Below are positions 1-64,000 of a stretch of 64,000 nucleotides of DNA, piece by piece; position 1 is the stretch's first letter, and each line of letters begins with the position of its first letter. The notes below the pieces were generated by a model. The model was given only the letters and a program-made list of their open reading frames with translations. It was not told the origin of the DNA and ran no database searches. The position numbers were made by a program, and so were the translations under genes. Source of the DNA: Streptomyces sp. NBC_01276 (lineage in GTDB: Bacteria > Actinomycetota > Actinomycetes > Streptomycetales > Streptomycetaceae); NCBI RefSeq assembly GCF_041435355.1, contig NZ_CP108442.1, forward strand, positions 1,674,001 to 1,738,000. Direction: 5' to 3'.

Positions 1-746
1 CAGAACGCGTACCGCAGGCCGCCGCCGGGCAGCTGCTCGCGCACCCGCTGGGCGGGCCGCGTGTCGGGGGCGCCCGACAGTACGGCGGTGAGGAAGTCCG
101 CCGGGGCGCGGCCCGGTACGTCGTCCCGCATCAGGTTGACGGCCGCCGTGCGGTGGGGGCCGTCGAACCGGTCCGCGCCGTCGGCGAAGGACGCGGTGAG
201 TCCGGCAGTGCGCAGCACCGACCAGTGGTCGCCGAGGTCGGTGCGCACGTCGACGGGGAGCCGGTACGGGAAGCGGCTGAGGACCTCGTCCCGGTCCCAG
301 ACCTCCGTCACCACGCGGGCGGCCACCGGATGGCGCACGTCGACGACGACGGGCAGTTCGTCGGGGTCGGCGACCCTGGTGGTGAGCTCGGCGCCCAGCA
401 GGTCGTCCCCCCACGGCTGGATCCGGTTGGCGAACCTGCCGCGGAAGGAGAAGCCGGCGTAGCCGGGTTCCCCCCACAGCTCGTGGGCCCGCCGCAGGGT
501 GGCCCCGTCCACCTCCACCCAGGCGCCGAGGACCAGCTCGGTGTCGTGGCTCAGCCGGACGGGCAGCAAGCAGCGTATGTAGGAGCCGCCGCCGTCCACC
601 CGGAGCAGGGCGCGCACCCCGAGCCGGTGGAGGGCCTCCTCGGGCAGGCCGCGGGCGGCGTCGGGCAGGTGGTAGCCGAAGTCGATGCGGCGCCCGTCGG
701 GGAGCGCCTCACCGCAGCAGGAGCAGGCGGGAAGATGCGTGGTCAC
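1..746 (-). CDS. DUF2199 domain-containing protein (3' part outside window)
   Basis: An open frame of about 248 codons runs from a GTG at 746 off the left edge without a stop, so the C-terminus is missing. The protein opens with a Cys-x-x-Cys-Gly pair (residues 8-12) that looks like half of a zinc-binding knuckle. It continues with a 'DFGYHLPDAA' stretch, a 'LVLGAWVEVD' strand and a 'F.GRF.N.I.PWGDDLLGA' segment, the pattern of DUF2199 proteins. That family has no known biochemical role. No signal peptide or membrane segment is visible, so a cytoplasmic location is expected. The GTG was chosen because the Cys-rich family start follows it directly; no strong ribosome site is visible. It lies 89 bp downstream of rsgA on the same strand. 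Confidence 0.75.
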   Translation of the reverse strand, partial: MTTHLPACSCCGEALPDGRRIDFGYHLPDAARGLPEEALHRLGVRALLRVDGGGSYIRCLLPVRLSHDTELVLGAWVEVDGATLRRAHELWGEPGYAGFSFRGRFANRIQPWGDDLLGAELTTRVADPDELPVVVDVRHPVAARVVTEVWDRDEVLSRFPYRLPVDVRTDLGDHWSVLRTAGLTASFADGADRFDGPHRTAAVNLMRDDVPGRAPADFLTAVLSGAPDTRPAQRVREQLPGGGLRYAF

Positions 747-835
747 CCGTGCACCCTATGGTCGGTGCCCGAACACCGCGGGGGCCGGGTGGGCCGCGTG
801 GCCCGCCCGGCCCCGGGGAACCCCCGGGGGACCCG

Positions 836-1936
836 TCAGGCGCGGCCGTTGCGCTTCGCGGCGTAGTTCGCGCGGCCCACCGCCGACTTCATGCGCCAGT
901 CCCGGCGGATCTCCGCCCGCAGCCGCGCGTCCGTCTTCGCGACGATCCGCTGGTTCTCCCGCATCAGCTTGCGGTAGCTCTCCAGCCGGCGTTCGGGCAG
1001 CTCGCCGGCCTCCACGGCCGCCAGTACCGCGCAGCCCGGCTCCGCCTCGTGGGCGCAGTCGTGGAAGCGGCACCGGGCGGCGCACTCCTCGATCTCCGAG
1101 AAGACCTGCCCGACCCCCGCCTCCGCGTCGAACAGCCCGACGCCCCGCAGCCCGGGGGTGTCGATCAGGACTCCCCCGCCCGGCAGGGCGAGGAGGTTGC
1201 GCGTGGTGGTCGTGTGGCGGCCCTTGCCGTCGACCTCGCGGGTCTGCTGCACGTCCATGACGTCCGCGCCGAGCAGCGCGTTCGCCAGCGTGGACTTGCC
1301 GGCCCCGGAGACCCCGAGCAGCACGCTCGTGCCGCCGGCGGCGACGGCCGCGAGCACGTCCGTGCCCTCCCCGGTGTGGGAGGAGACGGTGAGCACCGGG
1401 ACGCCGGGAGCGGTGGTCTCCACGTCCTGGACCAGGTAGCCGAGGGCGGTCGGGTCCGGGACGAGGTCGGCCTTGGTGAGGACGACCAGCGGCTGCGCCC
1501 CCGACTCCCACGCCAGCGCGAGGAACCGCTCGATGCGGCCGAGGTCGAGCTCGCCGGCGAGCGATACGGCGATGATCGCGTAGTCGACGTTCGCGGCGAG
1601 GATCTGCCCCTCCGAGCGCTGCGAGGAGGTGGACCGGACGAAGGCGGTCCGGCGCGGCAGGTACGCCTTGACGTAGCGCGGGTTTCCGGTCGCCTCGACG
1701 GCGGCCCAGTCACCGGTGCAGATGACGCGCATCGGGTCGTGCGGGGTGACGAAGGCGGTGTCGGCGCGGACGACGCCGTCCGCGGTCATGACGTCGCACT
1801 GCCCGCGGTCCACCCGGACGACACGGCCGGGCAGCAGGCCCTGGTCGGCGTACGGAGCGAACTCCGCGTCCCACGCGTCGTCCCAGCCGAAGGCGGTGAG
1901 GGCGTGCGGGAGGGAGGAAAGAGAAGAGAGAGACAA
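836..1936 (-). CDS. rsgA: Ribosome small-subunit-dependent GTPase A
   Basis: RsgA is a circularly permuted GTPase that helps late maturation of the 30S subunit and is stimulated by binding it. The 366-residue product has the permuted order of motifs: G4 'TKAD' at residues 154-157, then the P-loop 'GVSGAGKST' at 208-216, then G3 'DTPG' at 259-262. An N-terminal OB-fold-like part precedes these. The C-terminal zinc knuckle is present, with Cys289, Cys294, His296 and Cys302 as likely ligands. Length and domain order are normal for the family. It follows a short putative micropeptide gene (2000-2074) and a strong hairpin, which may modulate read-through into rsgA. An arginine/lysine-rich tail is typical of RNA-binding members. 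Confidence 0.95.
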   Translation of the reverse strand: MSLSSLSSLPHALTAFGWDDAWDAEFAPYADQGLLPGRVVRVDRGQCDVMTADGVVRADTAFVTPHDPMRVICTGDWAAVEATGNPRYVKAYLPRRTAFVRSTSSQRSEGQILAANVDYAIIAVSLAGELDLGRIERFLALAWESGAQPLVVLTKADLVPDPTALGYLVQDVETTAPGVPVLTVSSHTGEGTDVLAAVAAGGTSVLLGVSGAGKSTLANALLGADVMDVQQTREVDGKGRHTTTTRNLLALPGGGVLIDTPGLRGVGLFDAEAGVGQVFSEIEECAARCRFHDCAHEAEPGCAVLAAVEAGELPERRLESYRKLMRENQRIVAKTDARLRAEIRRDWRMKSAVGRANYAAKRNGRA

Positions 1937-1967
1937 GGGGAACCCTTCACAGGGTGGCCCCGGCAGC

Positions 1968-1985
1968 GCGCGCCCGTGGGCGCGC
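1968..1985. terminator. GC-rich hairpin between micropeptide and rsgA
   Basis: Two 8-base arms, GCGCGCCC and GGGCGCGC, form a perfect inverted repeat with a two-base centre; in RNA this would fold as about 7 pairs with a 4-base loop. It lies in the 63-bp gap between the small ORF at 2000-2074 and rsgA. There is no U-tract. It could be an intrinsic terminator or attenuator limiting rsgA expression, or a stabilising stem; the sequence alone does not decide. Confidence 0.45.
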
Positions 1986-1999
1986 GGAGAGGTATGGGA

Positions 2000-2074
2000 T
2001 CAGCCGGAGGCCACGGAGGTGGCAACGATGATGAACTCCTGAATGCGGGCCGTGCCCGTCTCCGTGACAGTCAT
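2000..2074 (-). CDS. Putative 24-residue micropeptide upstream of rsgA
   Basis: An ATG at 2074 opens 24 codons ending in TGA. The start is preceded by CAGGAGGTGAGG, an almost perfect ribosome-binding site at good spacing, far stronger than those of most genes here. The peptide begins MTVTETGTAR and has a hydrophobic middle (FIIVATSVA). It contains no Cys and does not match the Cys leader peptides of sulfur operons that I know. Codon use includes ATT and GTT, which are unusual in this GC-rich genome. It sits between the response-regulator gene and rsgA on the same strand, followed by a GC-rich hairpin, so a leader-peptide role or a free small protein are both possible. I do not recognise a family. 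Confidence 0.5.
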   Translation of the reverse strand: MTVTETGTARIQEFIIVATSVASG

Positions 2075-2201
2075 CAATGTCCTCACCTCCTGATTCCCTG
2101 TGCGGGAGCGGCACGTCGCCGCGCTCCCTGACGTGCGAAACCATAGGGCACCCCGTACGGCGCAGCCACCGATTTGTTTCGGCCGACCGCGGACGTGGTT
2201 T

Positions 2202-2864
2202 TCAGGCCAGCCCGTGCCGGTAGGCGTAGCGGACGGCCTGGGCGCGGTCCCGCACGCCCGTCTTGGCGAAGAGGTTGTTGATGTGGGTCTTGACGGTGGA
2301 CTCCGAGATCGTCAGCCGGCGGGCGATCTCGGGGTTCGAGTGCCCCTCGGCGATCAGGGTGAGCACCTCCCCCTCGCGGGCGGTCAGGCCGTCGGGGAGG
2401 CCGGTGGGGCGGGAGCGCTGCGACGGGCCGGACACGGCGGCCGCGACGAGGCGTTCCTGCGCGGCCCGGCCGAGACCGGTGCCGCCCTCGCGGACGGCGG
2501 CCACCGCGCGGGCGATCTCCTCGGCGTCGGCGTCCTTGGTGAGGTAGCCGCGGGCCCCGGCCTTGAGGGCGTCCATGATGGACGCGTCGTCGCTGTAGGT
2601 GGTGAGGACGACGACGGCGGTGCCGGGGTGCCGTTCGGTGATGAGCCGGGTGGCCTCGACCCCGTCGACGCGGGGCATGCGCAGGTCCATCAGCACCACG
2701 TCGGGGGCGTGTTCGGCGACGAGCCGGACGGCCTCGGCGCCGTCCGCGGCGGAGGCGAGGACCTCGATGCCGGGCAGCAGGCCGAGCAGGAGCACCAGGC
2801 CCTCGCGCACGACGGTCTGGTCGTCCACCACCAGGACGCGGGTCGGGATGCTGTCGGCGGTCAC
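2202..2864 (-). CDS. NarL/LuxR-family response regulator
   Basis: This 220-residue protein has a receiver domain (about residues 8-125) with phospho-acceptor Asp60 in 'VVLMDLRMP', the acidic pair 'VDD' near residue 13, and the conserved 'LTKDA' lysine. A LuxR-type helix-turn-helix follows (about 150-215, 'LTAREGEVLTLIAEG' ... 'STVKTHINNLFAKTG'). It is the DNA-binding partner of the sensor kinase encoded immediately upstream, whose stop overlaps this GTG start in a GTGA junction, so the two should be translationally coupled. Repeated GGGTGGA elements upstream of the operon (4533-4587) are candidate binding sites. The signal sensed is unknown. Confidence 0.9.
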   Translation of the reverse strand: MTADSIPTRVLVVDDQTVVREGLVLLLGLLPGIEVLASAADGAEAVRLVAEHAPDVVLMDLRMPRVDGVEATRLITERHPGTAVVVLTTYSDDASIMDALKAGARGYLTKDADAEEIARAVAAVREGGTGLGRAAQERLVAAAVSGPSQRSRPTGLPDGLTAREGEVLTLIAEGHSNPEIARRLTISESTVKTHINNLFAKTGVRDRAQAVRYAYRHGLA

Positions 2865-3952
2865 GGTGCGAGGGGTCCTTCCAGTCGGACGCGGAAACCG
2901 GTGCCGTACGGCCCGGCGTCGAGGGTGGCGCCGATGAGTTCCGCCCGCTCCGCCATGCCCACCAGTCCGAATCCGCCCCCGGAGGAGCCGAGTCCGGGCA
3001 CGGGGGCGGGCCCGGTGCCCCCGGAGTCGGTGACGCAGAGCTCGTAGCGGTCGCCGGGATGGGCGAGGGTGATGTCCACGTCGGCCCCGGGGGCGTGCTT
3101 GCCCGCGTTGGTCAGGGCCTCCTGTGCGGTGCGGATCACGACGAGGGCCGCTTCGGCGGACAGCGGGCGCGGGCCCGCGGTGACGGTGAGGGCGCACGCC
3201 GAGCCCGTCGCGAGGCGGTACTCCTCGGCGAAGGCGGCCAGCGCCTCCCCGGGCGGCGGTACGTCGCCCCGCAGCGCGGCGACGGCCCGGCGGGTCTCCT
3301 CCAGGCCGCCCTTGGCCAGCGCCCGGGCCCGGTCGACGAGCGCGGCGGCGTCCTCGTAGCGTCCGGCGGCCAGGGTCAGGCGGGCGCTCTCCAGGTGGAT
3401 GAGCTGGGCGGAGAGGGAGTGGGCGAGGATGTCGTGGACCTCGCGGGCCACGTGGGCGCGCTCGGCGAGGAGCGCGCGCTGGCGCTCGGTTTCCGCGGCG
3501 GCCTTGCGGGAGCGGGCCGCGCGGACGAAGGCGTACATCCCGCAGAGACCGACGAGGTTCCACAGTTCGGAGGTGTCCCGGCCGCGCAGGAGGGTGACGG
3601 CGAGGACGGCGGCCAGTCCGGTGCCGAGCAGCAGCGCGCTGACGGCACCGCCCAGGCGTCCGGCGGCCAGGCCGCAGACGACGAAGACGAGGACGACCCA
3701 GGGCGTGGCGGGCGCCAGCAGGCCGGTCGCGCAGGCGGCGGCGAGGCCCGCGCCCAGCACCCATCCGCCGGCCGGGGTGCCGTCCGCGATCGTGGCGCCC
3801 AGGAGGATCAGGGCCAGCCCGGCGAGTCCGCAGGCGACGGCGGCGGTGCCGGGCGACGGGAAGAGCAGGCCGTGCAGGAACCAGGCCAGGACCGCCACCA
3901 GGACGGCCACCCTGACCTGCGTGTTCGTGAGTACGGGCAGCCGGTGTGACAT
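2861..3952 (-). CDS. Membrane sensor histidine kinase (HisKA_3 type)
   Basis: The first about 125 of 363 residues form several hydrophobic segments (around 12-31, 36-53, 62-80, 84-98 and 102-122), a membrane-embedded sensor with little extracellular loop. The HisKA_3 dimerisation helix carries the phospho-acceptor His173 in 'REVHDILAHSLS'. An HATPase domain follows with an N-box-like 'AQEALTNAGKHA' and a 'GFGLVGMAERAELIGA' G-box. Members of this type pair with NarL-like regulators, and the next gene encodes one, overlapping by 4 bp. The DUF1453 membrane protein gene lies 71 bp upstream on the same strand and is probably in the same operon. Start ATG at 3952. Confidence 0.9.
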   Translation of the reverse strand: MSHRLPVLTNTQVRVAVLVAVLAWFLHGLLFPSPGTAAVACGLAGLALILLGATIADGTPAGGWVLGAGLAAACATGLLAPATPWVVLVFVVCGLAAGRLGGAVSALLLGTGLAAVLAVTLLRGRDTSELWNLVGLCGMYAFVRAARSRKAAAETERQRALLAERAHVAREVHDILAHSLSAQLIHLESARLTLAAGRYEDAAALVDRARALAKGGLEETRRAVAALRGDVPPPGEALAAFAEEYRLATGSACALTVTAGPRPLSAEAALVVIRTAQEALTNAGKHAPGADVDITLAHPGDRYELCVTDSGGTGPAPVPGLGSSGGGFGLVGMAERAELIGATLDAGPYGTGFRVRLEGPLAP

Positions 3953-4023
3953 GTCTGCCCACTCTAGGCGGTCCCCTCCGGCTCCGGCCCGGACCGGGCC
4001 GGAGCGGGTCCGCGCGAACGGCC

Positions 4024-4488
4024 TCACGCCGCTGCGGGGATCCGGTGGGAACGGGCGGCCAGGGCCAGTCCCTGGGCGAGGACCCAGCCGGCCAGGGTCA
4101 GCAGCAGCGCCCCGGTGTGCGGGGTGATCCCCACGGCGTAGCCGAGCAGGGCGAGCGCGGCCCGGGCGGCGAGGGATACCGCGAACAGGGCGAGGACCGC
4201 CTTGTTGCCCTTGGCCCAGAGCTGCCCGTCGGGCTCCCGCCACACGGTCATGGCACGGCCCATCAGGAGGCCGAGCCCGAAGGCCACGCCGATCTCGGCG
4301 GCGAGCAGCACCAGGCTGAGGAGCGGGTGGGCGGGGGCGACGAGCCCGCCGCCGCTGACGCCGACGAACACCAGCACGACGGGCAGCACCCACAGACGGC
4401 CCCGGTCCTTCAGGGGCCGGCCGCCGAACCGGCGGGCCACGACGAAGACCACGACGAGGGCGATGAGCAGAACGCGTGCGATGTCCAT
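4024..4488 (-). CDS. DUF1453 (CcdC-like) membrane protein
   Basis: A 154-residue integral membrane protein with about four to five hydrophobic stretches, beginning 'MDIARVLLIALVVVFVVARR'. The arginine-rich turn after the first helix and a 'GLGLLMGRAMTVWRE' segment match the DUF1453/CcdC-type family, whose function is not established. It is the first gene of a likely three-gene transcript with the sensor kinase and response regulator. That context suggests an accessory sensing or envelope-stress role, which is inference. The ATG at 4488 was chosen because everything upstream in frame is proline/arginine-rich and overlaps the repeat-rich promoter region. Confidence 0.8.
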   Translation of the reverse strand: MDIARVLLIALVVVFVVARRFGGRPLKDRGRLWVLPVVLVFVGVSGGGLVAPAHPLLSLVLLAAEIGVAFGLGLLMGRAMTVWREPDGQLWAKGNKAVLALFAVSLAARAALALLGYAVGITPHTGALLLTLAGWVLAQGLALAARSHRIPAAA

Positions 4489-4532
4489 GCCGTCCACGCT
4501 AGGAACGCGGGGGCCCGCCGTGATCGGCTCCG

Positions 4533-4596
4533 GGGTGGAACGCGGGTGGATCCGGGGTGGAGACGCCCTTCTCCACCCACGGGTGGAGAAGGGCGT
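4533..4596. promoter_or_regulatory. Phased GGGTGGA repeats and 34-bp palindrome
   Basis: In the 199-bp region between divergent genes, GGGTGGA occurs at 4533, 4544 and 4555, exactly 11 bp apart, on one helical face. Immediately after it comes a perfect inverted repeat (4563-4578 ACGCCCTTCTCCACCC, 4581-4596 GGGTGGAGAAGGGCGT), which contains the same heptamer in both orientations. It is placed just upstream of the DUF1453-kinase-regulator operon and 92 bp before the VOC gene. The best guess is an autoregulatory binding array for the response regulator; the palindrome could also act as a transcript hairpin. Confidence 0.55.
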
Positions 4597-4687
4597 ACCC
4601 GGCGCCCCCGAGGACCTCCCGGCCCCCTCCGGAAAGATGTCCGTTTCCTTCAAGACGCCGGCCGGTGGGCCTGCCTAGCCTGCCGCT

Positions 4688-5089
4688 ATGACTCCACGAC
4701 TCGACATGATCGGCCTGGTCGTCTCCGACATGGCCGCCTCGCTCGCCTTCTACCGCCGGCTCGGCCTGGACGTGCCGGCCGACGCCGACTCGCAGCCGCA
4801 CGTCGAGGCCGCCCTGCCCGGGGGCCTGCGGATCGCCTGGGACACGGAGGACGTCGTGCGCTCCTTCGACCCCTCGTGGACCCCGCCCACCGGGGGCGTC
4901 CGCCGGGAACTGGCATTCCTGTGCGATTCCCCCGCAGAGGTGGACGCGCTGTACGCCGAGCTGACGGAGGCCGGTCATCCGGGGCACCTGAAGCCCTGGG
5001 ACGCCTTCTGGGGCCAGCGCTACGCGGTCGTCCTCGACCCCGACGGCTGCGGGGTCTCGCTGTTCGCCCCCTCCGACGCCGCCCGGTAG
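4688..5089 (+). CDS. VOC superfamily (glyoxalase/bleomycin-resistance-like) protein
   Basis: A 133-residue single-domain VOC fold protein. It has the paired beta-alpha-beta pattern, with 'MIGLVVSDMAASLAFYRRLGL' at the start and 'DAFWGQRYAVVLDPDGCGVSLFAP' at the end. The family covers dioxygenases, glyoxalases and drug-binding proteins; nothing here identifies the substrate. A TAGCCT hexamer ends 6 bases before the ATG with no ribosome site visible, which fits leaderless transcription. The 3' end overlaps the convergent AraC-type regulator gene by 70 bp, so the two transcripts would be antisense to each other at their ends. Confidence 0.85.
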   Translation: MTPRLDMIGLVVSDMAASLAFYRRLGLDVPADADSQPHVEAALPGGLRIAWDTEDVVRSFDPSWTPPTGGVRRELAFLCDSPAEVDALYAELTEAGHPGHLKPWDAFWGQRYAVVLDPDGCGVSLFAPSDAAR

Positions 5090-5754
5090 GCCCCGAGGGT
5101 GGTCCCGGCCAGCGCCCGCACCTCGCGGGCCAGGTGCGCCTGGTCGGCGTACCCGGCGGTGTGGGCCACCTCGGCCTGGGGCAGCCCGCGCCTGCTCAGG
5201 GCCAGGGCCCGCTGGAGGCGCAGCACCCGCCCCAGCGTGCGGGGCCCGTAGCCGAAGGCGTCGAGGCAGCGCCGGCGCAGCTGGCGTTCGCCGAGGCCGA
5301 CGTCGTCGGCGATGCCGGCCACCGGCCGGCCCGCCCGCAGCCGGGCCGTCACCAGCGCGGGGAGCGGATCGGGCGGGCCCAGGGCGCGGGCGCGGGCCAG
5401 CGCCAGTGCTTCGAGGCCCGCGCACGGGTCCTCGTGGGCGGCGATCCGTTCGGTGAGCCGGCGCACCTCGGCGGCGGGCCACAGGTCGGCGAGTTCCACC
5501 CGCCGGTCGCGCAGCCGGTGCGCCGGTACGCCGAGCAGCGCGGGCGCGGTGCCGGGGGCGAGCCGCAGCCCGGCGAAGGCCCGGCCGGGGACCTCCCCGG
5601 CGGGGTGCGGCCCGGTGTCGGGCCCGGCCACCAGCAGTCGGCCCCCGGCCCACAGCAGGTCCATGCACCCGTCGGGCAGCACGACCCCGCCGGGTCCCCG
5701 GGCCCGCCAGACCACGGCTCCGGCGACGGCGGCCGACGGTGCTTCCTCGTACAC
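5020..5754 (-). CDS. AraC-family transcriptional regulator (DUF6597-type N-terminus)
   Basis: The N-terminal half of this 244-residue protein matches the DUF6597-like ligand-binding region ('VLPDGCMDLLW', 'VAGPDTGPH', 'AGLRLAPG'). The C-terminal about 100 residues are an AraC double helix-turn-helix ('VAGIADDVGLGERQLRRRCLDAFGYGPRTLGRVLRLQRAL' split over two helices, then 'AEVAHTAGYADQAHLAREVRALAGTTLGAYR'). It probably regulates a small-molecule response gene, perhaps the convergent VOC gene with which it shares 70 bp of 3' sequence. This pairing of an AraC/DUF6597 regulator with a VOC protein is common in actinomycetes. Confidence 0.85.
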   Translation of the reverse strand: MYEEAPSAAVAGAVVWRARGPGGVVLPDGCMDLLWAGGRLLVAGPDTGPHPAGEVPGRAFAGLRLAPGTAPALLGVPAHRLRDRRVELADLWPAAEVRRLTERIAAHEDPCAGLEALALARARALGPPDPLPALVTARLRAGRPVAGIADDVGLGERQLRRRCLDAFGYGPRTLGRVLRLQRALALSRRGLPQAEVAHTAGYADQAHLAREVRALAGTTLGAYRAASEGANSETPQPSGSRTTA

Positions 5755-5849
5755 GCCACCAGGCTATGCCGGGCCGCCCGGTGCCCGCGCCGCCCGGCCT
5801 CGTCGCACCCGGTCCCCGCGCGGCCCGGCGCCGCCCGGCCCGGCGCGCG

Positions 5850-6965
5850 TCAGTGCTTGCGCAGCCGCGAGCCGTAGTCCTCGGGCGGCAGGAACTTCGA
5901 CCAGCGCTCCGGGAACTCCGACGGCATCCCGGCGTCCTCGTCGTCCTCGGACTCCCCTTCGGCCAGGGCCCGCCAGGCGGCGGCCCGCGCCACCAGCTGG
6001 GCGGCCTCGGCCTCGCGGACGCGTTCGTTCGCCTCGCGCGCGGCGGCGGTGGCCACCGAGGGCCAGACCCGGTCGATGGCGGCGTTGACGGCCGCTCCGA
6101 CGAGCACGGCGAAGGCCGAGATGCCGATCCACAGCAGGATCGCGACGGGCGCGGCGAGGGAGCCGTAGATGGTGGGCCCCTCGACGGTGTTGGTGAGGTA
6201 GATCCGCAGCAGGAACGAGCCCAGGACCCACATCGCGAGGGCCACGAGCGCGCCCGGCACGTCCTCGATCCACGGCGAGCGGACGGGCACGGACACGTGG
6301 TACAGGGTGGTCAGGAAGGCGATCGAGAGCAGGGTGACCGTGGGCCAGTACAGGACCGCGATCACCTCCGTGCTCCAGGGCACCAGCCGTACCACCGCGT
6401 CGGGCCCGACGACCATCAGCGGCAGCACGATCGCGCCGATCAGCAGGGCGACGACGTAGAGGAGGAAGGCGAGCAGCCGGGTCTTGACGATGCCCCGCTG
6501 TCCGTCGAGCCCGTACATGACGGTGATGGTGTCGATGAAGACGTTGACGGCGCGCGAACCGGACCACAGGGCGAAGGCGAAGCCGAGGGAGATCAGGTCG
6601 GGGCGGCCGCGGCTGGTGACGTCGTCGAGCATGGGTTTGGCGATCTCGTTGACGCCCCGGTCGGACAGGACGGTGCCGACCGCGCGCAGGATGTTCTCCT
6701 CGATGCTCTGCACGGACTGGGTGTCCGTCCAGCCGTCGACGTAGCCGAGGAGGCCGAGGAGGCCGAGGAAGAGCGGGGGGAGGGAGAGCAGGGTGAAGAA
6801 GGCCGCCTCCGCCGCGAGCCCCAGGATCCGGTACTCGACGCACGAGTTGACGGTGTCCTTGAGCAGCAGCCAGGCCATCTTCCGCTTGGAGACGTTGCGA
6901 TAGAGGACGCGGGCCCGATGGAGCCGTCCCGGGATCCGCTCGGTTGTTTCTTTTGCTGGCTGCAC
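5850..6965 (-). CDS. YihY/BrkB-family inner membrane protein
   Basis: A 371-residue multi-pass membrane protein with the YihY/virulence factor BrkB pattern: an N-terminal 'EAAFFTLLSLPPLFLGLLGLLGY' helix, a central 'LWSGSRAVNVFIDTITVMYG' segment, and a 'LLWIGISAFAVLVGAAVNAAIDRVWP' helix near residue 290. Its molecular function is not known; it is not RNase BN as older annotations say. The charged C-terminal tail after about residue 310 is cytoplasmic. Its start lies only 17 bp from the divergent acyl-CoA dehydrogenase start, so the two promoters must overlap. Confidence 0.9.
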   Translation of the reverse strand: MQPAKETTERIPGRLHRARVLYRNVSKRKMAWLLLKDTVNSCVEYRILGLAAEAAFFTLLSLPPLFLGLLGLLGYVDGWTDTQSVQSIEENILRAVGTVLSDRGVNEIAKPMLDDVTSRGRPDLISLGFAFALWSGSRAVNVFIDTITVMYGLDGQRGIVKTRLLAFLLYVVALLIGAIVLPLMVVGPDAVVRLVPWSTEVIAVLYWPTVTLLSIAFLTTLYHVSVPVRSPWIEDVPGALVALAMWVLGSFLLRIYLTNTVEGPTIYGSLAAPVAILLWIGISAFAVLVGAAVNAAIDRVWPSVATAAAREANERVREAEAAQLVARAAAWRALAEGESEDDEDAGMPSEFPERWSKFLPPEDYGSRLRKH

Positions 6966-6982
6966 GTCCTTACCGTATCCGC

Positions 6983-8626
6983 ATGGCAGCCACCACCCAC
7001 ACAGTCAGCAACCAGGCCCCGCCGCTCGTCGGATACGAGGCCTACCTGGGCGACCGGGCCCTCACCGAGGGCGTCGAGCGCCACCTCGCGGACGTGGACG
7101 CCGGCCTCCAGGACGAGGTGCGCGAGGAGCTCACCGCGCTCGGCCGGGCGGCCGGTTCCGCGCAGGCCCAGGAGTGGGGCCGGCAGGCGAACGGGAATCC
7201 GCCGGTGCTGCGTACGCACGACCGGTACGGGCACCGGATCGACGAGGTGGAGTTCCACCCCGCGTGGCACCGCCTCCTCGGGCACGCGGTGACCTCGGGG
7301 CTCACCGACGCCTGGGGCCGGCCCGCCGGGCACCTGCGGCGGGCGGCCGGGTTCTTCCTGTGGTCGCAGGCCGAGTCGGGGCACGGCTGCCCGGTGTCGA
7401 TGACGCACGCGGCGGTACCGGCGCTGCGGGCCGATCCGGAGCTGGCCGCGGAGTGGGAACCGCGGCTGACCTCGCACGTCTACGAGGAGGGGTTGCGGCC
7501 CGCCGCGCAGAAGGGCGGGGTGCTCTTCGGGATGGGGATGACGGAGAAGCAGGGCGGGAGCGACGTCCGCGCGAACACCACCGCGGCGGTGCCGCTGGAC
7601 GCCTCCGGGGAGTACCTGCTGACCGGGCACAAGTGGTTCTGCTCGGCGCCGATGAGCGACGGTTTCCTGGTGCTGGCGCAGGCACCGGGCGGGCTGAGCT
7701 GCTTCCTGGTGCCGCGGGTGCTGCCGGACGGGACGCGGAACGCGTTCGCGATCCAGCGGCTGAAGGACAAGCTGGGCAACAAGTCGAACGCCTCGGGCGA
7801 GATCGAGTTCGACGGGACGTGGGCGCGGCTCGTGGGCGAGGAGGGCCGGGGGGTGCGGACCATCATCGGGATGGTCTCGGCGACCCGGCTGGACTGCGTG
7901 ATCGGCTCGGCCTCGCTGATGCGGCAGGCCCTGACACAGGCCGTCCACCATACGGAGCACCGCTCTGCTTTCGGAGCACCGCTCATCGACCAGCCGCTGA
8001 TGCGCAACGTCCTCGCCGACCTCGCCCTGGAGTCGGAGGCGGCGACCGTCCTCACCCTGCGCCTCGCGGCCGCGTACGACGCCGGTACGGACCGGGAGCG
8101 GGCCTTCCTGCGCCTCGCGGTGCCGACCGCCAAGTACTGGGTCACCAAGCGGTGCACGCCGATGGTCGCCGAGGCCCTGGAGTGCCTGGGCGGCAACGGC
8201 TACGTGGAGGAGTCCGTACTGCCCCGCCTGCTGCGCGAGTCCCCGGTCAACTCGATCTGGGAGGGGTCGGGCAACGTCCAGGCCCTGGACGTGCTGCGCG
8301 CGCTCCAGCGGGAGCCGCAGGCCCTGAACGCCTTCCTCCAGGAGGTCGGGCTGGCCCGGGGCGCCGACCACCGGCTGGACGCGGCGATCAGGAACCTGCT
8401 GACCGACCTGGCCGACCTCGACGGGATCGAGGCGCGGGCCCGCCGGGTGGTGGAGCGGATGGCCCTGGTGCTCCAGGGATCGCTGCTGGTGCGGTGGGCG
8501 CCGCCGGAGGTGGCCGACGCGTTCTGCGCTTCCCGGCTCGGCGGGGACCGGGGCGCGGCCTTCGGGACGCTGCCGCACACCCTGGACCTGGCATCGGTGG
8601 TGGCACGGGCGCGGATCACGGGCTGA
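6983..8626 (+). CDS. AidB-like acyl-CoA dehydrogenase
   Basis: A 547-residue flavoprotein of the acyl-CoA dehydrogenase superfamily. The N-terminus 'HTVSNQAPPLVGYEAYLGDRA' is the hallmark of the AidB subgroup (DNA alkylation response; E. coli AidB is 541 residues). The FAD-binding 'GMTEKQGGSDVRANTT' and C-terminal 'ALECLGGNGYVEESVLPRLLRE' motifs are present. AidB proteins bind FAD and DNA; catalytic activity on acyl-CoAs is weak or unproven. ATG 6983 is preferred over an in-frame upstream codon at 6944 because the family sequence starts there. A TACCGT hexamer ends 6 bases upstream, suggesting a leaderless transcript. It is divergent from the YihY gene. Confidence 0.9.
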   Translation: MAATTHTVSNQAPPLVGYEAYLGDRALTEGVERHLADVDAGLQDEVREELTALGRAAGSAQAQEWGRQANGNPPVLRTHDRYGHRIDEVEFHPAWHRLLGHAVTSGLTDAWGRPAGHLRRAAGFFLWSQAESGHGCPVSMTHAAVPALRADPELAAEWEPRLTSHVYEEGLRPAAQKGGVLFGMGMTEKQGGSDVRANTTAAVPLDASGEYLLTGHKWFCSAPMSDGFLVLAQAPGGLSCFLVPRVLPDGTRNAFAIQRLKDKLGNKSNASGEIEFDGTWARLVGEEGRGVRTIIGMVSATRLDCVIGSASLMRQALTQAVHHTEHRSAFGAPLIDQPLMRNVLADLALESEAATVLTLRLAAAYDAGTDRERAFLRLAVPTAKYWVTKRCTPMVAEALECLGGNGYVEESVLPRLLRESPVNSIWEGSGNVQALDVLRALQREPQALNAFLQEVGLARGADHRLDAAIRNLLTDLADLDGIEARARRVVERMALVLQGSLLVRWAPPEVADAFCASRLGGDRGAAFGTLPHTLDLASVVARARITG

Positions 8627-8963
8627 AAGCGGTCCCCCTGGGCCGCCGTGGTCCCCAAACCACCACGACCCGAACCGCTCAGCGCCGGGATCCGGGCCCG
8701 CCACGGTGGGACCGGGGGTGGCGCCGCGCCGACTCGGCACCACCCCGCGATCCGAGAAGCCCCGAGGAAGGAGCTGCCACGCCGCTCGGCGGCGTGCCGA
8801 TAGTTTCGGTCGGGTGACCGGGGCTTGGCGAGGGTTGCATACCGTTGCAACCCTGCGACCCTTCGGTGTGGAAGGTGCCCGCCGCACGTGCCCGGGGAAC
8901 GGGCACGGACGGGACCGCGGGGACGCCTCCGCAGTACGTCCTGTTCAGCACGGGGAGGATCCG
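8627..8963. other. Intergenic region before the GAF regulator
   Basis: This 337-bp gap has no convincing gene. It holds the probable end of the AidB transcript (a CGTGGT/ACCACG near-hairpin at about 8648-8665), several short GC-rich inverted repeats, including GTGCCCG/CGGGCAC around 8888-8906, and the strong palindrome annotated at 8831-8854. A GGGGAGG ribosome site at 8952-8958 closes it. Confidence 0.6.
8831..8854. promoter_or_regulatory. 24-bp palindrome, candidate operator of the GAF regulator
   Basis: AGGGTTGCA and TGCAACCCT form perfect 9-bp arms around a 6-bp centre, 110 bp upstream of the GAF-domain regulator start. It stands out by its AT content against the surrounding GC-rich DNA. 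The most economical reading is a dimer-binding operator, possibly autoregulatory. Confidence 0.5.
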
Positions 8964-10283
8964 GTGGCCCACACCTCAGGCGGCACGGTCGACGTGGCGC
9001 GCATCGCGGCCATGGACGCGCGGGAGGCGGCGCGTCTGCTCAAGGGCGTGCGGGCCGCCGCGCTGGCCGGGGACCGCCCTCCGGCCGCGCCCCGCCCGGA
9101 GATCGCCGAGTCCTGGCGGCGCATGCTGGCCGGCGGGGTGCACCCCGACCGGGACGCCCGCTCGCGGCTGCTGTCCGCCGCCGAGACCGAGGAACGCCGG
9201 CAGGTCTCCCCGCTGCGGGAGATACTCCCGGTGCTGCGCGAGGGACTGCTGCCCGCCCTCGACGAGGCCCTGCACATCATGGTCGTCGCCGACGCCGACG
9301 GGCGGCTGCTGTGGCGGGAGGGGCACAGCACGATCCTGCGCAAGGCGGACCGGCTGGGCTTCGCGGTGGGGGCCGACTGGGACGAGGCGGTGGTCGGCAC
9401 CAACGGGGTGGGCACCGCGCTCGTGGCCCGGCGGCCCGTCCAGGTGTTCTCGGCCGAGCACTTCGTCTCCAGCCACCACGACTGGACCTGCGCGGGCGCA
9501 CCCGTGTCCGATCCCCGGGACGGGCGGCTGCTGGGGGTGGTCGACGTCAGCGGGCCGCTCGCCACCATGCACCCGGCGACCCTGGCCTGGGTCACCTCGG
9601 TGGCCCGGCTCGCCGAGCACGAGCTGCGGGTGCGCCACCTTGAGTCCCTGGAGCGGCTGCGGTCGGTCGCCGCCCCGCTGCTGGCCCGGCTGGCCGGGCG
9701 GGCCGTGGCCGTGGACCCGCACGGCTGGACGGCCGCCGTGACGGGGCTGGCCCCCGCCGACCGGATCCCGCTGCCGAAGGGGCTGGGGCCCGGGCGGCTG
9801 TGGATCCCGCAGCTCGGCGACTGCGTGGCGGAGCCGCTGCCCGGCGGCTGGCTGCTGCGGCTGGAGCAGCCCTGCGCGGCCGGGGCGGCGGTGAGCCGGG
9901 TCGTACTGGACCTGAGCCGGCCGCGGGCCTGGTCGGCGACCGTGTACGGGGCCGCGGGCAGCTGGTCCCAGGAGCTCACCCCGCGCCACGCGGAGCTGCT
10001 GTTCCTGCTGGCGGAGGCCCCGGCCGGGCGCACCGCCGCCGAACTCGCCGCGGAACTCTTCGGGGACCCGGCCCGCACCGTGACGGTCCGCGCCGAGCTG
10101 TCCCGGGTCCGCCGCCACCTCGCCGGGGTGCTGACCCACCGGCCGTACCGCTTCGCGGAGGACGTGGAGGTGGAGCTGATCCGCCCCGAGGACCCCGACC
10201 TGCTGCTCCCCCACTCCACCGCCCCCGCGGTGGTCCGGTCCCGCCTGGGGCACGGTGGGGGCAGGGGGACCCCCCGGCCGTGA
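8964..10283 (+). CDS. GAF-domain transcriptional regulator with C-terminal helix-turn-helix
   Basis: A 439-residue regulator. The start GTG at 8964 follows GGGGAGG by five bases. Residues about 95-225 form a GAF sensor ('LHIMVVADADGRLLWREG', 'AVVGTNGVGTALVARRPVQVFSAEHF', 'GVVDVSGPL'), the type also found at the front of acetoin/DhaR activators. There is no sigma-54 AAA+ domain. The C-terminus has a winged-helix-like region (about 340-410, 'LTPRHAELLFLLAEAPAGRT' and 'TVRAELSRVRRHL'). In actinomycetes such proteins often stand near aldehyde dehydrogenases, but no such gene adjoins here. A palindrome 110 bp upstream may be its own operator. Confidence 0.85.
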   Translation: MAHTSGGTVDVARIAAMDAREAARLLKGVRAAALAGDRPPAAPRPEIAESWRRMLAGGVHPDRDARSRLLSAAETEERRQVSPLREILPVLREGLLPALDEALHIMVVADADGRLLWREGHSTILRKADRLGFAVGADWDEAVVGTNGVGTALVARRPVQVFSAEHFVSSHHDWTCAGAPVSDPRDGRLLGVVDVSGPLATMHPATLAWVTSVARLAEHELRVRHLESLERLRSVAAPLLARLAGRAVAVDPHGWTAAVTGLAPADRIPLPKGLGPGRLWIPQLGDCVAEPLPGGWLLRLEQPCAAGAAVSRVVLDLSRPRAWSATVYGAAGSWSQELTPRHAELLFLLAEAPAGRTAAELAAELFGDPARTVTVRAELSRVRRHLAGVLTHRPYRFAEDVEVELIRPEDPDLLLPHSTAPAVVRSRLGHGGGRGTPRP

Positions 10284-10309
10284 CCGGGGGGTGTGGTTCC
10301 CTGAGGCGC

Positions 10310-10873
10310 ATGAGCACCATCACTCTGACCACCTGGTCCCTCGAAATGACCTCGCCCGAGGATCTGGTCACCGCGGCCGTCCCGGGCCCCGAGATCCGCG
10401 TGGAGCGCGCGGAGGTCCCCTCGCCGGAGTTCAGCCGCTTCCTGTACGCCTCGGTGGGCGGGGACATCCACTGGACGGACCGGCTGTCGCTGACCCGCGC
10501 CCAGTGGGTGGAGCAGCTGGACCGGCCCGGCGTGGAGACCTGGGTGGCGTACGACCGGGGCACCCCGGCCGGGTACGTGGAGCTCGACCCGCAGCCCGAC
10601 GGGGTGGTGGAGATCATGTACTTCGGACTGCTCCCGGACTTCCGGGGCCGCCGCATCGGCGGACACCTTCTGTCGCTGGGAGTCGCCCGCGCCTGGGACC
10701 TCGCGGACCGCTGGCCGGAGCGGGAGCGGACCCGGCGGGTCTGGGTCCACACCTGCAGCCAGGACGGCCCGACGGCGATGGCCAACTACCAGCGCCGCGG
10801 CTTCAAGGTGTTCAGGACCGAGACCGAGGAGAAGCAGGAGACCCTGACCCCGGGCCCCTGGCCGGGCGCGTAG
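10310..10873 (+). CDS. GNAT-family N-acetyltransferase
   Basis: A 187-residue GNAT protein. Motif A is 'VEIMYFGLLPDFRGRRIGGHLLSLGVARAW' (about residues 101-130), with the R-G-R-x-I-G acetyl-CoA pyrophosphate loop, and motif B lies around 'ANYQRRGFKVFRTE'. The substrate is unknown. The ATG at 10310 follows the GAF regulator by 26 bp, so the two may be co-transcribed. A very strong hairpin begins 79 bp after the stop. Confidence 0.85.
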   Translation: MSTITLTTWSLEMTSPEDLVTAAVPGPEIRVERAEVPSPEFSRFLYASVGGDIHWTDRLSLTRAQWVEQLDRPGVETWVAYDRGTPAGYVELDPQPDGVVEIMYFGLLPDFRGRRIGGHLLSLGVARAWDLADRWPERERTRRVWVHTCSQDGPTAMANYQRRGFKVFRTETEEKQETLTPGPWPGA

Positions 10874-10952
10874 GCCCCCTCCGCGCACCGCACCCGCGCA
10901 CCGCACCGCACCCGTATGCGGCACCCGCACGCGGCACCTCACGCCGCGCCCA

Positions 10953-10991
10953 CCGGAGCCCGGGTCCCCGCCACGGGGACCCGGGCTCCGG
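10953..10991. terminator. 17-bp perfect hairpin after the GNAT gene
   Basis: Arms CCGGAGCCCGGGTCCCC and GGGGACCCGGGCTCCGG pair perfectly over 17 bp around the loop GCCAC. There is no U-tract, as is usual for Streptomyces terminators. It probably ends the GAF-GNAT transcript and insulates the sulfur operon downstream. Confidence 0.75.
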
Positions 10992-11015
10992 CGCATCCGG
11001 GCCCGCCCCGGCCGA

Positions 11016-11060
11016 GCCCCGCCCCGCCCCGCCCCGCCCCGCCCCGCCCCGCCCCGCCCC
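11016..11060. repeat. Nine tandem GCCCC pentamers
   Basis: GCCCC is repeated nine times without interruption, then ends at GGGGTAG. It is a non-coding, length-variable-type microsatellite between the GNAT terminator and the sulfur-operon leader. On the complementary strand it gives runs of four G at five-base spacing, a potential G-quadruplex. Confidence 0.9.
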
Positions 11061-11261
11061 GGGGTAGCGTGGAGACGATCCGGAGGCCGGATTCCGCCCC
11101 TCGTGGGGGCCGCCAGGCCGATCCCCGGAACACCCGCTCCCACCTGCGCGAAAGCCCCCTCCGGGGTGACGCCGATCACGCGGTCCCAGGATTCGGGACG
11201 ACTTCGTCCGGATCGTGGACACTAGTGGACTCCTCCAATCGGCGCATGACACGCTTCCGCC

Positions 11262-11345
11262 ATGAATGGAGCTGGAATTGCCTTGGTGAGTCGGCGGCAC
11301 GTCGACCTCGGCCGCATGTCCAGCGCCATCTGTCCGGCACGCTGA
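11262..11345 (+). CDS. Cys-codon leader peptide of the sulfite reductase operon
   Basis: This 27-codon ORF starts at ATG 11262. Its C-terminal half reads 'SRRHVDLGRMSSAIC', the conserved signature of the short putative leader peptides that precede sulfur-uptake and cysteine genes in Streptomyces. The single Cys codon (TGT, codon 24) lies just before the stop, as expected for attenuation in which ribosome stalling reports cysteinyl-tRNA supply. It lies 219 bp upstream of the sulfite reductase start, leaving room for alternative hairpins. The family signature is recognised; the mechanism is inferred. Confidence 0.85.
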   Translation: MNGAGIALVSRRHVDLGRMSSAICPAR

Positions 11346-11564
11346 CGGAACCAGCCACCGCCGCACATCGCCGTAGTCCCCGCTGCCGCGGACACGTCGA
11401 TCACCCGCAAGCCCCTTGAGGCCGAACACCGCCCACGCTCGCCGGCAAACCCGGCAAAAGGGCGGTAATCAGCCACACCTGCTCAGAGACTCCAGCGTGA
11501 CAGGGGCGCGCCGCCGCTTCCCCCCTGCCCCCGCCTTGAGCCGTTGAAGAAGGACGTACCCGTC
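11346..11564 (+). promoter_or_regulatory. Leader RNA between Cys leader peptide and sulfite reductase
   Basis: The 219-bp untranslated stretch after the leader peptide contains candidate stems, for example GTCC-CGC against GCGGAC at about 11375-11395 and GCCGG/CCGGC at about 11440-11456. These could be alternative attenuator structures. The ribosome site GAAGAAGGAC lies just before the ATG at 11565. No base-paired terminator with a U-tract is visible. Confidence 0.4.
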
Positions 11565-13271
11565 ATGGCCGCCACCCCCGAAACGCCCGCAGCCGCCCCC
11601 GCAGCCGCAGCGCGCCGCAAGACCGGCCGTCACCGCGGCGAGGGCCAGTGGGCCGTCGGACACCACACGCCCCTCAACGGCAACGAGCAGTTCAAGAAGG
11701 ACGACGACGGTCTCAACGTGCGGACACGCATTGAGACGATCTACTCCAAGGCCGGCTTCGACTCGATCGACCCCAACGACCTGCGCGGCCGCATGCGCTG
11801 GTGGGGCCTCTACACCCAGCGCAAGCCCGGGATCGACGGCGGCAAGACCGCGATCCTGGAGCCGGAGGAGCTGGACGACAAGTACTTCATGCTGCGCGTC
11901 CGCATAGACGGCGGCCGGCTGACCACCGAGCAGCTCCGCGTCATCGGCGAGATCTCCGAGGAGTTCGCGCGCGGCACCGCGGACCTCACGGACCGCCAGA
12001 ACGTGCAGTACCACTGGATCCGGATCGAGGACGTCCCGGAGATCTGGCGCCGCCTGGAGGCCGTCGGCCTCTCGACCACCGAGGCCTGCGGTGACACGCC
12101 CCGCGTCATCCTCGGCTCGCCCGTCGCCGGCATCGCCCAGGACGAGATCATCGACGGCACCCCCGCCATCGACGAGATCTACCGCCGCATCGTCGGCAAC
12201 CCGGACTTCTCCAACCTGCCCCGCAAGTTCAAGTCGGCGGTCTCCGGCTCGCCGCTGCTCGACGTGGCGCACGAGATCAACGACATCGCCTTCGTCGGCG
12301 TGAACCACCCCGAGCACGGTCCCGGCTTCGACGTCTGGGTCGGCGGCGGCCTGTCCACCAACCCCAAGCTGGGCGTCCGTCTGGGCACCTGGGTCTCGCT
12401 CGACGAGGTCCCGGACGTCTACGAGGGCGTCATCTCGATCTTCCGCGACTACGGCTACCGGCGCCTGCGCACCCGCGCCCGCCTGAAGTTCCTCGTCGCC
12501 GACTGGGGTCCGGCCAAGTTCCGCCAGGTCCTGGAGGACGAGTACCTGAAGCGCAAGCTGACCGACGGCCCCGCACCCGAGCAGCCCAGCGGCCAGTGGC
12601 GCGACCATGTCGGCGTCCACCAGCAGCAGGACGGCAGGTTCTACGTCGGCTTCGCCCCCCGTGTCGGCCGCGTGGACGGCGCCACCCTCACCAAGATCGC
12701 CGACGTCGCCGAGCAGCACGGCTCCGGCCGCCTGCGCACCACCGCCGAGCAGAAGATGATCGTGCTCGACATCGAGGCGGACCGGGTGGACTCGGTCGTC
12801 GAGGCGCTGGAGGCGCTGGACCTGCGGGTCAAGCCGTCCCCGTTCCGCCGCGGCACCATGGCGTGCACCGGCATCGAGTTCTGCAAGCTGGCCATCGTCG
12901 AGACCAAGGCGCGCGGCGCCTCGCTCATCGACGAACTGGAGCGCCGCCTGCCGGACTTCGCCGAGCCGCTCACCATCAACATCAACGGCTGCCCGAACGC
13001 CTGCGCCCGTATCCAGGTGGCGGACATCGGTCTCAAGGGCCAGCTGGTCCTGGACGACGACGGCGAGCAGGTGGAGGGCTACCAGGTCCACCTGGGCGGC
13101 GCCCTCGGCCTGGAGGCCGGCTTCGGCCGCAAGGTCCGAGGCCTCAAGGTCACCTCGGCCGGGCTGCCGGACTACGTCGAGCGGGTCGTCACGCGCTTCC
13201 AGGAGCAGCGCGAGGACGGCGAGCGCTTCGCCGCCTGGGTGGGCCGCGCCGCCGACGAGGACCTCTCATGA
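11565..13271 (+). CDS. sir: Ferredoxin-dependent nitrite/sulfite reductase, assimilatory sulfite reductase
   Basis: Reduces sulfite to sulfide with six electrons in cysteine synthesis. The 568-residue protein has the duplicated ferredoxin-like and siroheme/4Fe-4S folds of the family. The cluster ligands are seen as 'ACTGIEFCK' (Cys-x5-Cys) and 'NGCPNACAR' (Cys-x3-Cys), the last Cys bridging to siroheme. Sulfite function rather than nitrite is inferred from its position at the head of the cys operon and the Cys leader peptide upstream. ATG 11565 is used because AAGAAGGAC precedes it and an upstream TTG frame start would swallow that site. The stop overlaps the next gene by ATGA. Confidence 0.92.
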   Translation: MAATPETPAAAPAAAARRKTGRHRGEGQWAVGHHTPLNGNEQFKKDDDGLNVRTRIETIYSKAGFDSIDPNDLRGRMRWWGLYTQRKPGIDGGKTAILEPEELDDKYFMLRVRIDGGRLTTEQLRVIGEISEEFARGTADLTDRQNVQYHWIRIEDVPEIWRRLEAVGLSTTEACGDTPRVILGSPVAGIAQDEIIDGTPAIDEIYRRIVGNPDFSNLPRKFKSAVSGSPLLDVAHEINDIAFVGVNHPEHGPGFDVWVGGGLSTNPKLGVRLGTWVSLDEVPDVYEGVISIFRDYGYRRLRTRARLKFLVADWGPAKFRQVLEDEYLKRKLTDGPAPEQPSGQWRDHVGVHQQQDGRFYVGFAPRVGRVDGATLTKIADVAEQHGSGRLRTTAEQKMIVLDIEADRVDSVVEALEALDLRVKPSPFRRGTMACTGIEFCKLAIVETKARGASLIDELERRLPDFAEPLTININGCPNACARIQVADIGLKGQLVLDDDGEQVEGYQVHLGGALGLEAGFGRKVRGLKVTSAGLPDYVERVVTRFQEQREDGERFAAWVGRAADEDLS

Positions 13272-13447
13272 GCGAGCGCGCCGCACCGTTCTACTGCCCT
13301 TACTGCGGCGACGAGGACCTGTTTCCCCACGAGACGGGTCACGGCGCCTGGGAATGCAGGGCCTGCAACCGAGCCTTCCAGCTGAAGTACCTCGGGCTGC
13401 TGGCCCGGGGTGTCCGGTCCAACACCGCTGGAGGGGACGAGATATGA
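13268..13447 (+). CDS. Small Cys4 zinc-ribbon-like protein of the sulfur operon
   Basis: A 59-residue protein with two Cys-x2-Cys pairs ('CPYCGDEDLFPHE' and 'ECRACNRAF') about 20 residues apart, plus nearby histidines, so it probably binds one zinc or an iron-sulfur cluster. It is sandwiched by ATGA overlaps between sulfite reductase and cysH, which implies obligatory co-translation. Similar mini-proteins occur at this position in other Streptomyces sulfur operons. A role as an electron carrier or assembly helper for the reductases is a guess. Confidence 0.85.
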   Translation: MSERAAPFYCPYCGDEDLFPHETGHGAWECRACNRAFQLKYLGLLARGVRSNTAGGDEI

Positions 13448-14151
13448 CCACCGTTCAAGACACCCGTCTCACGGAACTGAAGGAACTGGCCGAGCGGGCG
13501 GGCCGGGACCTGGAGGACGCCTCCGCACTGGAGATCCTCACGTGGGCGGCGCAGACCTTCGGCGGGAAGTTCGCCGTGACCTCCTCCATGGAGGACGCGG
13601 TGGTCGCCCACCTGGCCTCCCGCGCCTTCCCCGGCGTGGACGTCGTCTTCCTGGACACGGGCTACCACTTCGAGGAGACGATCGGCACCCGCGACGCGGT
13701 GGAGGCCGTGATGGACGTCAACGTCATCACGCTGACCCCGCGGCAGACGGTGGCCGAGCAGGACGCGGAGTACGGCCCGAAGCTGCACGACCGCGACCCC
13801 GACCTGTGCTGCGCACTGCGCAAGGTCAAGCCGCTGGAAGAGGGCCTGGCCGCGTACGAGGCGTGGGCGACGGGCCTGCGCCGCGACGAGTCCCCCACCC
13901 GGGCGAACACCCCCGTGGTCGGCTGGGACGAGAAGCGGCAGAAGGTCAAGGTCTCCCCGATCGCCCGCTGGACGCAGGACGACGTGGACGCGTACGTCGC
14001 GGAACACGGTGTCCTGACCAACCCGCTGCTGATGGACGGTTACGCCTCGGTGGGCTGTGCCCCCTGCACCCGCCGGGTGGCGGAGGGCGAGGACGCGCGG
14101 GCCGGCCGGTGGGCCGGACGGGCCAAGACCGAGTGCGGACTGCACGGCTGA
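13444..14151 (+). CDS. cysH: Phosphoadenylyl/adenylyl-sulfate reductase
   Basis: Reduces activated sulfate (APS or PAPS) to sulfite. The 235-residue protein has the PP-loop fold with 'AVTSSMEDAVVAHL' near residue 40. It also has the 4Fe-4S cysteine pairs 'CCALRKVKPL' and 'GCAPCTRRV' and the catalytic C-terminal 'ECGLHG'. The cluster cysteines mark it as the iron-sulfur type that usually prefers APS. Both APS kinase and sulfurylase genes follow, so either substrate is available. The start ATG overlaps the stop of the zinc-ribbon gene. Confidence 0.93.
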   Translation: MTTVQDTRLTELKELAERAGRDLEDASALEILTWAAQTFGGKFAVTSSMEDAVVAHLASRAFPGVDVVFLDTGYHFEETIGTRDAVEAVMDVNVITLTPRQTVAEQDAEYGPKLHDRDPDLCCALRKVKPLEEGLAAYEAWATGLRRDESPTRANTPVVGWDEKRQKVKVSPIARWTQDDVDAYVAEHGVLTNPLLMDGYASVGCAPCTRRVAEGEDARAGRWAGRAKTECGLHG

Positions 14152-14735
14152 TGACGACCACGGACAGCAGAGAACCGACGGAGAAGCAGATGAGCGTGAG
14201 CGACCAGGGCGCCACCGTGTGGCTGACCGGTCTGCCGAGCGCGGGCAAGACCACCATCGCCTACGCGCTGGCCGAGCGGCTGCGCGCCGAGGGCCACCGC
14301 GTCGAGGTCCTCGACGGCGACGAGATCCGCGAGTTCCTCTCCGCCGGCCTGGGCTTCACCCGCGAGGACCGCCACACCAACGTGCAGCGGATCGGCTTCG
14401 TCGCCGAACTCCTCGCGAGCAACGGCGTCAAGGCGCTCGTGCCGGTGATCGCGCCGTTCGCGGACAGCCGCGAGGCCGTCCGCAAGCGGCACGCCGCCGA
14501 GGGCACCTCGTACCTGGAGGTCCACGTGGCCACCCCGGTCGAGGTCTGCTCCGAGCGTGATGTGAAGGGCCTGTACGCCAAGCAGGCGGCGGGCGAGATC
14601 TCCGGTCTGACCGGCGTCGACGACCCGTACGAGGCTCCGGAATCCCCGGACCTCCGCATCGAGTCGCACACGCAGACCGTGCAGGAGTCGGCATCGGCCC
14701 TGCACGCTCTGCTCACCGAGAGGGGTCTGGCATGA
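14151..14735 (+). CDS. cysC: Adenylyl-sulfate kinase
   Basis: Phosphorylates APS to PAPS. The Walker A motif is 'GLPSAGKTT', followed by 'LDGDEIREFLSAGLGFTREDRHTN', the canonical APS-kinase substrate region. The ORF reads 194 residues from an ATG at 14151 that overlaps the cysH stop (TGATG). A second ATG at 14190, preceded by GGAGAAG, would give 181 residues, closer to the usual length, and may be the true start. The stop overlaps cysD by ATGA. Confidence 0.92.
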   Translation: MTTTDSREPTEKQMSVSDQGATVWLTGLPSAGKTTIAYALAERLRAEGHRVEVLDGDEIREFLSAGLGFTREDRHTNVQRIGFVAELLASNGVKALVPVIAPFADSREAVRKRHAAEGTSYLEVHVATPVEVCSERDVKGLYAKQAAGEISGLTGVDDPYEAPESPDLRIESHTQTVQESASALHALLTERGLA

Positions 14736-15670
14736 CGGCCACCGTCGCTCACCTGCACGAAGAGACCGACGCGCCCTACGCGCTGTCGCACCTCGACGCC
14801 CTCGAATCGGAGGCGGTGCACATCTTCCGTGAGGTGGCGGGCGAGTTCGAGAAGCCGGTGATCCTGTTCTCCGGCGGCAAGGACTCCATCGTCATGCTGC
14901 ACCTGGCGCTGAAGGCGTTCGCGCCCGCGCCGGTCCCCTTCACGCTGCTGCACGTGGACACCGGCCACAACTTCCCCGAGGTCCTGGCCTACCGCGACCG
15001 CGCCGTCGCCCGGCACGGACTGCGCCTGCACGTGGCCTCCGTCCAGGAGTACATCGACGCCGGCAAGCTCCGCGAGCGCCCCGACGGCGTCCGCAACCCG
15101 CTGCAGACCGTCCCGCTGACCGAGGCGATCCAGCAGCTGAAGTTCGACGCGGTCTTCGGCGGCGGCCGCCGCGACGAGGAGAAGGCCCGCGCCAAGGAAC
15201 GCGTCTTCTCCCTGCGCGACGAGTTCTCCCAGTGGGACCCCCGCCGCCAGCGCCCCGAACTGTGGCAGCTCTACAACGGCCGCCACGCCCCCGGCGAGCA
15301 CGTCCGCGTCTTCCCGCTCTCCAACTGGACCGAGCTCGACGTGTGGCAGTACATCGCCCGCGAGGACATCGAACTCCCTCAGATCTACTTCGCCCACGAA
15401 CGCGAGGTCTTCCAGCGCAACGGCATGTGGCTGACGGCCGGCGAATGGGGCGGCCCCAAGGAGGGCGAGAGCACCGAGACCCGCCTGATCCGCTACCGCA
15501 CCGTCGGTGACATGTCCTGCACAGGCGCCGTCGACTCCGACGCCACCACGCTGGACGCCGTGATCACCGAGATCGCCGCCTCCCGGCTCACCGAGCGGGG
15601 CGCGACCCGCGCCGACGACAAGCTGTCCGAGGCCGCGATGGAAGACCGCAAGCGCGAAGGGTACTTCTAA
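14732..15670 (+). CDS. cysD: Sulfate adenylyltransferase subunit 2
   Basis: The catalytic ATP-sulfurylase subunit, making APS from ATP and sulfate together with CysN. The 312-residue sequence has the PP-loop 'LFSGGKDSIVMLHLALKAF', 'HVDTGHNFPE', and a C-terminal 'MEDRKREGYF', all standard. It is translationally coupled to cysC by ATGA and ends one base before the cysN start, so the two subunits are made in step. Confidence 0.96.
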   Translation: MTATVAHLHEETDAPYALSHLDALESEAVHIFREVAGEFEKPVILFSGGKDSIVMLHLALKAFAPAPVPFTLLHVDTGHNFPEVLAYRDRAVARHGLRLHVASVQEYIDAGKLRERPDGVRNPLQTVPLTEAIQQLKFDAVFGGGRRDEEKARAKERVFSLRDEFSQWDPRRQRPELWQLYNGRHAPGEHVRVFPLSNWTELDVWQYIAREDIELPQIYFAHEREVFQRNGMWLTAGEWGGPKEGESTETRLIRYRTVGDMSCTGAVDSDATTLDAVITEIAASRLTERGATRADDKLSEAAMEDRKREGYF

Positions 15671-15671
15671 C

Positions 15672-17012
15672 ATGACCAGCACCACCGAGCAGTTCGCCGA
15701 TCTGGCGGCGACCACCCTGCTGCGCTTCGCCACCGCCGGCTCCGTCGACGACGGCAAGTCCACGCTCGTCGGACGCCTGCTGCACGACTCCAAGTCGGTC
15801 CTGACCGACCAGTTGGAGGCGGTCGAGCGGGTCTCCGCGAGCCGCGGTCAGGACGCCCCCGACCTGGCACTGCTGACCGACGGCCTGCGGGCCGAGCGGG
15901 AACAGGGCATCACCATCGACGTGGCGTACCGCTACTTCGCCACCGCCCGGCGCCGGTTCATCCTCGCCGACACCCCGGGGCACGTGCAGTACACCCGGAA
16001 CATGGTCACCGGCGCCTCCACCGCCGACCTGGCCGTGGTCCTCGTCGACGCCCGCAACGGCGTGATCGAGCAGACCCGCCGGCACGCCGCCGTCGCGGCC
16101 CTGCTGCGCGTCCCGCACGTGGTCCTGGCCGTCAACAAGATGGACCTGGTGGGCTACGAGGAGTCGGTCTTCGCGAAGATCGCCGAGGAGTTCACCGCGT
16201 ACGCCTCCGACCTGGGCGTCCCGGAGATCACCGCGATCCCGATCTCGGCCCTGGCCGGGGACAACGTCGTCGAGCCCTCCGCGCACATGGACTGGTACGG
16301 CGGCCCGACGGTGCTGGAACACCTGGAGACCGTCCCGGTCAGCCACGACCTCACCGCCTGCCCGGCGCGTTTCCCGGTGCAGTACGTGATCCGCCCGCAG
16401 ACCGCCGAGCACCCCGACTACCGGGGCTACGCGGGCCAGATCGCCTCGGGCGTCCTGCGCGTCGGCGAGGCCGTCACCGTCCTGCCGTCGGGCCGTACCA
16501 GCACGATCGAGGGGATCGACGCCCTCGGCGAGTCCGTGGACATCGCCTGGGCGCCGCAGTCGGTGACGGTCCGCCTCAAGGACGACATCGACATCTCGCG
16601 CGGCGATCTGATCGCGCCGTCCGCGAGCGCGCCGGCCACCACGCAGGATGTCGTCGCGACGGTCTGCCACGTGGCCGACCAGCCCCTGGCCGTGGGCGCG
16701 CGGGTGCTGCTCAAGCACACCACCCGCACGGTCAAGGCGATCGTCAAGGAGATCCCCTCGCGGCTGACCCTCGACGACCTCTCCCAGCACCCGGCCCCCG
16801 GCCAGCTGGTGGCCAACGACATCGGCCGCGTCGTCGTCCGCACCGCCGAGCCGCTCGCGCTCGACGCGTACGCCGACTCGCGCCGCACCGGGTCCTTCCT
16901 GCTGATCGACCCGGCCGACGGCACCACCCTGGCGGCGGGCATGGCGGGCGACTCCTTCGCCTCCCAGGCCAAGACGACCGTCCAGGCGGATGAAGAAGGG
17001 TGGGACTTCTAA
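15672..17012 (+). CDS. cysN: Sulfate adenylyltransferase subunit 1 (GTPase)
   Basis: The elongation-factor-like GTPase subunit that drives APS formation. The 446-residue protein has G1 'GSVDDGKSTLVGRLL', G3 'DTPGH' and G4 'NKMD', then EF-Tu-like barrels. There is no C-terminal APS kinase domain, consistent with a separate cysC gene. It ends the enzyme part of the operon; importer genes follow after about 215 bp. Confidence 0.96.
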   Translation: MTSTTEQFADLAATTLLRFATAGSVDDGKSTLVGRLLHDSKSVLTDQLEAVERVSASRGQDAPDLALLTDGLRAEREQGITIDVAYRYFATARRRFILADTPGHVQYTRNMVTGASTADLAVVLVDARNGVIEQTRRHAAVAALLRVPHVVLAVNKMDLVGYEESVFAKIAEEFTAYASDLGVPEITAIPISALAGDNVVEPSAHMDWYGGPTVLEHLETVPVSHDLTACPARFPVQYVIRPQTAEHPDYRGYAGQIASGVLRVGEAVTVLPSGRTSTIEGIDALGESVDIAWAPQSVTVRLKDDIDISRGDLIAPSASAPATTQDVVATVCHVADQPLAVGARVLLKHTTRTVKAIVKEIPSRLTLDDLSQHPAPGQLVANDIGRVVVRTAEPLALDAYADSRRTGSFLLIDPADGTTLAAGMAGDSFASQAKTTVQADEEGWDF

Positions 17013-17104
17013 CCCATGCTCTCCGACATCTACTCCACCTTCGCGAAGGAGGGCGGCCGCGTGGGCAGCGGCGTCCTCGGCAGCGGCCAGGGAGGGGTGG
17101 CGCG

Positions 17105-17197
17105 ATGTGCGCGATGACGTACGCGCACCGCATGCGCGCCCTCACCCCCCACGAGCCGTACCCGTCCCCGCTCCAGAAACGAAGACGTGCGTCATGA
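17105..17197 (+). CDS. Possible 30-residue peptide between cysN and the importer
   Basis: An ATG preceded by GGGAGGGG opens 30 codons, with Cys as the second residue (begins MCAMTYAHRM, ends in an RRRAS tail). It overlaps in another frame a second candidate (17016-17117, begins MLSDIYSTFAKEGG) that starts three bases after the cysN stop. Neither matches a family I know. The position just before a sulfonate-type importer and the early Cys codon would fit a regulatory leader. The end of this ORF lies within a 12-bp palindrome, GCGTCATGACGC (17189-17200). Either, both or neither may be translated. Confidence 0.3.
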   Translation: MCAMTYAHRMRALTPHEPYPSPLQKRRRAS

Positions 17198-17227
17198 CGC
17201 CATGACGCTACGAGAGGAAGTCCTCCC

Positions 17228-18361
17228 GTGCCTGCCACCGGTACCACCCGCACCGCCCTGCGCCGCGGCATCGTCGCCGCCGCCGCCCTGCCGCTCCTGA
17301 TCGGCGCCCTCGCCTCCTGCGGCTACGGCTCCGAGGCCGAGAAGGACGAGCCCAAGGACACCGCGGCCTCGAACGTCGCCGCCGGGGGCAAGAAGCTCTC
17401 CGCCTCCGAGGTCCGCATCGGGTACTTCCCGAACCTGACGCACGCCACCGCTCTGGTCGGCCTCCAGGAGGGCCTGATCGAGAAGGAACTGGGCGGCACC
17501 AAGATCAAGCCGCAGTCCTTCAACGCCGGTCCGTCCGAGATCGAAGCCCTCAACGGCGGCTCTCTCGACATCGGTTTCATCGGCCCCTCGCCGTCGATCA
17601 ACGGCTACGTGAAGTCCAAGGGCCAGAACCTGCGGATCATCTCCGGCTCCGCCTCCGGCGGCGTCAAGCTGGTCGTGAACCCGGACAAGATCAAGACCTT
17701 GGACGACCTCAAGGGCAAGAAGATCGCCACTCCTCAGAAGGGGAACACGCAGGACGTCGCGTTCCTCAACTGGATCTCCGAGAAGGGCTGGTCGGTCGAC
17801 CCGGAGTCCGGCAAGGGCGACGTCTCCGTCGTCCGCACGGACAACAAGGTCACCCCGGACGCCTTCAAGCAGGGCTCGATCGACGGCGCCTGGGTGCCGG
17901 AGCCGACGGCCTCCAAGCTCGTCTCCGACGGTGGTTCCGTCCTCCTCGACGAGACGGCCCTGTGGCCCGACAAGAAGTTCGTGATCACGAACGTCATCGT
18001 GTCGCAGAAGTTCCTCAAGGAGCACGCGGACGTGGTGGAGGCCGTGCTCAAGGGCACGGTGAAGACCAACGAGTGGATCAACGCCAACCCGGACAAGGCC
18101 AAGGCCTCGGCGAACGCGAAGCTGGCGGCGGACAGCGGCAAGCCGCTCGACGCGAAGGTCATCGACCCGGCGTGGAAGTCCATCCTCGTCACCGACGACC
18201 CGCTCGCGAGCACGCTGAAGACGGAGTCCGACTGGGCGGTGAAGGCCAAGCTCATCGAGCAGCCGGAGCTGGCCGGCATCTACGACCTGACGCTCCTGAA
18301 CAAGGTCCTCAAGGCCGCGGGCAAGCCCGAGGTCTCCGACGCCGGTCTCGGCGCCAAGTAA
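17228..18361 (+). CDS. ssuA: ABC transporter substrate-binding lipoprotein (aliphatic sulfonate type)
   Basis: A 377-residue exported lipoprotein. The N-terminus has an arginine-rich start, a hydrophobic core and the lipobox 'LASC' with the lipidated Cys near residue 38. The mature part matches SsuA/TauA/NMT1-type periplasmic folds ('VRIGYFPNLTHATALVGLQEG', 'GPSEIEALNGGSLDIGFIGPSPSINGY'). It should capture sulfonates or sulfate esters for uptake; sulfonate is inferred from the cys-operon context, since related proteins bind nitrate or thiamine precursors. GTG 17228 follows GAGAGGAAG. ATPase and permease genes follow. Confidence 0.88.
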   Translation: MPATGTTRTALRRGIVAAAALPLLIGALASCGYGSEAEKDEPKDTAASNVAAGGKKLSASEVRIGYFPNLTHATALVGLQEGLIEKELGGTKIKPQSFNAGPSEIEALNGGSLDIGFIGPSPSINGYVKSKGQNLRIISGSASGGVKLVVNPDKIKTLDDLKGKKIATPQKGNTQDVAFLNWISEKGWSVDPESGKGDVSVVRTDNKVTPDAFKQGSIDGAWVPEPTASKLVSDGGSVLLDETALWPDKKFVITNVIVSQKFLKEHADVVEAVLKGTVKTNEWINANPDKAKASANAKLAADSGKPLDAKVIDPAWKSILVTDDPLASTLKTESDWAVKAKLIEQPELAGIYDLTLLNKVLKAAGKPEVSDAGLGAK

Positions 18362-18394
18362 CTCCGTAGTCCAGCAACCCAGGAGGTGACGACC

Positions 18395-19213
18395 ATGGCC
18401 ACCACGCTCGCCAAGGCTGCCGAGGGCACCGTAGCGGAGCAGACGCACGCCGCCCGCATCGAGCACGTCTCGAAGTCCTTCTCCGGCCCGGCCGGATCGC
18501 AGCTCGTCCTGGACGACATCAGCCTCGATGTCGCTCCCGGAGAGTTCGTCACCATCCTGGGGGCCTCGGGGTGTGGCAAGTCCACCCTGCTCAACCTGGT
18601 CGCGGGACTCGACAAGCCGTCCGCGGGGTCCATCGAGACCCCCGGCGGCCGCCCGGCCCTGATGTTCCAGGAGCACGCCCTCTTCCCGTGGCTCACCGCG
18701 GGCAAGAACATCGAACTCGCCCTGCGCCTGCGCGGGGTGCCCAAGAACGACCGCAAGCCGGAGGCCGAACGGCTGCTGGAGCTGGTCCGGCTCGGCGGGG
18801 CGTACGGCAAGCGCGTCCACGAACTGTCCGGCGGCATGCGCCAGCGCGTGGCCCTGGCCCGCGCCCTCGCCCAGGACAGCCGCCTGCTGCTGATGGACGA
18901 GCCCTTCGCGGCCCTCGACGCCATCACCCGCGACGTCCTGCACGGCGAACTCACCCGCATCTGGGCCGAAGCGAACATCAGCGGCTCCGCCGCGGGGGGA
19001 CTCTCCGTCCTCTTCGTCACGCACAACGTCCGCGAGGCCGTCCGCCTCGCCGAGCGCGTGGTCCTGCTCTCCTCCCGGCCCGGCCGGGTCGCGAAGGAAT
19101 GGACCGTGGACATCCCGCAGCCGCGCCGCATCGAGGACGCGGACGTCGCGGAGCTGTCCGTCGAGATCACTGAACACCTGCGTGGGGAGATCCGCCGCCA
19201 TGGCCAGCACTGA
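18395..19213 (+). CDS. ssuB: ABC transporter ATP-binding protein (sulfonate/nitrate type)
   Basis: A 272-residue ATPase with Walker A 'GASGCGKST', Q-loop 'LMFQEHALFPWLT', signature 'LSGGMRQRVALARAL', Walker B 'LLLMDEPFAALD' and H-loop 'FVTHNVREA'. These features match the SsuB/TauB/NrtD group. ATG 18395 is preceded by AGGAGGTGA, an ideal ribosome site. Its 3' end overlaps the permease start by 14 bp, indicating translational coupling. Confidence 0.9.
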   Translation: MATTLAKAAEGTVAEQTHAARIEHVSKSFSGPAGSQLVLDDISLDVAPGEFVTILGASGCGKSTLLNLVAGLDKPSAGSIETPGGRPALMFQEHALFPWLTAGKNIELALRLRGVPKNDRKPEAERLLELVRLGGAYGKRVHELSGGMRQRVALARALAQDSRLLLMDEPFAALDAITRDVLHGELTRIWAEANISGSAAGGLSVLFVTHNVREAVRLAERVVLLSSRPGRVAKEWTVDIPQPRRIEDADVAELSVEITEHLRGEIRRHGQH

Positions 19214-20096
19214 CACCACCGCGAAGGCCACGGCCAAGCACGACGACCTGGCCGGACTGGAGGCGGGCCTCGACGCCCTCGACGCCGTCCAGACCCACCG
19301 CGCCCCCGTCCGCGAGATCCTCACCAAGAAGGCCCTGCCCCCGCTGCTGGCCGTCGGCCTCGTGCTGGTGGTCTGGCAGGTCCTGGTCTCGGCTAAGGTC
19401 ACCGACGAGACCAAGCTGCCCGCCCCGGGCGCCGTGTGGGACAGCCTGAACGCGATGTGGCTCAAGGGCACCCTGCTCGACGTGATCTGGACCAGCGTCT
19501 CGCGCGGCCTGCTCGGCTTCCTGCTGGCCCTGGCCATCGGCACCCCGCTCGGCCTGCTCGTCGCCCGCGTCAGGTTCGTGCGCGCCGCGATCGGGCCCGT
19601 CCTCCAGGGCCTGCAGTCCCTGCCCTCGGTCGCCTGGGTCCCCCCGGCGGTCCTCTGGTTCGGGCTCAACGACGCCATGATGTACACGGTGATCCTGCTG
19701 GGCGCCGTCCCCTCGATCGCCAACGGGCTCGTCTCCGGCATCGACCAGATCCCGCCGCTGTTCCTGCGGGCCGGACGCACCCTGGGCGCCACCGGTCTGC
19801 GCGGCGCCCGGCACGTGGTCATGCCCGCCGCGCTGCCCGGCTACCTCGCCGGCCTCAAGCAGGGCTGGGCCTTCTCCTGGCGCTCCCTGATGGCCGCCGA
19901 GATCATCGCCAGCTCCCCCGACCTGGGCCTGGGCCTGGGCCAGCTGCTGGAGAACGGCCGCAACAACATCGACCTGCCCGGGGTCTTCCTCGCGATCCTG
20001 CTGATCCTCGTGGTCGGCATCGCCATCGACCTGCTGATCTTCAGCCCGGTCGAGCGGTGGGTGCTGCGCAGCCGCGGACTGCTGGTCAAGAGCTGA
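19200..20096 (+). CDS. ssuC: ABC transporter permease (sulfonate/nitrate type)
   Basis: A 298-residue permease with about six membrane helices between residues 45 and 285. The EAA loop is 'LRAGRTLGATGLRGARHVVMPAALPGY' in two adjoining parts. A hydrophilic N-terminal extension of about 45 residues precedes the first helix. It forms the membrane channel with the ATPase and the binding lipoprotein encoded just upstream. ATG 19200 follows GGGGAGA. Confidence 0.9.
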   Translation: MASTDTTAKATAKHDDLAGLEAGLDALDAVQTHRAPVREILTKKALPPLLAVGLVLVVWQVLVSAKVTDETKLPAPGAVWDSLNAMWLKGTLLDVIWTSVSRGLLGFLLALAIGTPLGLLVARVRFVRAAIGPVLQGLQSLPSVAWVPPAVLWFGLNDAMMYTVILLGAVPSIANGLVSGIDQIPPLFLRAGRTLGATGLRGARHVVMPAALPGYLAGLKQGWAFSWRSLMAAEIIASSPDLGLGLGQLLENGRNNIDLPGVFLAILLILVVGIAIDLLIFSPVERWVLRSRGLLVKS

Positions 20097-20101
20097 GTCC
20101 C

Positions 20102-20863
20102 GTGTCCCGCGCCCTCCTCGTCATCGCCCACGGCAGCCGCGATCCGCGGCACGCGGCGACCGTGCACGCCCTCGTCGGGCGGGTCCGGTCGCTGCGGCCG
20201 GGGCTGCGGGTCGAGACGTCCTTCCTGGACTTCAACGGCCCGACCGTCTCGCAGGCCCTCGCTTCGCTGTACCTGTCCGGCGTGCGGGAGGTCGTGGCCC
20301 TGCCGCTGCTGCTGACGCGGGCCTTCCACGCGAAGGCGGACATCCCGGCGGTGCTGGCGGAGGCCGGCACCCGGCTGAGCGGTCTCTCGGTCCGGGTGGC
20401 CGACGTACTCGGCCCGTCCCCGCTGCTGGTCGCGGCCCTGGAGCGGCGCCTGGCGGAGGCCGGTCTCGGCCTCACCCCGGCGGAGCGCGCCACCACCGGT
20501 GTGGTGCTCGCGTCCGCCGGTTCATCGGACCCGGAGGCGATCGCAGTGATCGCTGAAATCGCGCGGGAGTGGCGGCACACCGGTTGGTGCGCCGTGCGGC
20601 CTGCGTTCGCCTCCGCTGCCCTTCCCCGTACGGAGGACGCCGTACGGGCCCTGCGCGCGGAGGGCGTCCGCCGGGTGGCGGTGGCCCCGTACGTCATCGC
20701 TCCCGGCCGCCTCCCGGACCGCATCGCGGCCGGCGCCGCCGCCTCCGGCGCGGACGTGCTGGCCGAGGTCCTGGGCGCCGCCCCGGAACTCGCCGGCCTC
20801 CTGCTGCGCCGCTACGACGCGGCCGCCGCCGGCCGGGCCCGGCGTACCGCCCTCACGGCCTGA
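20102..20863 (+). CDS. Sirohydrochlorin chelatase-like (CbiX/SirB) protein
   Basis: A 253-residue protein with two CbiX-like halves. The N-terminal half opens 'LLVIAHGSRDPRH', carrying the metal-ligand His, and has 'VALPLLLTRAFHAKADIP' with the second His. The C-terminal half ('VAPYVIAPGRLPDRI') is a degenerate repeat. Such enzymes insert Fe2+ (or Co2+) into sirohydrochlorin. Placed five bases after the importer and in the same transcript as a siroheme-dependent sulfite reductase, iron insertion for siroheme is the likely role. It starts at GTG 20102. Confidence 0.85.
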   Translation: MSRALLVIAHGSRDPRHAATVHALVGRVRSLRPGLRVETSFLDFNGPTVSQALASLYLSGVREVVALPLLLTRAFHAKADIPAVLAEAGTRLSGLSVRVADVLGPSPLLVAALERRLAEAGLGLTPAERATTGVVLASAGSSDPEAIAVIAEIAREWRHTGWCAVRPAFASAALPRTEDAVRALRAEGVRRVAVAPYVIAPGRLPDRIAAGAAASGADVLAEVLGAAPELAGLLLRRYDAAAAGRARRTALTA

Positions 20864-20876
20864 CCGGCCCGCCGCC

Positions 20877-21878
20877 TCAGACGCGGGCGGCCGCCTCGTC
20901 GGCCAGGGCCGTCAGGTCGGCGATCGACATGGCCCCCGGCGGCAGGCCCTCCCGGGCGAAGATGTTCGCCGCGTGCCGCAGCACGTCGTTGACGGGCGTC
21001 GCCACCCCGTGCAGCCGGCCCAGCAGCACGATCTCGCCGTTGAGGTAGTCGGCCTCCACCGACCCCGTCCCGCGCGCCAGGCTCTGCCAGGAGGAGCCGC
21101 CGCGCACGCCCGGGGGCTGGTTGACCTTGCCGTCGCGGGCCGCCGCCTGCTCCGCTTCCGTGGCGTGGGCGATGCCCGCCGCTTCCAGGGCGGCCTTTCC
21201 CTCGCGGATCGCGCGCAGCAGCAGTGCCGCCTTGGCCGGGTCCGGTTCGGGGCCGGTGGTCGCCTGGATCGCGTTGCCCAGGTTGCCGAGCAGCTTCGCG
21301 TACTTCCACCGCATGACGTCCTCGACGACCGGCGCCTCGAACCCCGCCTCCTCCAGGTCGGCGGCGACCGAGGCGATCCGCCGGTCGGTGCCCCCGGCCG
21401 CCTTGCCGAGGTGCAGTATCCCGGTCAGCGGGGCGCACAGCGCGGAGACGACGCCGGGCTCCAGGAAGGTGGCGGGCAGCCAGACGCAGACCCCGTACAC
21501 GCGCGCGAAGCGGCGCAGGGCCAGGCGTTCGCTCTCCACGCCGTTCTGCGCGCACAGCAGCGGCAGCCGCTGGGCCGCCGTCCCGCCGCCCGCGACCTCC
21601 GCGTCGCCCCACGCGTCGAGGGCGGCGACGGCGTCCTGGGTCTTCACGGTGAGGAGGAGGACGTCGTCGGGGCGCAGTTCGCCCAGTTCCGCCGGTGCGG
21701 CGGCCACGGGGAGCCGGTGGACGCGCGCGCCGTCGGCGGTGGTGAGGCGGAGCCCGTCCGTCCGTAGTGCCTCGGCGTGCGCGCCGCGCGCGACGAGGAC
21801 GGCCTCCCGGCCCGATTCCGCGAGCCGTCCGCCGATGGTCGCGCCGATCGCTCCGGCGCCGATGATGATGTAACGCAT
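20877..21878 (-). CDS. Ketopantoate reductase-family oxidoreductase (PanE/ApbA)
   Basis: A 333-residue NADPH-dependent 2-dehydropantoate 2-reductase-like enzyme. It has the Rossmann 'IIIGAGAIGATIGGRLAESG' at the N-terminus, a conserved 'LLTVKTQDAVAALD' lysine region and 'KYAKLLGNLGNAIQA', the catalytic Lys-Asn helix. It may make pantoate for coenzyme A, but many Streptomyces paralogues have other 2-ketoacid substrates. ATG 21878 begins directly at the Rossmann strand. It is convergent with the chelatase gene and divergent from the aldo/keto reductase. Confidence 0.85.
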   Translation of the reverse strand: MRYIIIGAGAIGATIGGRLAESGREAVLVARGAHAEALRTDGLRLTTADGARVHRLPVAAAPAELGELRPDDVLLLTVKTQDAVAALDAWGDAEVAGGGTAAQRLPLLCAQNGVESERLALRRFARVYGVCVWLPATFLEPGVVSALCAPLTGILHLGKAAGGTDRRIASVAADLEEAGFEAPVVEDVMRWKYAKLLGNLGNAIQATTGPEPDPAKAALLLRAIREGKAALEAAGIAHATEAEQAAARDGKVNQPPGVRGGSSWQSLARGTGSVEADYLNGEIVLLGRLHGVATPVNDVLRHAANIFAREGLPPGAMSIADLTALADEAAARV

Positions 21879-21922
21879 GCCCCGAGCCTGGCACACGGGC
21901 CGTGCGCGGTTACGGTCGGGCC

Positions 21923-22774
21923 ATGACGGACACCGTGTTCTGCCTGGGCGGGGACCTGCCGCTGCGTCGTCTCGGACTCGGCACCGGGGGGCTGGTCGGC
22001 CCCGGTTACTGGGGGCCGCGCGGCAGTCGCGCGGATGCCGTGGCGCTGCTGCGCGCGGCCGTCGGGCAGGGGGTGCGGCTGATCGACACCGCCGACAACT
22101 ACGGGCCGGAGCTGGCCGAGGAGCTGGTCGCCGAGGCCCTCCACCCGTACGGGGACGGGCTCGTGGTCGCCACGAAGGGCGGGGTGGTGCGCACCGGCCC
22201 GGACGAGTGGCACGTGGCGGGCCGGCCCGGGGAGTTGCGCCGGATGTGCGAGGCGAGCCTGCGGCGGCTGCGGGTGGAGCGGATCGACCTCTACCAGCTG
22301 CACCGTTTCGACCCGGCGGTGCCGATGGCCGAACAGCTGGGCGAGCTGGCGCGGTTGCGGGAGGAGGGGAAGATCCGGCACATCGGTCTGGACACGGTGA
22401 GCGCGCCGCAGCTGCGGGAGGCGCTCGAGTCGGTCCCGGTGGCGGCGGTGCAGAACCCGTACAACCTGCTGGACCGGTCCTCGGCGCAGGTGCTGGCGCT
22501 GTGCGAGGAGCGCGGGATCGCGTTCCTGCCGTACTACCCGCTGGGCAGCGGCGCCCTGACCGGCGGGGGCGCGGCCGCCGTCACCGGGGTGGCGGCGGCG
22601 CACGGGGCGGTTCCGGGGCAGATCGCGCTGGCCTGGCTGCTGCACCACTCGCCGGTGCTCTGCCCGACCCCGGGCACCGGCTCCACCGACCACCTGGCGC
22701 AGAACCTGGCCGCGGCCTCGGTCCGGCTGGCGCCGGGGGAGGTCGCGCTGCTGGACGCGGTGGCCGGGGTGTGA
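21923..22774 (+). CDS. Aldo/keto reductase
   Basis: A 283-residue TIM-barrel NADPH reductase. The active-site pattern is visible as 'LIDTADNYGPELAEELVAEAL' (Asp-Tyr), 'VVATKGGV' (Lys) and 'DLYQLHRFD' (His). The substrate is unknown. A TACGGT hexamer ends 6 bases before the ATG, and no ribosome site is apparent, so a leaderless transcript is plausible. It is tail-to-tail with the PPOX-type gene, with only four bases between stops. Confidence 0.88.
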   Translation: MTDTVFCLGGDLPLRRLGLGTGGLVGPGYWGPRGSRADAVALLRAAVGQGVRLIDTADNYGPELAEELVAEALHPYGDGLVVATKGGVVRTGPDEWHVAGRPGELRRMCEASLRRLRVERIDLYQLHRFDPAVPMAEQLGELARLREEGKIRHIGLDTVSAPQLREALESVPVAAVQNPYNLLDRSSAQVLALCEERGIAFLPYYPLGSGALTGGGAAAVTGVAAAHGAVPGQIALAWLLHHSPVLCPTPGTGSTDHLAQNLAAASVRLAPGEVALLDAVAGV

Positions 22775-22778
22775 CGGC

Positions 22779-23186
22779 TCAGAGCGAGCCGACGACCTTT
22801 CTGGGGGTGATGCGGACCACGACCCGCTCGGCGTCGTCGGCCGACGCCGGGTTGAAGTCCGCGTAGTCCTTGCCCGTGTACTTGCGCGACAGCTCGTCGA
22901 TCAGCTCCTGTCCGCCCTCCGTGGTCATGGTGGCGCTGCCGCGGATCTCGGCGTAGGTGTAGGGCGCGTTCGCGGGGTTGATCATGACGGTGACCCGCGG
23001 GTCCCTGCGGAGGTTCATCTCCTTGCGGCGGCCGACGGTCGTGGAGAACAGCAGCTCGTTGCCGTCCCGGGTGAGCCAGGTGACGGACAGCTGCGGGCTG
23101 CCGTCCGGCTGGACGGTGGCGACGGTCGCGAAGACGGGGGTGTCGTCGATGACCTTCCGCAGGTCGTCGGAGAGTGCGTCGGACAC
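22779..23186 (-). CDS. PPOX-class F420-dependent flavin/deazaflavin oxidoreductase
   Basis: A 135-residue split-barrel protein of the pyridoxine 5'-phosphate-oxidase-like superfamily. The motif 'VFATVATVQPDGSPQLSVTWLTRDG' and 'STTVGRRKEMNLRRDPRVTVMI' are characteristic of the F420-binding subgroup common in actinomycetes. The physiological substrate is not predictable. The GTG at 23186 gives the standard length; the in-frame sequence further upstream is not family-like. Confidence 0.85.
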   Translation of the reverse strand: MSDALSDDLRKVIDDTPVFATVATVQPDGSPQLSVTWLTRDGNELLFSTTVGRRKEMNLRRDPRVTVMINPANAPYTYAEIRGSATMTTEGGQELIDELSRKYTGKDYADFNPASADDAERVVVRITPRKVVGSL

Positions 23187-23337
23187 GGGGCGGGTTCCTT
23201 CCCTCGGCTTGCGGCTGTCGGCCGGCGGCTGGGTCCGGACCGACTGCCCGTCGCTGAAGATCAGCAGCGGACAGCCTGCAAAATCACCGCTTCCCCCGCA
23301 AGCGCATCGGGCCCGCCGCACCGAGTCCTTCGACGGT

Positions 23338-23934
23338 TCACCCGTGCGGCCGAGTCCCGGGGTGGGCGAGGCCGTCGAGGACCAGGGCGAGCAGGTGGGC
23401 GCGGCGGGCCGCGAGGGTGGGCGCCTGGCCGGTGATCCAGCTGAGGGCGTTGACCAGGGCGAACAGGTCGGTGCCGTCCACGTCGGGGCGGATCCGGCCG
23501 GCGTCCTGGGCCGCCCGGAGCAGGCGGCCTCCCGCCTCCCGCATGCCCAGGCACGAGGCGTGCAGCGCGGACTCCGGGTCCGCGAGGGTGGCCGCCAGCG
23601 AGGCCGGCAGTCCCCGGAAGGTGCCGGCCCACACGATGAACTCGCCGAGCCAGTCGGCGAGCGCCCCCTCGGGCGGCAGGTCCGCGTCCGCCAGGGCGTC
23701 GGCCCGCGCGGCGAGGCCGCCGAAGCCGGTGCGCAGGAGGGCCTCCAGGAGCGTGTCGCGGGTCGGGAAGTGCCGGTAGAGCGTGCCGAGTCCGACGTCC
23801 GCGCGGCGGGCGACGTCGCGGAGCGAGGCGTCGGTGCCCTGCTCGCCTATGACCTCGCGGGCCGCTTCGAGGATGCGTTCCCGGTTGCGCCGGGCGTCGG
23901 CGCGCTGCCCCGGCGGTGCGGGCTCATCTGGCAT
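23338..23934 (-). CDS. TetR-family transcriptional repressor
   Basis: A 198-residue regulator with a TetR helix-turn-helix (about residues 18-62, 'RILEAAREVIGEQGTDASLRDVARRADVGLGTLYRHFPTRDTL' in overlapping parts) and an all-helical ligand domain. It is divergent from an NADP-dependent oxidoreductase gene. The intergenic region holds two near-identical 15-bp palindromes across the oxidoreductase promoter, so it very probably represses that gene and itself. The ligand is unknown. Confidence 0.9.
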   Translation of the reverse strand: MPDEPAPPGQRADARRNRERILEAAREVIGEQGTDASLRDVARRADVGLGTLYRHFPTRDTLLEALLRTGFGGLAARADALADADLPPEGALADWLGEFIVWAGTFRGLPASLAATLADPESALHASCLGMREAGGRLLRAAQDAGRIRPDVDGTDLFALVNALSWITGQAPTLAARRAHLLALVLDGLAHPGTRPHG

Positions 23935-23948
23935 GGGGATTCCTGACG

Positions 23949-23995
23949 TTGACAAACGGAGCACTGCTCCGCCTACGATTCGGAGCAGTGCTCCG
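23949..23995 (+). promoter_or_regulatory. Promoter with twin TetR operators
   Basis: A TTGACA -35 lies at 23949-23954 and a TACGAT -10 at 23974-23979 (19-bp spacer). The palindrome CGGAGCACTGCTCCG fills the spacer at 23957-23971, and CGGAGCAGTGCTCCG lies at 23981-23995 over the expected start site. They differ by one base and are centred 24 bp apart. Repressor bound at both would block polymerase fully. They sit between the TetR gene and the oxidoreductase gene it faces. Confidence 0.8.
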
Positions 23996-24057
23996 GATTC
24001 TATCGGGACGGGGTGCCCTCTTTGGCGTGCACGGACACGGAAGGTCGGGGGAAGACC

Positions 24058-25029
24058 ATGGGAACGACGACGATGCAGGCTGTACGCGTACACGCGTTCG
24101 GCGGCCCGGAGCGGCTGGCGTACGAGGAGGTGCCGCGGCCGGCGGCGGGACCGGGCGAGGTGCTGGTCCGCGTCCACGCCGCCGGGGTCAACCCGGTGGA
24201 CCGGTACGCGCGACAGGGCTTCACGGTGCTGCCGGAGGCGCTCCGGCCGCAGTGGCCGCTGCCGTACACCCCGGGCTCCGACGTGTCCGGCGTGATCGTG
24301 GAGACGGGCGCCGGGGTCACCTGCTGGCGGGCCGGGGACGAGGTGTTCGGCCTGGTCCGCTTCCCCGGCCGGGCCTCGGCGTACGCCGAGTACGTGGTCT
24401 CCCCCGCCGGGAACCTCGCCCGCAAGCCGGCCGCGCTGGGGCACACGGAGGCGGCCGCCCTGCCGATGGCGGGGCTGACGGCGTACCAGTACCTCTTCGA
24501 GCACGTGAAGGTGCGCGGGGGCGACACGGTACTGGTCAACGGTGCGGCGGGCGGGGTGGGCCACCTCGCCGTGCAGCTGGCCCGGACCGCGGGCGCCGCC
24601 CGGGTCGTCGCGGTGGCGTCGGGGCGCCACGAGGCCTTCCTCCTGGGTCTGGGGGCCGACCGGTTCGTGGACTACACGCGCACGGCCGCCGGGGAGGCCG
24701 TACGCGGGGTGGACGTGCTGATCGACGCCGTGGGCGGCCCGGAAGGCCACCGCCTCCTGCCGGCCATGCGGCCCGGCGGGCGCATCGGCGCGGTCTTCCC
24801 CGGGGAGTACCACGCGGAGCGCGCGGCCGGGCAGGGCGTCACGGCCGGCGCCTGGCAGGTGCGCCCCAGCGGGGAGCAGCTGGCCGAACTGGCCCGGCTG
24901 GCGGACCGCGGCGCGCTGCGGGTGGCCGTCGAGGAGGTCTTCCCGCTGGCCGGGGCCGCGCGGGCGCACGCCCGCGCCGAGCGGGGCCACCTCCAGGGCA
25001 AGATCGTCCTCGCCGTGGCTCCCGCGTAG
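24058..25029 (+). CDS. NADP-dependent quinone oxidoreductase-like (MDR family) protein
   Basis: A 323-residue zinc-independent medium-chain reductase. It has 'EVLVRVHAAGVNPVDRYARQG' near residue 35 and the nucleotide-binding 'VLVNGAAGGVGHLAVQLAR' near 160. It lacks the Cys cluster of zinc alcohol dehydrogenases, so it resembles quinone oxidoreductases. It is under a strong promoter overlapped by two TetR operators; induction by an electrophile or quinone is a reasonable inference. ATG 24058 follows GGGGGAAG. Confidence 0.88.
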   Translation: MGTTTMQAVRVHAFGGPERLAYEEVPRPAAGPGEVLVRVHAAGVNPVDRYARQGFTVLPEALRPQWPLPYTPGSDVSGVIVETGAGVTCWRAGDEVFGLVRFPGRASAYAEYVVSPAGNLARKPAALGHTEAAALPMAGLTAYQYLFEHVKVRGGDTVLVNGAAGGVGHLAVQLARTAGAARVVAVASGRHEAFLLGLGADRFVDYTRTAAGEAVRGVDVLIDAVGGPEGHRLLPAMRPGGRIGAVFPGEYHAERAAGQGVTAGAWQVRPSGEQLAELARLADRGALRVAVEEVFPLAGAARAHARAERGHLQGKIVLAVAPA

Positions 25030-25068
25030 GGAGGCCGGACGGCGGCGCGCACCGGAGGACGCCCGCGG

Positions 25069-25620
25069 TCAGGGGCGGGTCAGTTCGACCAGCTTGGCGA
25101 CGGTGTTCCAGTTGCGGGTGGTCACGTCCAGGCCCTTGACCACGGCCGGGCGGGCGAGCACCTCGGCCAGCTTGGAACGGCCCAGGCCGTCCGGTGCGTA
25201 GAGGTAGAGGACCCGGTCCCCGAGCCGGTACTCCTCGGGGAGGTACGCGGCGCCGTCCAGCGCGGCGAAGCGCTCCGGGCCGGGCTGCGCCGAGAAGAAG
25301 GTCGCGTGGAGCTGCCTGCCCTCCAGCTCGGCGGCCGGGAAGGGGCAGGCGCCGGCGACGGCGGCCAGGTACTCCCCGTCGACGACCAGGCAGGGCACGC
25401 GGAAGCCGAAGTGGCCCTCGATCGCGGCCTCCAGCCCCCGGGCGAGGGCGTCCGGGTCGCCCTCGCCGCTGCTGAAGACGGCGTTGCCGCTCTGCAGGTA
25501 GGTCTGCACGTCACCGTGGCCGAGTCCCTCCAGGACCGCGCGCAGCTCGGCCATCGGGACCTTCTTGTTCCCGCCGACGTTGATGCCGCGCAGCAGCGCC
25601 GCGTACTTCTTCTTCGTCAT
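25069..25620 (-). CDS. DUF1697 domain-containing protein
   Basis: A 183-residue protein starting '[21 protein letters not shown]' and continuing '[15 protein letters not shown]', which is the diagnostic start of DUF1697. The family has a ferredoxin-like fold and unknown function. Its ATG overlaps the stop of the glycosyltransferase gene upstream (ATGA), so it shares that palindrome-controlled leaderless promoter. Confidence 0.9.
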
Positions 25621-26843
25621 GGGCGCACCCTAAGCCCCGCCTCTGACAGTGCCCCGTCGACGAGGTCGGCGGCCTGCCGCGTCCCGCCCTCGGCGGCCAT
25701 CGCGGCCCGGATGGCCTCGGCGCGCACGGCGACCTCGGGGTCGGCCAGCAGGCCGAGGACGGCCGCGCGCAGGGCGATGGCGTCGGCCCGCTCCATCGGG
25801 AGGTGGCGGGCCACGCCGAGGGAGGCCAGCATGTCGGCGTTGCCGAACTGGTCGACGGCCTGGGGGACCGCGACCATGGGGGTGGCGGTGGCGAGGCCCT
25901 CCTGGCTGCCGCCCGCGCCCGCGTGGGTGACGAAGGCGTCGGCCTGGCGCAGGATGTCCAGCTGGGGAACCCAGCGGTGGACTTCGACGTTGGCCGGCAC
26001 CTCCCCCAGTTCGGCCTCGTCCGTGAACTTCCCGATCTGGAGGACCACGTACCAGTCGGGGAGGTCGCCGAAGGCCTCGATGCAGGCCCGGTAGAAGGCG
26101 GGCTGCTTGGTGAAGGTGGAGCCGAGGGAGACCAGGAGCAGCTTCCTGCCCCGCGCGGCCTCAGGGCGCCGCCAGGTGCCCTGAGTGGCGGCGCGGTCGC
26201 CCTGGCAGGCCCCGACGAAGGTGTACACGTCGGGGTCGACCCGGTCGGCGTGGGGCTGGAGGGCGCGCGGGATGAGGACGATGCTGCGGGGCGGGCGGCC
26301 GACGAACCGGTCCGGGTCCTCCTCGATGCCGTTTTCCCGCAGCCAGGCGCCGAAGCGCGCGTAGTAGTCCCTTCCGCGCTCGGAGGCGCGCAGTTGGGCG
26401 GTCATCGGGGCCGCGACCTCCTCCTCGTAGCCGTCCCAGGCCACGAGGTTCGGGGAGAGGGAGATCGCGGGGACGCCCCAGCGGTGGGCCAGGACGATCG
26501 CCGCGTAGGCGGTGATGTCGTGCAGGACGAGGTCCGGCTCGTCCCCCTCGAAGGCGGCGACGAGCTGTGGGAGCGCCTGGACCGCGTCGTTCAGGAAGGG
26601 CTCGATCTGGTCGATGAGCTCGGTCCCCCAGGCGTCGGGGTCGTCCTCGGTGGGCAGGGTGGAGTTCCAGATCACCGGGGTGGCGCCGGTCTCGGCGACC
26701 TTGTCGGCGAAGGAGGCGGGAACGGCGTAGCTGACCCGGTGACCCCGGGCGACGAGTTCTCGGATCACCTCGATGCTCGGGTTCACGTGGCCCGCGGCGG
26801 CGATGGAGAACATGGCGATGTGGGCGGGCTTGGCTGAGGTCAT
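25617..26843 (-). CDS. MGT-family (macrolide-type) glycosyltransferase
   Basis: A 408-residue GT-B glycosyltransferase of the GT1/MGT family, related to OleD-type macrolide-inactivating enzymes. The N-terminus '[29 protein letters not shown]' (in parts) carries the catalytic-type His. The C-terminal donor site reads '[28 protein letters not shown]' (in parts), the UDP-sugar signature. It may glucosylate macrolides or other hydroxylated compounds for self-protection, which is inference. ATG 26843 lies 6 bases after a TATGGT -10, so the mRNA is probably leaderless. Confidence 0.87.
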
Positions 26844-26849
26844 GTCCCG

Positions 26850-26878
26850 ACCATAGCGAGACGAAACGTCTCGCTCAA
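26850..26878 (-). promoter_or_regulatory. Leaderless promoter with 21-bp palindromic operator
   Basis: Read on the minus strand, TTGAGC (26878-26873) and TATGGT (26855-26850) are separated by exactly 17 bp. The perfect palindrome AGCGAGACG/CGTCTCGCT with an AAA centre (26855-26875) fills that spacer. The glycosyltransferase ATG starts seven bases after the -10, matching a leaderless start. The GAGACG-N3-CGTCTC core resembles operators of TetR-family repressors, but no regulator gene is adjacent. Confidence 0.75.
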
Positions 26879-27022
26879 CCGGGATCCCGCGGACCACCCC
26901 ACCGGGTGGCGGCGGCCCGTCGAAGGGCCGTGACGGGAATGCGAGACTGGCCCCCGGTCATGGTCCGCGGGTGATCCGGATCCCCACGGTCCGGCGCGGC
27001 ACGAGAGGACGGAACGAACGGC

Positions 27023-27874
27023 ATGGACGAGGCGCGGGCCAGGGACGTACTGACGGAGGCCGGCCTCACCGGAGCCGCCGAACTGCTCGCCTTCGGGGAG
27101 AACGCGGTCTTCGCCGTCGACGGCCTCGTGGTGAAGGTGGGCCGCGAAGCGGGGCTGCTCCCCCGGGCCGAACGGGAGCTGGCGGTGGCCGACTGGCTCG
27201 CCGGAGCCGGCGTCCCGGCGGTGCGCGCGGCCGAGCCCGCGCCCCGGCTGGTGGCCGGCCACCCGGTGACCCTGTGGCACCGGCTCCCCGACGCGGTCCG
27301 GCCAGCGGGCCCCGAGGACCTCGCGGCCCTGCTGCGCCCGCTGCACGCCCTGCCCGCGCCGCCCTTCGCCCTGCCCCCGCGCGACCTGCTGGACGGCGTG
27401 GAACGCTGGCTGCGGCTCGCCGGCGGCGCCATCGACCCCGGGGACGCGGCGTACCTGCGGGCCCGGCGCGACGGTTACGCGGCCGAGGTGGCCGCGCTCA
27501 CCCCGCACCTGACCCCCGGTCCGATCCACGGCGACGCCCTGCCCCGCAACGTCCACGTGGGCCCCGACGGACCTGTGCTGGTGGACCTGGAGACCGTCTC
27601 GGCCGACCTGCGCGAGCACGACCTGGTCGTGATGGCGCTCTCCCGGGACCGGTACGGGCTGCCCGCGGACGCGTACCGGGCCTTCACGGACGCCTACGGA
27701 TGGGACGTACGGGAGTGGGAGGGGTGCGCGGTGCTGCGCGGCGCCCGCGAGACGGCGAGCTGCGCCTGGGTCTCCCAGCACGCCCCGTCCAACCCCAAGG
27801 CCCTGGCCGAGTTCCGCCGCAGGGTGGCCTCGCTGCGCGAGGGGGACGCGGAAACGCGCTGGCATCCCTTCTAG
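27023..27874 (+). CDS. Aminoglycoside phosphotransferase-fold kinase
   Basis: A 283-residue APH/choline-kinase-like protein. The catalytic loop is 'IHGDALPRNV' (His-Gly-Asp-x4-Asn) and the metal-binding segment 'VLVDLETV'. The N-terminal lobe is small, with 'VFAVDGLVVKVGREAG' holding the ATP-site Lys. The substrate could be an antibiotic or a metabolite; nothing here shows resistance. ATG 27023 follows GAGAGGACGG. A hypothetical gene follows 21 bp later on the same strand. Confidence 0.8.
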   Translation: MDEARARDVLTEAGLTGAAELLAFGENAVFAVDGLVVKVGREAGLLPRAERELAVADWLAGAGVPAVRAAEPAPRLVAGHPVTLWHRLPDAVRPAGPEDLAALLRPLHALPAPPFALPPRDLLDGVERWLRLAGGAIDPGDAAYLRARRDGYAAEVAALTPHLTPGPIHGDALPRNVHVGPDGPVLVDLETVSADLREHDLVVMALSRDRYGLPADAYRAFTDAYGWDVREWEGCAVLRGARETASCAWVSQHAPSNPKALAEFRRRVASLREGDAETRWHPF

Positions 27875-27895
27875 CCCTGCCGTATCAACTCACTC

Positions 27896-28522
27896 GTGAA
27901 ACTGCACCTCACCGTCCACGACGCGCGCTCGGGCCGGGAGTCCTTCAGGGTGGTCCGCCCGGCGAACCCCCCGGCCCACGCGGAACTCTTCGACGACTCC
28001 TGGTACCTGAACGCCTACCTCGACCAGGAGGCCGCCCGGCTGATGGCCGGGCTGTGGACCCTGGCCGCCTCCTCACCGCGCACCCTGTTCCACCTGCCCC
28101 TGCGCACGGCCGGGGGCCGGACGCCCGGGGACCGTGCCCTCGACCTGGTCCTGCTGCACCACTCGCTCCGGTTCGCCCCCGCGCACTGGAAGCGGCTGCG
28201 CGCACGGCTCGGACCGGGCCGGCCCCGCACGGTGGACCTGCGCCTCCCGCGGCAGCGGGAGGAGACGGACGGGACGCACCCCCGGCACGCCGACGACCGC
28301 GACCGCTTCCACCAGCACATCCACGCCGAGACCCTGTTCCTGACCGGCAGCGCCCCGCTGTTCCGCCACAACGCCGAGCTCTTCCGCGACGTGGCCCGCA
28401 GCGGCCCGGCGCACCCCCGCACCACCGCCCGGCACGGCCACTACTGCCGCGAGGTCGACTGCGGCATCCACTTCCGCGGCCTCCACATCCAGTACCTCGA
28501 CCCCGCCGACGACCGGGACTGA
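27896..28522 (+). CDS. Hypothetical protein, 208 residues
   Basis: I do not recognise this family. It starts with GTG ('KLHLTVHDARSGRESFRVV') and is soluble, arginine- and histidine-rich. A run of His/Asp residues around 'DDRDRFHQHIHAETLF' and 'RHGHYCREVDCGIHFRG' near the C-terminus, including two Cys, could bind metal. GC skew at third positions is like its neighbours, so it looks like a real gene. It is probably co-transcribed with the APH-fold kinase 21 bp upstream. Confidence 0.65.
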   Translation: MKLHLTVHDARSGRESFRVVRPANPPAHAELFDDSWYLNAYLDQEAARLMAGLWTLAASSPRTLFHLPLRTAGGRTPGDRALDLVLLHHSLRFAPAHWKRLRARLGPGRPRTVDLRLPRQREETDGTHPRHADDRDRFHQHIHAETLFLTGSAPLFRHNAELFRDVARSGPAHPRTTARHGHYCREVDCGIHFRGLHIQYLDPADDRD

Positions 28523-28562
28523 AGACGGACGCCCCCGGGGGGACTCCTCCCGGACGGCCCGG

Positions 28563-29276
28563 TCAGCCGCGCCGCGGGATCAGCGGCCAGGCCGGCTCGA
28601 CGACCGCCGCCGGGTCCGTGGTGCGCCGCAGGTAGGCCTGGAGGGAGACGGACTGCTCGGCCGCCGCCCGGACCTGGAGGGCCTGCAGGTCGGCCAGGGG
28701 CATCAGCCCGACGGGCCGGTGCGTCTCCCCCAGCCGCCGCACCACCCGGGCCGCGGCCACCGCGTCCGCCCTGGCGTTGTGCGCGTCGTCGAGGGCGACC
28801 CCGTAGTGAGCGCACAGGGCGTGCAGGGCCCGCTTGCCCTTGCGGTACTTGTCCACATGCTTGTCGATCACCAGCGGATCGATGACGGGCGACGGTACAC
28901 CGCCCAGCCGCTCGCTGAGCGACGCGACCCCGTACCTCCGGCACTCGCGGTCGAGCAGGGAGAGGTCGTAGCGCGCGTTCATCACCACCAGCGGACGCCC
29001 CGCGCCCAGCCCGTCGGCCACGGCCCGCACGATCTCCTCGACGGCCTCGGCGGCCGGCACCCCGTGCGCACGTGCGTGCTCCGTCGAGATGCCGTGGATC
29101 GCGGACGCCTGCTCGGGTATCCGCACCCCCGGGTCGAGCAGCCAGGTCCGCTCCCCCGAGACGGCCCCGTCCGGCCCCAGCCGCACCACCGCCGCCGTCA
29201 CGATGCGGTCGGTCTCGACGTCGGTCCCCGTCGTCTCCAGGTCGAAGGCCACCAGCGGCCCGCTGATCCAGCTCAT
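28563..29276 (-). CDS. DnaQ-like 3'-5' exonuclease (DEDDh)
   Basis: A 237-residue exonuclease of the DNA polymerase III epsilon type. Exo I is 'VAFDLETTGTDVETDRIV' (Asp and Glu), Exo II 'VVMNARYDLSLLDRE', and Exo III 'DAHNARADAVAAARV' with the DEDDh His. It is stand-alone, without a polymerase or helicase fusion, so a DNA repair or RNA-processing role is possible. It is tail-to-tail with the hypothetical gene at 27896. Confidence 0.88.
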   Translation of the reverse strand: MSWISGPLVAFDLETTGTDVETDRIVTAAVVRLGPDGAVSGERTWLLDPGVRIPEQASAIHGISTEHARAHGVPAAEAVEEIVRAVADGLGAGRPLVVMNARYDLSLLDRECRRYGVASLSERLGGVPSPVIDPLVIDKHVDKYRKGKRALHALCAHYGVALDDAHNARADAVAAARVVRRLGETHRPVGLMPLADLQALQVRAAAEQSVSLQAYLRRTTDPAAVVEPAWPLIPRRG

Positions 29277-29434
29277 CACCCGGCCGCCGTTCCGGCGCCG
29301 GCCTCGAACCGTGTTCCCCCGTGCCACGCCTCCATGACGCGCCCCTCCCCCGTGTATCGGTCAACGCGTTTCAGCCTGCCACGGGGCACTGACACACCGG
29401 AGGGCGGGGCCGCCGCCGGGTCGGCGGGACGCCG

Positions 29435-30697
29435 TCAGGACACCGGCCGGGAGTCCTCCCAGACCGATTCGAACTCCTCCCGGTAGGTCGGGAAGAGCCC
29501 GTGTTCGGAATCCTTCCGCCCGCCCCGCCCGCCCCCGCGCAGGACCAGCACCGGTGCCTCCATGCCCCGGGCCCGCCGCAGGTACGACTGGACCACCGCG
29601 ATCCCCGAGGACTCGCCCTCCACCAGGTAGGCGGTGAAGCGCGGGGTCTCGTCGAAGACGTGGATGTCGAAGCGCGACGGGTCCTTCAGGCCGGCCCGCA
29701 CCCGGCGCACGTGCAGGATGTTCATCTCCACCGACCGGCTCAGCTCGCCCTTGCGCAGCCCGAGCTCCCGCTCGCGCCGCTTGACCGCGCTGCTCGCCGG
29801 GTTCAGGAACAGCAGCCGCACCCGGCAGCCCGCCTCCGTGAGCCGGACCAGCCGGCGGCCCGAGAAGTTCTGCACCAGCAGGTTCAGGCCTATCCCGATG
29901 GCGTCGAGCCGCCGCGCGCCCCCGAACAGGTCCTCCGCCGGAAGCATCCGCTGGAGCCGCACCCGGTCCGGGTGGACCGAGATGACGTCCGCGTACCGGT
30001 CGCCGACCAGGTCCTCCACCGCGTCGATCGGCAGCCGGTCCGCCGTCGGGCTGCCCGCCCCGGCCCCCAGCACCTCCAGGAGGCGCGCCGAGGCGCGCTC
30101 CGCCTGCTCCAGCACCGGCCGTGACAGCGCCCGGTTGCGGGAGACCACGTTGCGGGTGACCTCCAGCTCGTCCAAGGCCAGCTCGATCTCGCGCCGGTCG
30201 TCGAAGTACGGCTCGAAGCAGGGCCAGTGCTGGACCATCAGCTCCCGCAGCTGCGGCAGCGTCAGGAAGCTCAGCACGTTGTCGTCGGCGGAGTCGAGGA
30301 GGTAGCCCTTGCGCCGGCTGACCTCGCGGACCGCCACCGCCCGCTGCACCCATTCCTGCCCGGCCGGCCCGGCGGCGGCGACCACCCAGTCGTCCCCGCC
30401 GTGCACCGGCTCGTAGACGGGCCGCAGCACGGCGCCCACCACCGACCTCAACCGCTGTTCGATGAGATTCAGCCAGATGTACGCGCGGCCCGCGCGCTGG
30501 GCCCGCGTACGGACCTCGCTCCACGCGTCAGCGCCCCAGTCCAGCTCGGCGCCGGCCCGTACGTCGTCCCCGGCCGACGGCGGGGCCAGCGACACCGCCC
30601 CGGCCGCGAACGTCCCGGCCGCGCCCCCCGGTGCATCCGCCGGGCCACCCTCGTGACCGCCGTCACCAGGGGGCAGCTCCAGACCTCCCGAGCTCAC
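29435..30697 (-). CDS. SAV2148-family HEPN domain-containing protein
   Basis: A 420-residue soluble protein highly characteristic of Streptomyces, starting 'SSGGLELPPGDGGHEGG' and followed by a Gly/Ala/Pro-rich linker of about 45 residues. The conserved region begins 'WSEVRTRAQRAGRAYIWLNLIEQRLRSVV' (in parts). HEPN domains are often RNases, but the usual R-x4-6-H motif is not obvious to me here, so activity is uncertain. GTG 30697 was chosen because homologues start at this point; an ATG at 30742 is possible. The neighbouring exonuclease gene lies 158 bp downstream. Confidence 0.8.
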   Translation of the reverse strand: MSSGGLELPPGDGGHEGGPADAPGGAAGTFAAGAVSLAPPSAGDDVRAGAELDWGADAWSEVRTRAQRAGRAYIWLNLIEQRLRSVVGAVLRPVYEPVHGGDDWVVAAAGPAGQEWVQRAVAVREVSRRKGYLLDSADDNVLSFLTLPQLRELMVQHWPCFEPYFDDRREIELALDELEVTRNVVSRNRALSRPVLEQAERASARLLEVLGAGAGSPTADRLPIDAVEDLVGDRYADVISVHPDRVRLQRMLPAEDLFGGARRLDAIGIGLNLLVQNFSGRRLVRLTEAGCRVRLLFLNPASSAVKRRERELGLRKGELSRSVEMNILHVRRVRAGLKDPSRFDIHVFDETPRFTAYLVEGESSGIAVVQSYLRRARGMEAPVLVLRGGGRGGRKDSEHGLFPTYREEFESVWEDSRPVS

Positions 30698-30991
30698 CCG
30701 TGCACCGCCTTCTGCGTCTGGACGCCCGTCTCCAGTGATCACGGAAGGGTACTCCGCGCGCGCGACCCGACGCAGCCCGAAGGACGCCGGGACGGTTCCA
30801 CGCCCCGCTCTCCGGGCCCCCGTTGACTCATTATGTGATGCCCGGACAGTCGGCTGACCCGCATATCAGCTCTCCGGGTCACCCGTCAGGAGCATCGCAA
30901 GTCCACGCGTGCGGCCCCTCTTTCGGGGAAGATCTGGCATTGACGTGATCGACGCCGGATCAGCCGGACCAAGATGGGAAGAGCGTTGTCT

Positions 30992-33090
<2,099 letters not shown>

Positions 33091-33106
<16 letters not shown>

Positions 33107-34440
33107 GTGCCGCCCGCGCCGGGGGCGGCTGCTCCGGGGGCGGTCGGCGCGGCGGCTCCGGCGGTGGTGTCGCGGGGGCCGGACACGTCGGAGGGCGAGG
33201 TGCTCTGCTGGGCCGGGATGAAGGGCCCGGCCGCTTCCGGACGGGCCGAGGGCACCGTGGTGACCAGCGCGAGCGCCAGGCACAGCGCGGCCGCCCCCAC
33301 GGCCACGGCGAAGGCCCCGGCGGGGCCGTAGGCCTCGGCGAGCCGTCCCGAGACGGCCAGCGCGGCGGCCTGTCCGGCCACCAGGGAGCTCGCCGCGAAG
33401 GCCATCAACTCGGCGAGCCGGGCCGGCTCGACCACGCGTTCGGTCAGCGCGAAGGCGGTGATCAGGTGCGGGGCGTAGGCGGCGCCGAGAACGGTGACGA
33501 CCACGTACAGCGGCAAGAGGCCGTCGGTGAACAGCAGGGGCGTCGAGAGCACCAGGGCGGCGCCGGTGGCCGCCCTCCAGCGCATCCGCAGCCCGAAGCG
33601 GGCGGGCAGCGCGCCGAGCGCGAGGCCCGTGACGGCACTGACGACGCCCATCATGGCGTAGACGACCCCGGCCTGGCCGGGTACCCCCAACTGCGCGGTG
33701 AGCGAGGCGATGCCGGCCTGGCAGGCGCCGAACATGGCGCCCTGGAGGGCGAGGGAGCCGCGGACGGCGTGGACCACCCCGGGCCGGCGGACCCGCGCCC
33801 GCGCTCCCCGCTCCCGCGCGGGCGACCCGGCCGTGACGGCGGCGGTCGGGTGCAGGGCGTACGCGGCCCCGAACACGGCGACCAGCGTGGCCGCGCCGCC
33901 GAGGGCGACGGCCGGGTGGGCGACGAGCGCGGCGAGCCCGACGAGGGCCGGGCCGAAGACGAAGGAGATCTCGTCGAGGGTGCCCTCCAGCGAGTGGACG
34001 GCGCCCACGACGCTCTCGTCGGACTTCGCCCGGTGCGCGAGCGCGACGGAGCGGGTCCGGGCGAGCGGCCCGATCAGCGGGACGGAGGCGCCGGTGACGG
34101 CGCCGATCGCGGCGAGCGGGACGGTCGCGAGGCCGCCGAGGGCCCCGGCGACGAGGCCGGCGGTGGCCACCGCGTTGACCGCGGCGGCACAGAGGACGAC
34201 GGGCCGCTGCCCGTGGCGGTCGGCGAGCCGGCCGAGGACGGGTCCGAAGACCACCTGGCCGGCCGAGAGGGTGCCACCGACGATGCCGGCGGTGGCGAGG
34301 GAGCCGCTGGTCTCGGCGACCAGCAGGACGCTCCCGAACTGGGACATCGCGACGGGCAGACGGGCGAAGAAGGAGAGGAGCGGGAGCAGGGGCCCGGTCA
34401 GGGCGATGACTTTTCGATAGGTCTTGACGGTTCCAACCAC
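33091..34440 (-). CDS. MFS transporter
   Basis: A 449-residue major facilitator with about 12 membrane helices and a motif-A-like 'GRLADRHGQRPVVL' between helices 2 and 3. The last about 50 residues are an Ala/Pro/Gly-rich cytoplasmic tail. The substrate is unknown; drug-type efflux is plausible. The GTG start at 34440 is preceded seven bases upstream by TAAGGT, suggesting a leaderless mRNA. It is divergent from treY and overlaps glgX at its 3' end. Confidence 0.88.
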
Positions 34441-34522
34441 TTGATCGACCTTAACGCGACGCAGTCACCCGGATGCATTGGGTCATGGCACGGAATCGCG
34501 TGGGCTGGGTACGTACGTTCTC

Positions 34523-36799
34523 ATGACCATGCAGTATTCAAGCAGTCAATCGGAATCTGACGTTCCGAAACCCGTCACTCCCGCGTCGACCTACCGTCTC
34601 CAACTGGGCCCCGCGTTCCCGTTCGCCGCGGCCGGAGCAGCCGTACCGTACCTCGCCTCGCTGGGCGTGTCACACCTGCACCTCTCCCCCGCGCTGGAGG
34701 CGGTGCCGGGGTCGGCGCACGGGTACGACGTCACCGACCACACCCGGGTACGGGCCGAGCTGGGCGGGGAGGAGGGCCTGCGGGCGCTGGCCGCGACGGC
34801 CCGGGCGCACGGGCTGGGGCTGGTCCTGGACATCGTGCCGAACCACATGGCGGTCCCGGACCCGCTGCGCCTGAACCGGCCGCTGTGGGAGGTGCTGAGG
34901 GAAGGGCCGCGCTCCCCGTACGCGCGCTGGTTCGACATCGACTGGGAGGCGGGGGGCGGACGGCTGCTGCTGCCGGTGCTCGGGGAGCCGCCGCGGGCCG
35001 ACGGCTTCCGCGTCGACGCGGGCGGGGAGGTGCTGCGGTACGGGGAGGGTGACACCGAACGGGAGTTCCCCCTGCGGGCCGGCACGGCCGGGCTGCCCCT
35101 GCCGGAGCTGCTGGCCGCGCAGTGGTACCGGGTCGCCTGCTGGCGGGAGGCCCGCACCGCGTTGAACTACCGCCGCTTCTTCACCATTTCGGACCTGATC
35201 GGGGTGCGGGTCGAGGACCCCGGGGTCTTCTCCGCCACCCACTCCAAGGTGCTGGAGCTGGTGCGCGACGGGGTGCTCCAGGGGCTGCGCGTCGACCACG
35301 TGGACGGACTGGCGGACCCCGAGGGGTACCTGCGGCGGCTGCGGGCGGCGGTGGGCGGGGACTGCTGGGTGGTGGTGGAGAAGATCCTGGCCCGCCAGGA
35401 GCGGCTGCCTCCCGGCTGGCCGGTGGCGGGCACGACCGGCTACGACGCCCTGCACCGCATCGACGGACTGTTCGCCGACCCGGCGGGCACGGCGGAACTC
35501 GCCCGCGCCTACGCCGGCACCACCGGCCTGCCCTCCTGGGAGGCGACCGCCGCCGAGGCGGCGCGGGAGGTGCTGACCGGCGACCTGGCCGCCGAGCTGG
35601 CCCTGCTGGAACGCCGGGCGGGACCGGAACTCGCCCCCGCGGTGCGCGAGTTGCTGATCGGCTACCCGGTGTACCGGCCCTACCCGGGCGGGGAGGTGGC
35701 CGAGGTGGCGGCGGTGGCGGTGTCCGGCCTGGACGGGGTACGCGAACTCGTGCTGCGGGACCCGGCCTTCGGGGCCCGCTTCGCCCAGACCTCCGCCGCC
35801 CTGCGGGCCAAGTCCCTGGAGGACCGCGCCTTCTACCGCTGGGCCCCGCTCCTGTCGGCCACCGAGGTCGGCGGCGAGCCGGGCGCTCCGGCGGTGTCGG
35901 TCGCGGAGTTCCACGCGTACTGCGCGGAGCTGGAACGGGACTGGCCCGCCACGGGGACGGTGCTGTCCACGCACGACACGAAGCGCAGCGCGGACGTACG
36001 GGCCCGGATCGCGGCCCTGTCACAGGCTCCGGGGGAGATGGGGGGTGCGGATGCGGGTGCGGGCAGCTCCGGGGACCCGCAGCTGGGGTGGGTGGCCCGG
36101 CAGAGCGCGCTCGGCCTCGGAGACGTCCCCGACCGGGGGCCCCGGCTGGAGGCGGCCCTGCTGAAGGCCGCCCGGGAGTCGGGGCTGCGGACGTCCTGGA
36201 CCGACCCCGACGAGGAGTACGAGGCCGGCATCGCGGACCTGGTACCCGGGGAGGCGGCGGGGCTTCCCGGGCACCTGACGGAGGCGGCCCGCGCCAACGT
36301 CCTGGGCATGACCCTGCTGCACCTGGCGATGCCGGGGGTGCCGGAGGTCTACCAGGGCTCCGAGACCGAGTACCGGGCGCTGGTGGACCCGGACAACCGC
36401 CGCCCGGCGGCGTTCCCGCGCGGGGCCCTGGCCGCCCTCGACGCAGGCACCGCCCCGCACGGCCTCGCGGCGGAGAAGCTCGCGCTGACGGCGGCCCTGC
36501 TCCGGCTGCGCCGCGACCGGCCCGCGCTGTTCTCCGGCTACACCCCCCTGACGGCCTCCGGCCCGGCGGCCGACCACTGCGTGGCCTTCGCCCGCTCGGC
36601 CGACCTCGTCGCGGTGGCCACCCGGCTCTCCCACCGCCTGGCGGAATCGGGCGGCTGGAGCGGCACCACCCTGATCCTGCCCCCGGGCCGGTGGCGCCCT
36701 GTCCACGGGACTCCGACCGGGGGCACTCACGAGGGACGGGTGGAGCTGGCGAAGCTCCTGACCGGCCTGCCGGCCACGGCCCTGGTCCGGGTGGGATAG
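34523..36799 (+). CDS. treY: Malto-oligosyltrehalose synthase
   Basis: Isomerises the reducing-end alpha-1,4 bond of maltodextrins to alpha,alpha-1,1, the first step of TreYZ trehalose synthesis. The 758-residue protein begins with 'TYRLQLGPAFPFAAAGAAVPYLASLGVSHL' (in parts) and 'GSAHGYDVTDHTRV', both typical. Catalytic segments include 'LVLDIVPNHMA', 'LRVDHVDGLADP' and 'VVVEKILARQE', and the late 'STHDTKRSADVRAR'. The partner treZ is about 7 kb downstream on the same strand and glgX is upstream. No strong ribosome site is seen before ATG 34523. Confidence 0.95.
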   Translation: MTMQYSSSQSESDVPKPVTPASTYRLQLGPAFPFAAAGAAVPYLASLGVSHLHLSPALEAVPGSAHGYDVTDHTRVRAELGGEEGLRALAATARAHGLGLVLDIVPNHMAVPDPLRLNRPLWEVLREGPRSPYARWFDIDWEAGGGRLLLPVLGEPPRADGFRVDAGGEVLRYGEGDTEREFPLRAGTAGLPLPELLAAQWYRVACWREARTALNYRRFFTISDLIGVRVEDPGVFSATHSKVLELVRDGVLQGLRVDHVDGLADPEGYLRRLRAAVGGDCWVVVEKILARQERLPPGWPVAGTTGYDALHRIDGLFADPAGTAELARAYAGTTGLPSWEATAAEAAREVLTGDLAAELALLERRAGPELAPAVRELLIGYPVYRPYPGGEVAEVAAVAVSGLDGVRELVLRDPAFGARFAQTSAALRAKSLEDRAFYRWAPLLSATEVGGEPGAPAVSVAEFHAYCAELERDWPATGTVLSTHDTKRSADVRARIAALSQAPGEMGGADAGAGSSGDPQLGWVARQSALGLGDVPDRGPRLEAALLKAARESGLRTSWTDPDEEYEAGIADLVPGEAAGLPGHLTEAARANVLGMTLLHLAMPGVPEVYQGSETEYRALVDPDNRRPAAFPRGALAALDAGTAPHGLAAEKLALTAALLRLRRDRPALFSGYTPLTASGPAADHCVAFARSADLVAVATRLSHRLAESGGWSGTTLILPPGRWRPVHGTPTGGTHEGRVELAKLLTGLPATALVRVG

Positions 36800-36826
36800 A
36801 CGCGGGGCCGGCGCCGGGTGCCCGTC

Positions 36827-36855
36827 GGGGACTCGGGCGGCTCGCCCGAGTCCCC
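36827..36855. terminator. Hairpin terminator after treY
   Basis: Arms GGGGACTCGGGCG and CGCCCGAGTCCCC pair perfectly over 13 bp around a three-base loop, 27 bp after the treY stop and 61 bp after the convergent I36 gene's stop. It could serve both transcripts. Confidence 0.75.
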
Positions 36856-36916
36856 TTCGGCCTCCCCCTGCGAGGACGGAAAGCGGCTGCTGCGGGGTTG
36901 GGCGTGGACCGGTGGG

Positions 36917-37504
36917 TCAGCAGGGGCTCACGTACCAGACCCAGCGCCAGTCGGCCGCGGGGTCGTAGCTGAGCCCGCCGGGCGAGGTCCAGCGGACGAC
37001 CTGGTCCTGGGAGTAGAACCTCGCGTACAGGTTCGAGCGCTGGTTGTTGATCCACGAGCCGGTCGTGTTCCACGTGATGCGGAACAGGTGGTTGCAGGTG
37101 AACATGTCGAGCCGGTCACCCGTGTAGTTCTCGTACATGTAGGCGCACACGTACGAGTAGCGGCAGCCGCCCACCGTGTCGCCCGGGACCGCCGCTCCAC
37201 CGAGGTCGCGAGCCTTCTGCTCGCCGGGCAGCGCGAGCAGCAGCTCACCGCCGGGCAGGGCGATCTTGTTGGCGCCGATCTGGGTGCCCTTGGTGCTCGC
37301 CAGGTAGCCGTCGACCCGCTCCTGCAGGCTCTTGGCCTGGGCGGCGTTCAGGCCGGCGCTCGCGGCCTGCGCCGCGAAGTCCGCGCGCGCCCCGTCGGCG
37401 GCTCCGGCGGCGCCCGGTGCGGCCATGAGCGCCAGGAGTGCCATGACAAGGGCGGCGAGGACCTTGCCCAGCCCGTTGGACCGTAAGATTCCGTGCTTCG
37501 TCAC
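36917..37504 (-). CDS. Secreted peptidase inhibitor family I36 protein, TTA codon
   Basis: A 195-residue exported protein. GTG 37504 follows GAGAGG. A signal peptide runs to about residue 36 ('VLAALVMALLALMAAPGAAGA'-like core, AGA/ADG cleavage). The mature C-terminal domain has the Cys/Tyr-rich pattern of I36 inhibitors ('CRYSYVCAYMYENYTGDRL', 'NHLFRITWNTTGSWINNQ') with four cysteines likely paired. I36 proteins inhibit metallo- or serine proteases and have a beta/gamma-crystallin-like fold. Codon 7 is TTA (37484-37486), so translation should depend on the bldA tRNA and development. Confidence 0.82.
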   Translation of the reverse strand: MTKHGILRSNGLGKVLAALVMALLALMAAPGAAGAADGARADFAAQAASAGLNAAQAKSLQERVDGYLASTKGTQIGANKIALPGGELLLALPGEQKARDLGGAAVPGDTVGGCRYSYVCAYMYENYTGDRLDMFTCNHLFRITWNTTGSWINNQRSNLYARFYSQDQVVRWTSPGGLSYDPAADWRWVWYVSPC

Positions 37505-37680
37505 TGCGTTGCCTCTCTGCTTCACACTTCGGCACCGTGCCGGCCACCACTGTGTGGGAGGCATCGGCCGGCGTCGATGACACGGAGCGCAGATTGACTG
37601 CGCACCGAGCGCAGACAGGCCGCGAACGAGCGGGAGTTGGCCGACGCCGCGCTATCCCGACGGCCCGCCGACGGCCAACT

Positions 37681-38703
37681 ATGGACGTGTACACATCACC
37701 GTGGGGCGGGGGCTTCGTGACAGGTACACAGACGGTCAGCGTCCGCGCGCGGAACGGTTTCGAGTCGTGGGCGGGCATGGTCGGCGACCTCGTGATGCCG
37801 GTCTCCATCACCAGCCCGCACATCGAGCACTTCCGTGGCACGGCGACGGCGCTCGACCTCATCCATACCGACCTGTCCGGGTTCGCCTTCTCACCGATGT
37901 CCGCCCGGCGCGGCCCGGGGCACATCCGGCGCGCGGACCCGGAGAACTACTTCCTCTTCCTCGTCCACGGCAGCCCGGTCGGCTTGGAGCAGAACCGCAA
38001 CAACGCCCTGCTCCGCGCCGGCGACATGGCGCTCTTCGACTCCTCGCACCCTTTGAGCTGCGAGTTTCTCGACGAGGGCCGACTCTCGCGCGTCTCCCTG
38101 CTGCGGGTGCCCCGGAGCACCCTGGCGCTGCCCCAGAACCACGCCGACCGGCTCCTCGGCACCCGGCTCGCCACCGGCACCGTCTCGGGCACCCTGCTCG
38201 CCTCGTACCTGACCGGGCTGCGCACCCACGCCGAGCACTCCGACCCCGCCGAGCTGTCCCGCCTCGGCGCCGTCGGCATCGATCTGTGCGCCGCTTATCT
38301 CGCCGTGCAGTCCGGCGGCCCCGGCGCGCTGCCCGCCGAGACCCGCCGTCAGGCCCTGCTGGCCCGGATCCGGGCCTTCGTCGACCACAACCTGCCCGAC
38401 CTGCGGCTGGGCCCGGACTCCATCGCCGCCCACCACCACATATCCGTACGGCTGCTCCATTCGCTCTTCCGCGAGGAGCCGGAGACCGTCGCCGCCACGA
38501 TCCGCAGGCTCCGCCTCGAACGCAGCCGGGCCGACCTCGCCGACCCGAGGCTCGGCCACTCCAAGATCGGCGAGATCGCGGCGCGCTGGGGCTTCCGCCA
38601 CCCGGCGGACTTCAGCCGGGCCTTCCGCCGCGCGTACGGCATGCCGCCCAGCGACTACCGCCGCCTGGCGCTGTTGCACGGTGCCGGACACACCTGTCAG
38701 TGA
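37681..38703 (+). CDS. AraC-family transcriptional regulator
   Basis: A 340-residue regulator. An N-terminal AraC-like ligand domain ('FESWAGMVGDLVMPVSI', 'PENYFLFLVHGSPVGLEQNRN', 'LLRAGDMALFDSSHPLSCEF') is followed by a C-terminal double helix-turn-helix ('PDSIAAHHHISVRLLHSLF' and 'IGEIAARWGFRHPADFSRAFRRAYG' in parts). The ATG at 37681 has no clear ribosome site; GTG 37717 preceded by GGGCGGGGGC is an alternative start. It is divergent from the secreted I36 inhibitor and may control it or the surface-protein remnant downstream. Confidence 0.85.
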   Translation: MDVYTSPWGGGFVTGTQTVSVRARNGFESWAGMVGDLVMPVSITSPHIEHFRGTATALDLIHTDLSGFAFSPMSARRGPGHIRRADPENYFLFLVHGSPVGLEQNRNNALLRAGDMALFDSSHPLSCEFLDEGRLSRVSLLRVPRSTLALPQNHADRLLGTRLATGTVSGTLLASYLTGLRTHAEHSDPAELSRLGAVGIDLCAAYLAVQSGGPGALPAETRRQALLARIRAFVDHNLPDLRLGPDSIAAHHHISVRLLHSLFREEPETVAATIRRLRLERSRADLADPRLGHSKIGEIAARWGFRHPADFSRAFRRAYGMPPSDYRRLALLHGAGHTCQ

Positions 38704-39243
38704 GTCGCCTGTGCCCTGCCGGGCGCTCTGGTCGTCGTGTCGGGCGGTCTGGTTCGCCCCGGGCCTTGCGCCGACACGCACACGGGGCCGGATTGGCGGC
38801 TTGGCCGGAGACGGGACTCGCATCTCTGAGGGACCCGCCCCTCCCTCACTTCCCCGTGGACCGTTCTTTTGGGGGGTTCCCGTCGGTGTTCGGATTTCCG
38901 TGACGGGCCGGCCCGTCACGGGGAGACGATGAGACTGACGGGAACCCCCCAAACCCACTCTGATCCGGGCCGGCCAGGGTCCCGCCACCCCTCCACCGAG
39001 CAGCGGCCTCGTCGTGCCGCGCAGTAGAGGCGGGTTCCGGCACGGTGGCGGGTCCGCGGGCGTCGCCGGGTCTATCTCTTGACGGAGACAACCCACTCAC
39101 CAGGAGCAAGCCCTGGGCCTCATCCACCGGCTGAAGCCGGCTGAAGCCGCCCCGGACCCGTCCGGGTGGCCGTGGGGACGGAATGCCGTTGTACGGGAGT
39201 GTCCTCGCCCCGCCCCACGCGCCCGGCTCGATCATGCCGTGCC
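38704..39243. other. 540-bp gene-free region with nested palindrome
   Basis: No ORF here has family-like composition. It holds the nested inverted repeat at 38868-38953, a tandem CGGCTGAAGC decamer (two copies, about 39126-39145), and a TTGACG at about 39078 without a good -10. It separates the AraC gene from a damaged surface-protein gene and may itself be partly degraded sequence. Confidence 0.6.
38868..38953. repeat. 86-bp nested inverted repeat
   Basis: Outer arms TTTGGGGGGTTCCCGTC (38868-38884) and GACGGGAACCCCCCAAA (38937-38953) are perfect over 17 bp. Inside lies a perfect 24-bp palindrome (38898-38921; half-site CCGTGACGGGCC). The RNA would form a long stem with a second hairpin at its tip. 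It may be a bidirectional terminator or a MITE-like remnant with terminal inverted repeats; no target-site duplication is evident. Confidence 0.7.
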
Positions 39244-40087
39244 ATGGCACCTGGTGAACTCCGCCGGAAACGGGTCCCGCGGCGCCGTTGGATCCTCGGG
39301 CTGGCGACGGCGGCGCTGCCGGCCTCGGCCCCCTCGTACGCCGCCGCGGCGGAGCCGTTCCCGAGCGGGGCTCCCTCGGCGACGGCGGCACGGGCGCCGT
39401 CTGCCCCCAGGACGGGTGGCTCATCCCCCACGGCCATCCGGCCCGCCCGGCCCATCCGGCCCATCCCGCCCATCCCGCCCATCCGGCCGCTCCGGCCGCT
39501 CCGGCCCTCCACGGCGGCCCCTGGTGTCCCCCGCGCCACTGCGGCCCCTGGTGCCCCCCGATGCCCTGCCCCGGCGGCTCGCCCGACTGCGGCGGGCCCG
39601 GCCTGCCCGGCACCGGGGCGGTCAGGGTGCTCAAGGAGGACGAGAACACGGGCGCCCCGCTCTCCGGCGCCGTCTTCCAGCTGTGGGAGGAGACCAACGG
39701 GATCCCGGGCCTCCAGACGCCGGCCTCGACCCGGACACCGCGATCGGGGCCCCCTGCACCACCGGGCCCGACGGCCTGTGCTCCCGCACCGTGGAGTTCG
39801 GCATGTACTACTGGGAGGAGACACAGGCTCCGCCCGGGTACGAAATTCCGATCAACCCGGTGTTCGGCCCGCTCGTACTGCAGCCGGAAGACGCCGCCGA
39901 CGGCGTGACGTTCACTGCCGAGAACAGGCCGGAATCCGAAGCGCCCGAAGCCCGTCAGCCCCTCCGCCCCTCCGCACGGGCCGCACCACCGGCGATTGAC
40001 CGATCCGCTCGAACACGGCCGCGACCGGACTCCACCAGTTCCACGGCAAGGCTTTGGCCAGCGCTTTTGGTGCAGATTCGGGACTGA
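39244..40087 (+). pseudogene. Frameshifted SpaA/prealbumin-like surface protein
   Basis: Homology is spread over all three forward frames. From ATG 39244 there is a Tat/Sec-like signal ('[24 protein letters not shown]'-type, in parts). A second frame (about 39400-39715) then carries a His-Pro-Ala repeat, Cys/Pro-rich '[16 protein letters not shown]' and the SpaA-like start '[20 protein letters not shown]'. A third frame finishes the domain ('[20 protein letters not shown]', '[12 protein letters not shown]'). The second shift is near 39715-39725, where one extra base would restore 'GLQTPGLDPDTA'; the first lies about 39340-39420. Either the gene is decayed or two sequencing errors occurred in GC-rich DNA. 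Intact relatives are cell-surface, isopeptide-forming-like proteins. Confidence 0.7.
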
Positions 40088-40116
40088 GCGAGCGGTAGGG
40101 GGCGCGCGGGACGGGC

Positions 40117-41358
40117 ATGGCATCCCTTGTGACCCTCCTCCGTGACATGCGCTACCCCACCCCGCAGGAACTCGCCCTGGCCGCCCGGGCGCTGGTGGCC
40201 GAACATCCCGACCGCGCCGGGCTCCGGCAGACCGGTGTCTCCCGTGCCGGGCGGCCACTGTGGCTGCTCTCCGTCGACGGGCGGGCCGGCGGCGGTCCGC
40301 GCCGGGTGCTCGTCGTCGCCGGGGCCCATGCCAACGAACCCGTCGGCGGGGCGACCGCCCTGGAGCTCGCGCGGCGGGTGGTCCGGGACGGCGGTGGCGG
40401 GGCGGACTGGCACTTCCTGCTCTGCGCCGATCCGGACGGCGCCGAGCTGCACCGCACACCGCGCCCCCGCTCGCTGCTGGACTACCACCACAACTTCTTC
40501 CGGCCGCCCGGTCCCGAACAGCCGGAGTGGGCCCCGTCGTTACTCGCCCCGGACCGGCTCCCGCCCGAGACCCTCACGCTGACGGCCCTCCTCGACGAAC
40601 TGCGCCCCGTCCTGCAGGTCTCCCTGCACGGAACGGACCTCGGCGGATCCTGGGTGCAGCTCACCCGGGACGTCCCCGGCCTCGCCGAGCCGTTCGCGAA
40701 GTCGGCCGCCGAGCTGCGGATCCCGGTGGAGACCGGGGCTTCCGACGCGGCCGGCTGGGTCTCCCCCGGGCCCGGCATCTTCGTGATGCCGGAGACGGGG
40801 GCCGGGCCCGCCGGGGCGTTCCACCCGGAGGACACTCGGCTCAGCACCTGGTGCCACCCGGGTACGACGGCGATCGTCGAAGTCCCCATGTGGGCCTCGG
40901 ACCTGGTGGACGACCCGGCCCCGCACCCGGACCCGCGCGGCGCCCTGCGGATGCTGGCCGGCCGGCTCACCGAGGACTCCGGGCGGGTGGCCGGCCTGCG
41001 CTCCGGAGCCCGGGGCACCGATCCCGGGTCCGCCGCGCTGCTGCGCGCCGTGGACTGGACGCTCGGGCTGATCCCCCGGATCACGGCCGAGTGGACGGGG
41101 TCCGGAGCCCCGGCCGAGGCCACGGCGGCTGCGGTCGGCAGCATCGACGCGTTCGGACGCAGACTGTCGCTGCGCGCCGCCGCGATGCTGCTCCGGGTGC
41201 TGCGGACCCAGGGGCATCCGGCGGCGCCGGGCCTGGACCGGCTGATGACGGGGTGGTGCGAGGAGTTCGCGGCCCGCTTCCAGGCCCGCTGGGTACCGGT
41301 GTCCACACAGGTGGAGCACCAGGTCCGGACGGTCCTCGCCACGTACGAGCGGCTCTAG
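40117..41358 (+). CDS. M14-family zinc carboxypeptidase, TTA codon
   Basis: A 413-residue metallo-carboxypeptidase-like enzyme. Zinc ligands appear as His71-x2-Glu74 ('GAHANEPVGG') and His171 ('VSLHGTDLG'), and the general base as Glu255 ('AIVEVPMW'). No signal peptide is seen, so it is probably cytoplasmic, acting on peptides or peptidoglycan fragments. Codon 142 is TTA (40540-40542), implying bldA dependence. ATG 40117 follows GGGACGG; ATG 40147 is an alternative. It has no operon partners. Confidence 0.82.
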   Translation: MASLVTLLRDMRYPTPQELALAARALVAEHPDRAGLRQTGVSRAGRPLWLLSVDGRAGGGPRRVLVVAGAHANEPVGGATALELARRVVRDGGGGADWHFLLCADPDGAELHRTPRPRSLLDYHHNFFRPPGPEQPEWAPSLLAPDRLPPETLTLTALLDELRPVLQVSLHGTDLGGSWVQLTRDVPGLAEPFAKSAAELRIPVETGASDAAGWVSPGPGIFVMPETGAGPAGAFHPEDTRLSTWCHPGTTAIVEVPMWASDLVDDPAPHPDPRGALRMLAGRLTEDSGRVAGLRSGARGTDPGSAALLRAVDWTLGLIPRITAEWTGSGAPAEATAAAVGSIDAFGRRLSLRAAAMLLRVLRTQGHPAAPGLDRLMTGWCEEFAARFQARWVPVSTQVEHQVRTVLATYERL

Positions 41359-41378
41359 ACCGGGCCGGGGACCAGGTC

Positions 41379-41403
41379 GGCCCCGCCCGTCACGAGCGGG
41401 GCC
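41379..41403. terminator. Bidirectional hairpin
   Basis: Arms GGCCCCGC and GCGGGGCC (8 bp) with a nine-base loop lie between the stops of the convergent M14 gene and the small membrane-protein gene. A shared terminator is likely. Confidence 0.6.
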
Positions 41404-41412
41404 CGTCGGCGG

Positions 41413-41538
41413 TCACGCGGCCCAGCCCCGGGCGACGACGACCGCCACACAGGCGATCCACGCGACCGCCCCGAGGGTCACGGCCACCGCCGCCCACCTG
41501 CCCCTGCGCGCCCGGTCCCGGTACCCGCCGTCGCTCAC
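41413..41538 (-). CDS. Single-pass mini membrane protein (41 residues)
   Basis: GTG 41538 opens 41 codons encoding a short basic N-terminus (SDGGYRDRARRGR) and one clear transmembrane helix ('WAAVAVTLGAVAWIACVAVV') ending in 'ARGWAA'. The start overlaps the stop of the upstream small gene by GTGA, and composition is typical of real coding sequence, so this is very likely a gene although it is under 50 codons. The function is unknown; positive-inside rule predicts a cytoplasmic N-terminus. Confidence 0.65.
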   Translation of the reverse strand: MSDGGYRDRARRGRWAAVAVTLGAVAWIACVAVVVARGWAA

Positions 41539-41723
41539 CGGGCCGCCCCGGACGTGTGCGGGTGGTTCGCCAGCTCGGCGTTCTGCACCGTGACGGCGGA
41601 CAGGTTCCCGACCGCCCAGGCGAGCCGCCTGGTCTCCGCCAGCGCTTCACAGACCCCGCACCCGGGGGTCGGGACCGGCTCCAACGGGTCCTGCGGGTGC
41701 GGGCGTGCGTTCGCGTCGTACAC
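41535..41723 (-). CDS. Small conserved Cys-x2-Cys protein beside XRE-DUF397 pair
   Basis: A 62-residue protein starting at GTG 41723 with 'YDANARPHPQDPLEPVPTPG', then 'CGVCEALAETRRLAW' and a C-terminal 'NHPHTSG'. Short proteins of this form (Pro-rich head, one Cys-Gly-x-Cys knuckle, Asn-His-Pro-His end) recur in actinomycetes next to XRE/DUF397 pairs. The function is unknown. It is divergent from the XRE gene by 104 bp and overlaps the mini membrane protein by 4 bp, forming a two-gene operon. Confidence 0.75.
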   Translation of the reverse strand: MYDANARPHPQDPLEPVPTPGCGVCEALAETRRLAWAVGNLSAVTVQNAELANHPHTSGAAR

Positions 41724-41827
41724 CGCCGCTCCTCTCCGTAGTCGTTCCGCTACCAAGGAGCATCAGCGTGGCCTAGAGTCGAAATCTCTTCAACTTACCG
41801 GCTCTGACAGACAAGTTGGGTGTGCAC

Positions 41828-42658
41828 ATGGTGTACCGAAAGGAACTGGACCCCGATCGTTCGCCGGGCGCCGCGTTCGGAGCACGTCTACGCAGGATGC
41901 GGGACGAACACGGCTGGACACAGGCCGAGCTGGCCGAGCGGGTGGGCTGCTCCGGGGCTCATGTCTCTGCGGTGGAAACTGGTCGGCGTACGCCAACTCG
42001 CCAATTTGCAGCAAGCATTGACAGAGCTCTCGGCACCGGGGACAGGTTCGAGCGGCAGAGTCAGGCGGTACGGCACACCGCACTGCTGGAAGGGTTTCCC
42101 GAGTACGTCAGGCAGGAGGCGCAGGCGGCGGAGATCCGGCTCTACGAAGTGGGCGTCGTCCCAGGGCTGCTCCAGACACCCGACTACGCGGCAACGCTGG
42201 AAGCCGATGCCGTACGGCGGCAGGCGATCACGCCCGAGCAGGCGGCGGAGCGCGTCGCGCTGGTGGCGGAGCGGCAGGCCACGTTGTCGCGGTCACCGTC
42301 GCCCCTGATCTTCGCGGTGCTGGACGAGGGGTGCATTCTGCGGCCCATGGGCGACCGGGTAACCATGGAGGCACAGTTCGAGAGGCTGCTGGAGTTCGCC
42401 GAGCTGCCGAACACGGTGCTCCAGATCGCCCCCTTCACCATGGGGGCGCGCAGGCCGTTCAGCCTGCCCATCACCGTGCTGACGCTGCCCAACAGGGCCC
42501 TGATCTCCTACGCCGAGTCGGCGCAGCGCGGCCACCTGGAGCGAGAAAGCACTTCCGTTCTCCCCGTGCTGACGGCCTACCATCAGTTGCAGGCCGAAGC
42601 GCTCTCCCAAGCGGCATCAGTGGCCATGATCCAGAAGGTACGAAAGGGCACTCCGTGA
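41828..42658 (+). CDS. XRE-family regulator with DUF5753 domain
   Basis: A 276-residue protein. The N-terminal Cro/C1 helix-turn-helix (about residues 15-70) reads 'FGARLRRMRDEHGWTQAELAERVGCSGAHVSAVETGRR' across two parts. The rest is DUF5753 ('EIRLYEVGVVPGLLQTPDYA', 'LDEGCILRPMGD'). Such regulators pair with DUF397 proteins in Streptomyces and resemble toxin-antitoxin or BldB-like developmental modules. A CAACTT/AAGTTG inverted repeat (41791-41818) just upstream of the ATG may be its operator. The DUF397 gene overlaps the stop by GTGA. Confidence 0.9.
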   Translation: MVYRKELDPDRSPGAAFGARLRRMRDEHGWTQAELAERVGCSGAHVSAVETGRRTPTRQFAASIDRALGTGDRFERQSQAVRHTALLEGFPEYVRQEAQAAEIRLYEVGVVPGLLQTPDYAATLEADAVRRQAITPEQAAERVALVAERQATLSRSPSPLIFAVLDEGCILRPMGDRVTMEAQFERLLEFAELPNTVLQIAPFTMGARRPFSLPITVLTLPNRALISYAESAQRGHLERESTSVLPVLTAYHQLQAEALSQAASVAMIQKVRKGTP

Positions 42659-42861
42659 CGACCGAACCCCACTGGTACAAGTCCTCATACAGCGGCAACG
42701 GCGGCCAGTGCATCGAGGTCGCGACCAACCTCGCCGACTCCCTCGGGACGGTCCCCGTCCGCGACTCCAAGACTCCCGGCGGCCCCGTGCTGAACGTGGC
42801 CGCCGGAGCGTTCGCCGCGTTCGTGGACGGCGTCAAGGCCGGAGCCCACCGGGCCCTCTGA
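42655..42861 (+). CDS. DUF397 domain-containing protein
   Basis: A 68-residue protein with the full DUF397 signature ('WYKSSYSGNGGQCIEVA', 'VPVRDSKTPGGPVLNV', 'FAAFVDGVKAG'). It is translationally coupled (GTGA) to the XRE-DUF5753 gene. DUF397 members act with their XRE partners in development and antibiotic control; overproduction phenotypes are known for some pairs. No membrane segment is present. Confidence 0.92.
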   Translation: MTTEPHWYKSSYSGNGGQCIEVATNLADSLGTVPVRDSKTPGGPVLNVAAGAFAAFVDGVKAGAHRAL

Positions 42862-42921
42862 CCGCCCCCGGCCCCGCCGCTCCCCGCCGGAGCGCCGGGG
42901 CCGACCCGGGGCGGCGGGGCG

Positions 42922-43383
42922 TCAGCCCGCCGGCCAGGCGTAGCGGCGCTTGGGGTGGGACGCCGCGCCGAGGCGGTCGTAGAACTTGATCGCCCCTTCG
43001 TTCCAGTCGGGGGTCTGCCATTCGACGTGGGCGAGGCCCCGCTCGCGTGCGAGGTCCGCCACCGCGGCCATCAGGGCGGCGCCGAGGCCGTGGCCCCGGG
43101 CGTCCTCGGCGAGGTAGAGGCAGTCCATGTGGAGGTAGGAGCGGGCGTCCCAGAAGGCGAACTCCTCCGAACAGGCCGCGTATCCGGCGACCTCGCCGTC
43201 CGGGGCCTCGGCCAGCAGCACCCACAGCCGGGCGTCCTGCGCGAAGAGCTGGGGGCCGAGGCGGTCGGCGAGGCCGGGCGGGCGCGGCGCGGACCGCTCG
43301 TACGCGACGTGCTCGTGGATGAGTTCGACCAGGCGCGGCAGGTCCTGGGGGCGGGCGGGACGCACGGTGGGTGTGGGATTCAT
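42922..43383 (-). CDS. GNAT-family N-acetyltransferase
   Basis: A 153-residue GNAT enzyme of the diamine/spermidine N-acetyltransferase-like type. It has 'MDCLYLAEDARGHGLGAALMAAVADLA' (in parts), holding the R-G-x-G-x-G/A loop, and 'DWNEGAIKFYDRLGA' as motif B. The substrate is unknown. ATG 43383 is preferred because GGAGGATGG lies five bases upstream; ATG 43392 is an alternative. Confidence 0.85.
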   Translation of the reverse strand: MNPTPTVRPARPQDLPRLVELIHEHVAYERSAPRPPGLADRLGPQLFAQDARLWVLLAEAPDGEVAGYAACSEEFAFWDARSYLHMDCLYLAEDARGHGLGAALMAAVADLARERGLAHVEWQTPDWNEGAIKFYDRLGAASHPKRRYAWPAG

Positions 43384-43468
43384 GGGCGCCATCCTCCGGC
43401 CTGCCCCGCGCTGGGGACCACCCGGGCCACCGGAGCCCCCGGGGCCCCCGGGCCCACCCCTCGGCCCC

Positions 43469-44032
43469 TCACTCCGACGAGAGCCGGAACAGCATCCGTC
43501 CGAAGCCGATCTGGTCGCCGTCGCGGACCATGGTCAAGCCCGTGACGCGGCGGCCGTTGACGGTGGTGCCGTTGGTGGAGCCGAGGTCCTTGAGGATCCA
43601 GGTCCCGTCGCGCAGGCTCAGCTCGGCGTGTGCGCGCGACACCGTCTCGTGGCTGAGCCGCAGCCCGTTGCCCGGGTCGCGGCCGATCCGCAGCGGGCCC
43701 GCGCCCGGGTGCGGGAACAGCAGCCGGGGCAGCCGTTCGGTCTGCCAGGCGCGCCGTACGCCGGCGGACACAGCCGACGCCCGGCCCACCCAGCCGAACA
43801 GCCGACTGGTCCAGGGGCCTTCGTCGCGCCCGCGCGCGTGCAGGTCGGCGGTGAGGACGGCGAGGTCCTCGGCGCGCCGGGCGACGAGGGCGAGTTCCAT
43901 GCGGCGCAGGAAGGTGTCGTGCGACAGCTTCCCGAGGGCCGCGCCTTCCCTGAGCTGGCCCAGCGCCAGGTCCCGCTCCTTGTCGGACAGGCGGGGGGCG
44001 GGGAAGGCGGGGAACTCGAAACTCGACGTCAC
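43469..44032 (-). CDS. DUF1707 and FHA domain protein
   Basis: A 187-residue protein. The N-terminal DUF1707 (SHOCT-like) region is 'RLSDKERDLALGQLREGAALGKLS' plus 'FLRRMELALVARRAEDLAVL' (about residues 14-67). The C-terminal FHA domain (about 115-185) has 'RIGRDPGNGLRLSHETVSRAHAEL' (in parts) and 'DLGSTNGTTVNGRRV', the phosphothreonine-binding loops. It therefore reads Ser/Thr kinase signals; a tail with no membrane segment suggests a cytoplasmic adaptor. It is divergent from treZ by 111 bp. Confidence 0.87.
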   Translation of the reverse strand: MTSSFEFPAFPAPRLSDKERDLALGQLREGAALGKLSHDTFLRRMELALVARRAEDLAVLTADLHARGRDEGPWTSRLFGWVGRASAVSAGVRRAWQTERLPRLLFPHPGAGPLRIGRDPGNGLRLSHETVSRAHAELSLRDGTWILKDLGSTNGTTVNGRRVTGLTMVRDGDQIGFGRMLFRLSSE

Positions 44033-44143
44033 AGGGTGATTGTCGGCCCGTCGGGTGCGGAGTGTCCAGAACTCCCGCGGTGGGCCCGGGATGATGGGCA
44101 CGATTACGCATGCTGGACACCGCCGGAGACGAGGGGACCGTCC

Positions 44144-45895
44144 GTGCAGTTCGAGGTGTGGGCACCGCTGACAGGTCGGGTCGCCATGCGACTGAACGAC
44201 GCCGACTACGAGATGACGCCCGATCCGGGCCCGGACCGCGCGGGCTGGTGGACCGTGGAGGCGCCGGCGGTGGACGGCGACCGGTACGGGTTCCGGCTGG
44301 GCGACGACCCGGCGGTCCGTCCGGATCCGCGGGGGCGGCGGCTGCCGGACGGCCCCGACGGTCTGTCGGCGGTGGTCGACTTCGGACCGCTCACCCCGGA
44401 GGGCCCCGCTCCGCGCACCCCGTTGCAGGACGCCGTCCTGTACGAGCTGCACATCGGCACGTTCACCCCGGAAGGCACCTTCGACGCGGCCGCCGCCCGC
44501 CTCGGGCACCTCTGCGCGCTCGGGGTCACGCACGTGGAGCTGATGCCGGTCTGCCCCTTCCCGGGACGGCACGGCTGGGGATACGACGGGGTCGCACCGT
44601 GGGCGGTGCACGAGCCGTACGGGGGGCCGGCGGGCTTGGCCCGGTTCGTGGCGGCGGCGCACGCGGCGGGGCTGGGGGTGGTGCTGGACGTGGTCCACAA
44701 CCACCTGGGCCCCTCCGGGAACCACCTCCCGGCCTTCGGCCCCTATTTCACCGACACCCACCACACCCCCTGGGGCGCGGCGGTGAACCTGGACGCGCCC
44801 GGCTCCGACGAGGTCCGCGCGTACCTGACCGGCAGTGCGCTGGCGTGGCTGCGGGACTACCGGATCGACGGGCTGCGGCTGGACGCGGTGCACGCGCTGG
44901 CCGACGGGCGGGCGCTGACCTTCCTGGAGGAGCTGGCGGCGGCGGTGGACGGGCTGGCGGTGGAGACGGCCCGGCCGCTGTTCCTGATCGCGGAGTCCGA
45001 CCAGTGCGACCCCCGGCTGACCACGCCCCGTACGGCGGGCGGGCCGGGCCTGCACGCGCAGTGGAATGACGACTTCCACCACGCGCTGCACTGCTCCCTG
45101 ACCGGCGAATCGCAGGCGTACTACGCGGACTTCGCCGAGGCTCCGCTCGCTGCCCTCGCCAAGACGCTGACCCGGGCGTTCTTCCACGACGGCACCTGGT
45201 CCTCCTTCCGGGGCCGTACCCACGGCCGGCCGGTCGACCGGCGGCGCACGCCCGCGCACCGGTTCCTCGGCTACGCGCAGACCCACGACCAGATCGGCAA
45301 CCGGGCGCTGGGCGACCGCCTCTCCTCCTCCCTCTCCCCCGGGCTGCTGGCCTGCGCGGCGACGCTCACGCTGACCGGGCCGTTCGTGCCGATGCTGTTC
45401 ATGGGCGAGGAGTGGGGGGCCGGAACCCCCTGGCAGTACTTCACCGACCACCCGGACCCGGAGCTCGCGGAGGCGGTGCGCACGGGCCGGCGCCGGGAGT
45501 TCGCGGCGCACGGCTGGAAGGCGGAGGAGGTCCCGGACCCGCAGGACCCGGCGACCCGGGAGCGGTCCTGCCTGGACTGGTCGGAGCCCGAGGAGGCTCC
45601 GCACGCCCGGCTGCTGGACTGGTACCGGACCCTGGTCGCGCTGCGCCGCGCGCAGCCGGACCTGCGCGACCCGGACCTGGCCGCGGTCCGGGTCGCCTAC
45701 GACGAGGAGCGCCGCTGGGTGACCTTCCGGCGGGGCGACGTCCGCGTGGCGGTGAACCTGTCGCCGGAGCCGGTGACGATCGCGCTGGGCCGCAACGGGG
45801 TGCGGGTGCTGGCCGCCTGGGAGCCGCTGGAACACCCCGGGCCGGACGGGCGGATCCACCTGCCGGGTGAGTCGGCGGTGGTGCTGGGGCCGTAG
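44144..45895 (+). CDS. treZ: Malto-oligosyltrehalose trehalohydrolase
   Basis: Releases trehalose from the maltooligosyl-trehalose made by TreY. The 583-residue GH13 enzyme has an N-terminal E-set domain starting 'FEVWAPLTGRVAMRLNDADY'. Barrel motifs include 'LYELHIGTFTPEGTF', 'GVVLDVVHNHLGPSGN', 'DGLRLDAVHAL' (nucleophile Asp) and 'LIAESDQCD' (Glu). The C-terminal beta domain ends at 'GESAVVLGP'. GTG 44144 follows GAGGGGA. With glgX and treY on the same strand this completes glycogen-to-trehalose conversion. Confidence 0.95.
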   Translation: MQFEVWAPLTGRVAMRLNDADYEMTPDPGPDRAGWWTVEAPAVDGDRYGFRLGDDPAVRPDPRGRRLPDGPDGLSAVVDFGPLTPEGPAPRTPLQDAVLYELHIGTFTPEGTFDAAAARLGHLCALGVTHVELMPVCPFPGRHGWGYDGVAPWAVHEPYGGPAGLARFVAAAHAAGLGVVLDVVHNHLGPSGNHLPAFGPYFTDTHHTPWGAAVNLDAPGSDEVRAYLTGSALAWLRDYRIDGLRLDAVHALADGRALTFLEELAAAVDGLAVETARPLFLIAESDQCDPRLTTPRTAGGPGLHAQWNDDFHHALHCSLTGESQAYYADFAEAPLAALAKTLTRAFFHDGTWSSFRGRTHGRPVDRRRTPAHRFLGYAQTHDQIGNRALGDRLSSSLSPGLLACAATLTLTGPFVPMLFMGEEWGAGTPWQYFTDHPDPELAEAVRTGRRREFAAHGWKAEEVPDPQDPATRERSCLDWSEPEEAPHARLLDWYRTLVALRRAQPDLRDPDLAAVRVAYDEERRWVTFRRGDVRVAVNLSPEPVTIALGRNGVRVLAAWEPLEHPGPDGRIHLPGESAVVLGP

Positions 45896-45907
45896 GGGCC
45901 GTAGGGG

Positions 45908-47044
45908 CTACTCGACGATCGCGAGTTCGCGCGGGGCGTTGTTCAGGCGGCGGCCCCCGTCGGCGGTCACCGTGACGATGTCCTCGATGCGGACCCCGAA
46001 CCGGCCGGGCAGGTAGATGCCCGGCTCCACGGAGAAGCACATGCCGGGCAGCAGGGGCTGCTCCTCGCCCTCGATCATGTACGGCGGCTCGTGGGTGGTG
46101 ACGCCGATCCCGTGGCCGGTGCGGTGGATGAACCGCTCGCCGTAGCCGAACTCGGTGATCACCGCGCGGGCGGCCCGGTCCACGTCCTGGCAGGCCGCTC
46201 CGGGGCGGACGGCGGCGAACCCGGCCTGCTGGGCCTCGCGGACGATGTCGTGGACGCGCTGCTCCTCCGGAGTGGGCTCGCCGACGTGGACGGTGCGGGA
46301 GATGTCGGAGCCGTAGCCGTGCTTGAGGCCGCCGAAGTCGAGGACGACCATGTCGCCGCGTTCGATGACGCGTTCGCCCGCCTCGTGGTGCGGGTTGGCT
46401 CCGTTGGGGCCGGAGCCGACGACGGTGAAGTCCACCTGGGAGTGGCCGTGGACGCGGAGCAGGTCGGCCAGGTCGGCGGCCACGTCGCTCTCGCGGCGGC
46501 CGGCGAAGGGGACGTGCAGGATCTGCGCGTAGGTGGCGTCGGCGGCCTCTCCGGCGGCGGCGAGGCGGGCCAGTTCCCGCTCGTCCTTGACGGCGCGCAG
46601 CATCGGCAGGGCGTCGGTGAGGGGGGTGTAGGAGGTGGTGGGCAGCTCCCCCTGCAGGCCGAGGAGGTGCAGGGCCCAGGTGTTGTCGCTGACGCCGAAG
46701 CGGCCGGTGACGTCGAGCAGGGGTGCGGTGATCCCGTACGGGTTCTTGCCGTCGGTCCAGTCGCGCAGGGTCAGGGCGCCCGCGCCGGGTGCCTTGGCCG
46801 CGTCGGGGGCCTCCAGGGCGGGGACGACGAGGACGGGGTCCTGGCCGGCGGCGAGGACGAGCAGGGTGAGCCGCTCGGTGTCGACGGGCCGGTAGCCGGT
46901 CAGGTGGGTGAGGTCCGGCCCGGGGGCGATGAGCAGCCCGGCCAGTCCGGCGTCGGCGGCGCTCTGCGCGGCGGCCGCCATCCGGGCGGCGTAGTCGGCG
47001 GTGGTGAAGGGGGCGGTGTCGGTGTGGACCGGGTCAGGAGTCAT
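45908..47044 (-). CDS. Xaa-Pro aminopeptidase-family (M24B) peptidase
   Basis: A 378-residue M24 'pita-bread' metallopeptidase with a creatinase-like N-terminal domain. The two-metal ligands are Asp236 ('VVLDFGG'), Asp247 ('GSDISRT'), His311 ('RTGHGIG'), Glu340 ('SVEPGIY') and Glu354 ('VRIEDI'), all present. It should remove N-terminal residues before proline, though some relatives act as dipeptidases. The start overlaps the stop of the LysR gene by 11 bp, an unusual co-directional arrangement suggesting coupled expression. Confidence 0.9.
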   Translation of the reverse strand: MTPDPVHTDTAPFTTADYAARMAAAAQSAADAGLAGLLIAPGPDLTHLTGYRPVDTERLTLLVLAAGQDPVLVVPALEAPDAAKAPGAGALTLRDWTDGKNPYGITAPLLDVTGRFGVSDNTWALHLLGLQGELPTTSYTPLTDALPMLRAVKDERELARLAAAGEAADATYAQILHVPFAGRRESDVAADLADLLRVHGHSQVDFTVVGSGPNGANPHHEAGERVIERGDMVVLDFGGLKHGYGSDISRTVHVGEPTPEEQRVHDIVREAQQAGFAAVRPGAACQDVDRAARAVITEFGYGERFIHRTGHGIGVTTHEPPYMIEGEEQPLLPGMCFSVEPGIYLPGRFGVRIEDIVTVTADGGRRLNNAPRELAIVE

Positions 47045-47885
47045 ACGGGGATCCTGCCGCGAGGCGGGCGGCGAGCGCAGCGGCCGCGCCGGACAAAGTG
47101 GCGGGCGCGAGCAGTTCCGTACGGTGCACCAGGCGCGGGGCGGCGATCGGTACGCAGACCCCCGCGCCGGCGGCTTCGGCGACCCGGCGGGGCAGCAGGA
47201 CGAGGCCGTGTCCGGCGGCGGCCAGGGCGCACAGGGCGCGCAGGTCGGTGCCCTCGTAGCGCAGGGCGCGCCGGGCCGTGGCGAGCGGCAGGCCGATGTC
47301 GGGGGCGTCGAGCCAGCGGGCGTCGGCGAGGTCGTCGAGGCGGACGGCGTCGCGGCCGGCGAAGGGGTGCCCGGCGGGGAGCAGCACGGCCAGCTCCTCC
47401 TCGTCCACCCCGGTGACCCGCAGCGGCGCCACGTCGGGCAGCCGGAGCGGATCGCTGGGGGCGGCCGGGCCGTCGACGAGGCCGAGGTCGCAGTCCCCGG
47501 CGGCGACGGCGGCGGGCACCGCGTCGGGGGGCAGGATCCGCAGGGTGACGCCGGTGGCGGGCAGGGCGCCGAGCAGCCGGGGGCCGACGGCGAGCGGGGA
47601 GGCGGCGAGGGTGATCCGGCCGGGCGGTGCGGCGGCCAGGCGCAGGACGTCGGCGCGGGCGGCGTCGAGCCTCAGCAGCAGCGGCCCGGCGTGTTCCAGC
47701 AGCCGCGCTCCGGCGGGGGTGGGGGCGACGGGGCGACGGGTGAGCAGCTCGGTCCGCAGGTCGGCCTCCAGCGCGGCGATGTGCTGCGAGACGGCGGACT
47801 GGGTGTAGCCGAGTTCGCGGGCGGCGGCGGAGAAGGAGGAGAGGCGGGCCACGGCGACGAAGGTGCGGAGCAGGTGCGGGTCCAT
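47034..47885 (-). CDS. LysR-family transcriptional regulator
   Basis: A 283-residue LysR protein. The winged helix-turn-helix is at residues 1-60 ('HLLRTFVAVARLSSFSAAAR', 'ELGYTQSAVSQHIAALEADL'), followed by a periplasmic-binding-protein-like effector domain. It is divergent from the amidotransferase-like gene at 47973 across 87 bp containing GCATC/GATGC repeats around a TTATCGAG core, a likely binding region. It also overlaps the peptidase gene downstream, so targets could lie on both sides. Confidence 0.9.
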   Translation of the reverse strand: MDPHLLRTFVAVARLSSFSAAARELGYTQSAVSQHIAALEADLRTELLTRRPVAPTPAGARLLEHAGPLLLRLDAARADVLRLAAAPPGRITLAASPLAVGPRLLGALPATGVTLRILPPDAVPAAVAAGDCDLGLVDGPAAPSDPLRLPDVAPLRVTGVDEEELAVLLPAGHPFAGRDAVRLDDLADARWLDAPDIGLPLATARRALRYEGTDLRALCALAAAGHGLVLLPRRVAEAAGAGVCVPIAAPRLVHRTELLAPATLSGAAAALAARLAAGSPYDS

Positions 47886-47972
47886 GCCCCCAGGATGTCA
47901 TCAGCATCGCTTATCGAGGATGCAGGAACAATCGTTGGCGCTGAAGTGGGATCGGCCCGCAGGATGATCCAC

Positions 47973-48797
47973 ATGACCACCACCGAGACCACCGCCACCG
48001 CCACCGCCACCGCCGCCCCGCTCTCCCCCGTCGCCCGGATCGCCCTCGTCGGCGACCGCTCCCCGCACGTGAAGTCCCATACCCGGATCCCGCTCCTGCT
48101 CCAGGCGCTGGAGGCGCGCGACGGGCTCGTCCTCGACGCCTGCTGGATCCCGACCGCGGAGGCGGAGGCCGAGGCGGCCGCCGGGACGCTGGCCCGCTTC
48201 GACGCCGTGTGGGTGCTGCCGGGCAGCCCGTACGCCAGCGAGGCCGGGGCGCTGGCCGCGATCCGCGTGGCCCGGGAGGAGGGCATCCCCTTCCTCGGCA
48301 CCTGCGGCGGCTTCCAGCACGCCCTGCTGGAGTACGCCCGTGACGTCTGCGGGCTGCGGGACGTCGCGCACGCCGAGAACGACCCCGGGGCGGCGGACCC
48401 GCTGATCGCGCCGCTGGCCTGTTCGCTGGTGGGGCACGAGGGGCTGGTCCTGGCGGAGCCGGGCTCGCTCGCCGAGTCCTCGCTGGGCGCCGAACGGTCC
48501 ATGGAGCGCTACCACTGCAACTACGGCCCGGCCCCCCGGCACCTGCCCGCGCTGACCGGACACGGGCTGCGGCTGACGGGCCACGACGAGGACGGGCAGG
48601 TGCGGATCGTGGAGCTGCCCGGTCACCCCTTCTTCCTCGCCACCCTCTTCCAGCCGGAGCTCTCCGGGGACGGCAGCAGGCCGCACCCGGTGATCCGGGC
48701 GCTGGCCGCGGCCGCGGTGGCCCGCGCCGCCCTGCGCACGGACAGCGTCACGGCCAGGCTCGCCACCACCCTGGCCGGCACCCGGGCCGCCGGATAA
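47973..48797 (+). CDS. CTP synthase C-terminal region-related glutamine amidotransferase
   Basis: A 274-residue class I amidotransferase-like protein without the CTP-synthase ligase domain. The elbow is 'PFLGTCGGFQHALLEYA' with Cys111 as the candidate nucleophile, and 'LPGHPFFLATLFQPEL' supplies His and Glu. Some relatives replace the Cys by selenocysteine; here the codon is TGC, an ordinary Cys. The synthetase partner is unknown. ATG 47973 follows AGGATGA; the low-complexity Thr/Ala start is probably an extension. It is divergent from the LysR gene that may regulate it. Confidence 0.82.
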   Translation: MTTTETTATATATAAPLSPVARIALVGDRSPHVKSHTRIPLLLQALEARDGLVLDACWIPTAEAEAEAAAGTLARFDAVWVLPGSPYASEAGALAAIRVAREEGIPFLGTCGGFQHALLEYARDVCGLRDVAHAENDPGAADPLIAPLACSLVGHEGLVLAEPGSLAESSLGAERSMERYHCNYGPAPRHLPALTGHGLRLTGHDEDGQVRIVELPGHPFFLATLFQPELSGDGSRPHPVIRALAAAAVARAALRTDSVTARLATTLAGTRAAG

Positions 48798-48871
48798 CCG
48801 GTCGCGGGAGCACCCGTCCGATCGGCTATGCTGTGCATGCACAACGAACGGGCGGTACGCCGCCCTTCGTG

Positions 48872-48944
48872 GTGGGTGTAGCTCAGCTGGTAGAGCACCT
48901 GGTTGTGGTCCAGGTGGCCGCGGGTTCAAGTCCCGTCACTCACC
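48872..48944 (+). tRNA. tRNA-His (GTG anticodon)
   Basis: The cloverleaf is complete. The acceptor stem GTGGGTG pairs with CACTCAC. The D arm is GCTCAGCTGGTAGAGC, and the anticodon arm CTGGT-TGTGGTC-type presents GTG. The T arm GCGGG-TTCAAGT-CCCGT closes the fold. The base before (G48871) can pair with C48944, the extra G-1:C73 pair that marks tRNA-His. CCA is not encoded. A TATGCT -10 at 48827-48832 and a TGTGCATGCACA palindrome precede it. Confidence 0.97.
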
Positions 48945-48954
48945 CTGTTCGGTC

Positions 48955-48994
48955 CCGATGGGGGCCACGAGGTTCTCCTCGTGGCCCCCATCGG
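48955..48994. terminator. 18-bp perfect hairpin after tRNA-His
   Basis: Arms CCGATGGGGGCCACGAGG and CCTCGTGGCCCCCATCGG pair perfectly around a TTCT loop, ten bases beyond the tRNA. It is a textbook high-stability Streptomyces terminator without a U-tract. Confidence 0.9.
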
Positions 48995-49099
48995 CGTATC
49001 CGCCCGCGTATTCGCCCACGGGAACGCACGACGCCCCCACCGCCCGGGGCGCGGACGACAACGCGCCCCGGACGGCGCCCCGGTGGCAGACTCGGGATC

Positions 49100-49891
49100 A
49101 TGCCCGAGGACACCGCCGAAGCGCTTCCGCACGATGATCACCTGCGTGCGTACGCGGCCCACTACCCCGAGGTCGTCGGGGCGGGGTCGCTGCGCGGCGC
49201 GTTGCAGGCGGAGGCCGACCGCGCCGGGTACGGGCTCGACGTCGGGGTCCCGCCGATCCCGGTCGCGCGCCTGGCGGCGGCGCGGGTGTCGGCCGGCGAC
49301 CGGGTGGCGTACGTCACGATGGACGTCCGGCGGCGTGAGTTCCGCGTCCACTGCCGGCCCGCCGGGAACGGTGACGGCCCGGCGGTCCTGGGCGGCACCG
49401 GGGACCTGTCCGCGGTGGTCGAGGCGCTGCACTCCTGGATGCGGGGGGCCCGGCCGGCGGAGCTCACCGCCCGCCGGCCCTTCCTCGCGGCCCGGGATGC
49501 CTCAGCGGCCGGAGCCGTCGGAGCCGTCGAGGGTCCGGGTGCGGTGGCGGCCCGGTGGGAGTGGGTGCGCGAGTCCGCCGCCACGTTCCCGTACCCCGGG
49601 CGCCACGAGCTCGTCGAGGCCGCCTTCCGCGAACCCCGGCTGCGGGTCCTGTCCCCCGGTCTGAGCATGCAGTGGCTCCGCTTCAGCCGTCGCGCGACCC
49701 CGCCGATCTGTGTCGGGCTGCCCATGGTCATGCCGCTCCAGGACGGACGCCGCTACCGGGTCCGGACGTCCGGCGGAGCGCTGCGGGAGGTCACCGGCGC
49801 CGCCGAGGCCGTCGCGGCCGTCCTGGAGGGCCTGCCCGAGGAGATCACGGCCCCGCCGGGCGGGCCCGGGGACCGGCCGTCGGGGCCGTGA
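49100..49891 (+). CDS. DUF6193 family protein
   Basis: A 263-residue protein. The C-terminal half matches the DUF6193 'natural product biosynthesis' family: 'RWEWVRESAATFPYPGRHEL', then 'EAAFREPRLRVLSPGLSMQW', 'LRFSRRATPPI'. The family name reflects association, not a proven reaction. No signal peptide or membrane helix is present. It is isolated between the tRNA terminator and a convergent hydrolase gene whose stop lies 10 bp away. Confidence 0.75.
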   Translation: MPEDTAEALPHDDHLRAYAAHYPEVVGAGSLRGALQAEADRAGYGLDVGVPPIPVARLAAARVSAGDRVAYVTMDVRRREFRVHCRPAGNGDGPAVLGGTGDLSAVVEALHSWMRGARPAELTARRPFLAARDASAAGAVGAVEGPGAVAARWEWVRESAATFPYPGRHELVEAAFREPRLRVLSPGLSMQWLRFSRRATPPICVGLPMVMPLQDGRRYRVRTSGGALREVTGAAEAVAAVLEGLPEEITAPPGGPGDRPSGP

Positions 49892-49901
49892 CGTCCCGCG
49901 C

Positions 49902-50660
49902 TCACCGGGCGCGCAGGAAGGCCTCCACCTCCGTGGCGAAGGCCACCGGGGTCTCGTGCGGCGGGTAGTGGCCGGAGCCGGGGATCGTGACGATCCTGCA
50001 GTTCGGGTACCAGGCCTGCCAGGTCGCGCGCATCACCTCGGCGGTGAGGGCGAGGTCGTACTCCCCGACGAGGACCAGCACGGGCACGGTGTTGCCCTTG
50101 ACGGCGGCGGACAGGTCGGCCGGCTGCCAGCTCGCGAGGTACGCCGCGAAGGCCTCGGGGCGGGAGACCGCGAGGGAGTGCGCCACCATCCCGTCCAGCC
50201 AGTGGCGGCTCGCGCGGTTGCCGGTGACCAGGTCGAGGATGATCCGGCGCTTCTCGGGGTCCTCGGCGGCGCCGTGGAAGAGGGCGTGCGTCCGGTCGTC
50301 CATCGCGTAGGGGGCGGCCGGGACCGGTGCGAGCCCGATCAGCTTCTCGATCCGCTCGGGGGCACGGACCAGCACCTGCTGGGCGGCCTTGCCGCCCATG
50401 GAGTGGCCGAGCAGGGAGAAGGTGTCCCAGCCGAGCTGGTCGGCGAGTTCGAGTACGTCGTCGGCGATCTCGGGGAGGCTGTAGCGGCCGGTGACGTCCC
50501 GGCGCTCGCCGTAGCCCCGGTAGTCGAGGAAGGCGTACGAGAACCCCTCCGGGTCCAGGTGGTCCAGTACGGAACCCCAGTTCGCGGAGGTTCCGAACCA
50601 GTCGTGCAGCACGATGACGCGTACGGGCCCGGTGCCGATCCTGCGGTGGGCGATGGCCAT
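49902..50660 (-). CDS. Alpha/beta hydrolase
   Basis: A 252-residue alpha/beta hydrolase. The oxyanion region is 'VLHDWFGTSANW', the nucleophile elbow 'LLGHSMGGKAAQ' (Ser about 97), the acid 'VGEYDLALT', and the base 'IPGSGHYPPHE'. An HD pair in place of HG near the start is common in esterase or epoxide-hydrolase-like members. The substrate is unknown. It is divergent from the hypothetical gene at 50733 and convergent with the DUF6193 gene. Confidence 0.88.
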   Translation of the reverse strand: MAIAHRRIGTGPVRVIVLHDWFGTSANWGSVLDHLDPEGFSYAFLDYRGYGERRDVTGRYSLPEIADDVLELADQLGWDTFSLLGHSMGGKAAQQVLVRAPERIEKLIGLAPVPAAPYAMDDRTHALFHGAAEDPEKRRIILDLVTGNRASRHWLDGMVAHSLAVSRPEAFAAYLASWQPADLSAAVKGNTVPVLVLVGEYDLALTAEVMRATWQAWYPNCRIVTIPGSGHYPPHETPVAFATEVEAFLRAR

Positions 50661-50732
50661 GCGTTCTCCCTCGGTGACGGGGTGGACGGAACCGACGCCG
50701 TACGTCCTGCCCAGCGGGCCTAGCATCACACC

Positions 50733-51428
50733 GTGACACCGACATCCGGCCGGGAGCCGCTGGTCATGGGGGACTTCTCGCGGCCCGACGGGGCCCGGCA
50801 CCCCCACCACCCGCGTACGTACGAGATCCGCGACCCGGACGAGATCCGGGCCGTCACCGCCGCCCGGCCGCACGCCGTCGAAGACCGGATCTTCGCCTGC
50901 ATGTGCGGGGAGCCCTGGGAGGACCCTCACCTCACCGAGGAGGCCGTCCGGCTGCGCGACCCGCTGTCCCCCGACGGGATCCCGGCCCGGCACCGCGCCC
51001 GGTGGGCCGGGGCGGCGCCCGGGGTCCTGCGGGAGTACGCCCGTGCGCTGGCCCGGGGCGAGGAGGACCCGGAGCGGCCGCGGAGCGTGCCGCTCGCGGT
51101 GGTGTTCGGCTGGCTGGGCGCCGTACGGGACGAACCCCGCGACGCGGCGTGGCTGCTGGCGGAGCGGGGCCCGGAGCGGCTGCTGGCCGGCGCACCCACG
51201 GCGGATCTGGCCTGGGCGGTGCGGGAGACGGACCGGGCGGGACTGGACGGGGCCGTTCGGTTCTTCGCGAGCGAGGAGTTCACCACCCGCCACCCCAAAC
51301 AGCGCCGCGTTGCGGACACTGCCCGGGACCTGCTGCTGCGGTACGCCCGCAGCCATCGCCCCGGCGACCTCGCGGTGCTGGAGCGGCGGCTGCTGCGTAC
51401 TCCGGAGGACCGGGTCAGACGGTCTTGA
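50733..51428 (+). CDS. Hypothetical protein, 231 residues
   Basis: I do not recognise a named family. The sequence is soluble and mostly helical, with a Cys-Met-Cys motif ('IFACMCGEPWEDPHLTEEAV') near residue 55 and a repeated-helix C-terminal half rich in Arg/Ala/Leu. A TAGCAT hexamer ends six bases before the GTG, so the transcript may be leaderless; an in-frame ATG at 50766 is an alternative start. The 3' end overlaps the convergent phospholipase gene by 14 bp. Confidence 0.65.
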   Translation: MTPTSGREPLVMGDFSRPDGARHPHHPRTYEIRDPDEIRAVTAARPHAVEDRIFACMCGEPWEDPHLTEEAVRLRDPLSPDGIPARHRARWAGAAPGVLREYARALARGEEDPERPRSVPLAVVFGWLGAVRDEPRDAAWLLAERGPERLLAGAPTADLAWAVRETDRAGLDGAVRFFASEEFTTRHPKQRRVADTARDLLLRYARSHRPGDLAVLERRLLRTPEDRVRRS

Positions 51429-53475
51429 TCGCCGGGTCGGAGACACCCGGGGCGCCCGTTTCCACGTGGCCGGCGAAGCGGCGCAGGAAGGTCGCGTCGG
51501 TGTCGGAGACGACGCCGACGTCGTACCAGCGGCCCGTCGCGCGCAGGTCGACGGTGGTGGAGACGGTGGCGCCGGGGTTGACCTTGAAGGTCTGGGGGGC
51601 GCCGTCGTAGGCGTTGGTCACGGTGAGGTTGACCGCCGCGGTGCCCCCGTTGGTCAGGGTGAGGGCGAGGTTGCCGGCGGCGTCCACGTGGCGGGCCGTG
51701 ACCTCGGGGCCGGCCTTCTTCGCCGGGCCCTTCCAGGTGCGCAGGAAGCCGTTGGGGCCCCAGACCGTGAGGTCGATCTTGTTACCGGTGGAGCTGCTGG
51801 TGCTCCAGGTGTCGGAGAGGGTCTTGCCCGCCTCGACCGTGTAGGGCCAGGGGCCGTCCGTACGGTTGCCCGAGGTGCTGTGGAAGTGGGCGCCGAGGGA
51901 GGGGCCGGAGGAGAAGGTCAGGGTGAACTTGCCCGTGGACACAGTGGCCTTGCCGTCCACGTACGGGCTGTAGCCGAGTGCGCGGGTCGGCTTGGAGCCG
52001 GCCTCCTGCTTCGGCAGGGTGCCCGTCGCCGGCGGGACCGGGTGGTAGGACGGGTGGGCGTTGTGGTCCGGCGGTACGTAGCCGGCCGTGGACGGGAGCG
52101 CCGCCGGGGAGGCGTCCGCCCGGCTGAAGTCGAACGCCGAGGTCAGGTCACCGCAGACCGCGCGGCGCCACGGCGAGATGTTGGGCTCCTGCACCCCGAA
52201 GCGCTTCTCCATGAAGCGGATCACCGAGGTGTGGTCGAAGGTCTCGGAGCAGACGTAGCCGCCCTTGCTCCACGGGGAGACGACGATCATCGGGACCCGG
52301 GGGCCGAGCCCGTAGGGTCCGGCCGCGTAGCCGGCGCTCCCGGCGTAGAGGTCGCGGGTGACGTCGGCCGTGGACAGGCCCCAGGCCGAGGACGCCGGCG
52401 GGTACGGCGGCACGACGTGGTCGAAGAAGCCGTCGTTCTCGTCGTAGGTGATGAAGAAGGCCGTCTTCGCCCATACCGCCGGATTGGCGGTCAGCGCGTC
52501 CAGGACCTGGGAGATGTACCAGGCGCCGAAGTTGACCGGCCAGTTCGGGTGCTCGCTGAAGGCCTCGGGCGCGGCGATCCAGGAGACCTGGGGCAGGGTG
52601 CCGCCCACGACGTCGGCGCGCAGCCTGTCGAAGTAGCCCTCGCCCGCCTTGGCGTTGGTACCCGTACGCGCCTTCTCGTACAGGGCGCTGCCCGGCTGGG
52701 CGTTGCGGTAGCTGTTGAAGTAGAGGAGGGAGTTGTCGCCGTAGTTGCCGCGGAAGGCGTCGCCGATCCATCCCCAGCCGCCGGCCGCGTTCAGGCCGTC
52801 GCCCACGTCCTGGTAGATCTTCCAGGAGACCCCGGCCGCCTCCAGGCGCTCGGGGTACGTCTTCCAGCCGTAGCCCGCTTCCTGGTTGCCGAGGACCGGT
52901 CCGCCGCCGGTGCCGTCGTTGCCCGTGTGCCCCGTCCACATGTAGTAGCGGTTGGGGTCGGTGGCGCCGATGAAGGAGCAGTGGTAGGCGTCGCAGACCG
53001 TGAAGGCGTCGGCGAGGGCGTAGTGGAACGGGATGTCGTTCCGGGTCATGTACGCCATGGTCGTGGCCGTCTTGGCCGGGACCCACTTGTCGTACTTGCC
53101 GCTGTTGTACGCCTGGTGTCCGCCGGCCCAGTCGTGGTTGAGGCCCTCGACGAACTGCATGCCCAGGTCGTTGACCTGCGGGTTGAAGGGGAGGATGTCC
53201 TTCGTGCCGTTGGACTGGTAGAAGACCGACTTGCCGTTGTCCTGGAGGACGGGCCGCGGGTCGCCGAAGCCGCGGACGCCCTTCATCGAGCCGAAGTACT
53301 GGTCGAAGGACCGGTTCTCCTGCATCAGCACGACGATGTGCTCGATGTCCTGGATGGTTCCGGTGGTGCCCTGCGCGGGGATGGCGGCGGCCCGCGCGAT
53401 GCTCTCGTTGAGCATCGTGGCGGCGGCGGTTCCGCCCGCGATCTGGAGGAACCGGCGTCGGTTGAGTTCAGCCAT
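51415..53475 (-). CDS. Tat-exported phospholipase C (phosphocholine-specific type)
   Basis: A 686-residue phosphoesterase of the acid phosphatase/PLC-C family. A twin-arginine signal 'NRRRFLQIAGG' starts at residue 5. The metal and catalytic region is 'IEHIVVLMQENRSFDQYFGS', with 'DHVVPP' and 'DENDGFFDH' later. Two C-terminal beta domains (about 490-680) are usual for PLC-C. The secreted enzyme would hydrolyse phosphatidylcholine or sphingomyelin, often under phosphate control. An 11-bp repeat array lies 135-185 bp upstream, but I see no clear PHO box. ATG 53475. Confidence 0.9.
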   Translation of the reverse strand: MAELNRRRFLQIAGGTAAATMLNESIARAAAIPAQGTTGTIQDIEHIVVLMQENRSFDQYFGSMKGVRGFGDPRPVLQDNGKSVFYQSNGTKDILPFNPQVNDLGMQFVEGLNHDWAGGHQAYNSGKYDKWVPAKTATTMAYMTRNDIPFHYALADAFTVCDAYHCSFIGATDPNRYYMWTGHTGNDGTGGGPVLGNQEAGYGWKTYPERLEAAGVSWKIYQDVGDGLNAAGGWGWIGDAFRGNYGDNSLLYFNSYRNAQPGSALYEKARTGTNAKAGEGYFDRLRADVVGGTLPQVSWIAAPEAFSEHPNWPVNFGAWYISQVLDALTANPAVWAKTAFFITYDENDGFFDHVVPPYPPASSAWGLSTADVTRDLYAGSAGYAAGPYGLGPRVPMIVVSPWSKGGYVCSETFDHTSVIRFMEKRFGVQEPNISPWRRAVCGDLTSAFDFSRADASPAALPSTAGYVPPDHNAHPSYHPVPPATGTLPKQEAGSKPTRALGYSPYVDGKATVSTGKFTLTFSSGPSLGAHFHSTSGNRTDGPWPYTVEAGKTLSDTWSTSSSTGNKIDLTVWGPNGFLRTWKGPAKKAGPEVTARHVDAAGNLALTLTNGGTAAVNLTVTNAYDGAPQTFKVNPGATVSTTVDLRATGRWYDVGVVSDTDATFLRRFAGHVETGAPGVSDPAIKTV

Positions 53476-53864
53476 GGGTGACGACCTCTGGGGGTGAGGG
53501 GAGGGGAGTCGAGGGGCGCCCCAAGGACAGCGGCCCCGGGGTACCGCACGGAGATCCCCGGCTGACGCGGGGCGGTACAGCGGGCGAACGGAAAACCCCG
53601 CGCAACGCCGCGCGGTGGCCGCGCGGTGGCTGCGCGGTGGCGCTGCGGTGGCTGCGCGGAAAGCCTGCCGCGCGTGCCGTTCGTCTGGTGGAATGACCTC
53701 CTCGACACTGCACGGGGGGCGCAGAGCGTATGGCGGGGACCGAGTACGGCCGTTCCGCCGGTCCGTCGTGCGCCGCGCCGCCGGCACCGGGGCCCGGGCC
53801 GGGAGTGGCACGGTACGGGGAACCACGGGCCGCGCAACAGACCCGGGAACCACAGGAGTTCGCG
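53476..53864. other. Intergenic region between phospholipase C and GAP1-like genes
   Basis: About 390 bp separate two divergent genes. I see no gene here apart from a short ORF at its right end. The notable content is an 11-bp repeat array at 53610-53659; the rest is GC-rich with no promoter hexamers that can be assigned confidently. Confidence 0.55.
53610..53659. repeat. 11-bp periodic repeat array
   Basis: GCGCGGTGGC plus one variable base recurs at 53610, 53621 and 53632, then as a variant at 53643 and a partial copy at 53654. The period of 11 bp places all copies on one DNA face. It lies in the 427 bp between the divergent phospholipase C and GAP1-like genes. The core does not look like the GTTCA element of PHO boxes. 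Confidence 0.65.
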
Positions 53865-53906
53865 ATGTCGGGTGCGCCCGCGGTCCGGGCGGGGGCGGGC
53901 GCGTGA
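53865..53906 (+). CDS. Possible 13-residue upstream ORF
   Basis: An ATG six bases after AGGAG opens a 13-codon ORF (MSGAPAVRAGAGA) whose TGA overlaps the GTG of the GAP1-like gene in a GTGA junction. The main gene itself lacks a good ribosome site, so translation may reach it by coupling from this ORF. It might equally be the remnant of a longer upstream gene. Confidence 0.4.
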   Translation: MSGAPAVRAGAGA

Positions 53907-56029
53907 ACCTTCCGCAGCTCCACTACGGCTGGGCCCCGCCCGGACCCGACGGCTCCGGGACGCGCTTCACGGCGGTCACCGACGGCGTTCCGACGGCCCT
54001 GTTGCGCGAGGCGGAGCGGCTCGTGGCGTACGAGGCGCCGGAGCCGGGCGGGGCCGTTCCGGAGGCGCTGAGCCTGAGCCTGCTCTCCGACGGCAGCCGG
54101 CTGCTGGCCCGCTCGGCGTACACCGGCGGCGACGGGACGGGCTTCCACGCGCACGCCGTGCACCTGCCGCAGCGCGCCGGTTCCGGCCCGGTCCGCGGGG
54201 CCCTGCCGATCACCTCCTGGGGGTCGCCGCAGTGGGCGGCGCGGACCCCGCCCGGCGGACCGCCGCCGCCGCTCGGCGCCGTGCCCGTCCCGGGGCGGCA
54301 CGACGGCGCCGCGCTGGCGGAGTTCGTGGCCGCGCGGGAGGCGTGGCTGGCCCCGTTCTTCGCCGACGTGCGACGGCTCGTGGAGGAGCCGGGCGCGCCG
54401 CGGATCGTGCTGGTGGAGCCGGACAGCGCGGCCGTGGCCCGCTGGGTCATGCTCGCGTGCAGCGTGCTGCCGCACCAGCGCGGGCAGTGGCTGACCTTCA
54501 CCACGTACACCGCCCGGCCGGGGCTCGCCCCGCAGGGCCTCGTGGGCGTCCTGTCCGGGGAGGGGACGGCCGCCGCCCTGGCCGCCCTGGAGGAGGGGTG
54601 CCGGATCCACGAGCCGGGGCGCGGGCCCGCGCCGGCGGCCGGCGGGGCCGCCGGGGACGTCTTCGACGTCTGGGCGGGGACGGCGGCGCGGATCTGGCTG
54701 GCGCGGCGGCCGGAGCTGTTCGCGCAGGTGCGGCAGCTGCCCGGGGGACCGTACGAGGCCGGCCCGCTGGCCGCGCTCGCGCTCGGGGCCGGGATCCGGC
54801 TGGACGCGGCGGGCCGGGCCGCGGCCGAGGCGTGGACGGCCGCGCACCCGGACCCGTCTCCGGCCCGGCTGCGGGTGGCGCTCACCGACCCGGACCGGGA
54901 ACCGGACGCGCTGGCCGGGCTCCTGCGGGAGGCCGCGCGGCAGGGAACGGACACCACCGGGGAGCTGCCCGAGGTGGCGCGCAGGGTGGCGTTCGCGCTG
55001 TTCACCGATCCGGAGCGGGCGTACGGGGAGGAGACGCGGGCCGGGCTCGACGAGCTGCCGGTCCTGCGGGCCCTCGTACTCGACCGGCTGGACGCGCTCG
55101 CGGCGGGCGATCCGGCCGCCGGGAGGGCGCTGTTCGCGCGGACGGGGCTGCGGCTGGGGGCGGCGGAGGCCCTGCCGCACCTGCGGATGTGCGCGGCGGT
55201 GGAGGCGGTCGTACGGGAGGCCCCGGACCGGCCCGTGGCGCTGGACTCGCTGCTGCGGGTCTCCGGGGTCTCCCCGTACGCGGAGCCGCTGGTCCTGCGG
55301 ACCGCGGTGCGGCTCGTGTGGGGCGGGCGCCGGCCCGGCCCGGACGAGGCCGGGCTGGTCCTGGCCACCATGGGAGAGGCGGTCCACCACGCCGCCGGAA
55401 CCTGGGACCTCCTCGCCCCGGCGGCCTCCCCCGCCCCGGACCTCCCGGTCCCCTCCCTGGCGGCCCGGGCGGCTGTGGACGCGGACCCGGCCGACGGCCG
55501 GAACGGGCCCGGCCCCGCCGCCCCGCGCTCGGCGGCGGACGGGACGGCTGACGGGACGGCGGATCAGGCGCCGGGCCGGGCTCCGGACGGTGTGCGGGCG
55601 CGTACGGCCGGCCCGGACTCCGGCCGTGCGGGCGTCGCCGCGCGACTGCTCGGCGAGGAGCGGGCGGAGGGGGCCGTACGGGTGCTGTTCGAGAGCGAGG
55701 ACGCCGCGTTGCTGGCCGCCTACCGGGAGGCGGCGCGCGGCGCGGAGGTGCGGGAGCGGCTGCGGGGTTCGCCGCGCTACCTCGCGGACTGCTTCGCCGT
55801 CTGGTCCGCCCACCCGCAGGCCGGGCCGCTGTGGCGGCAGGCCCGTACCGATCTGCTGGAGGAGGTGCTCAGGCCGGTCGTACGGGAACTGCCGTCCGAG
55901 CACCTCGCGGAGGCCGAGCGGGAGCTGGCCCGGCTCGGCCGCAGCCGGGCGGAGGAGTTCCGGGCCTGGCTGCGTCCGGGGCCGGGGGCCCGGCTGCGGG
56001 GGCTGTTCAGCCGTCGATCGGCCGGGTGA
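53903..56029 (+). CDS. GTPase-associated protein 1 (GAP1)-related protein
   Basis: A 708-residue protein. Its N-terminus ('LPQLHYGWAPPGPDGSGTRF', 'TAVTDGVPTALLREAERLVAYEAP') follows the GAP1-N pattern: a Gln-Leu-x-Tyr start, then a 'GF/RF-x-A-x-x-x-G' step. The middle includes 'RQWLTFTTYT'-like (here 'GQWLTFTTYTARPGLAPQGL') and helical repeats. Such proteins were described with TRAFAC GTPases in predicted NTP-dependent conflict systems. No GTPase gene adjoins here, so it may work with a distant partner. There is no membrane segment. It converges on the two-gene unit at 56037-57940, eight bases between stops. Confidence 0.7.
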   Translation: MNLPQLHYGWAPPGPDGSGTRFTAVTDGVPTALLREAERLVAYEAPEPGGAVPEALSLSLLSDGSRLLARSAYTGGDGTGFHAHAVHLPQRAGSGPVRGALPITSWGSPQWAARTPPGGPPPPLGAVPVPGRHDGAALAEFVAAREAWLAPFFADVRRLVEEPGAPRIVLVEPDSAAVARWVMLACSVLPHQRGQWLTFTTYTARPGLAPQGLVGVLSGEGTAAALAALEEGCRIHEPGRGPAPAAGGAAGDVFDVWAGTAARIWLARRPELFAQVRQLPGGPYEAGPLAALALGAGIRLDAAGRAAAEAWTAAHPDPSPARLRVALTDPDREPDALAGLLREAARQGTDTTGELPEVARRVAFALFTDPERAYGEETRAGLDELPVLRALVLDRLDALAAGDPAAGRALFARTGLRLGAAEALPHLRMCAAVEAVVREAPDRPVALDSLLRVSGVSPYAEPLVLRTAVRLVWGGRRPGPDEAGLVLATMGEAVHHAAGTWDLLAPAASPAPDLPVPSLAARAAVDADPADGRNGPGPAAPRSAADGTADGTADQAPGRAPDGVRARTAGPDSGRAGVAARLLGEERAEGAVRVLFESEDAALLAAYREAARGAEVRERLRGSPRYLADCFAVWSAHPQAGPLWRQARTDLLEEVLRPVVRELPSEHLAEAERELARLGRSRAEEFRAWLRPGPGARLRGLFSRRSAG

Positions 56030-56036
56030 CGGCCCC

Positions 56037-56372
56037 TCAGCCGCCGAGCAGCGCGGTGATCTCCCGGGCCAGGGCCAGGGCCCCGCTGCCCGCGCCCAGC
56101 CCCACCGTGATGGTTTGCAGGCAGCGGCGGATCAGCCCCGGCTCGGGGGCGCGGCGTTCCTCCCCGGCCCGTTCCAGTTCGCCGTGCAGGGTCCGGGCCG
56201 CGTCGACGCGGTCGCCGGCCGCGCCCTCGTCGCGGAGCCACCGGGCGAGTTCCGCGGCCAGGCGCAGGGTGCGGGCGGGGTCGTCCTGGTGCTGCGGCCC
56301 GATGTTGACCACACCGTGGTCGCCGTAGTTGCCGGGGCCTTCGACGTTCCCGTGGAAGTGGTAGGTGCCCAT
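56037..56372 (-). CDS. Small protein with N-terminal Gly/Asn/His motif
   Basis: A 111-residue protein. Residues 4-24 read 'YHFHGNVEGPGNYGDHGVVN' then Ile, a near copy of the C-terminal motif of the membrane protein encoded just upstream. After a short linker comes an amphipathic helical domain ('LRLAAELARWLRDEG', 'ARTLHGELERA') and a hydrophobic small-residue tail ('ITVGLGAGSGALALAREITA'). I do not recognise the domain as a named family. It starts 35 bp after the upstream stop with AGAGGAG before the ATG, so both are one operon. A homotypic contact with the partner through the shared motif is the natural inference. Confidence 0.7.
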   Translation of the reverse strand: MGTYHFHGNVEGPGNYGDHGVVNIGPQHQDDPARTLRLAAELARWLRDEGAAGDRVDAARTLHGELERAGEERRAPEPGLIRRCLQTITVGLGAGSGALALAREITALLGG

Positions 56373-56407
56373 GGGATCACTCCTCTGCGGCGGGCGGCGG
56401 GAGGGGT

Positions 56408-57940
56408 TCACGGACCGGCCGGCGCGGGGGACGGGGACGGGGACGGACCGCCGGGTGCCTGGCCCGGTCCCTGCCCCTGGGCCGTACCGGTTCCGGGGAG
56501 GTTGACGGTGCCGTGGCCGCCGAAGTTGAAGCCCTGGCCGGTGATGGTCCCGTGGAAGGTGTAGCTGTGATGGTTGATGACCTGCTGCGCCTGCTCGAAG
56601 GAGGCGGTGTCGATGTGGTGGGCCTTCAGGAACTGCTCGGTCGCCGTGAGGACGCCCTGCCGCAGCCTCTGGAGGAAGTCCACGGCGTCGTTGGTGTCCG
56701 AGAACTCCATCAGCCTCAGGCTGACCGCCGCCCGCGCCCGGATGCTGCCGTCGGCGCCGTAGTCGAACTCCTCGTGCCGCTTCCCGATGGCCCACCGGTC
56801 CCGCCACAGCCGCCAGCGGCGCAGCGCCCGCCCCCGGCCCCGGCGCCACAGCCGGGCGGGCACCTTGAACAGGGCGGGAAGGAACTCCCCGGTGGCGAGG
56901 CGCCACAGGGACCACCAGTGGCCGAAGGGGTCCTGCCGCAGCCTGCGCACGTCGAGGAACTCGTCCCGTAGCGGCGGCACCACCTGGGTGGTCACCTCCC
57001 AGCTCAGCCGGGGGTGCTGGACGCGGGCGCGCAGGTGCATGGAGACGATCACCCGGCCGCCCTGCCCGACCCCCTCCAGGCAGAGGTAGGTACGCATCCC
57101 GAGGCCCGGGCGGGTCAGTCCGGCCTCCACCATCCCCTCCGGGATGGACGTGCGGGGCGCGCTCAGCCGGTCGGGCAGCAGTTCCTTTCCTGCGTGCGGG
57201 GTCATGGCGCCGCGCACGTACAGCCGGTTGCGGGCCCGGAGGCCTTCGAGGCCCGCGATGTTCCCCATCTCCCGGGCCACGAAGGCGTGCAGGTCGACGA
57301 CGTCGAAGCCGACGATGGTCAGTTCGCCGCCGCCGGCGGGGTCCTTGGCGGGGGTGCTGATGTCGATGGGCTGCCAGACCCGGTCCTCCACCATCTCGCC
57401 GCTGCCGACGAAGGGGTTCGTCCGCTCGGCGGGCTCGTGGTACGGCAGGACGTTGGTGCGGGCCTGCTCGTGCAGCCGGGATTCCAGCTCCGGGTCGAGC
57501 GGCGGCGCGAGCCGGTCGGGTGGCGGACCGTTCACGTCGATCACCCGGTAGACCATCGTCCGGGCCCGGTGCTCGGTGACCAGGACCAGCGTCCAGGCGG
57601 CGGCGAGCACGCCCAGGACGCCGAGCAGCTCCGGGCCGACGGGCTGGTCGAGCCTGGCCCGGTGGACCAGCAGGGCCGCCGTGACCGCCCAGGCCGTGAG
57701 CAGCACGGCCAGCAGGCCGTCGCGGAGGTTCGCGCGGCGTACCGCGACCCGCGCGTGCCGGGCCACCGCCACGAGGTCGACCCCGAGCGAGGGGCCGAGC
57801 GCCGTCAGCCGGTCCTCGGTGAGTTCGTCCGCGGTCGCGCGGGCGAACTGCTCGTTGCGGTGCACGGCCGCGCTCAGCCAGCGGTCCGTCCACTCCTCGC
57901 CCTGCTGGATGAGCCCGGGTAACCCACGATCTACCGCCAT
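56408..57940 (-). CDS. Two-helix membrane protein with C-terminal Gly/Asn/His motif
   Basis: A 510-residue protein with an N-terminal helical region, two adjacent membrane helices at about 75-93 and 102-122, and a large soluble region (about 130-455) of no family I can name. Residues 460-481 read 'YTFHGTITGQGFNFGGHGTV' then Asn-Leu, closely matching the N-terminus of the next gene's product. A Gly/Pro/Ser-rich disordered tail follows. Both termini are probably cytoplasmic. ATG 57940 follows GGGGAGGA. The layout, a membrane part plus an exposed C-terminal motif, suggests a signalling or effector protein recruited through that motif. Confidence 0.7.
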   Translation of the reverse strand: MAVDRGLPGLIQQGEEWTDRWLSAAVHRNEQFARATADELTEDRLTALGPSLGVDLVAVARHARVAVRRANLRDGLLAVLLTAWAVTAALLVHRARLDQPVGPELLGVLGVLAAAWTLVLVTEHRARTMVYRVIDVNGPPPDRLAPPLDPELESRLHEQARTNVLPYHEPAERTNPFVGSGEMVEDRVWQPIDISTPAKDPAGGGELTIVGFDVVDLHAFVAREMGNIAGLEGLRARNRLYVRGAMTPHAGKELLPDRLSAPRTSIPEGMVEAGLTRPGLGMRTYLCLEGVGQGGRVIVSMHLRARVQHPRLSWEVTTQVVPPLRDEFLDVRRLRQDPFGHWWSLWRLATGEFLPALFKVPARLWRRGRGRALRRWRLWRDRWAIGKRHEEFDYGADGSIRARAAVSLRLMEFSDTNDAVDFLQRLRQGVLTATEQFLKAHHIDTASFEQAQQVINHHSYTFHGTITGQGFNFGGHGTVNLPGTGTAQGQGPGQAPGGPSPSPSPAPAGP

Positions 57941-57988
57941 TTCGTCCTCCCCCGTGGTCGTCGGTCCACGATACGAACAACCACCCTC

Positions 57989-58010
57989 GTCCGTAACGGT
58001 ATTGACGGAC
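57989..58010. promoter_or_regulatory. Inverted repeat between the motif-pair operon and the ketosynthase operon
   Basis: GTCCGT and ACGGAC flank ten AT-richer bases in the 183-bp gap between divergent operons. On the minus strand a TTACGG/TATCGT pair with 17-bp spacing lies close to it and could be the promoter of the membrane-protein gene. For the ketosynthase operon, a TTGAG/CTCAG repeat sits at about 58073-58090. All are candidates only. Confidence 0.35.
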
Positions 58011-58123
58011 AGTCATTTCGTGCCGTCCGAGGCGGAGGGCGGACGTCCTACTCAGCGGGCACCACGTGTACTTGAGCATCCGTACTCAGGCCGGGGGCCG
58101 GTCCGGCCCGTCATCGTGAGGGC

Positions 58124-59146
58124 ATGTTCATTCAGCAGCCTGACCCGCGGCCGCGCGCCGGGATAACCGCCGTCGGCGCCCTGTTGCCCGAGGACGTCCT
58201 GTCCTCCGACGACCTCCAGCGGGAGGTGACCCGGCGCAGTGGCATCGCGCTCCCGCCGAGGACGTTGACCCAGGCGACCGGGATCCTGACGCGGCGGATC
58301 GCGGCCGAGGGGGTGTTCGCCTCCACGCTCGCCGTGGGCGCGGCCCGCCGGGCGCTGGACTCCGCCGGACTCACCCCGCTCGACGTGGACCTGCTGGTCT
58401 TCGCCTCCGCCTCCCGGGACATGGTCGAGCCGGCCACCGCGCACATCGTGCAGGCCGCCCTCGGGTCCCGGGCGCACGCCGTGGACGTCACCAACGCCTG
58501 CAACAGCTTCGTCAACGGCATCGACCTCGCCCGGAGCATGGTCCTGGCCGGGCGGGCGCGCCGGGCGCTGGTGGTCACCGGGGAGACCCCGAGCCGTGCG
58601 GTGCGCACCGACCCGGCCGACTTCGCCGAGTTCCGCAGCGGGTTCGCCGGTTACACCTTCGGTGACGCGGGGGCGGCCGTGGTGGTGGAGGCGGTGGAAC
58701 GCGGCGGGATCCTGGACGTGGACACCGAGACGCACTCGGAGCACTGGGAGGTCGGAGGGATCCCGGGCGGCGGGTCGCGGCACCCGCGCGGGGACGCGTA
58801 CACGTACTTCCGGGGGGACGGGCGGGAGCTGCGCGGGGTCTTCGAGAAGGTGGGCACGGCGGTCATCGACCGCACGCTGCACCGGACGGGGCTGGACTGG
58901 GACGGCTTCGCGAAGGTGCTGGTGCATCAGGTGACGGTGCCGTACCTGGAGCGGTTCGCGGAGCTGACCGGGGTGCCCGGGGAGAAGCTGGTGGTGACGG
59001 TGCCGGAGCTGGGCAACGTGGCCAGCGCGAGCATCGGGGTGCAGCTGGACCGGGTCTTCGGCGGCCTCGCCGCCGGGGAGCGGGTGCTGTTCGTGGGCCT
59101 GGGGGGCGGCGTCAGCATCATGACGATGGTCTGGGAGAAGTCGTGA
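58124..59146 (+). CDS. Ketoacyl-ACP synthase III (KAS III/OleA-like)
   Basis: A 340-residue thiolase-fold condensing enzyme. The Cys-His-Asn triad is Cys126 ('DVTNACNSFVNG'), His268 ('VLVHQVTVPY') and Asn298 ('ELGNVASASIG'). It could decarboxylatively extend an acyl starter (FabH-like) or join two acyl chains (OleA-like); the ligase and epimerase encoded downstream favour the latter, but the OleA-specific Glu is not checked. It is the first of six genes joined by 1-4-bp overlaps, so it is the head of an operon that runs off the window. Confidence 0.85.
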   Translation: MFIQQPDPRPRAGITAVGALLPEDVLSSDDLQREVTRRSGIALPPRTLTQATGILTRRIAAEGVFASTLAVGAARRALDSAGLTPLDVDLLVFASASRDMVEPATAHIVQAALGSRAHAVDVTNACNSFVNGIDLARSMVLAGRARRALVVTGETPSRAVRTDPADFAEFRSGFAGYTFGDAGAAVVVEAVERGGILDVDTETHSEHWEVGGIPGGGSRHPRGDAYTYFRGDGRELRGVFEKVGTAVIDRTLHRTGLDWDGFAKVLVHQVTVPYLERFAELTGVPGEKLVVTVPELGNVASASIGVQLDRVFGGLAAGERVLFVGLGGGVSIMTMVWEKS

Positions 59147-59886
59147 GCGCGCCGATGTGGGTGGTGGTGCCCGCGTACGAGGAGGAGGCACGGCTCGCCT
59201 CGACGCTGGCGGCGCTGGCGGCGCAGCGGGACCGGGAGTTCACCCTGCTGGTGGTCGACAACGCCTCCACGGACGGTACGGCCGCCATCGCGCGGGAGTT
59301 CGCGCGGCGGGCGCCGTTCCCGGTGGAGGTGATAGAGGAGCCGCAGAAGGGGGTCGGCTCGGCCGTGGACACCGGGTTCCGGTACGCGATCGCGCGCGGC
59401 GCGACCCTGCTGGCCCGGACGGACGCCGACTGCCTGCCCCGGCCCGGCTGGACGGGCGCCGCGCGGGCGGCGCTGCTGGAGCGCCCGGGGCTGGTGTGCG
59501 GGCGGGTCACGGCGCGCCGCGACGAGCACGGGCCGCTGGGCCGGGCCGGTTTCGCGGGTCTGGTCGCGGTGGCCGCGCTGTTCGGGCGGCTGCGGCCGCA
59601 GCACTCCCGGCGGGGCGGGTTCAAGGCGCCGTACCGGATGCACGCGGGGAACAACATGGCCATCACCGCGGACCTGTACCTGGCCGTCGGCGGGATGCCC
59701 CGGCGGCCCTCGCCCACGGACCGGCTCTTCCTGAACGCGGTGCGCCGCCACACCGACCGGATCACCCGCTGCCGGGGGATGGTCGTCGAGAACTCGACGC
59801 GCCGGCTGCGGGCGTACGGGCTCGCCGGGACCGCCCGCTGGTACCTCGACCAGGGCAGCGGCACGCACGGAACGGACCCGCGCTGA
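59143..59886 (+). CDS. Family 2 glycosyltransferase (copy A)
   Basis: A 247-residue GT-A enzyme. It begins 'WVVVPAYEEEARLASTLAAL' with 'VVDNASTDGTAAIAREFA', and the metal-binding D-x-D is 'RTDADC'. It is shorter than its relative at 61391 but about half identical by eye over the first 120 residues, so they look like duplicated paralogues. No transmembrane segment is strong. The GTG overlaps the ketosynthase stop (GTGA). The sugar donor and acceptor are unknown; acting on the lipid-like product of the operon is inference. Confidence 0.85.
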   Translation: MSAPMWVVVPAYEEEARLASTLAALAAQRDREFTLLVVDNASTDGTAAIAREFARRAPFPVEVIEEPQKGVGSAVDTGFRYAIARGATLLARTDADCLPRPGWTGAARAALLERPGLVCGRVTARRDEHGPLGRAGFAGLVAVAALFGRLRPQHSRRGGFKAPYRMHAGNNMAITADLYLAVGGMPRRPSPTDRLFLNAVRRHTDRITRCRGMVVENSTRRLRAYGLAGTARWYLDQGSGTHGTDPR

Positions 59887-61394
59887 TGCTGGACCGACTG
59901 GAGCACGCCCTGCGCGCCCGGCCCGAGCGGCCCGCCGTGCTGTCCGCTACCCGTACGGGAGCCACCCGGGTGAGCGCCACCCGCGGTGAACTCGTCGAGC
60001 TGGCGGACGCGTACGCCGCCGCCCTGCACGCGCGCGGGCTGCGGCCCGGGGACACCGTGGGGGTGGCGGTGCGGCCGGGACCGCGCGCGCTGGCGGTGCT
60101 GCTGGCGCTGTGGCGGCTGGGGCTGCGCGGGGCCGTGCTCGACCCGGGGGCCGGGGCCGAGGTGCTGCGGGCCCGCCTCGCGCTGGCCCGGCCGGCGCTG
60201 GTGCTCGCGGACGCCGCCGCGCAGGCGGTCGCCGGATGGGCCCGAACGCTGGCCCGGCGGGCCCGGCTCGAACTGCCGGAGCTGGCCGGGCTGGGGCCGG
60301 TGGCCACGGTCGGCCCCCGGCTGCCGGGCTGTGCGCCCGCGCTGGAGACGGGGGCGCCGCGCACCGGCGTGCCGGTGTACGGGGGCACCGACGCCGCCGA
60401 CGCGGTGATCGTCTTCACCTCCGGGACCACCTCGCGGCCCCGGGCCGTGGTGCACAGCCGGGCCGGGCTGGCCGCCGGGATGGAGACGGTGGCGTCCCTG
60501 TTCACGGCGGACCCGGCGGCGGGTGGGCACGGCGCGGAACCGGTGCTGGGCGGCACCTTCTTCGTGCTGGTGCCCTCCCTGACGCGCGGGGCGCCCGTCG
60601 CCCTGCCGGCCCGCTCCCCCGCCGTGCTGGCCCGCCAGCTGCGCCGGCTGCGGCCCCGGGACACGTATCTGACCCCGCCGCAGCTGCGGGACGCGCTGGG
60701 GGCGGGCGCCCGGTTCGGCGGCCGGGTGTGGACGGGGTCGGCTCCGGCGAGCGCCGCGCTGCTGGACCGGGTCCGGACGGCGGGCGCGGACGAGGCCTGG
60801 GGGGTGTACGCGCTGACCGAGCTGTTCCCGGCGGCCGCGGTGGAGTCCCGGGAGAAGGCGGCCTTCGCCGGGGCGGGCGACCTGGTCGGCGCCCCGCTGC
60901 CCGGGGTCCGGGCGGTGGCCGACGGGGACGGGCAGCTGCTGCTGGCCGGGCCCGCGGCCCGGGACCGCTACCTCGGGGAGGAGCCCGACCCGTGGGTGCG
61001 TACGGGCGACCGGGGGCGGCTGGACGGAGCCGGCCGGATCGTGCTGGAGGGCCGGTGCAAGGACATGGTGCTGCGCAGGGCGGAGAACATCTACCCGGGC
61101 CTGTACGAGCCGGGGCTGCACGTGCCCGGGGTCGAGCTGGGCGTGCTCGTCGGGGTCCCGGCGGGCGACGGGGACGAGCGGCTGGTCGCGGTGGTGCAGC
61201 CGCAGCGCGGGATCCCCGAACCGGCCCTGCGGGCCGCGCTGTCGGATCCGCTGCGCCGGATGGGCACGGCCCGGCCGGACGCGCTGCTGTTCGCGCGGAT
61301 CCCGCTGTCGGGGCGTTCGCGCAAGCCCGACCGGGCGGCGGCGTCCGAGCTCGCGGCGGGACTCCTCGCGGCGGGGCGCGGGGGCGGGGCATGA
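59886..61394 (+). CDS. Adenylate-forming acyl ligase (OleC-like candidate)
   Basis: A 502-residue ANL-superfamily enzyme. Motif A3 is 'FTSGTTSRPR' (177-186), with Arg where Lys is usual. A5 is 'YALTE' (308-312), A7 'TGDRG' (373-377), A8 'GRCKDMVLRR' (389-398), and the C-terminal catalytic Lys480 lies in 'GRSRKPDR'. It may activate a fatty or beta-hydroxy acid as AMP ester. OleC members make beta-lactones instead; the sequence alone does not separate these. ATG 59886 overlaps the preceding stop by one base (TGATG). Confidence 0.85.
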   Translation: MLDRLEHALRARPERPAVLSATRTGATRVSATRGELVELADAYAAALHARGLRPGDTVGVAVRPGPRALAVLLALWRLGLRGAVLDPGAGAEVLRARLALARPALVLADAAAQAVAGWARTLARRARLELPELAGLGPVATVGPRLPGCAPALETGAPRTGVPVYGGTDAADAVIVFTSGTTSRPRAVVHSRAGLAAGMETVASLFTADPAAGGHGAEPVLGGTFFVLVPSLTRGAPVALPARSPAVLARQLRRLRPRDTYLTPPQLRDALGAGARFGGRVWTGSAPASAALLDRVRTAGADEAWGVYALTELFPAAAVESREKAAFAGAGDLVGAPLPGVRAVADGDGQLLLAGPAARDRYLGEEPDPWVRTGDRGRLDGAGRIVLEGRCKDMVLRRAENIYPGLYEPGLHVPGVELGVLVGVPAGDGDERLVAVVQPQRGIPEPALRAALSDPLRRMGTARPDALLFARIPLSGRSRKPDRAAASELAAGLLAAGRGGGA

Positions 61395-62239
61395 GCGGAG
61401 CCCGCCGGCGGGGCGGCGCGGCGCACGGGTCGGGCGGGCACGAGTGGGGCGGCCACGCGGCACCGGGGCGGGAGCCGGGCACGCCCGACCTGTGGGTGGT
61501 CGTGCCCGCCTACAACGAGGCCGCCTCGCTGCCGGGCACGCTGGCCGCGCTCGCCGCGCAGCGGGACAGGGCGTTCGCGCTGGTGGTGGTCGACAACGCC
61601 TCCACCGACACGACGGCCGAGGCGGTACGGGAGTTCGCGCGCTCGGCGCCCTTCCCCGTCGAGCTGGTCACCGAGCCCGAGCCGGGGGCCGGGACCGCCG
61701 CCGACACCGGATTCCGGTACGCGGTACGGGCCGGGGCGCGCCTGTTGCTGCGTACGGACGCGGACTGTCTGCCGGCCCGGGACTGGACGGCCGTCGCCCG
61801 GACGGAGTTCGGGCGCGGCGCCGAGCTGCTGTGCGGGCGGAGCGTGCCGCGCCCCGACGAGCGGCCCACCTTCGCCGAGGCGCGGTTGCTGCCCGCGCTG
61901 GTCCGGCTGTCCGCGCTGTACGGGCGCTACCGGGCCGCGCACCGCGGTACCCGGTTCCGGGCCCCGTACGTGCTGTGCCACGGCCACAACCTCGGCATCA
62001 CCGCCGCGCTGTACGTGCGCTGCGGCGGGGCCCCGCGGGAGCGGCTGGAGGAGGGGTCGGAGGACGTCACCCTGCTCAACCGGGCGCGGGAGCACAGCGG
62101 GCGCGTGGTGCGCGTCGAGCACCTGGTGGTGCGGAGCAGCCTGCGACGGCTGCGTTCCTGGGGTGCCCGGCGCACCCTGCTCTGGTACTGGGACCGGCGC
62201 TACCGGCCCGTCGACACGGAAGAGGTCCACGTCCGGTGA
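61391..62239 (+). CDS. Family 2 glycosyltransferase (copy B)
   Basis: A 282-residue GT-A enzyme beginning, after a 33-residue Gly/Arg-rich head, 'WVVVPAYNEAASLPGTLAAL' with 'VVDNASTDTTAEAVREFA' and the D-x-D in 'RTDADC'. It is strongly similar to copy A (59143), including 'DTGFRYA' and the 'F.APY' segment. The C-terminus 'RRLRSWGARRTLLWYWDRRY' differs. Having two GT2 genes around the ligase suggests sequential transfers or a diverged duplicate. It is coupled to its neighbours by ATGA and GTGA. Confidence 0.85.
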   Translation: MSGARRRGGAAHGSGGHEWGGHAAPGREPGTPDLWVVVPAYNEAASLPGTLAALAAQRDRAFALVVVDNASTDTTAEAVREFARSAPFPVELVTEPEPGAGTAADTGFRYAVRAGARLLLRTDADCLPARDWTAVARTEFGRGAELLCGRSVPRPDERPTFAEARLLPALVRLSALYGRYRAAHRGTRFRAPYVLCHGHNLGITAALYVRCGGAPRERLEEGSEDVTLLNRAREHSGRVVRVEHLVVRSSLRRLRSWGARRTLLWYWDRRYRPVDTEEVHVR

Positions 62240-63366
62240 GTGCTGTGAAGGCCGACGCCCACGCCCACGCCTACGCCTACGCCCACGCCAAGGCCCGGCG
62301 CCGGGACCGCAAGGTCTACCTGCGCGGCCATCCCCTGCTGTTCGGGCTGCTCGCGGCCACGCGCGGGCGGGCGGTGCGCCGGCTCGGCGGGACGCTGCTG
62401 GTGCACGACGCGGACGCGTACCGGGAGACGCTGACCCGGCTGCCGCTGGACCGGACGGCGGCCGGCACCACGGGCGGCGCCGCGCGCTCGGCCCTGGGCG
62501 GCGGGGCCGGGGGCGTGCTGTTCGACCAGGAGGGGGGCGGGCACCGGGCGGACCGGCGGGCCCTCGCGGAGCGGCTCGGCACGGCCGGGGTGGCGCGGCT
62601 GCGCCGGGAGTGGGAGCCGTCGCTGGTACGGGGGCTCGCGCCGCTGTCCCGGGGCGGCGAGGTGGACGTGGTGGCGCTGGCGCGGGAGCTGGCCGGGGCG
62701 GTGGTGTGCGGGCTGCTGGAGGTGCGGGCCGAGCCGCGCGTGCTCGCGGAGGCCGCCGCGCGGGCCGCGGCGGCGTCGGTGCGCAGCCATCTGCCGGGTC
62801 CGCGGCGGCCCGGGGCGCGGGCCGCCGCGGAGCGGGCGGCCCGTCGGCTGCGGCTGCTGCTGGGCCGCGGGGAGGAGGCGCTGCCCGCGATGGTGGCGGT
62901 GGCGGCGGTGAACACCACGGTGGCGGCGCTGCCGCGGGCGGTCGCCTGGTGCGCGGACGCGGGGCTGTGGGAGCAGGCCGCCGACGCGGAGCTGCGGCCG
63001 CGGCTGGTGGAGGAGCTGCTGCGGGTGACGGCGGCCTCGCCGGTGCTGCCCCGGGTCGCGGCGGCGGCGGGGACGGTCGGGGGCTGCCCGGTACGGGCCG
63101 GGGACCGCCTCGTCCTGGTGGCGCGGCACGCGGCGGGGGCGCACCGGCGGGATCCGGACGGGCGGGACCCGGCCGGGCCGGGGGTGGCGCGGCTGGTGTT
63201 CGGGGCGGGGTCGCACGCCTGTCCCGGGGCCCGGCTGGCGGAGGTGCTGCTGGGTGACGTACTGGAGGCGCTGGCCCCGTACCGGCCGGTGGTGACCGGG
63301 GCCCGGGTGGACCGGCGGGCGGCGCTGCCGGGGTGGCGTTCGCTGACGGTGGGGGCGGGGGCGTGA
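62236..63366 (+). CDS. Cytochrome P450, short and unusual
   Basis: A 376-residue P450. The heme-binding loop is 'FGAGSHACPGARLAE' with Cys329, the E-x-x-R motif is Glu260-Leu-Leu-Arg263, and a C-helix His103-x3-Arg107 is seen. The I-helix segment 'VAVAAVNTTVAALP' has Asn in place of the usual acidic residue before Thr-Thr, so oxygen activation may be altered. The first 20 residues are a low-complexity His/Ala/Tyr stretch from a hexamer repeat. It could hydroxylate or desaturate the operon product. GTG 62236 overlaps the preceding stop. Confidence 0.85.
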   Translation: MSAVKADAHAHAYAYAHAKARRRDRKVYLRGHPLLFGLLAATRGRAVRRLGGTLLVHDADAYRETLTRLPLDRTAAGTTGGAARSALGGGAGGVLFDQEGGGHRADRRALAERLGTAGVARLRREWEPSLVRGLAPLSRGGEVDVVALARELAGAVVCGLLEVRAEPRVLAEAAARAAAASVRSHLPGPRRPGARAAAERAARRLRLLLGRGEEALPAMVAVAAVNTTVAALPRAVAWCADAGLWEQAADAELRPRLVEELLRVTAASPVLPRVAAAAGTVGGCPVRAGDRLVLVARHAAGAHRRDPDGRDPAGPGVARLVFGAGSHACPGARLAEVLLGDVLEALAPYRPVVTGARVDRRAALPGWRSLTVGAGA

Positions 63367-64000
63367 GGCCGCGCGTGGCGGTGACGGGGGCGAGCGGCTT
63401 CTGTGGCGGGTGGGTGGCCCGGGCGGCGGCCGCGGCGGGGGCCTCGGTGGTGTGCGTGGGGCGGCGGCCGGGTCCGGTGGGGGAACACCGGTTCTGGGAC
63501 GCGGCGCGTACGGAGCCGGACCTGGCCGGGGCGGATTTCGTGGTGCACTGCGCGGCGGCCGTCGGCGACCCGGCGCCGGGTTCGCGTGCGGAGGCGGCGA
63601 TGCGGGCGGTGAACGTGGACGGCACGGCGCGGCTGCTGCGGGCGGCGGCGGGGCGGCCGGTGGTGTGGGTGAGCAGCGCCAGCGTGTACGACCCGCGCCG
63701 GGGGCGGGAGCTGGTGGCCGAGGACCATCCGCGGGAGGGCCAGCTGAACGCCTACGGCCGGACCAAGGCGGCCGGCGAGGCGCTGGCCCTGGCCGGGGGT
63801 GCGGTGGTGCTGCGGCCGAGGGCGGTCTACGGGCCCGGCGACACCCAGCTGCTGCCCCGGCTGCTGTCCCGGGTCCGGGCGGGGACGCTGCTGCTGCCGG
63901 GTCCGGACGTACGGCTGAGCCTGACGGCGGTGCAGAACCTGGCGGACGCCTGCCTGGCGGCGGCGGGCTGGACCCCGGGCGCGTACAACGTGGCGGACGC
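63363..64000 (+). CDS. NAD-dependent epimerase/dehydratase, OleD-like (3' end outside window)
   Basis: The first 212 residues of an extended SDR enzyme, continuing past the window end. The Rossmann motif is 'VAVTGASGFCGGWVARAA', the catalytic region 'VSSASVYDP' with 'YGRTKAAGE' (Tyr-x3-Lys). 'LRPRAVYGPGDTQLLPRLLSR' (in parts) resembles the 3-beta-HSD/OleD group, which reduces beta-ketoacyl products to beta-hydroxy acids. Its GTG overlaps the P450 stop (GTGA). Completing an OleA-OleC-OleD-like set is inferred from order and motifs. Confidence 0.82.
   Translation, partial: MRPRVAVTGASGFCGGWVARAAAAAGASVVCVGRRPGPVGEHRFWDAARTEPDLAGADFVVHCAAAVGDPAPGSRAEAAMRAVNVDGTARLLRAAAGRPVVWVSSASVYDPRRGRELVAEDHPREGQLNAYGRTKAAGEALALAGGAVVLRPRAVYGPGDTQLLPRLLSRVRAGTLLLPGPDVRLSLTAVQNLADACLAAAGWTPGAYNVAD

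Follow-up and report, generated by a model that had tools for sequence, protein, structure and literature searches.

Bacterial amyloid signaling sequences (BASS; Dyrka et al. 2020, as related in PMC7889193, PMC8086366, PMC9815663, and PMC12261475) are motifs common to the proteins of adjacent genes, located at the N-terminus of the NLR and the C-terminus of the BELL protein (PMC7889193). A homotypic motif of about 20 residues likewise joins receptor to effector in HET-S/NWD2 and in the RHIM necrosome (PMC7889193, PMC8086366), the receptor-side r0 motif of HET-s carries fewer charged residues (PMC8086366), and motif repetition has been reported for both bacterial and fungal amyloid motifs (PMC9815663). 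Whether bacteria have NLR-independent signaling amyloids is a question asked in a 2021 review of amyloid signaling (PMC7889193). Related arrangements are the EACC1 two-gene systems, membrane units of multicellular actinobacteria with a small protein bearing a glycine-patched hydrophobic helix (Kaur et al. 2020, PMC7159879), the GAP1-N2 ‘conflict’ systems with their kinase-PP2C-vWA theme (PMC7159879, section 29), and the EADs, homotypic domains encoded in adjacent genes and closer to each other than to other copies (PMC7159879, PMC8195603).

We analyzed a stretch of 64,000 nucleotides of Streptomyces sp. NBC_01276 (the window) that contains two adjacent genes, here called BIG and SMALL, with matching tails. 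We give a probability of roughly 60% to the reading that their products form an NLR-independent homotypic signaling pair, the tails of which stack in an amyloid-like manner to switch on the partner. The family, which occurs in many Streptomyces, is a concrete candidate for an NLR-independent signaling amyloid. The features are as follows.

56408..57940, minus strand: BIG gene, membrane protein of 510 aa (ORF list)
57569..57721, minus strand: two hydrophobic helices of BIG, residues ~74–124 (hydropathy and structure model)
56498..56563, minus strand: C-terminal motif of BIG, residues 460–481 (motif model and local alignment)
56037..56372, minus strand: SMALL gene, 111 aa (ORF list)
56301..56363, minus strand: N-terminal motif of SMALL, residues 4–24 (motif model and local alignment)
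53615..56029, plus strand: GAP1 gene with GAP1-N2, GAP1-M, and GAP1-C (Pfam PF20013, PF20014, and PF20052, above cut-off)

SMALL starts 35 bp past the stop codon of BIG on the same strand, and the convergent GAP1 gene, which directly abuts SMALL, belongs to the context and lies outside the pair. A first-pass annotation of this DNA had pointed to a motif shared by BIG (YTFHGTITGQGFNFGGHGTVNL) and SMALL (YHFHGNVEGPGNYGDHGVVNI), and this proved correct. The motif comprises about 22 residues, is rich in Gly and Asn, and lies C-terminally in BIG and N-terminally in the helical SMALL. The two copies aligned locally with a score of 68, whereas 3000 shuffles of both motif stretches averaged 33.3 and never scored above 57 (fitted tail P 5e-13). 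When the whole SMALL sequence was shuffled 3000 times, the mean was 34.7 and the highest score 70, meaning that at least one shuffle exceeded the observed score. A motif model built from the window and its relatives, with both C- and N-side copies, recognized the BIG and SMALL sites in the whole of the own genome at E 1e-13 and 7e-10, and the third and last match was at chance level (E 2.3). Searching the same genome with the single SMALL sequence up to E 1 did not return the BIG tail, and no second BIG was found in its 9.37 Mb (search E≤1e-3; profile E≤0.1).

BIG consists of two N-terminal hydrophobic helices, a large folded domain that extends to residue ~456, and a disordered C-tail with the motif. 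Its earlier description as a two-helix membrane protein fits the maxima of the hydropathy profile around residues 75 and 105 and the long helices 56–96 and 102–134 of the AlphaFold2 model, which has a mean pLDDT of 83.7 and is confident except for residues 1–13 and the tail, values being below 50 in residues 463–510 of the latter. No Pfam match up to E 1 was obtained for BIG, and no secure structural relative of its folded part was found. The homologues numbered 148 up to E 1e-3, and the named ones among the 120 matches listed were from Streptomyces. Public records name some of the homologues ‘aromatic ring-opening dioxygenase LigA’, which none of our results support. In SMALL, the motif is followed by a four-helix region (helices 30–48, 53–71, 78–89, and 97–110; model pLDDT 69.5, with most of residues 1–29 below 50) that ends in a Gly-rich stretch of moderate hydrophobicity; the best 19-residue hydropathy of the protein is 1.38. 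In single-chain models, both motifs were predicted to be disordered tails, and neither lay inside a globular sheet.

The BIG/partner loci resemble BASS, as these are described in the sources above, in having a short motif common to adjacent or overlapping genes, one copy being N-terminal and the other C-terminal, in their occurrence in actinobacteria with many unrelated motif families, in the occasional repetition of the motif, and in having TIR among the partner domains. The suggestion of a classical BASS system was nevertheless not supported, as no NLR was found and the motif ends are reversed, the membrane protein carrying the motif C-terminally and the partner N-terminally. Neither window protein contained an NB-ARC or NACHT domain (Pfam, up to E 1), and no NLR turned up in nine distant BIG proteins that were scanned, the domains seen there, if any, being FHA or a weak zinc ribbon; the FHA domain is fused to BIG in L068 and L097, and the weak zinc-ribbon matches were in L069 and L107. 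The Pfam, NCBIfam, and PADLOC model sets gave no match named BASS for the window proteins. Another difference from BASS is the presence of kinase, PP2C, vWA, and GTPase genes beside many BIG/SMALL relatives. EADs, for their part, are domains, whereas the module found here is a tail of ~25 residues that is predicted to be disordered when alone.

The core of the RHIM is [VI]-Q-[VI]-G. The first-pass annotation had likened the V-V-N-I-G ending of the motif to this tetrad, and the ending is indeed present in the SMALL protein of the window but is not conserved among the relatives: the commonest states of the second tetrad position are E, N, or a gap in SMALL (43/54) and N, S, or a gap in BIG (38/54), not Q. 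As the two window proteins also gave no Pfam RHIM match up to E 1, membership of the RHIM group was not supported. BIG/SMALL differs from the HET-S and RHIM systems in having no conserved [VI]QxG core, no Pfam RHIM match, and no NLR found.

A genome scan yielded at least 59 BIG loci. BIG is directly followed in 58 of these 59 by an ORF of ~100–130 aa with a related motif near its start; in the five most distant of these (L068–L072), the partner was assigned by position and motif, the SMALL model scoring poorly, and the SMALL motif match of L058 is weak. BIG matched at E≤1e-3 in 59 of 199 genomes of the genus, the own genome included, with many of the matches being to distant families or to parts. 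One close relative, from another species (L014), has kept BIG (position 6488 onward); when its genome was searched with the SMALL-homologue model, no SMALL was found, and the sole match up to E 1 was the C-tail of BIG itself (E 0.004). Among 20 distant loci (L077–L096), the BIG tails differ widely, e.g. GLYAGGDVTLQGSAVGVGG, GIIATQGAKVESSSVATGEKS, GVIQQGGTSIVGNQAIGTGANA, and FGVMNGGTMTGPVQATPFS, and in every case a similar motif recurs close to the start of the protein encoded next (20/20 with a partner, L095 only partially). A matched partner was also present in 19 of a further 21 loci (L108–L128); no partner was detectable downstream of BIG in L121, and BIG of L116 is a fragment and was left out, so that 100 of 101 loci were scored.

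For every pairing, the downstream stretch was read in its three forward frames and the best score was taken, with no partner picked by eye. The results showed that BIG tails scored 74.8 against their own downstream gene and 41.3 against non-cognate ones (means of 100 loci; permutation z 27.8, for loci that are not independent, being mostly from Streptomyces and some possibly from the same species), and z was 14.0 in the 55 orthologue-group loci and 17.8 in the 45 distant loci. The cognate gene ranked first in only 25 of the 100 loci, because close relatives have motifs in common, and within the first five in 69; tail–partner scores were low in L058 and L085. Mutually distinct pairs occur within one genome, three in G018 and two each in G133, G014, and G016. 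In G018, the cognate scores were 75, 83, and 76 as compared with 30–37 for non-cognate pairings, and the weakest contrast of this kind was that of L085 in G016 (43 vs. 31). Such natural sets of matched and mismatched motifs, some within a single genome, offer a route to the rules of motif specificity.

The distances between C-motifs were correlated with those between N-motifs when the bodies of both proteins were controlled for (partial Mantel r 0.56–0.59 with motifs cut independently of the partner, and 0.75–0.77 when the cognate alignment set the cuts), and none of 2000 permutations reached the observed value in any of four sets, one of which had been reduced to 36 loci according to BIG similarity. 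When the two motifs of 54 orthologous pairs were compared column by column, mutual information peaked at offset 0 (0.153, against an off-diagonal mean of -0.006, sd 0.071), and for 13 of 26 motif columns the maximum was the column's own counterpart in the partner; since the joint alignment favors offset 0, this same-column coupling is support short of proof. The matched homotypic pair in an operon-like unit that had been proposed for this locus was borne out, and the locus-wide scoring and the partial Mantel test show that the pair is retained among orthologues and that its two motifs diverge together. The annotation had itself named what would speak against its proposal, namely, a motif missing from orthologues or buried in globular sheets without paired conservation; conservation and paired co-divergence hold, and both copies are predicted to lie outside the folded domains. 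Homotypic contact between the tails is, by inference, well supported.

In seven distant loci (L108, L118, L119, L124, L125, L126, and L127), a TIR protein with the motif in front stands in place of the small helical protein. All seven matched PF10137 (CAP12-PCTIR_TIR; 90.5–96.8 bits against a cut-off of 24.7, E 1e-25 to 1e-27) and are of the CAP12/Pycsar type. The L108 protein, the only TIR partner scanned with PADLOC, also matched the candidate PDC-S35 (E 5e-15). The sensor/effector logic that had been suggested for the pair is borne out by these motif-bearing TIR partners, and one set of TIR proteins gains a candidate sensor in the BIG family. Six other partners (L109, L112, L114, L117, L120, and L122) carry two copies of the motif as read by eye, and these face a BIG with a single copy. 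Some of the partner motifs of L079, L081–L083, and L087 are of the SAVASGKNAQA type, which by eye we take to resemble the repeat of YadA-type beta-roll heads; if so, a beta-solenoid rung would suit stacking.

The helical partners appear to be related to each other across families. We found 21 SMALL proteins, including that of the window, those listed with a name being from Streptomyces, and the SMALL profile matched DUF5955-type partners of distant families over the helical part (95.5%, E 1.5e-8). The window SMALL had no match to DUF5955 (PF19380) in Pfam, and the L068 partner scored 41.3 bits with this model (cut-off 27.1). SMALL resembles the EACC1 systems in the features named above; its score against EACC1 (PF19953) was 18.1 bits, below the curated cut-off of 23.6, EACC1 matches at E≤1 occurred in 11 of 43 SMALL relatives (best E 0.0027), and comparison of the SMALL profile with four EACC1 stretches gave a probability of 25.9%. 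The same genome holds four EACC1 places above the cut-off. In the EACC1 systems, the EACC1 gene is the 5' one and precedes a caspase-fused gene. We did not assign SMALL to EACC1, as it scores below the cut-off, is the 3' gene of its unit, and is followed in the window by the convergent GAP1 gene and no caspase gene.

Similar motifs in neighboring genes could be a functionless by-product of recent duplication or gene conversion. The genes are adjacent, the window pair has the same codon at 11 of 12 sites as compared with 8.8 expected, and the same-codon rate exceeds 85% in 15 of 96 loci. However, over the 96 of 100 loci with a score of at least 45, the same codon was used at 956 of 1377 identical degenerate residues (0.694, against 0.670 expected, in a test the power of which is reduced by GC-rich codon bias), so the motif match is maintained at the protein level. 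As the pairing also persists across families whose motifs differ, we regard such an origin as very improbable. A common third ligand, e.g. a glycan or a protein, bound by both motifs and driving their co-divergence as it changes is compatible with the co-divergence statistics, and nothing direct points to it. The same-position coupling of the two copies, the restriction of the motif to one adjacent pair in the window genome, and the several distinct pairs per genome are all simpler under direct pairing, and we consider this explanation improbable.

The whole of the co-divergence evidence fits any homotypic contact, including one in which the motif is a docking tag that forms a small defined complex (e.g. 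two-rung beta) without polymerization, by which BIG would anchor SMALL or a TIR protein at the membrane. The charge of the motifs bears on this. Charged residues make up 0.052 of the BIG-side motifs and 0.117 of the partner-side motifs. Of 96 loci, 74 have the lower fraction on the BIG side and 13 on the partner side, and 9 are tied; the asymmetry is strong in orthologues (50 vs. 2) and less marked among the distant loci (24 vs. 11). The N-motif, about 12% charged, is above what an amyloid core might be expected to have, and the lower charge of the BIG side is a likeness to the receptor side of HET-s (PMC8086366). Against simple docking stand the double motifs of six partners, the Gly/Asn fraction of ~0.35, the predicted disorder of the tails, and the TIR partners, all of which resemble features reported for known amyloid signaling pairs. 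Overall, docking without polymerization seems unlikely to us, although not far-fetched, and by analogy with the known pairs an amyloid form of the tails has moderate support.

In the amyloid-like signaling that we favor, BIG would sit in the membrane with its C-tail in the cytoplasm, a topology that we infer, and SMALL would be a soluble or membrane-seeking helical protein with the same motif at its N-terminus. Upon activation or clustering of BIG, its tails may bind those of the partner and nucleate their stacking, most likely as parallel in-register beta-arches, and the stacked tails would gather and switch on the partner. The first-pass annotation had the small protein recruit the membrane protein; the reverse direction, with BIG signaling to its partner, appears more likely. 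Since relatives have either a DUF5955-like helical protein or a TIR protein as the partner, the system probably triggers defense or cell death, a role assigned by association only. Together, the matched tails and TIR-linked relatives suggest a bacterial alarm wired by private self-matching tags.

At least one of four convergent neighbor genes lies beside the pair in 51 of 60 loci (kinase 44, PP2C 42, vWA 45, and DO-GTPase2 48; genes called by codon composition and Pfam names taken from one representative each), and the four-gene cluster is absent in nine of the 60, the window among these. GAP1 relatives were present in 10 of 12 genomes checked and in nine abutted or lay within the locus of the pair, with contigs matched by position only. 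Of these genes only GAP1 remains in the window, abutting SMALL, and a DO-GTPase2 query found no match in the window genome; we infer that the four intervening genes were lost. PP2C, vWA, BIG, SMALL, and kinase genes lie on one strand in two Saccharopolyspora loci (L069 by Pfam, L070 by sequence clustering), as do PP2C, vWA, BIG, and SMALL in Streptomyces L098. Most of the very distant BIG families are without this context, and the kinase, PP2C, vWA, and GTPase models gave no match in wider stretches around L097, L099–L105, L107, and L108 (1/11 positive, L098). A PP2C-family phosphatase gene (PF13672) was seen at L099:4585-5325, ~3 kb from a distant BIG/partner pair. The neighbors are identical in kind to those of the GAP1-N2/DO-GTPase kinase theme, whereas the BIG/SMALL pair and its matched tails are absent from the passages on that theme in PMC7159879. 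The pair may provide wiring for the GAP1-N2 conflict systems, and in many relatives the kinase-PP2C-vWA-DO-GTPase2-GAP1 neighbors may set the threshold of the trigger.

More broadly, and at somewhat less than even odds, actinobacteria may possess homotypic signalosomes, probably amyloid and independent of NLRs, that form a large class still without a name. The C-tails of a membrane receptor family would serve as addresses that diversify and are private to a single effector encoded next door (a DUF5955-like helical protein or a TIR protein), in many lineages under kinase-PP2C-vWA-DO-GTPase-GAP1 control, and with several distinct channels per cell.

Some further observations were made around the pair. 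An open frame of 680 codons (56037-58079), in frame with SMALL, overlaps BIG, and its long part looks like a shadow ORF of GC-rich DNA rather than a gene. A likely biosynthetic cluster lies next door at 58124-63366, with a KAS III gene (PF08541/PF08545) and, by eye on the plus strand, two glycosyltransferase-like ORFs, one acyl-CoA ligase-like ORF, and one P450-like ORF. Beyond GAP1, the minus strand at 51415-53622 encodes a phosphoesterase-family phospholipase C (PF04185, PF05506).
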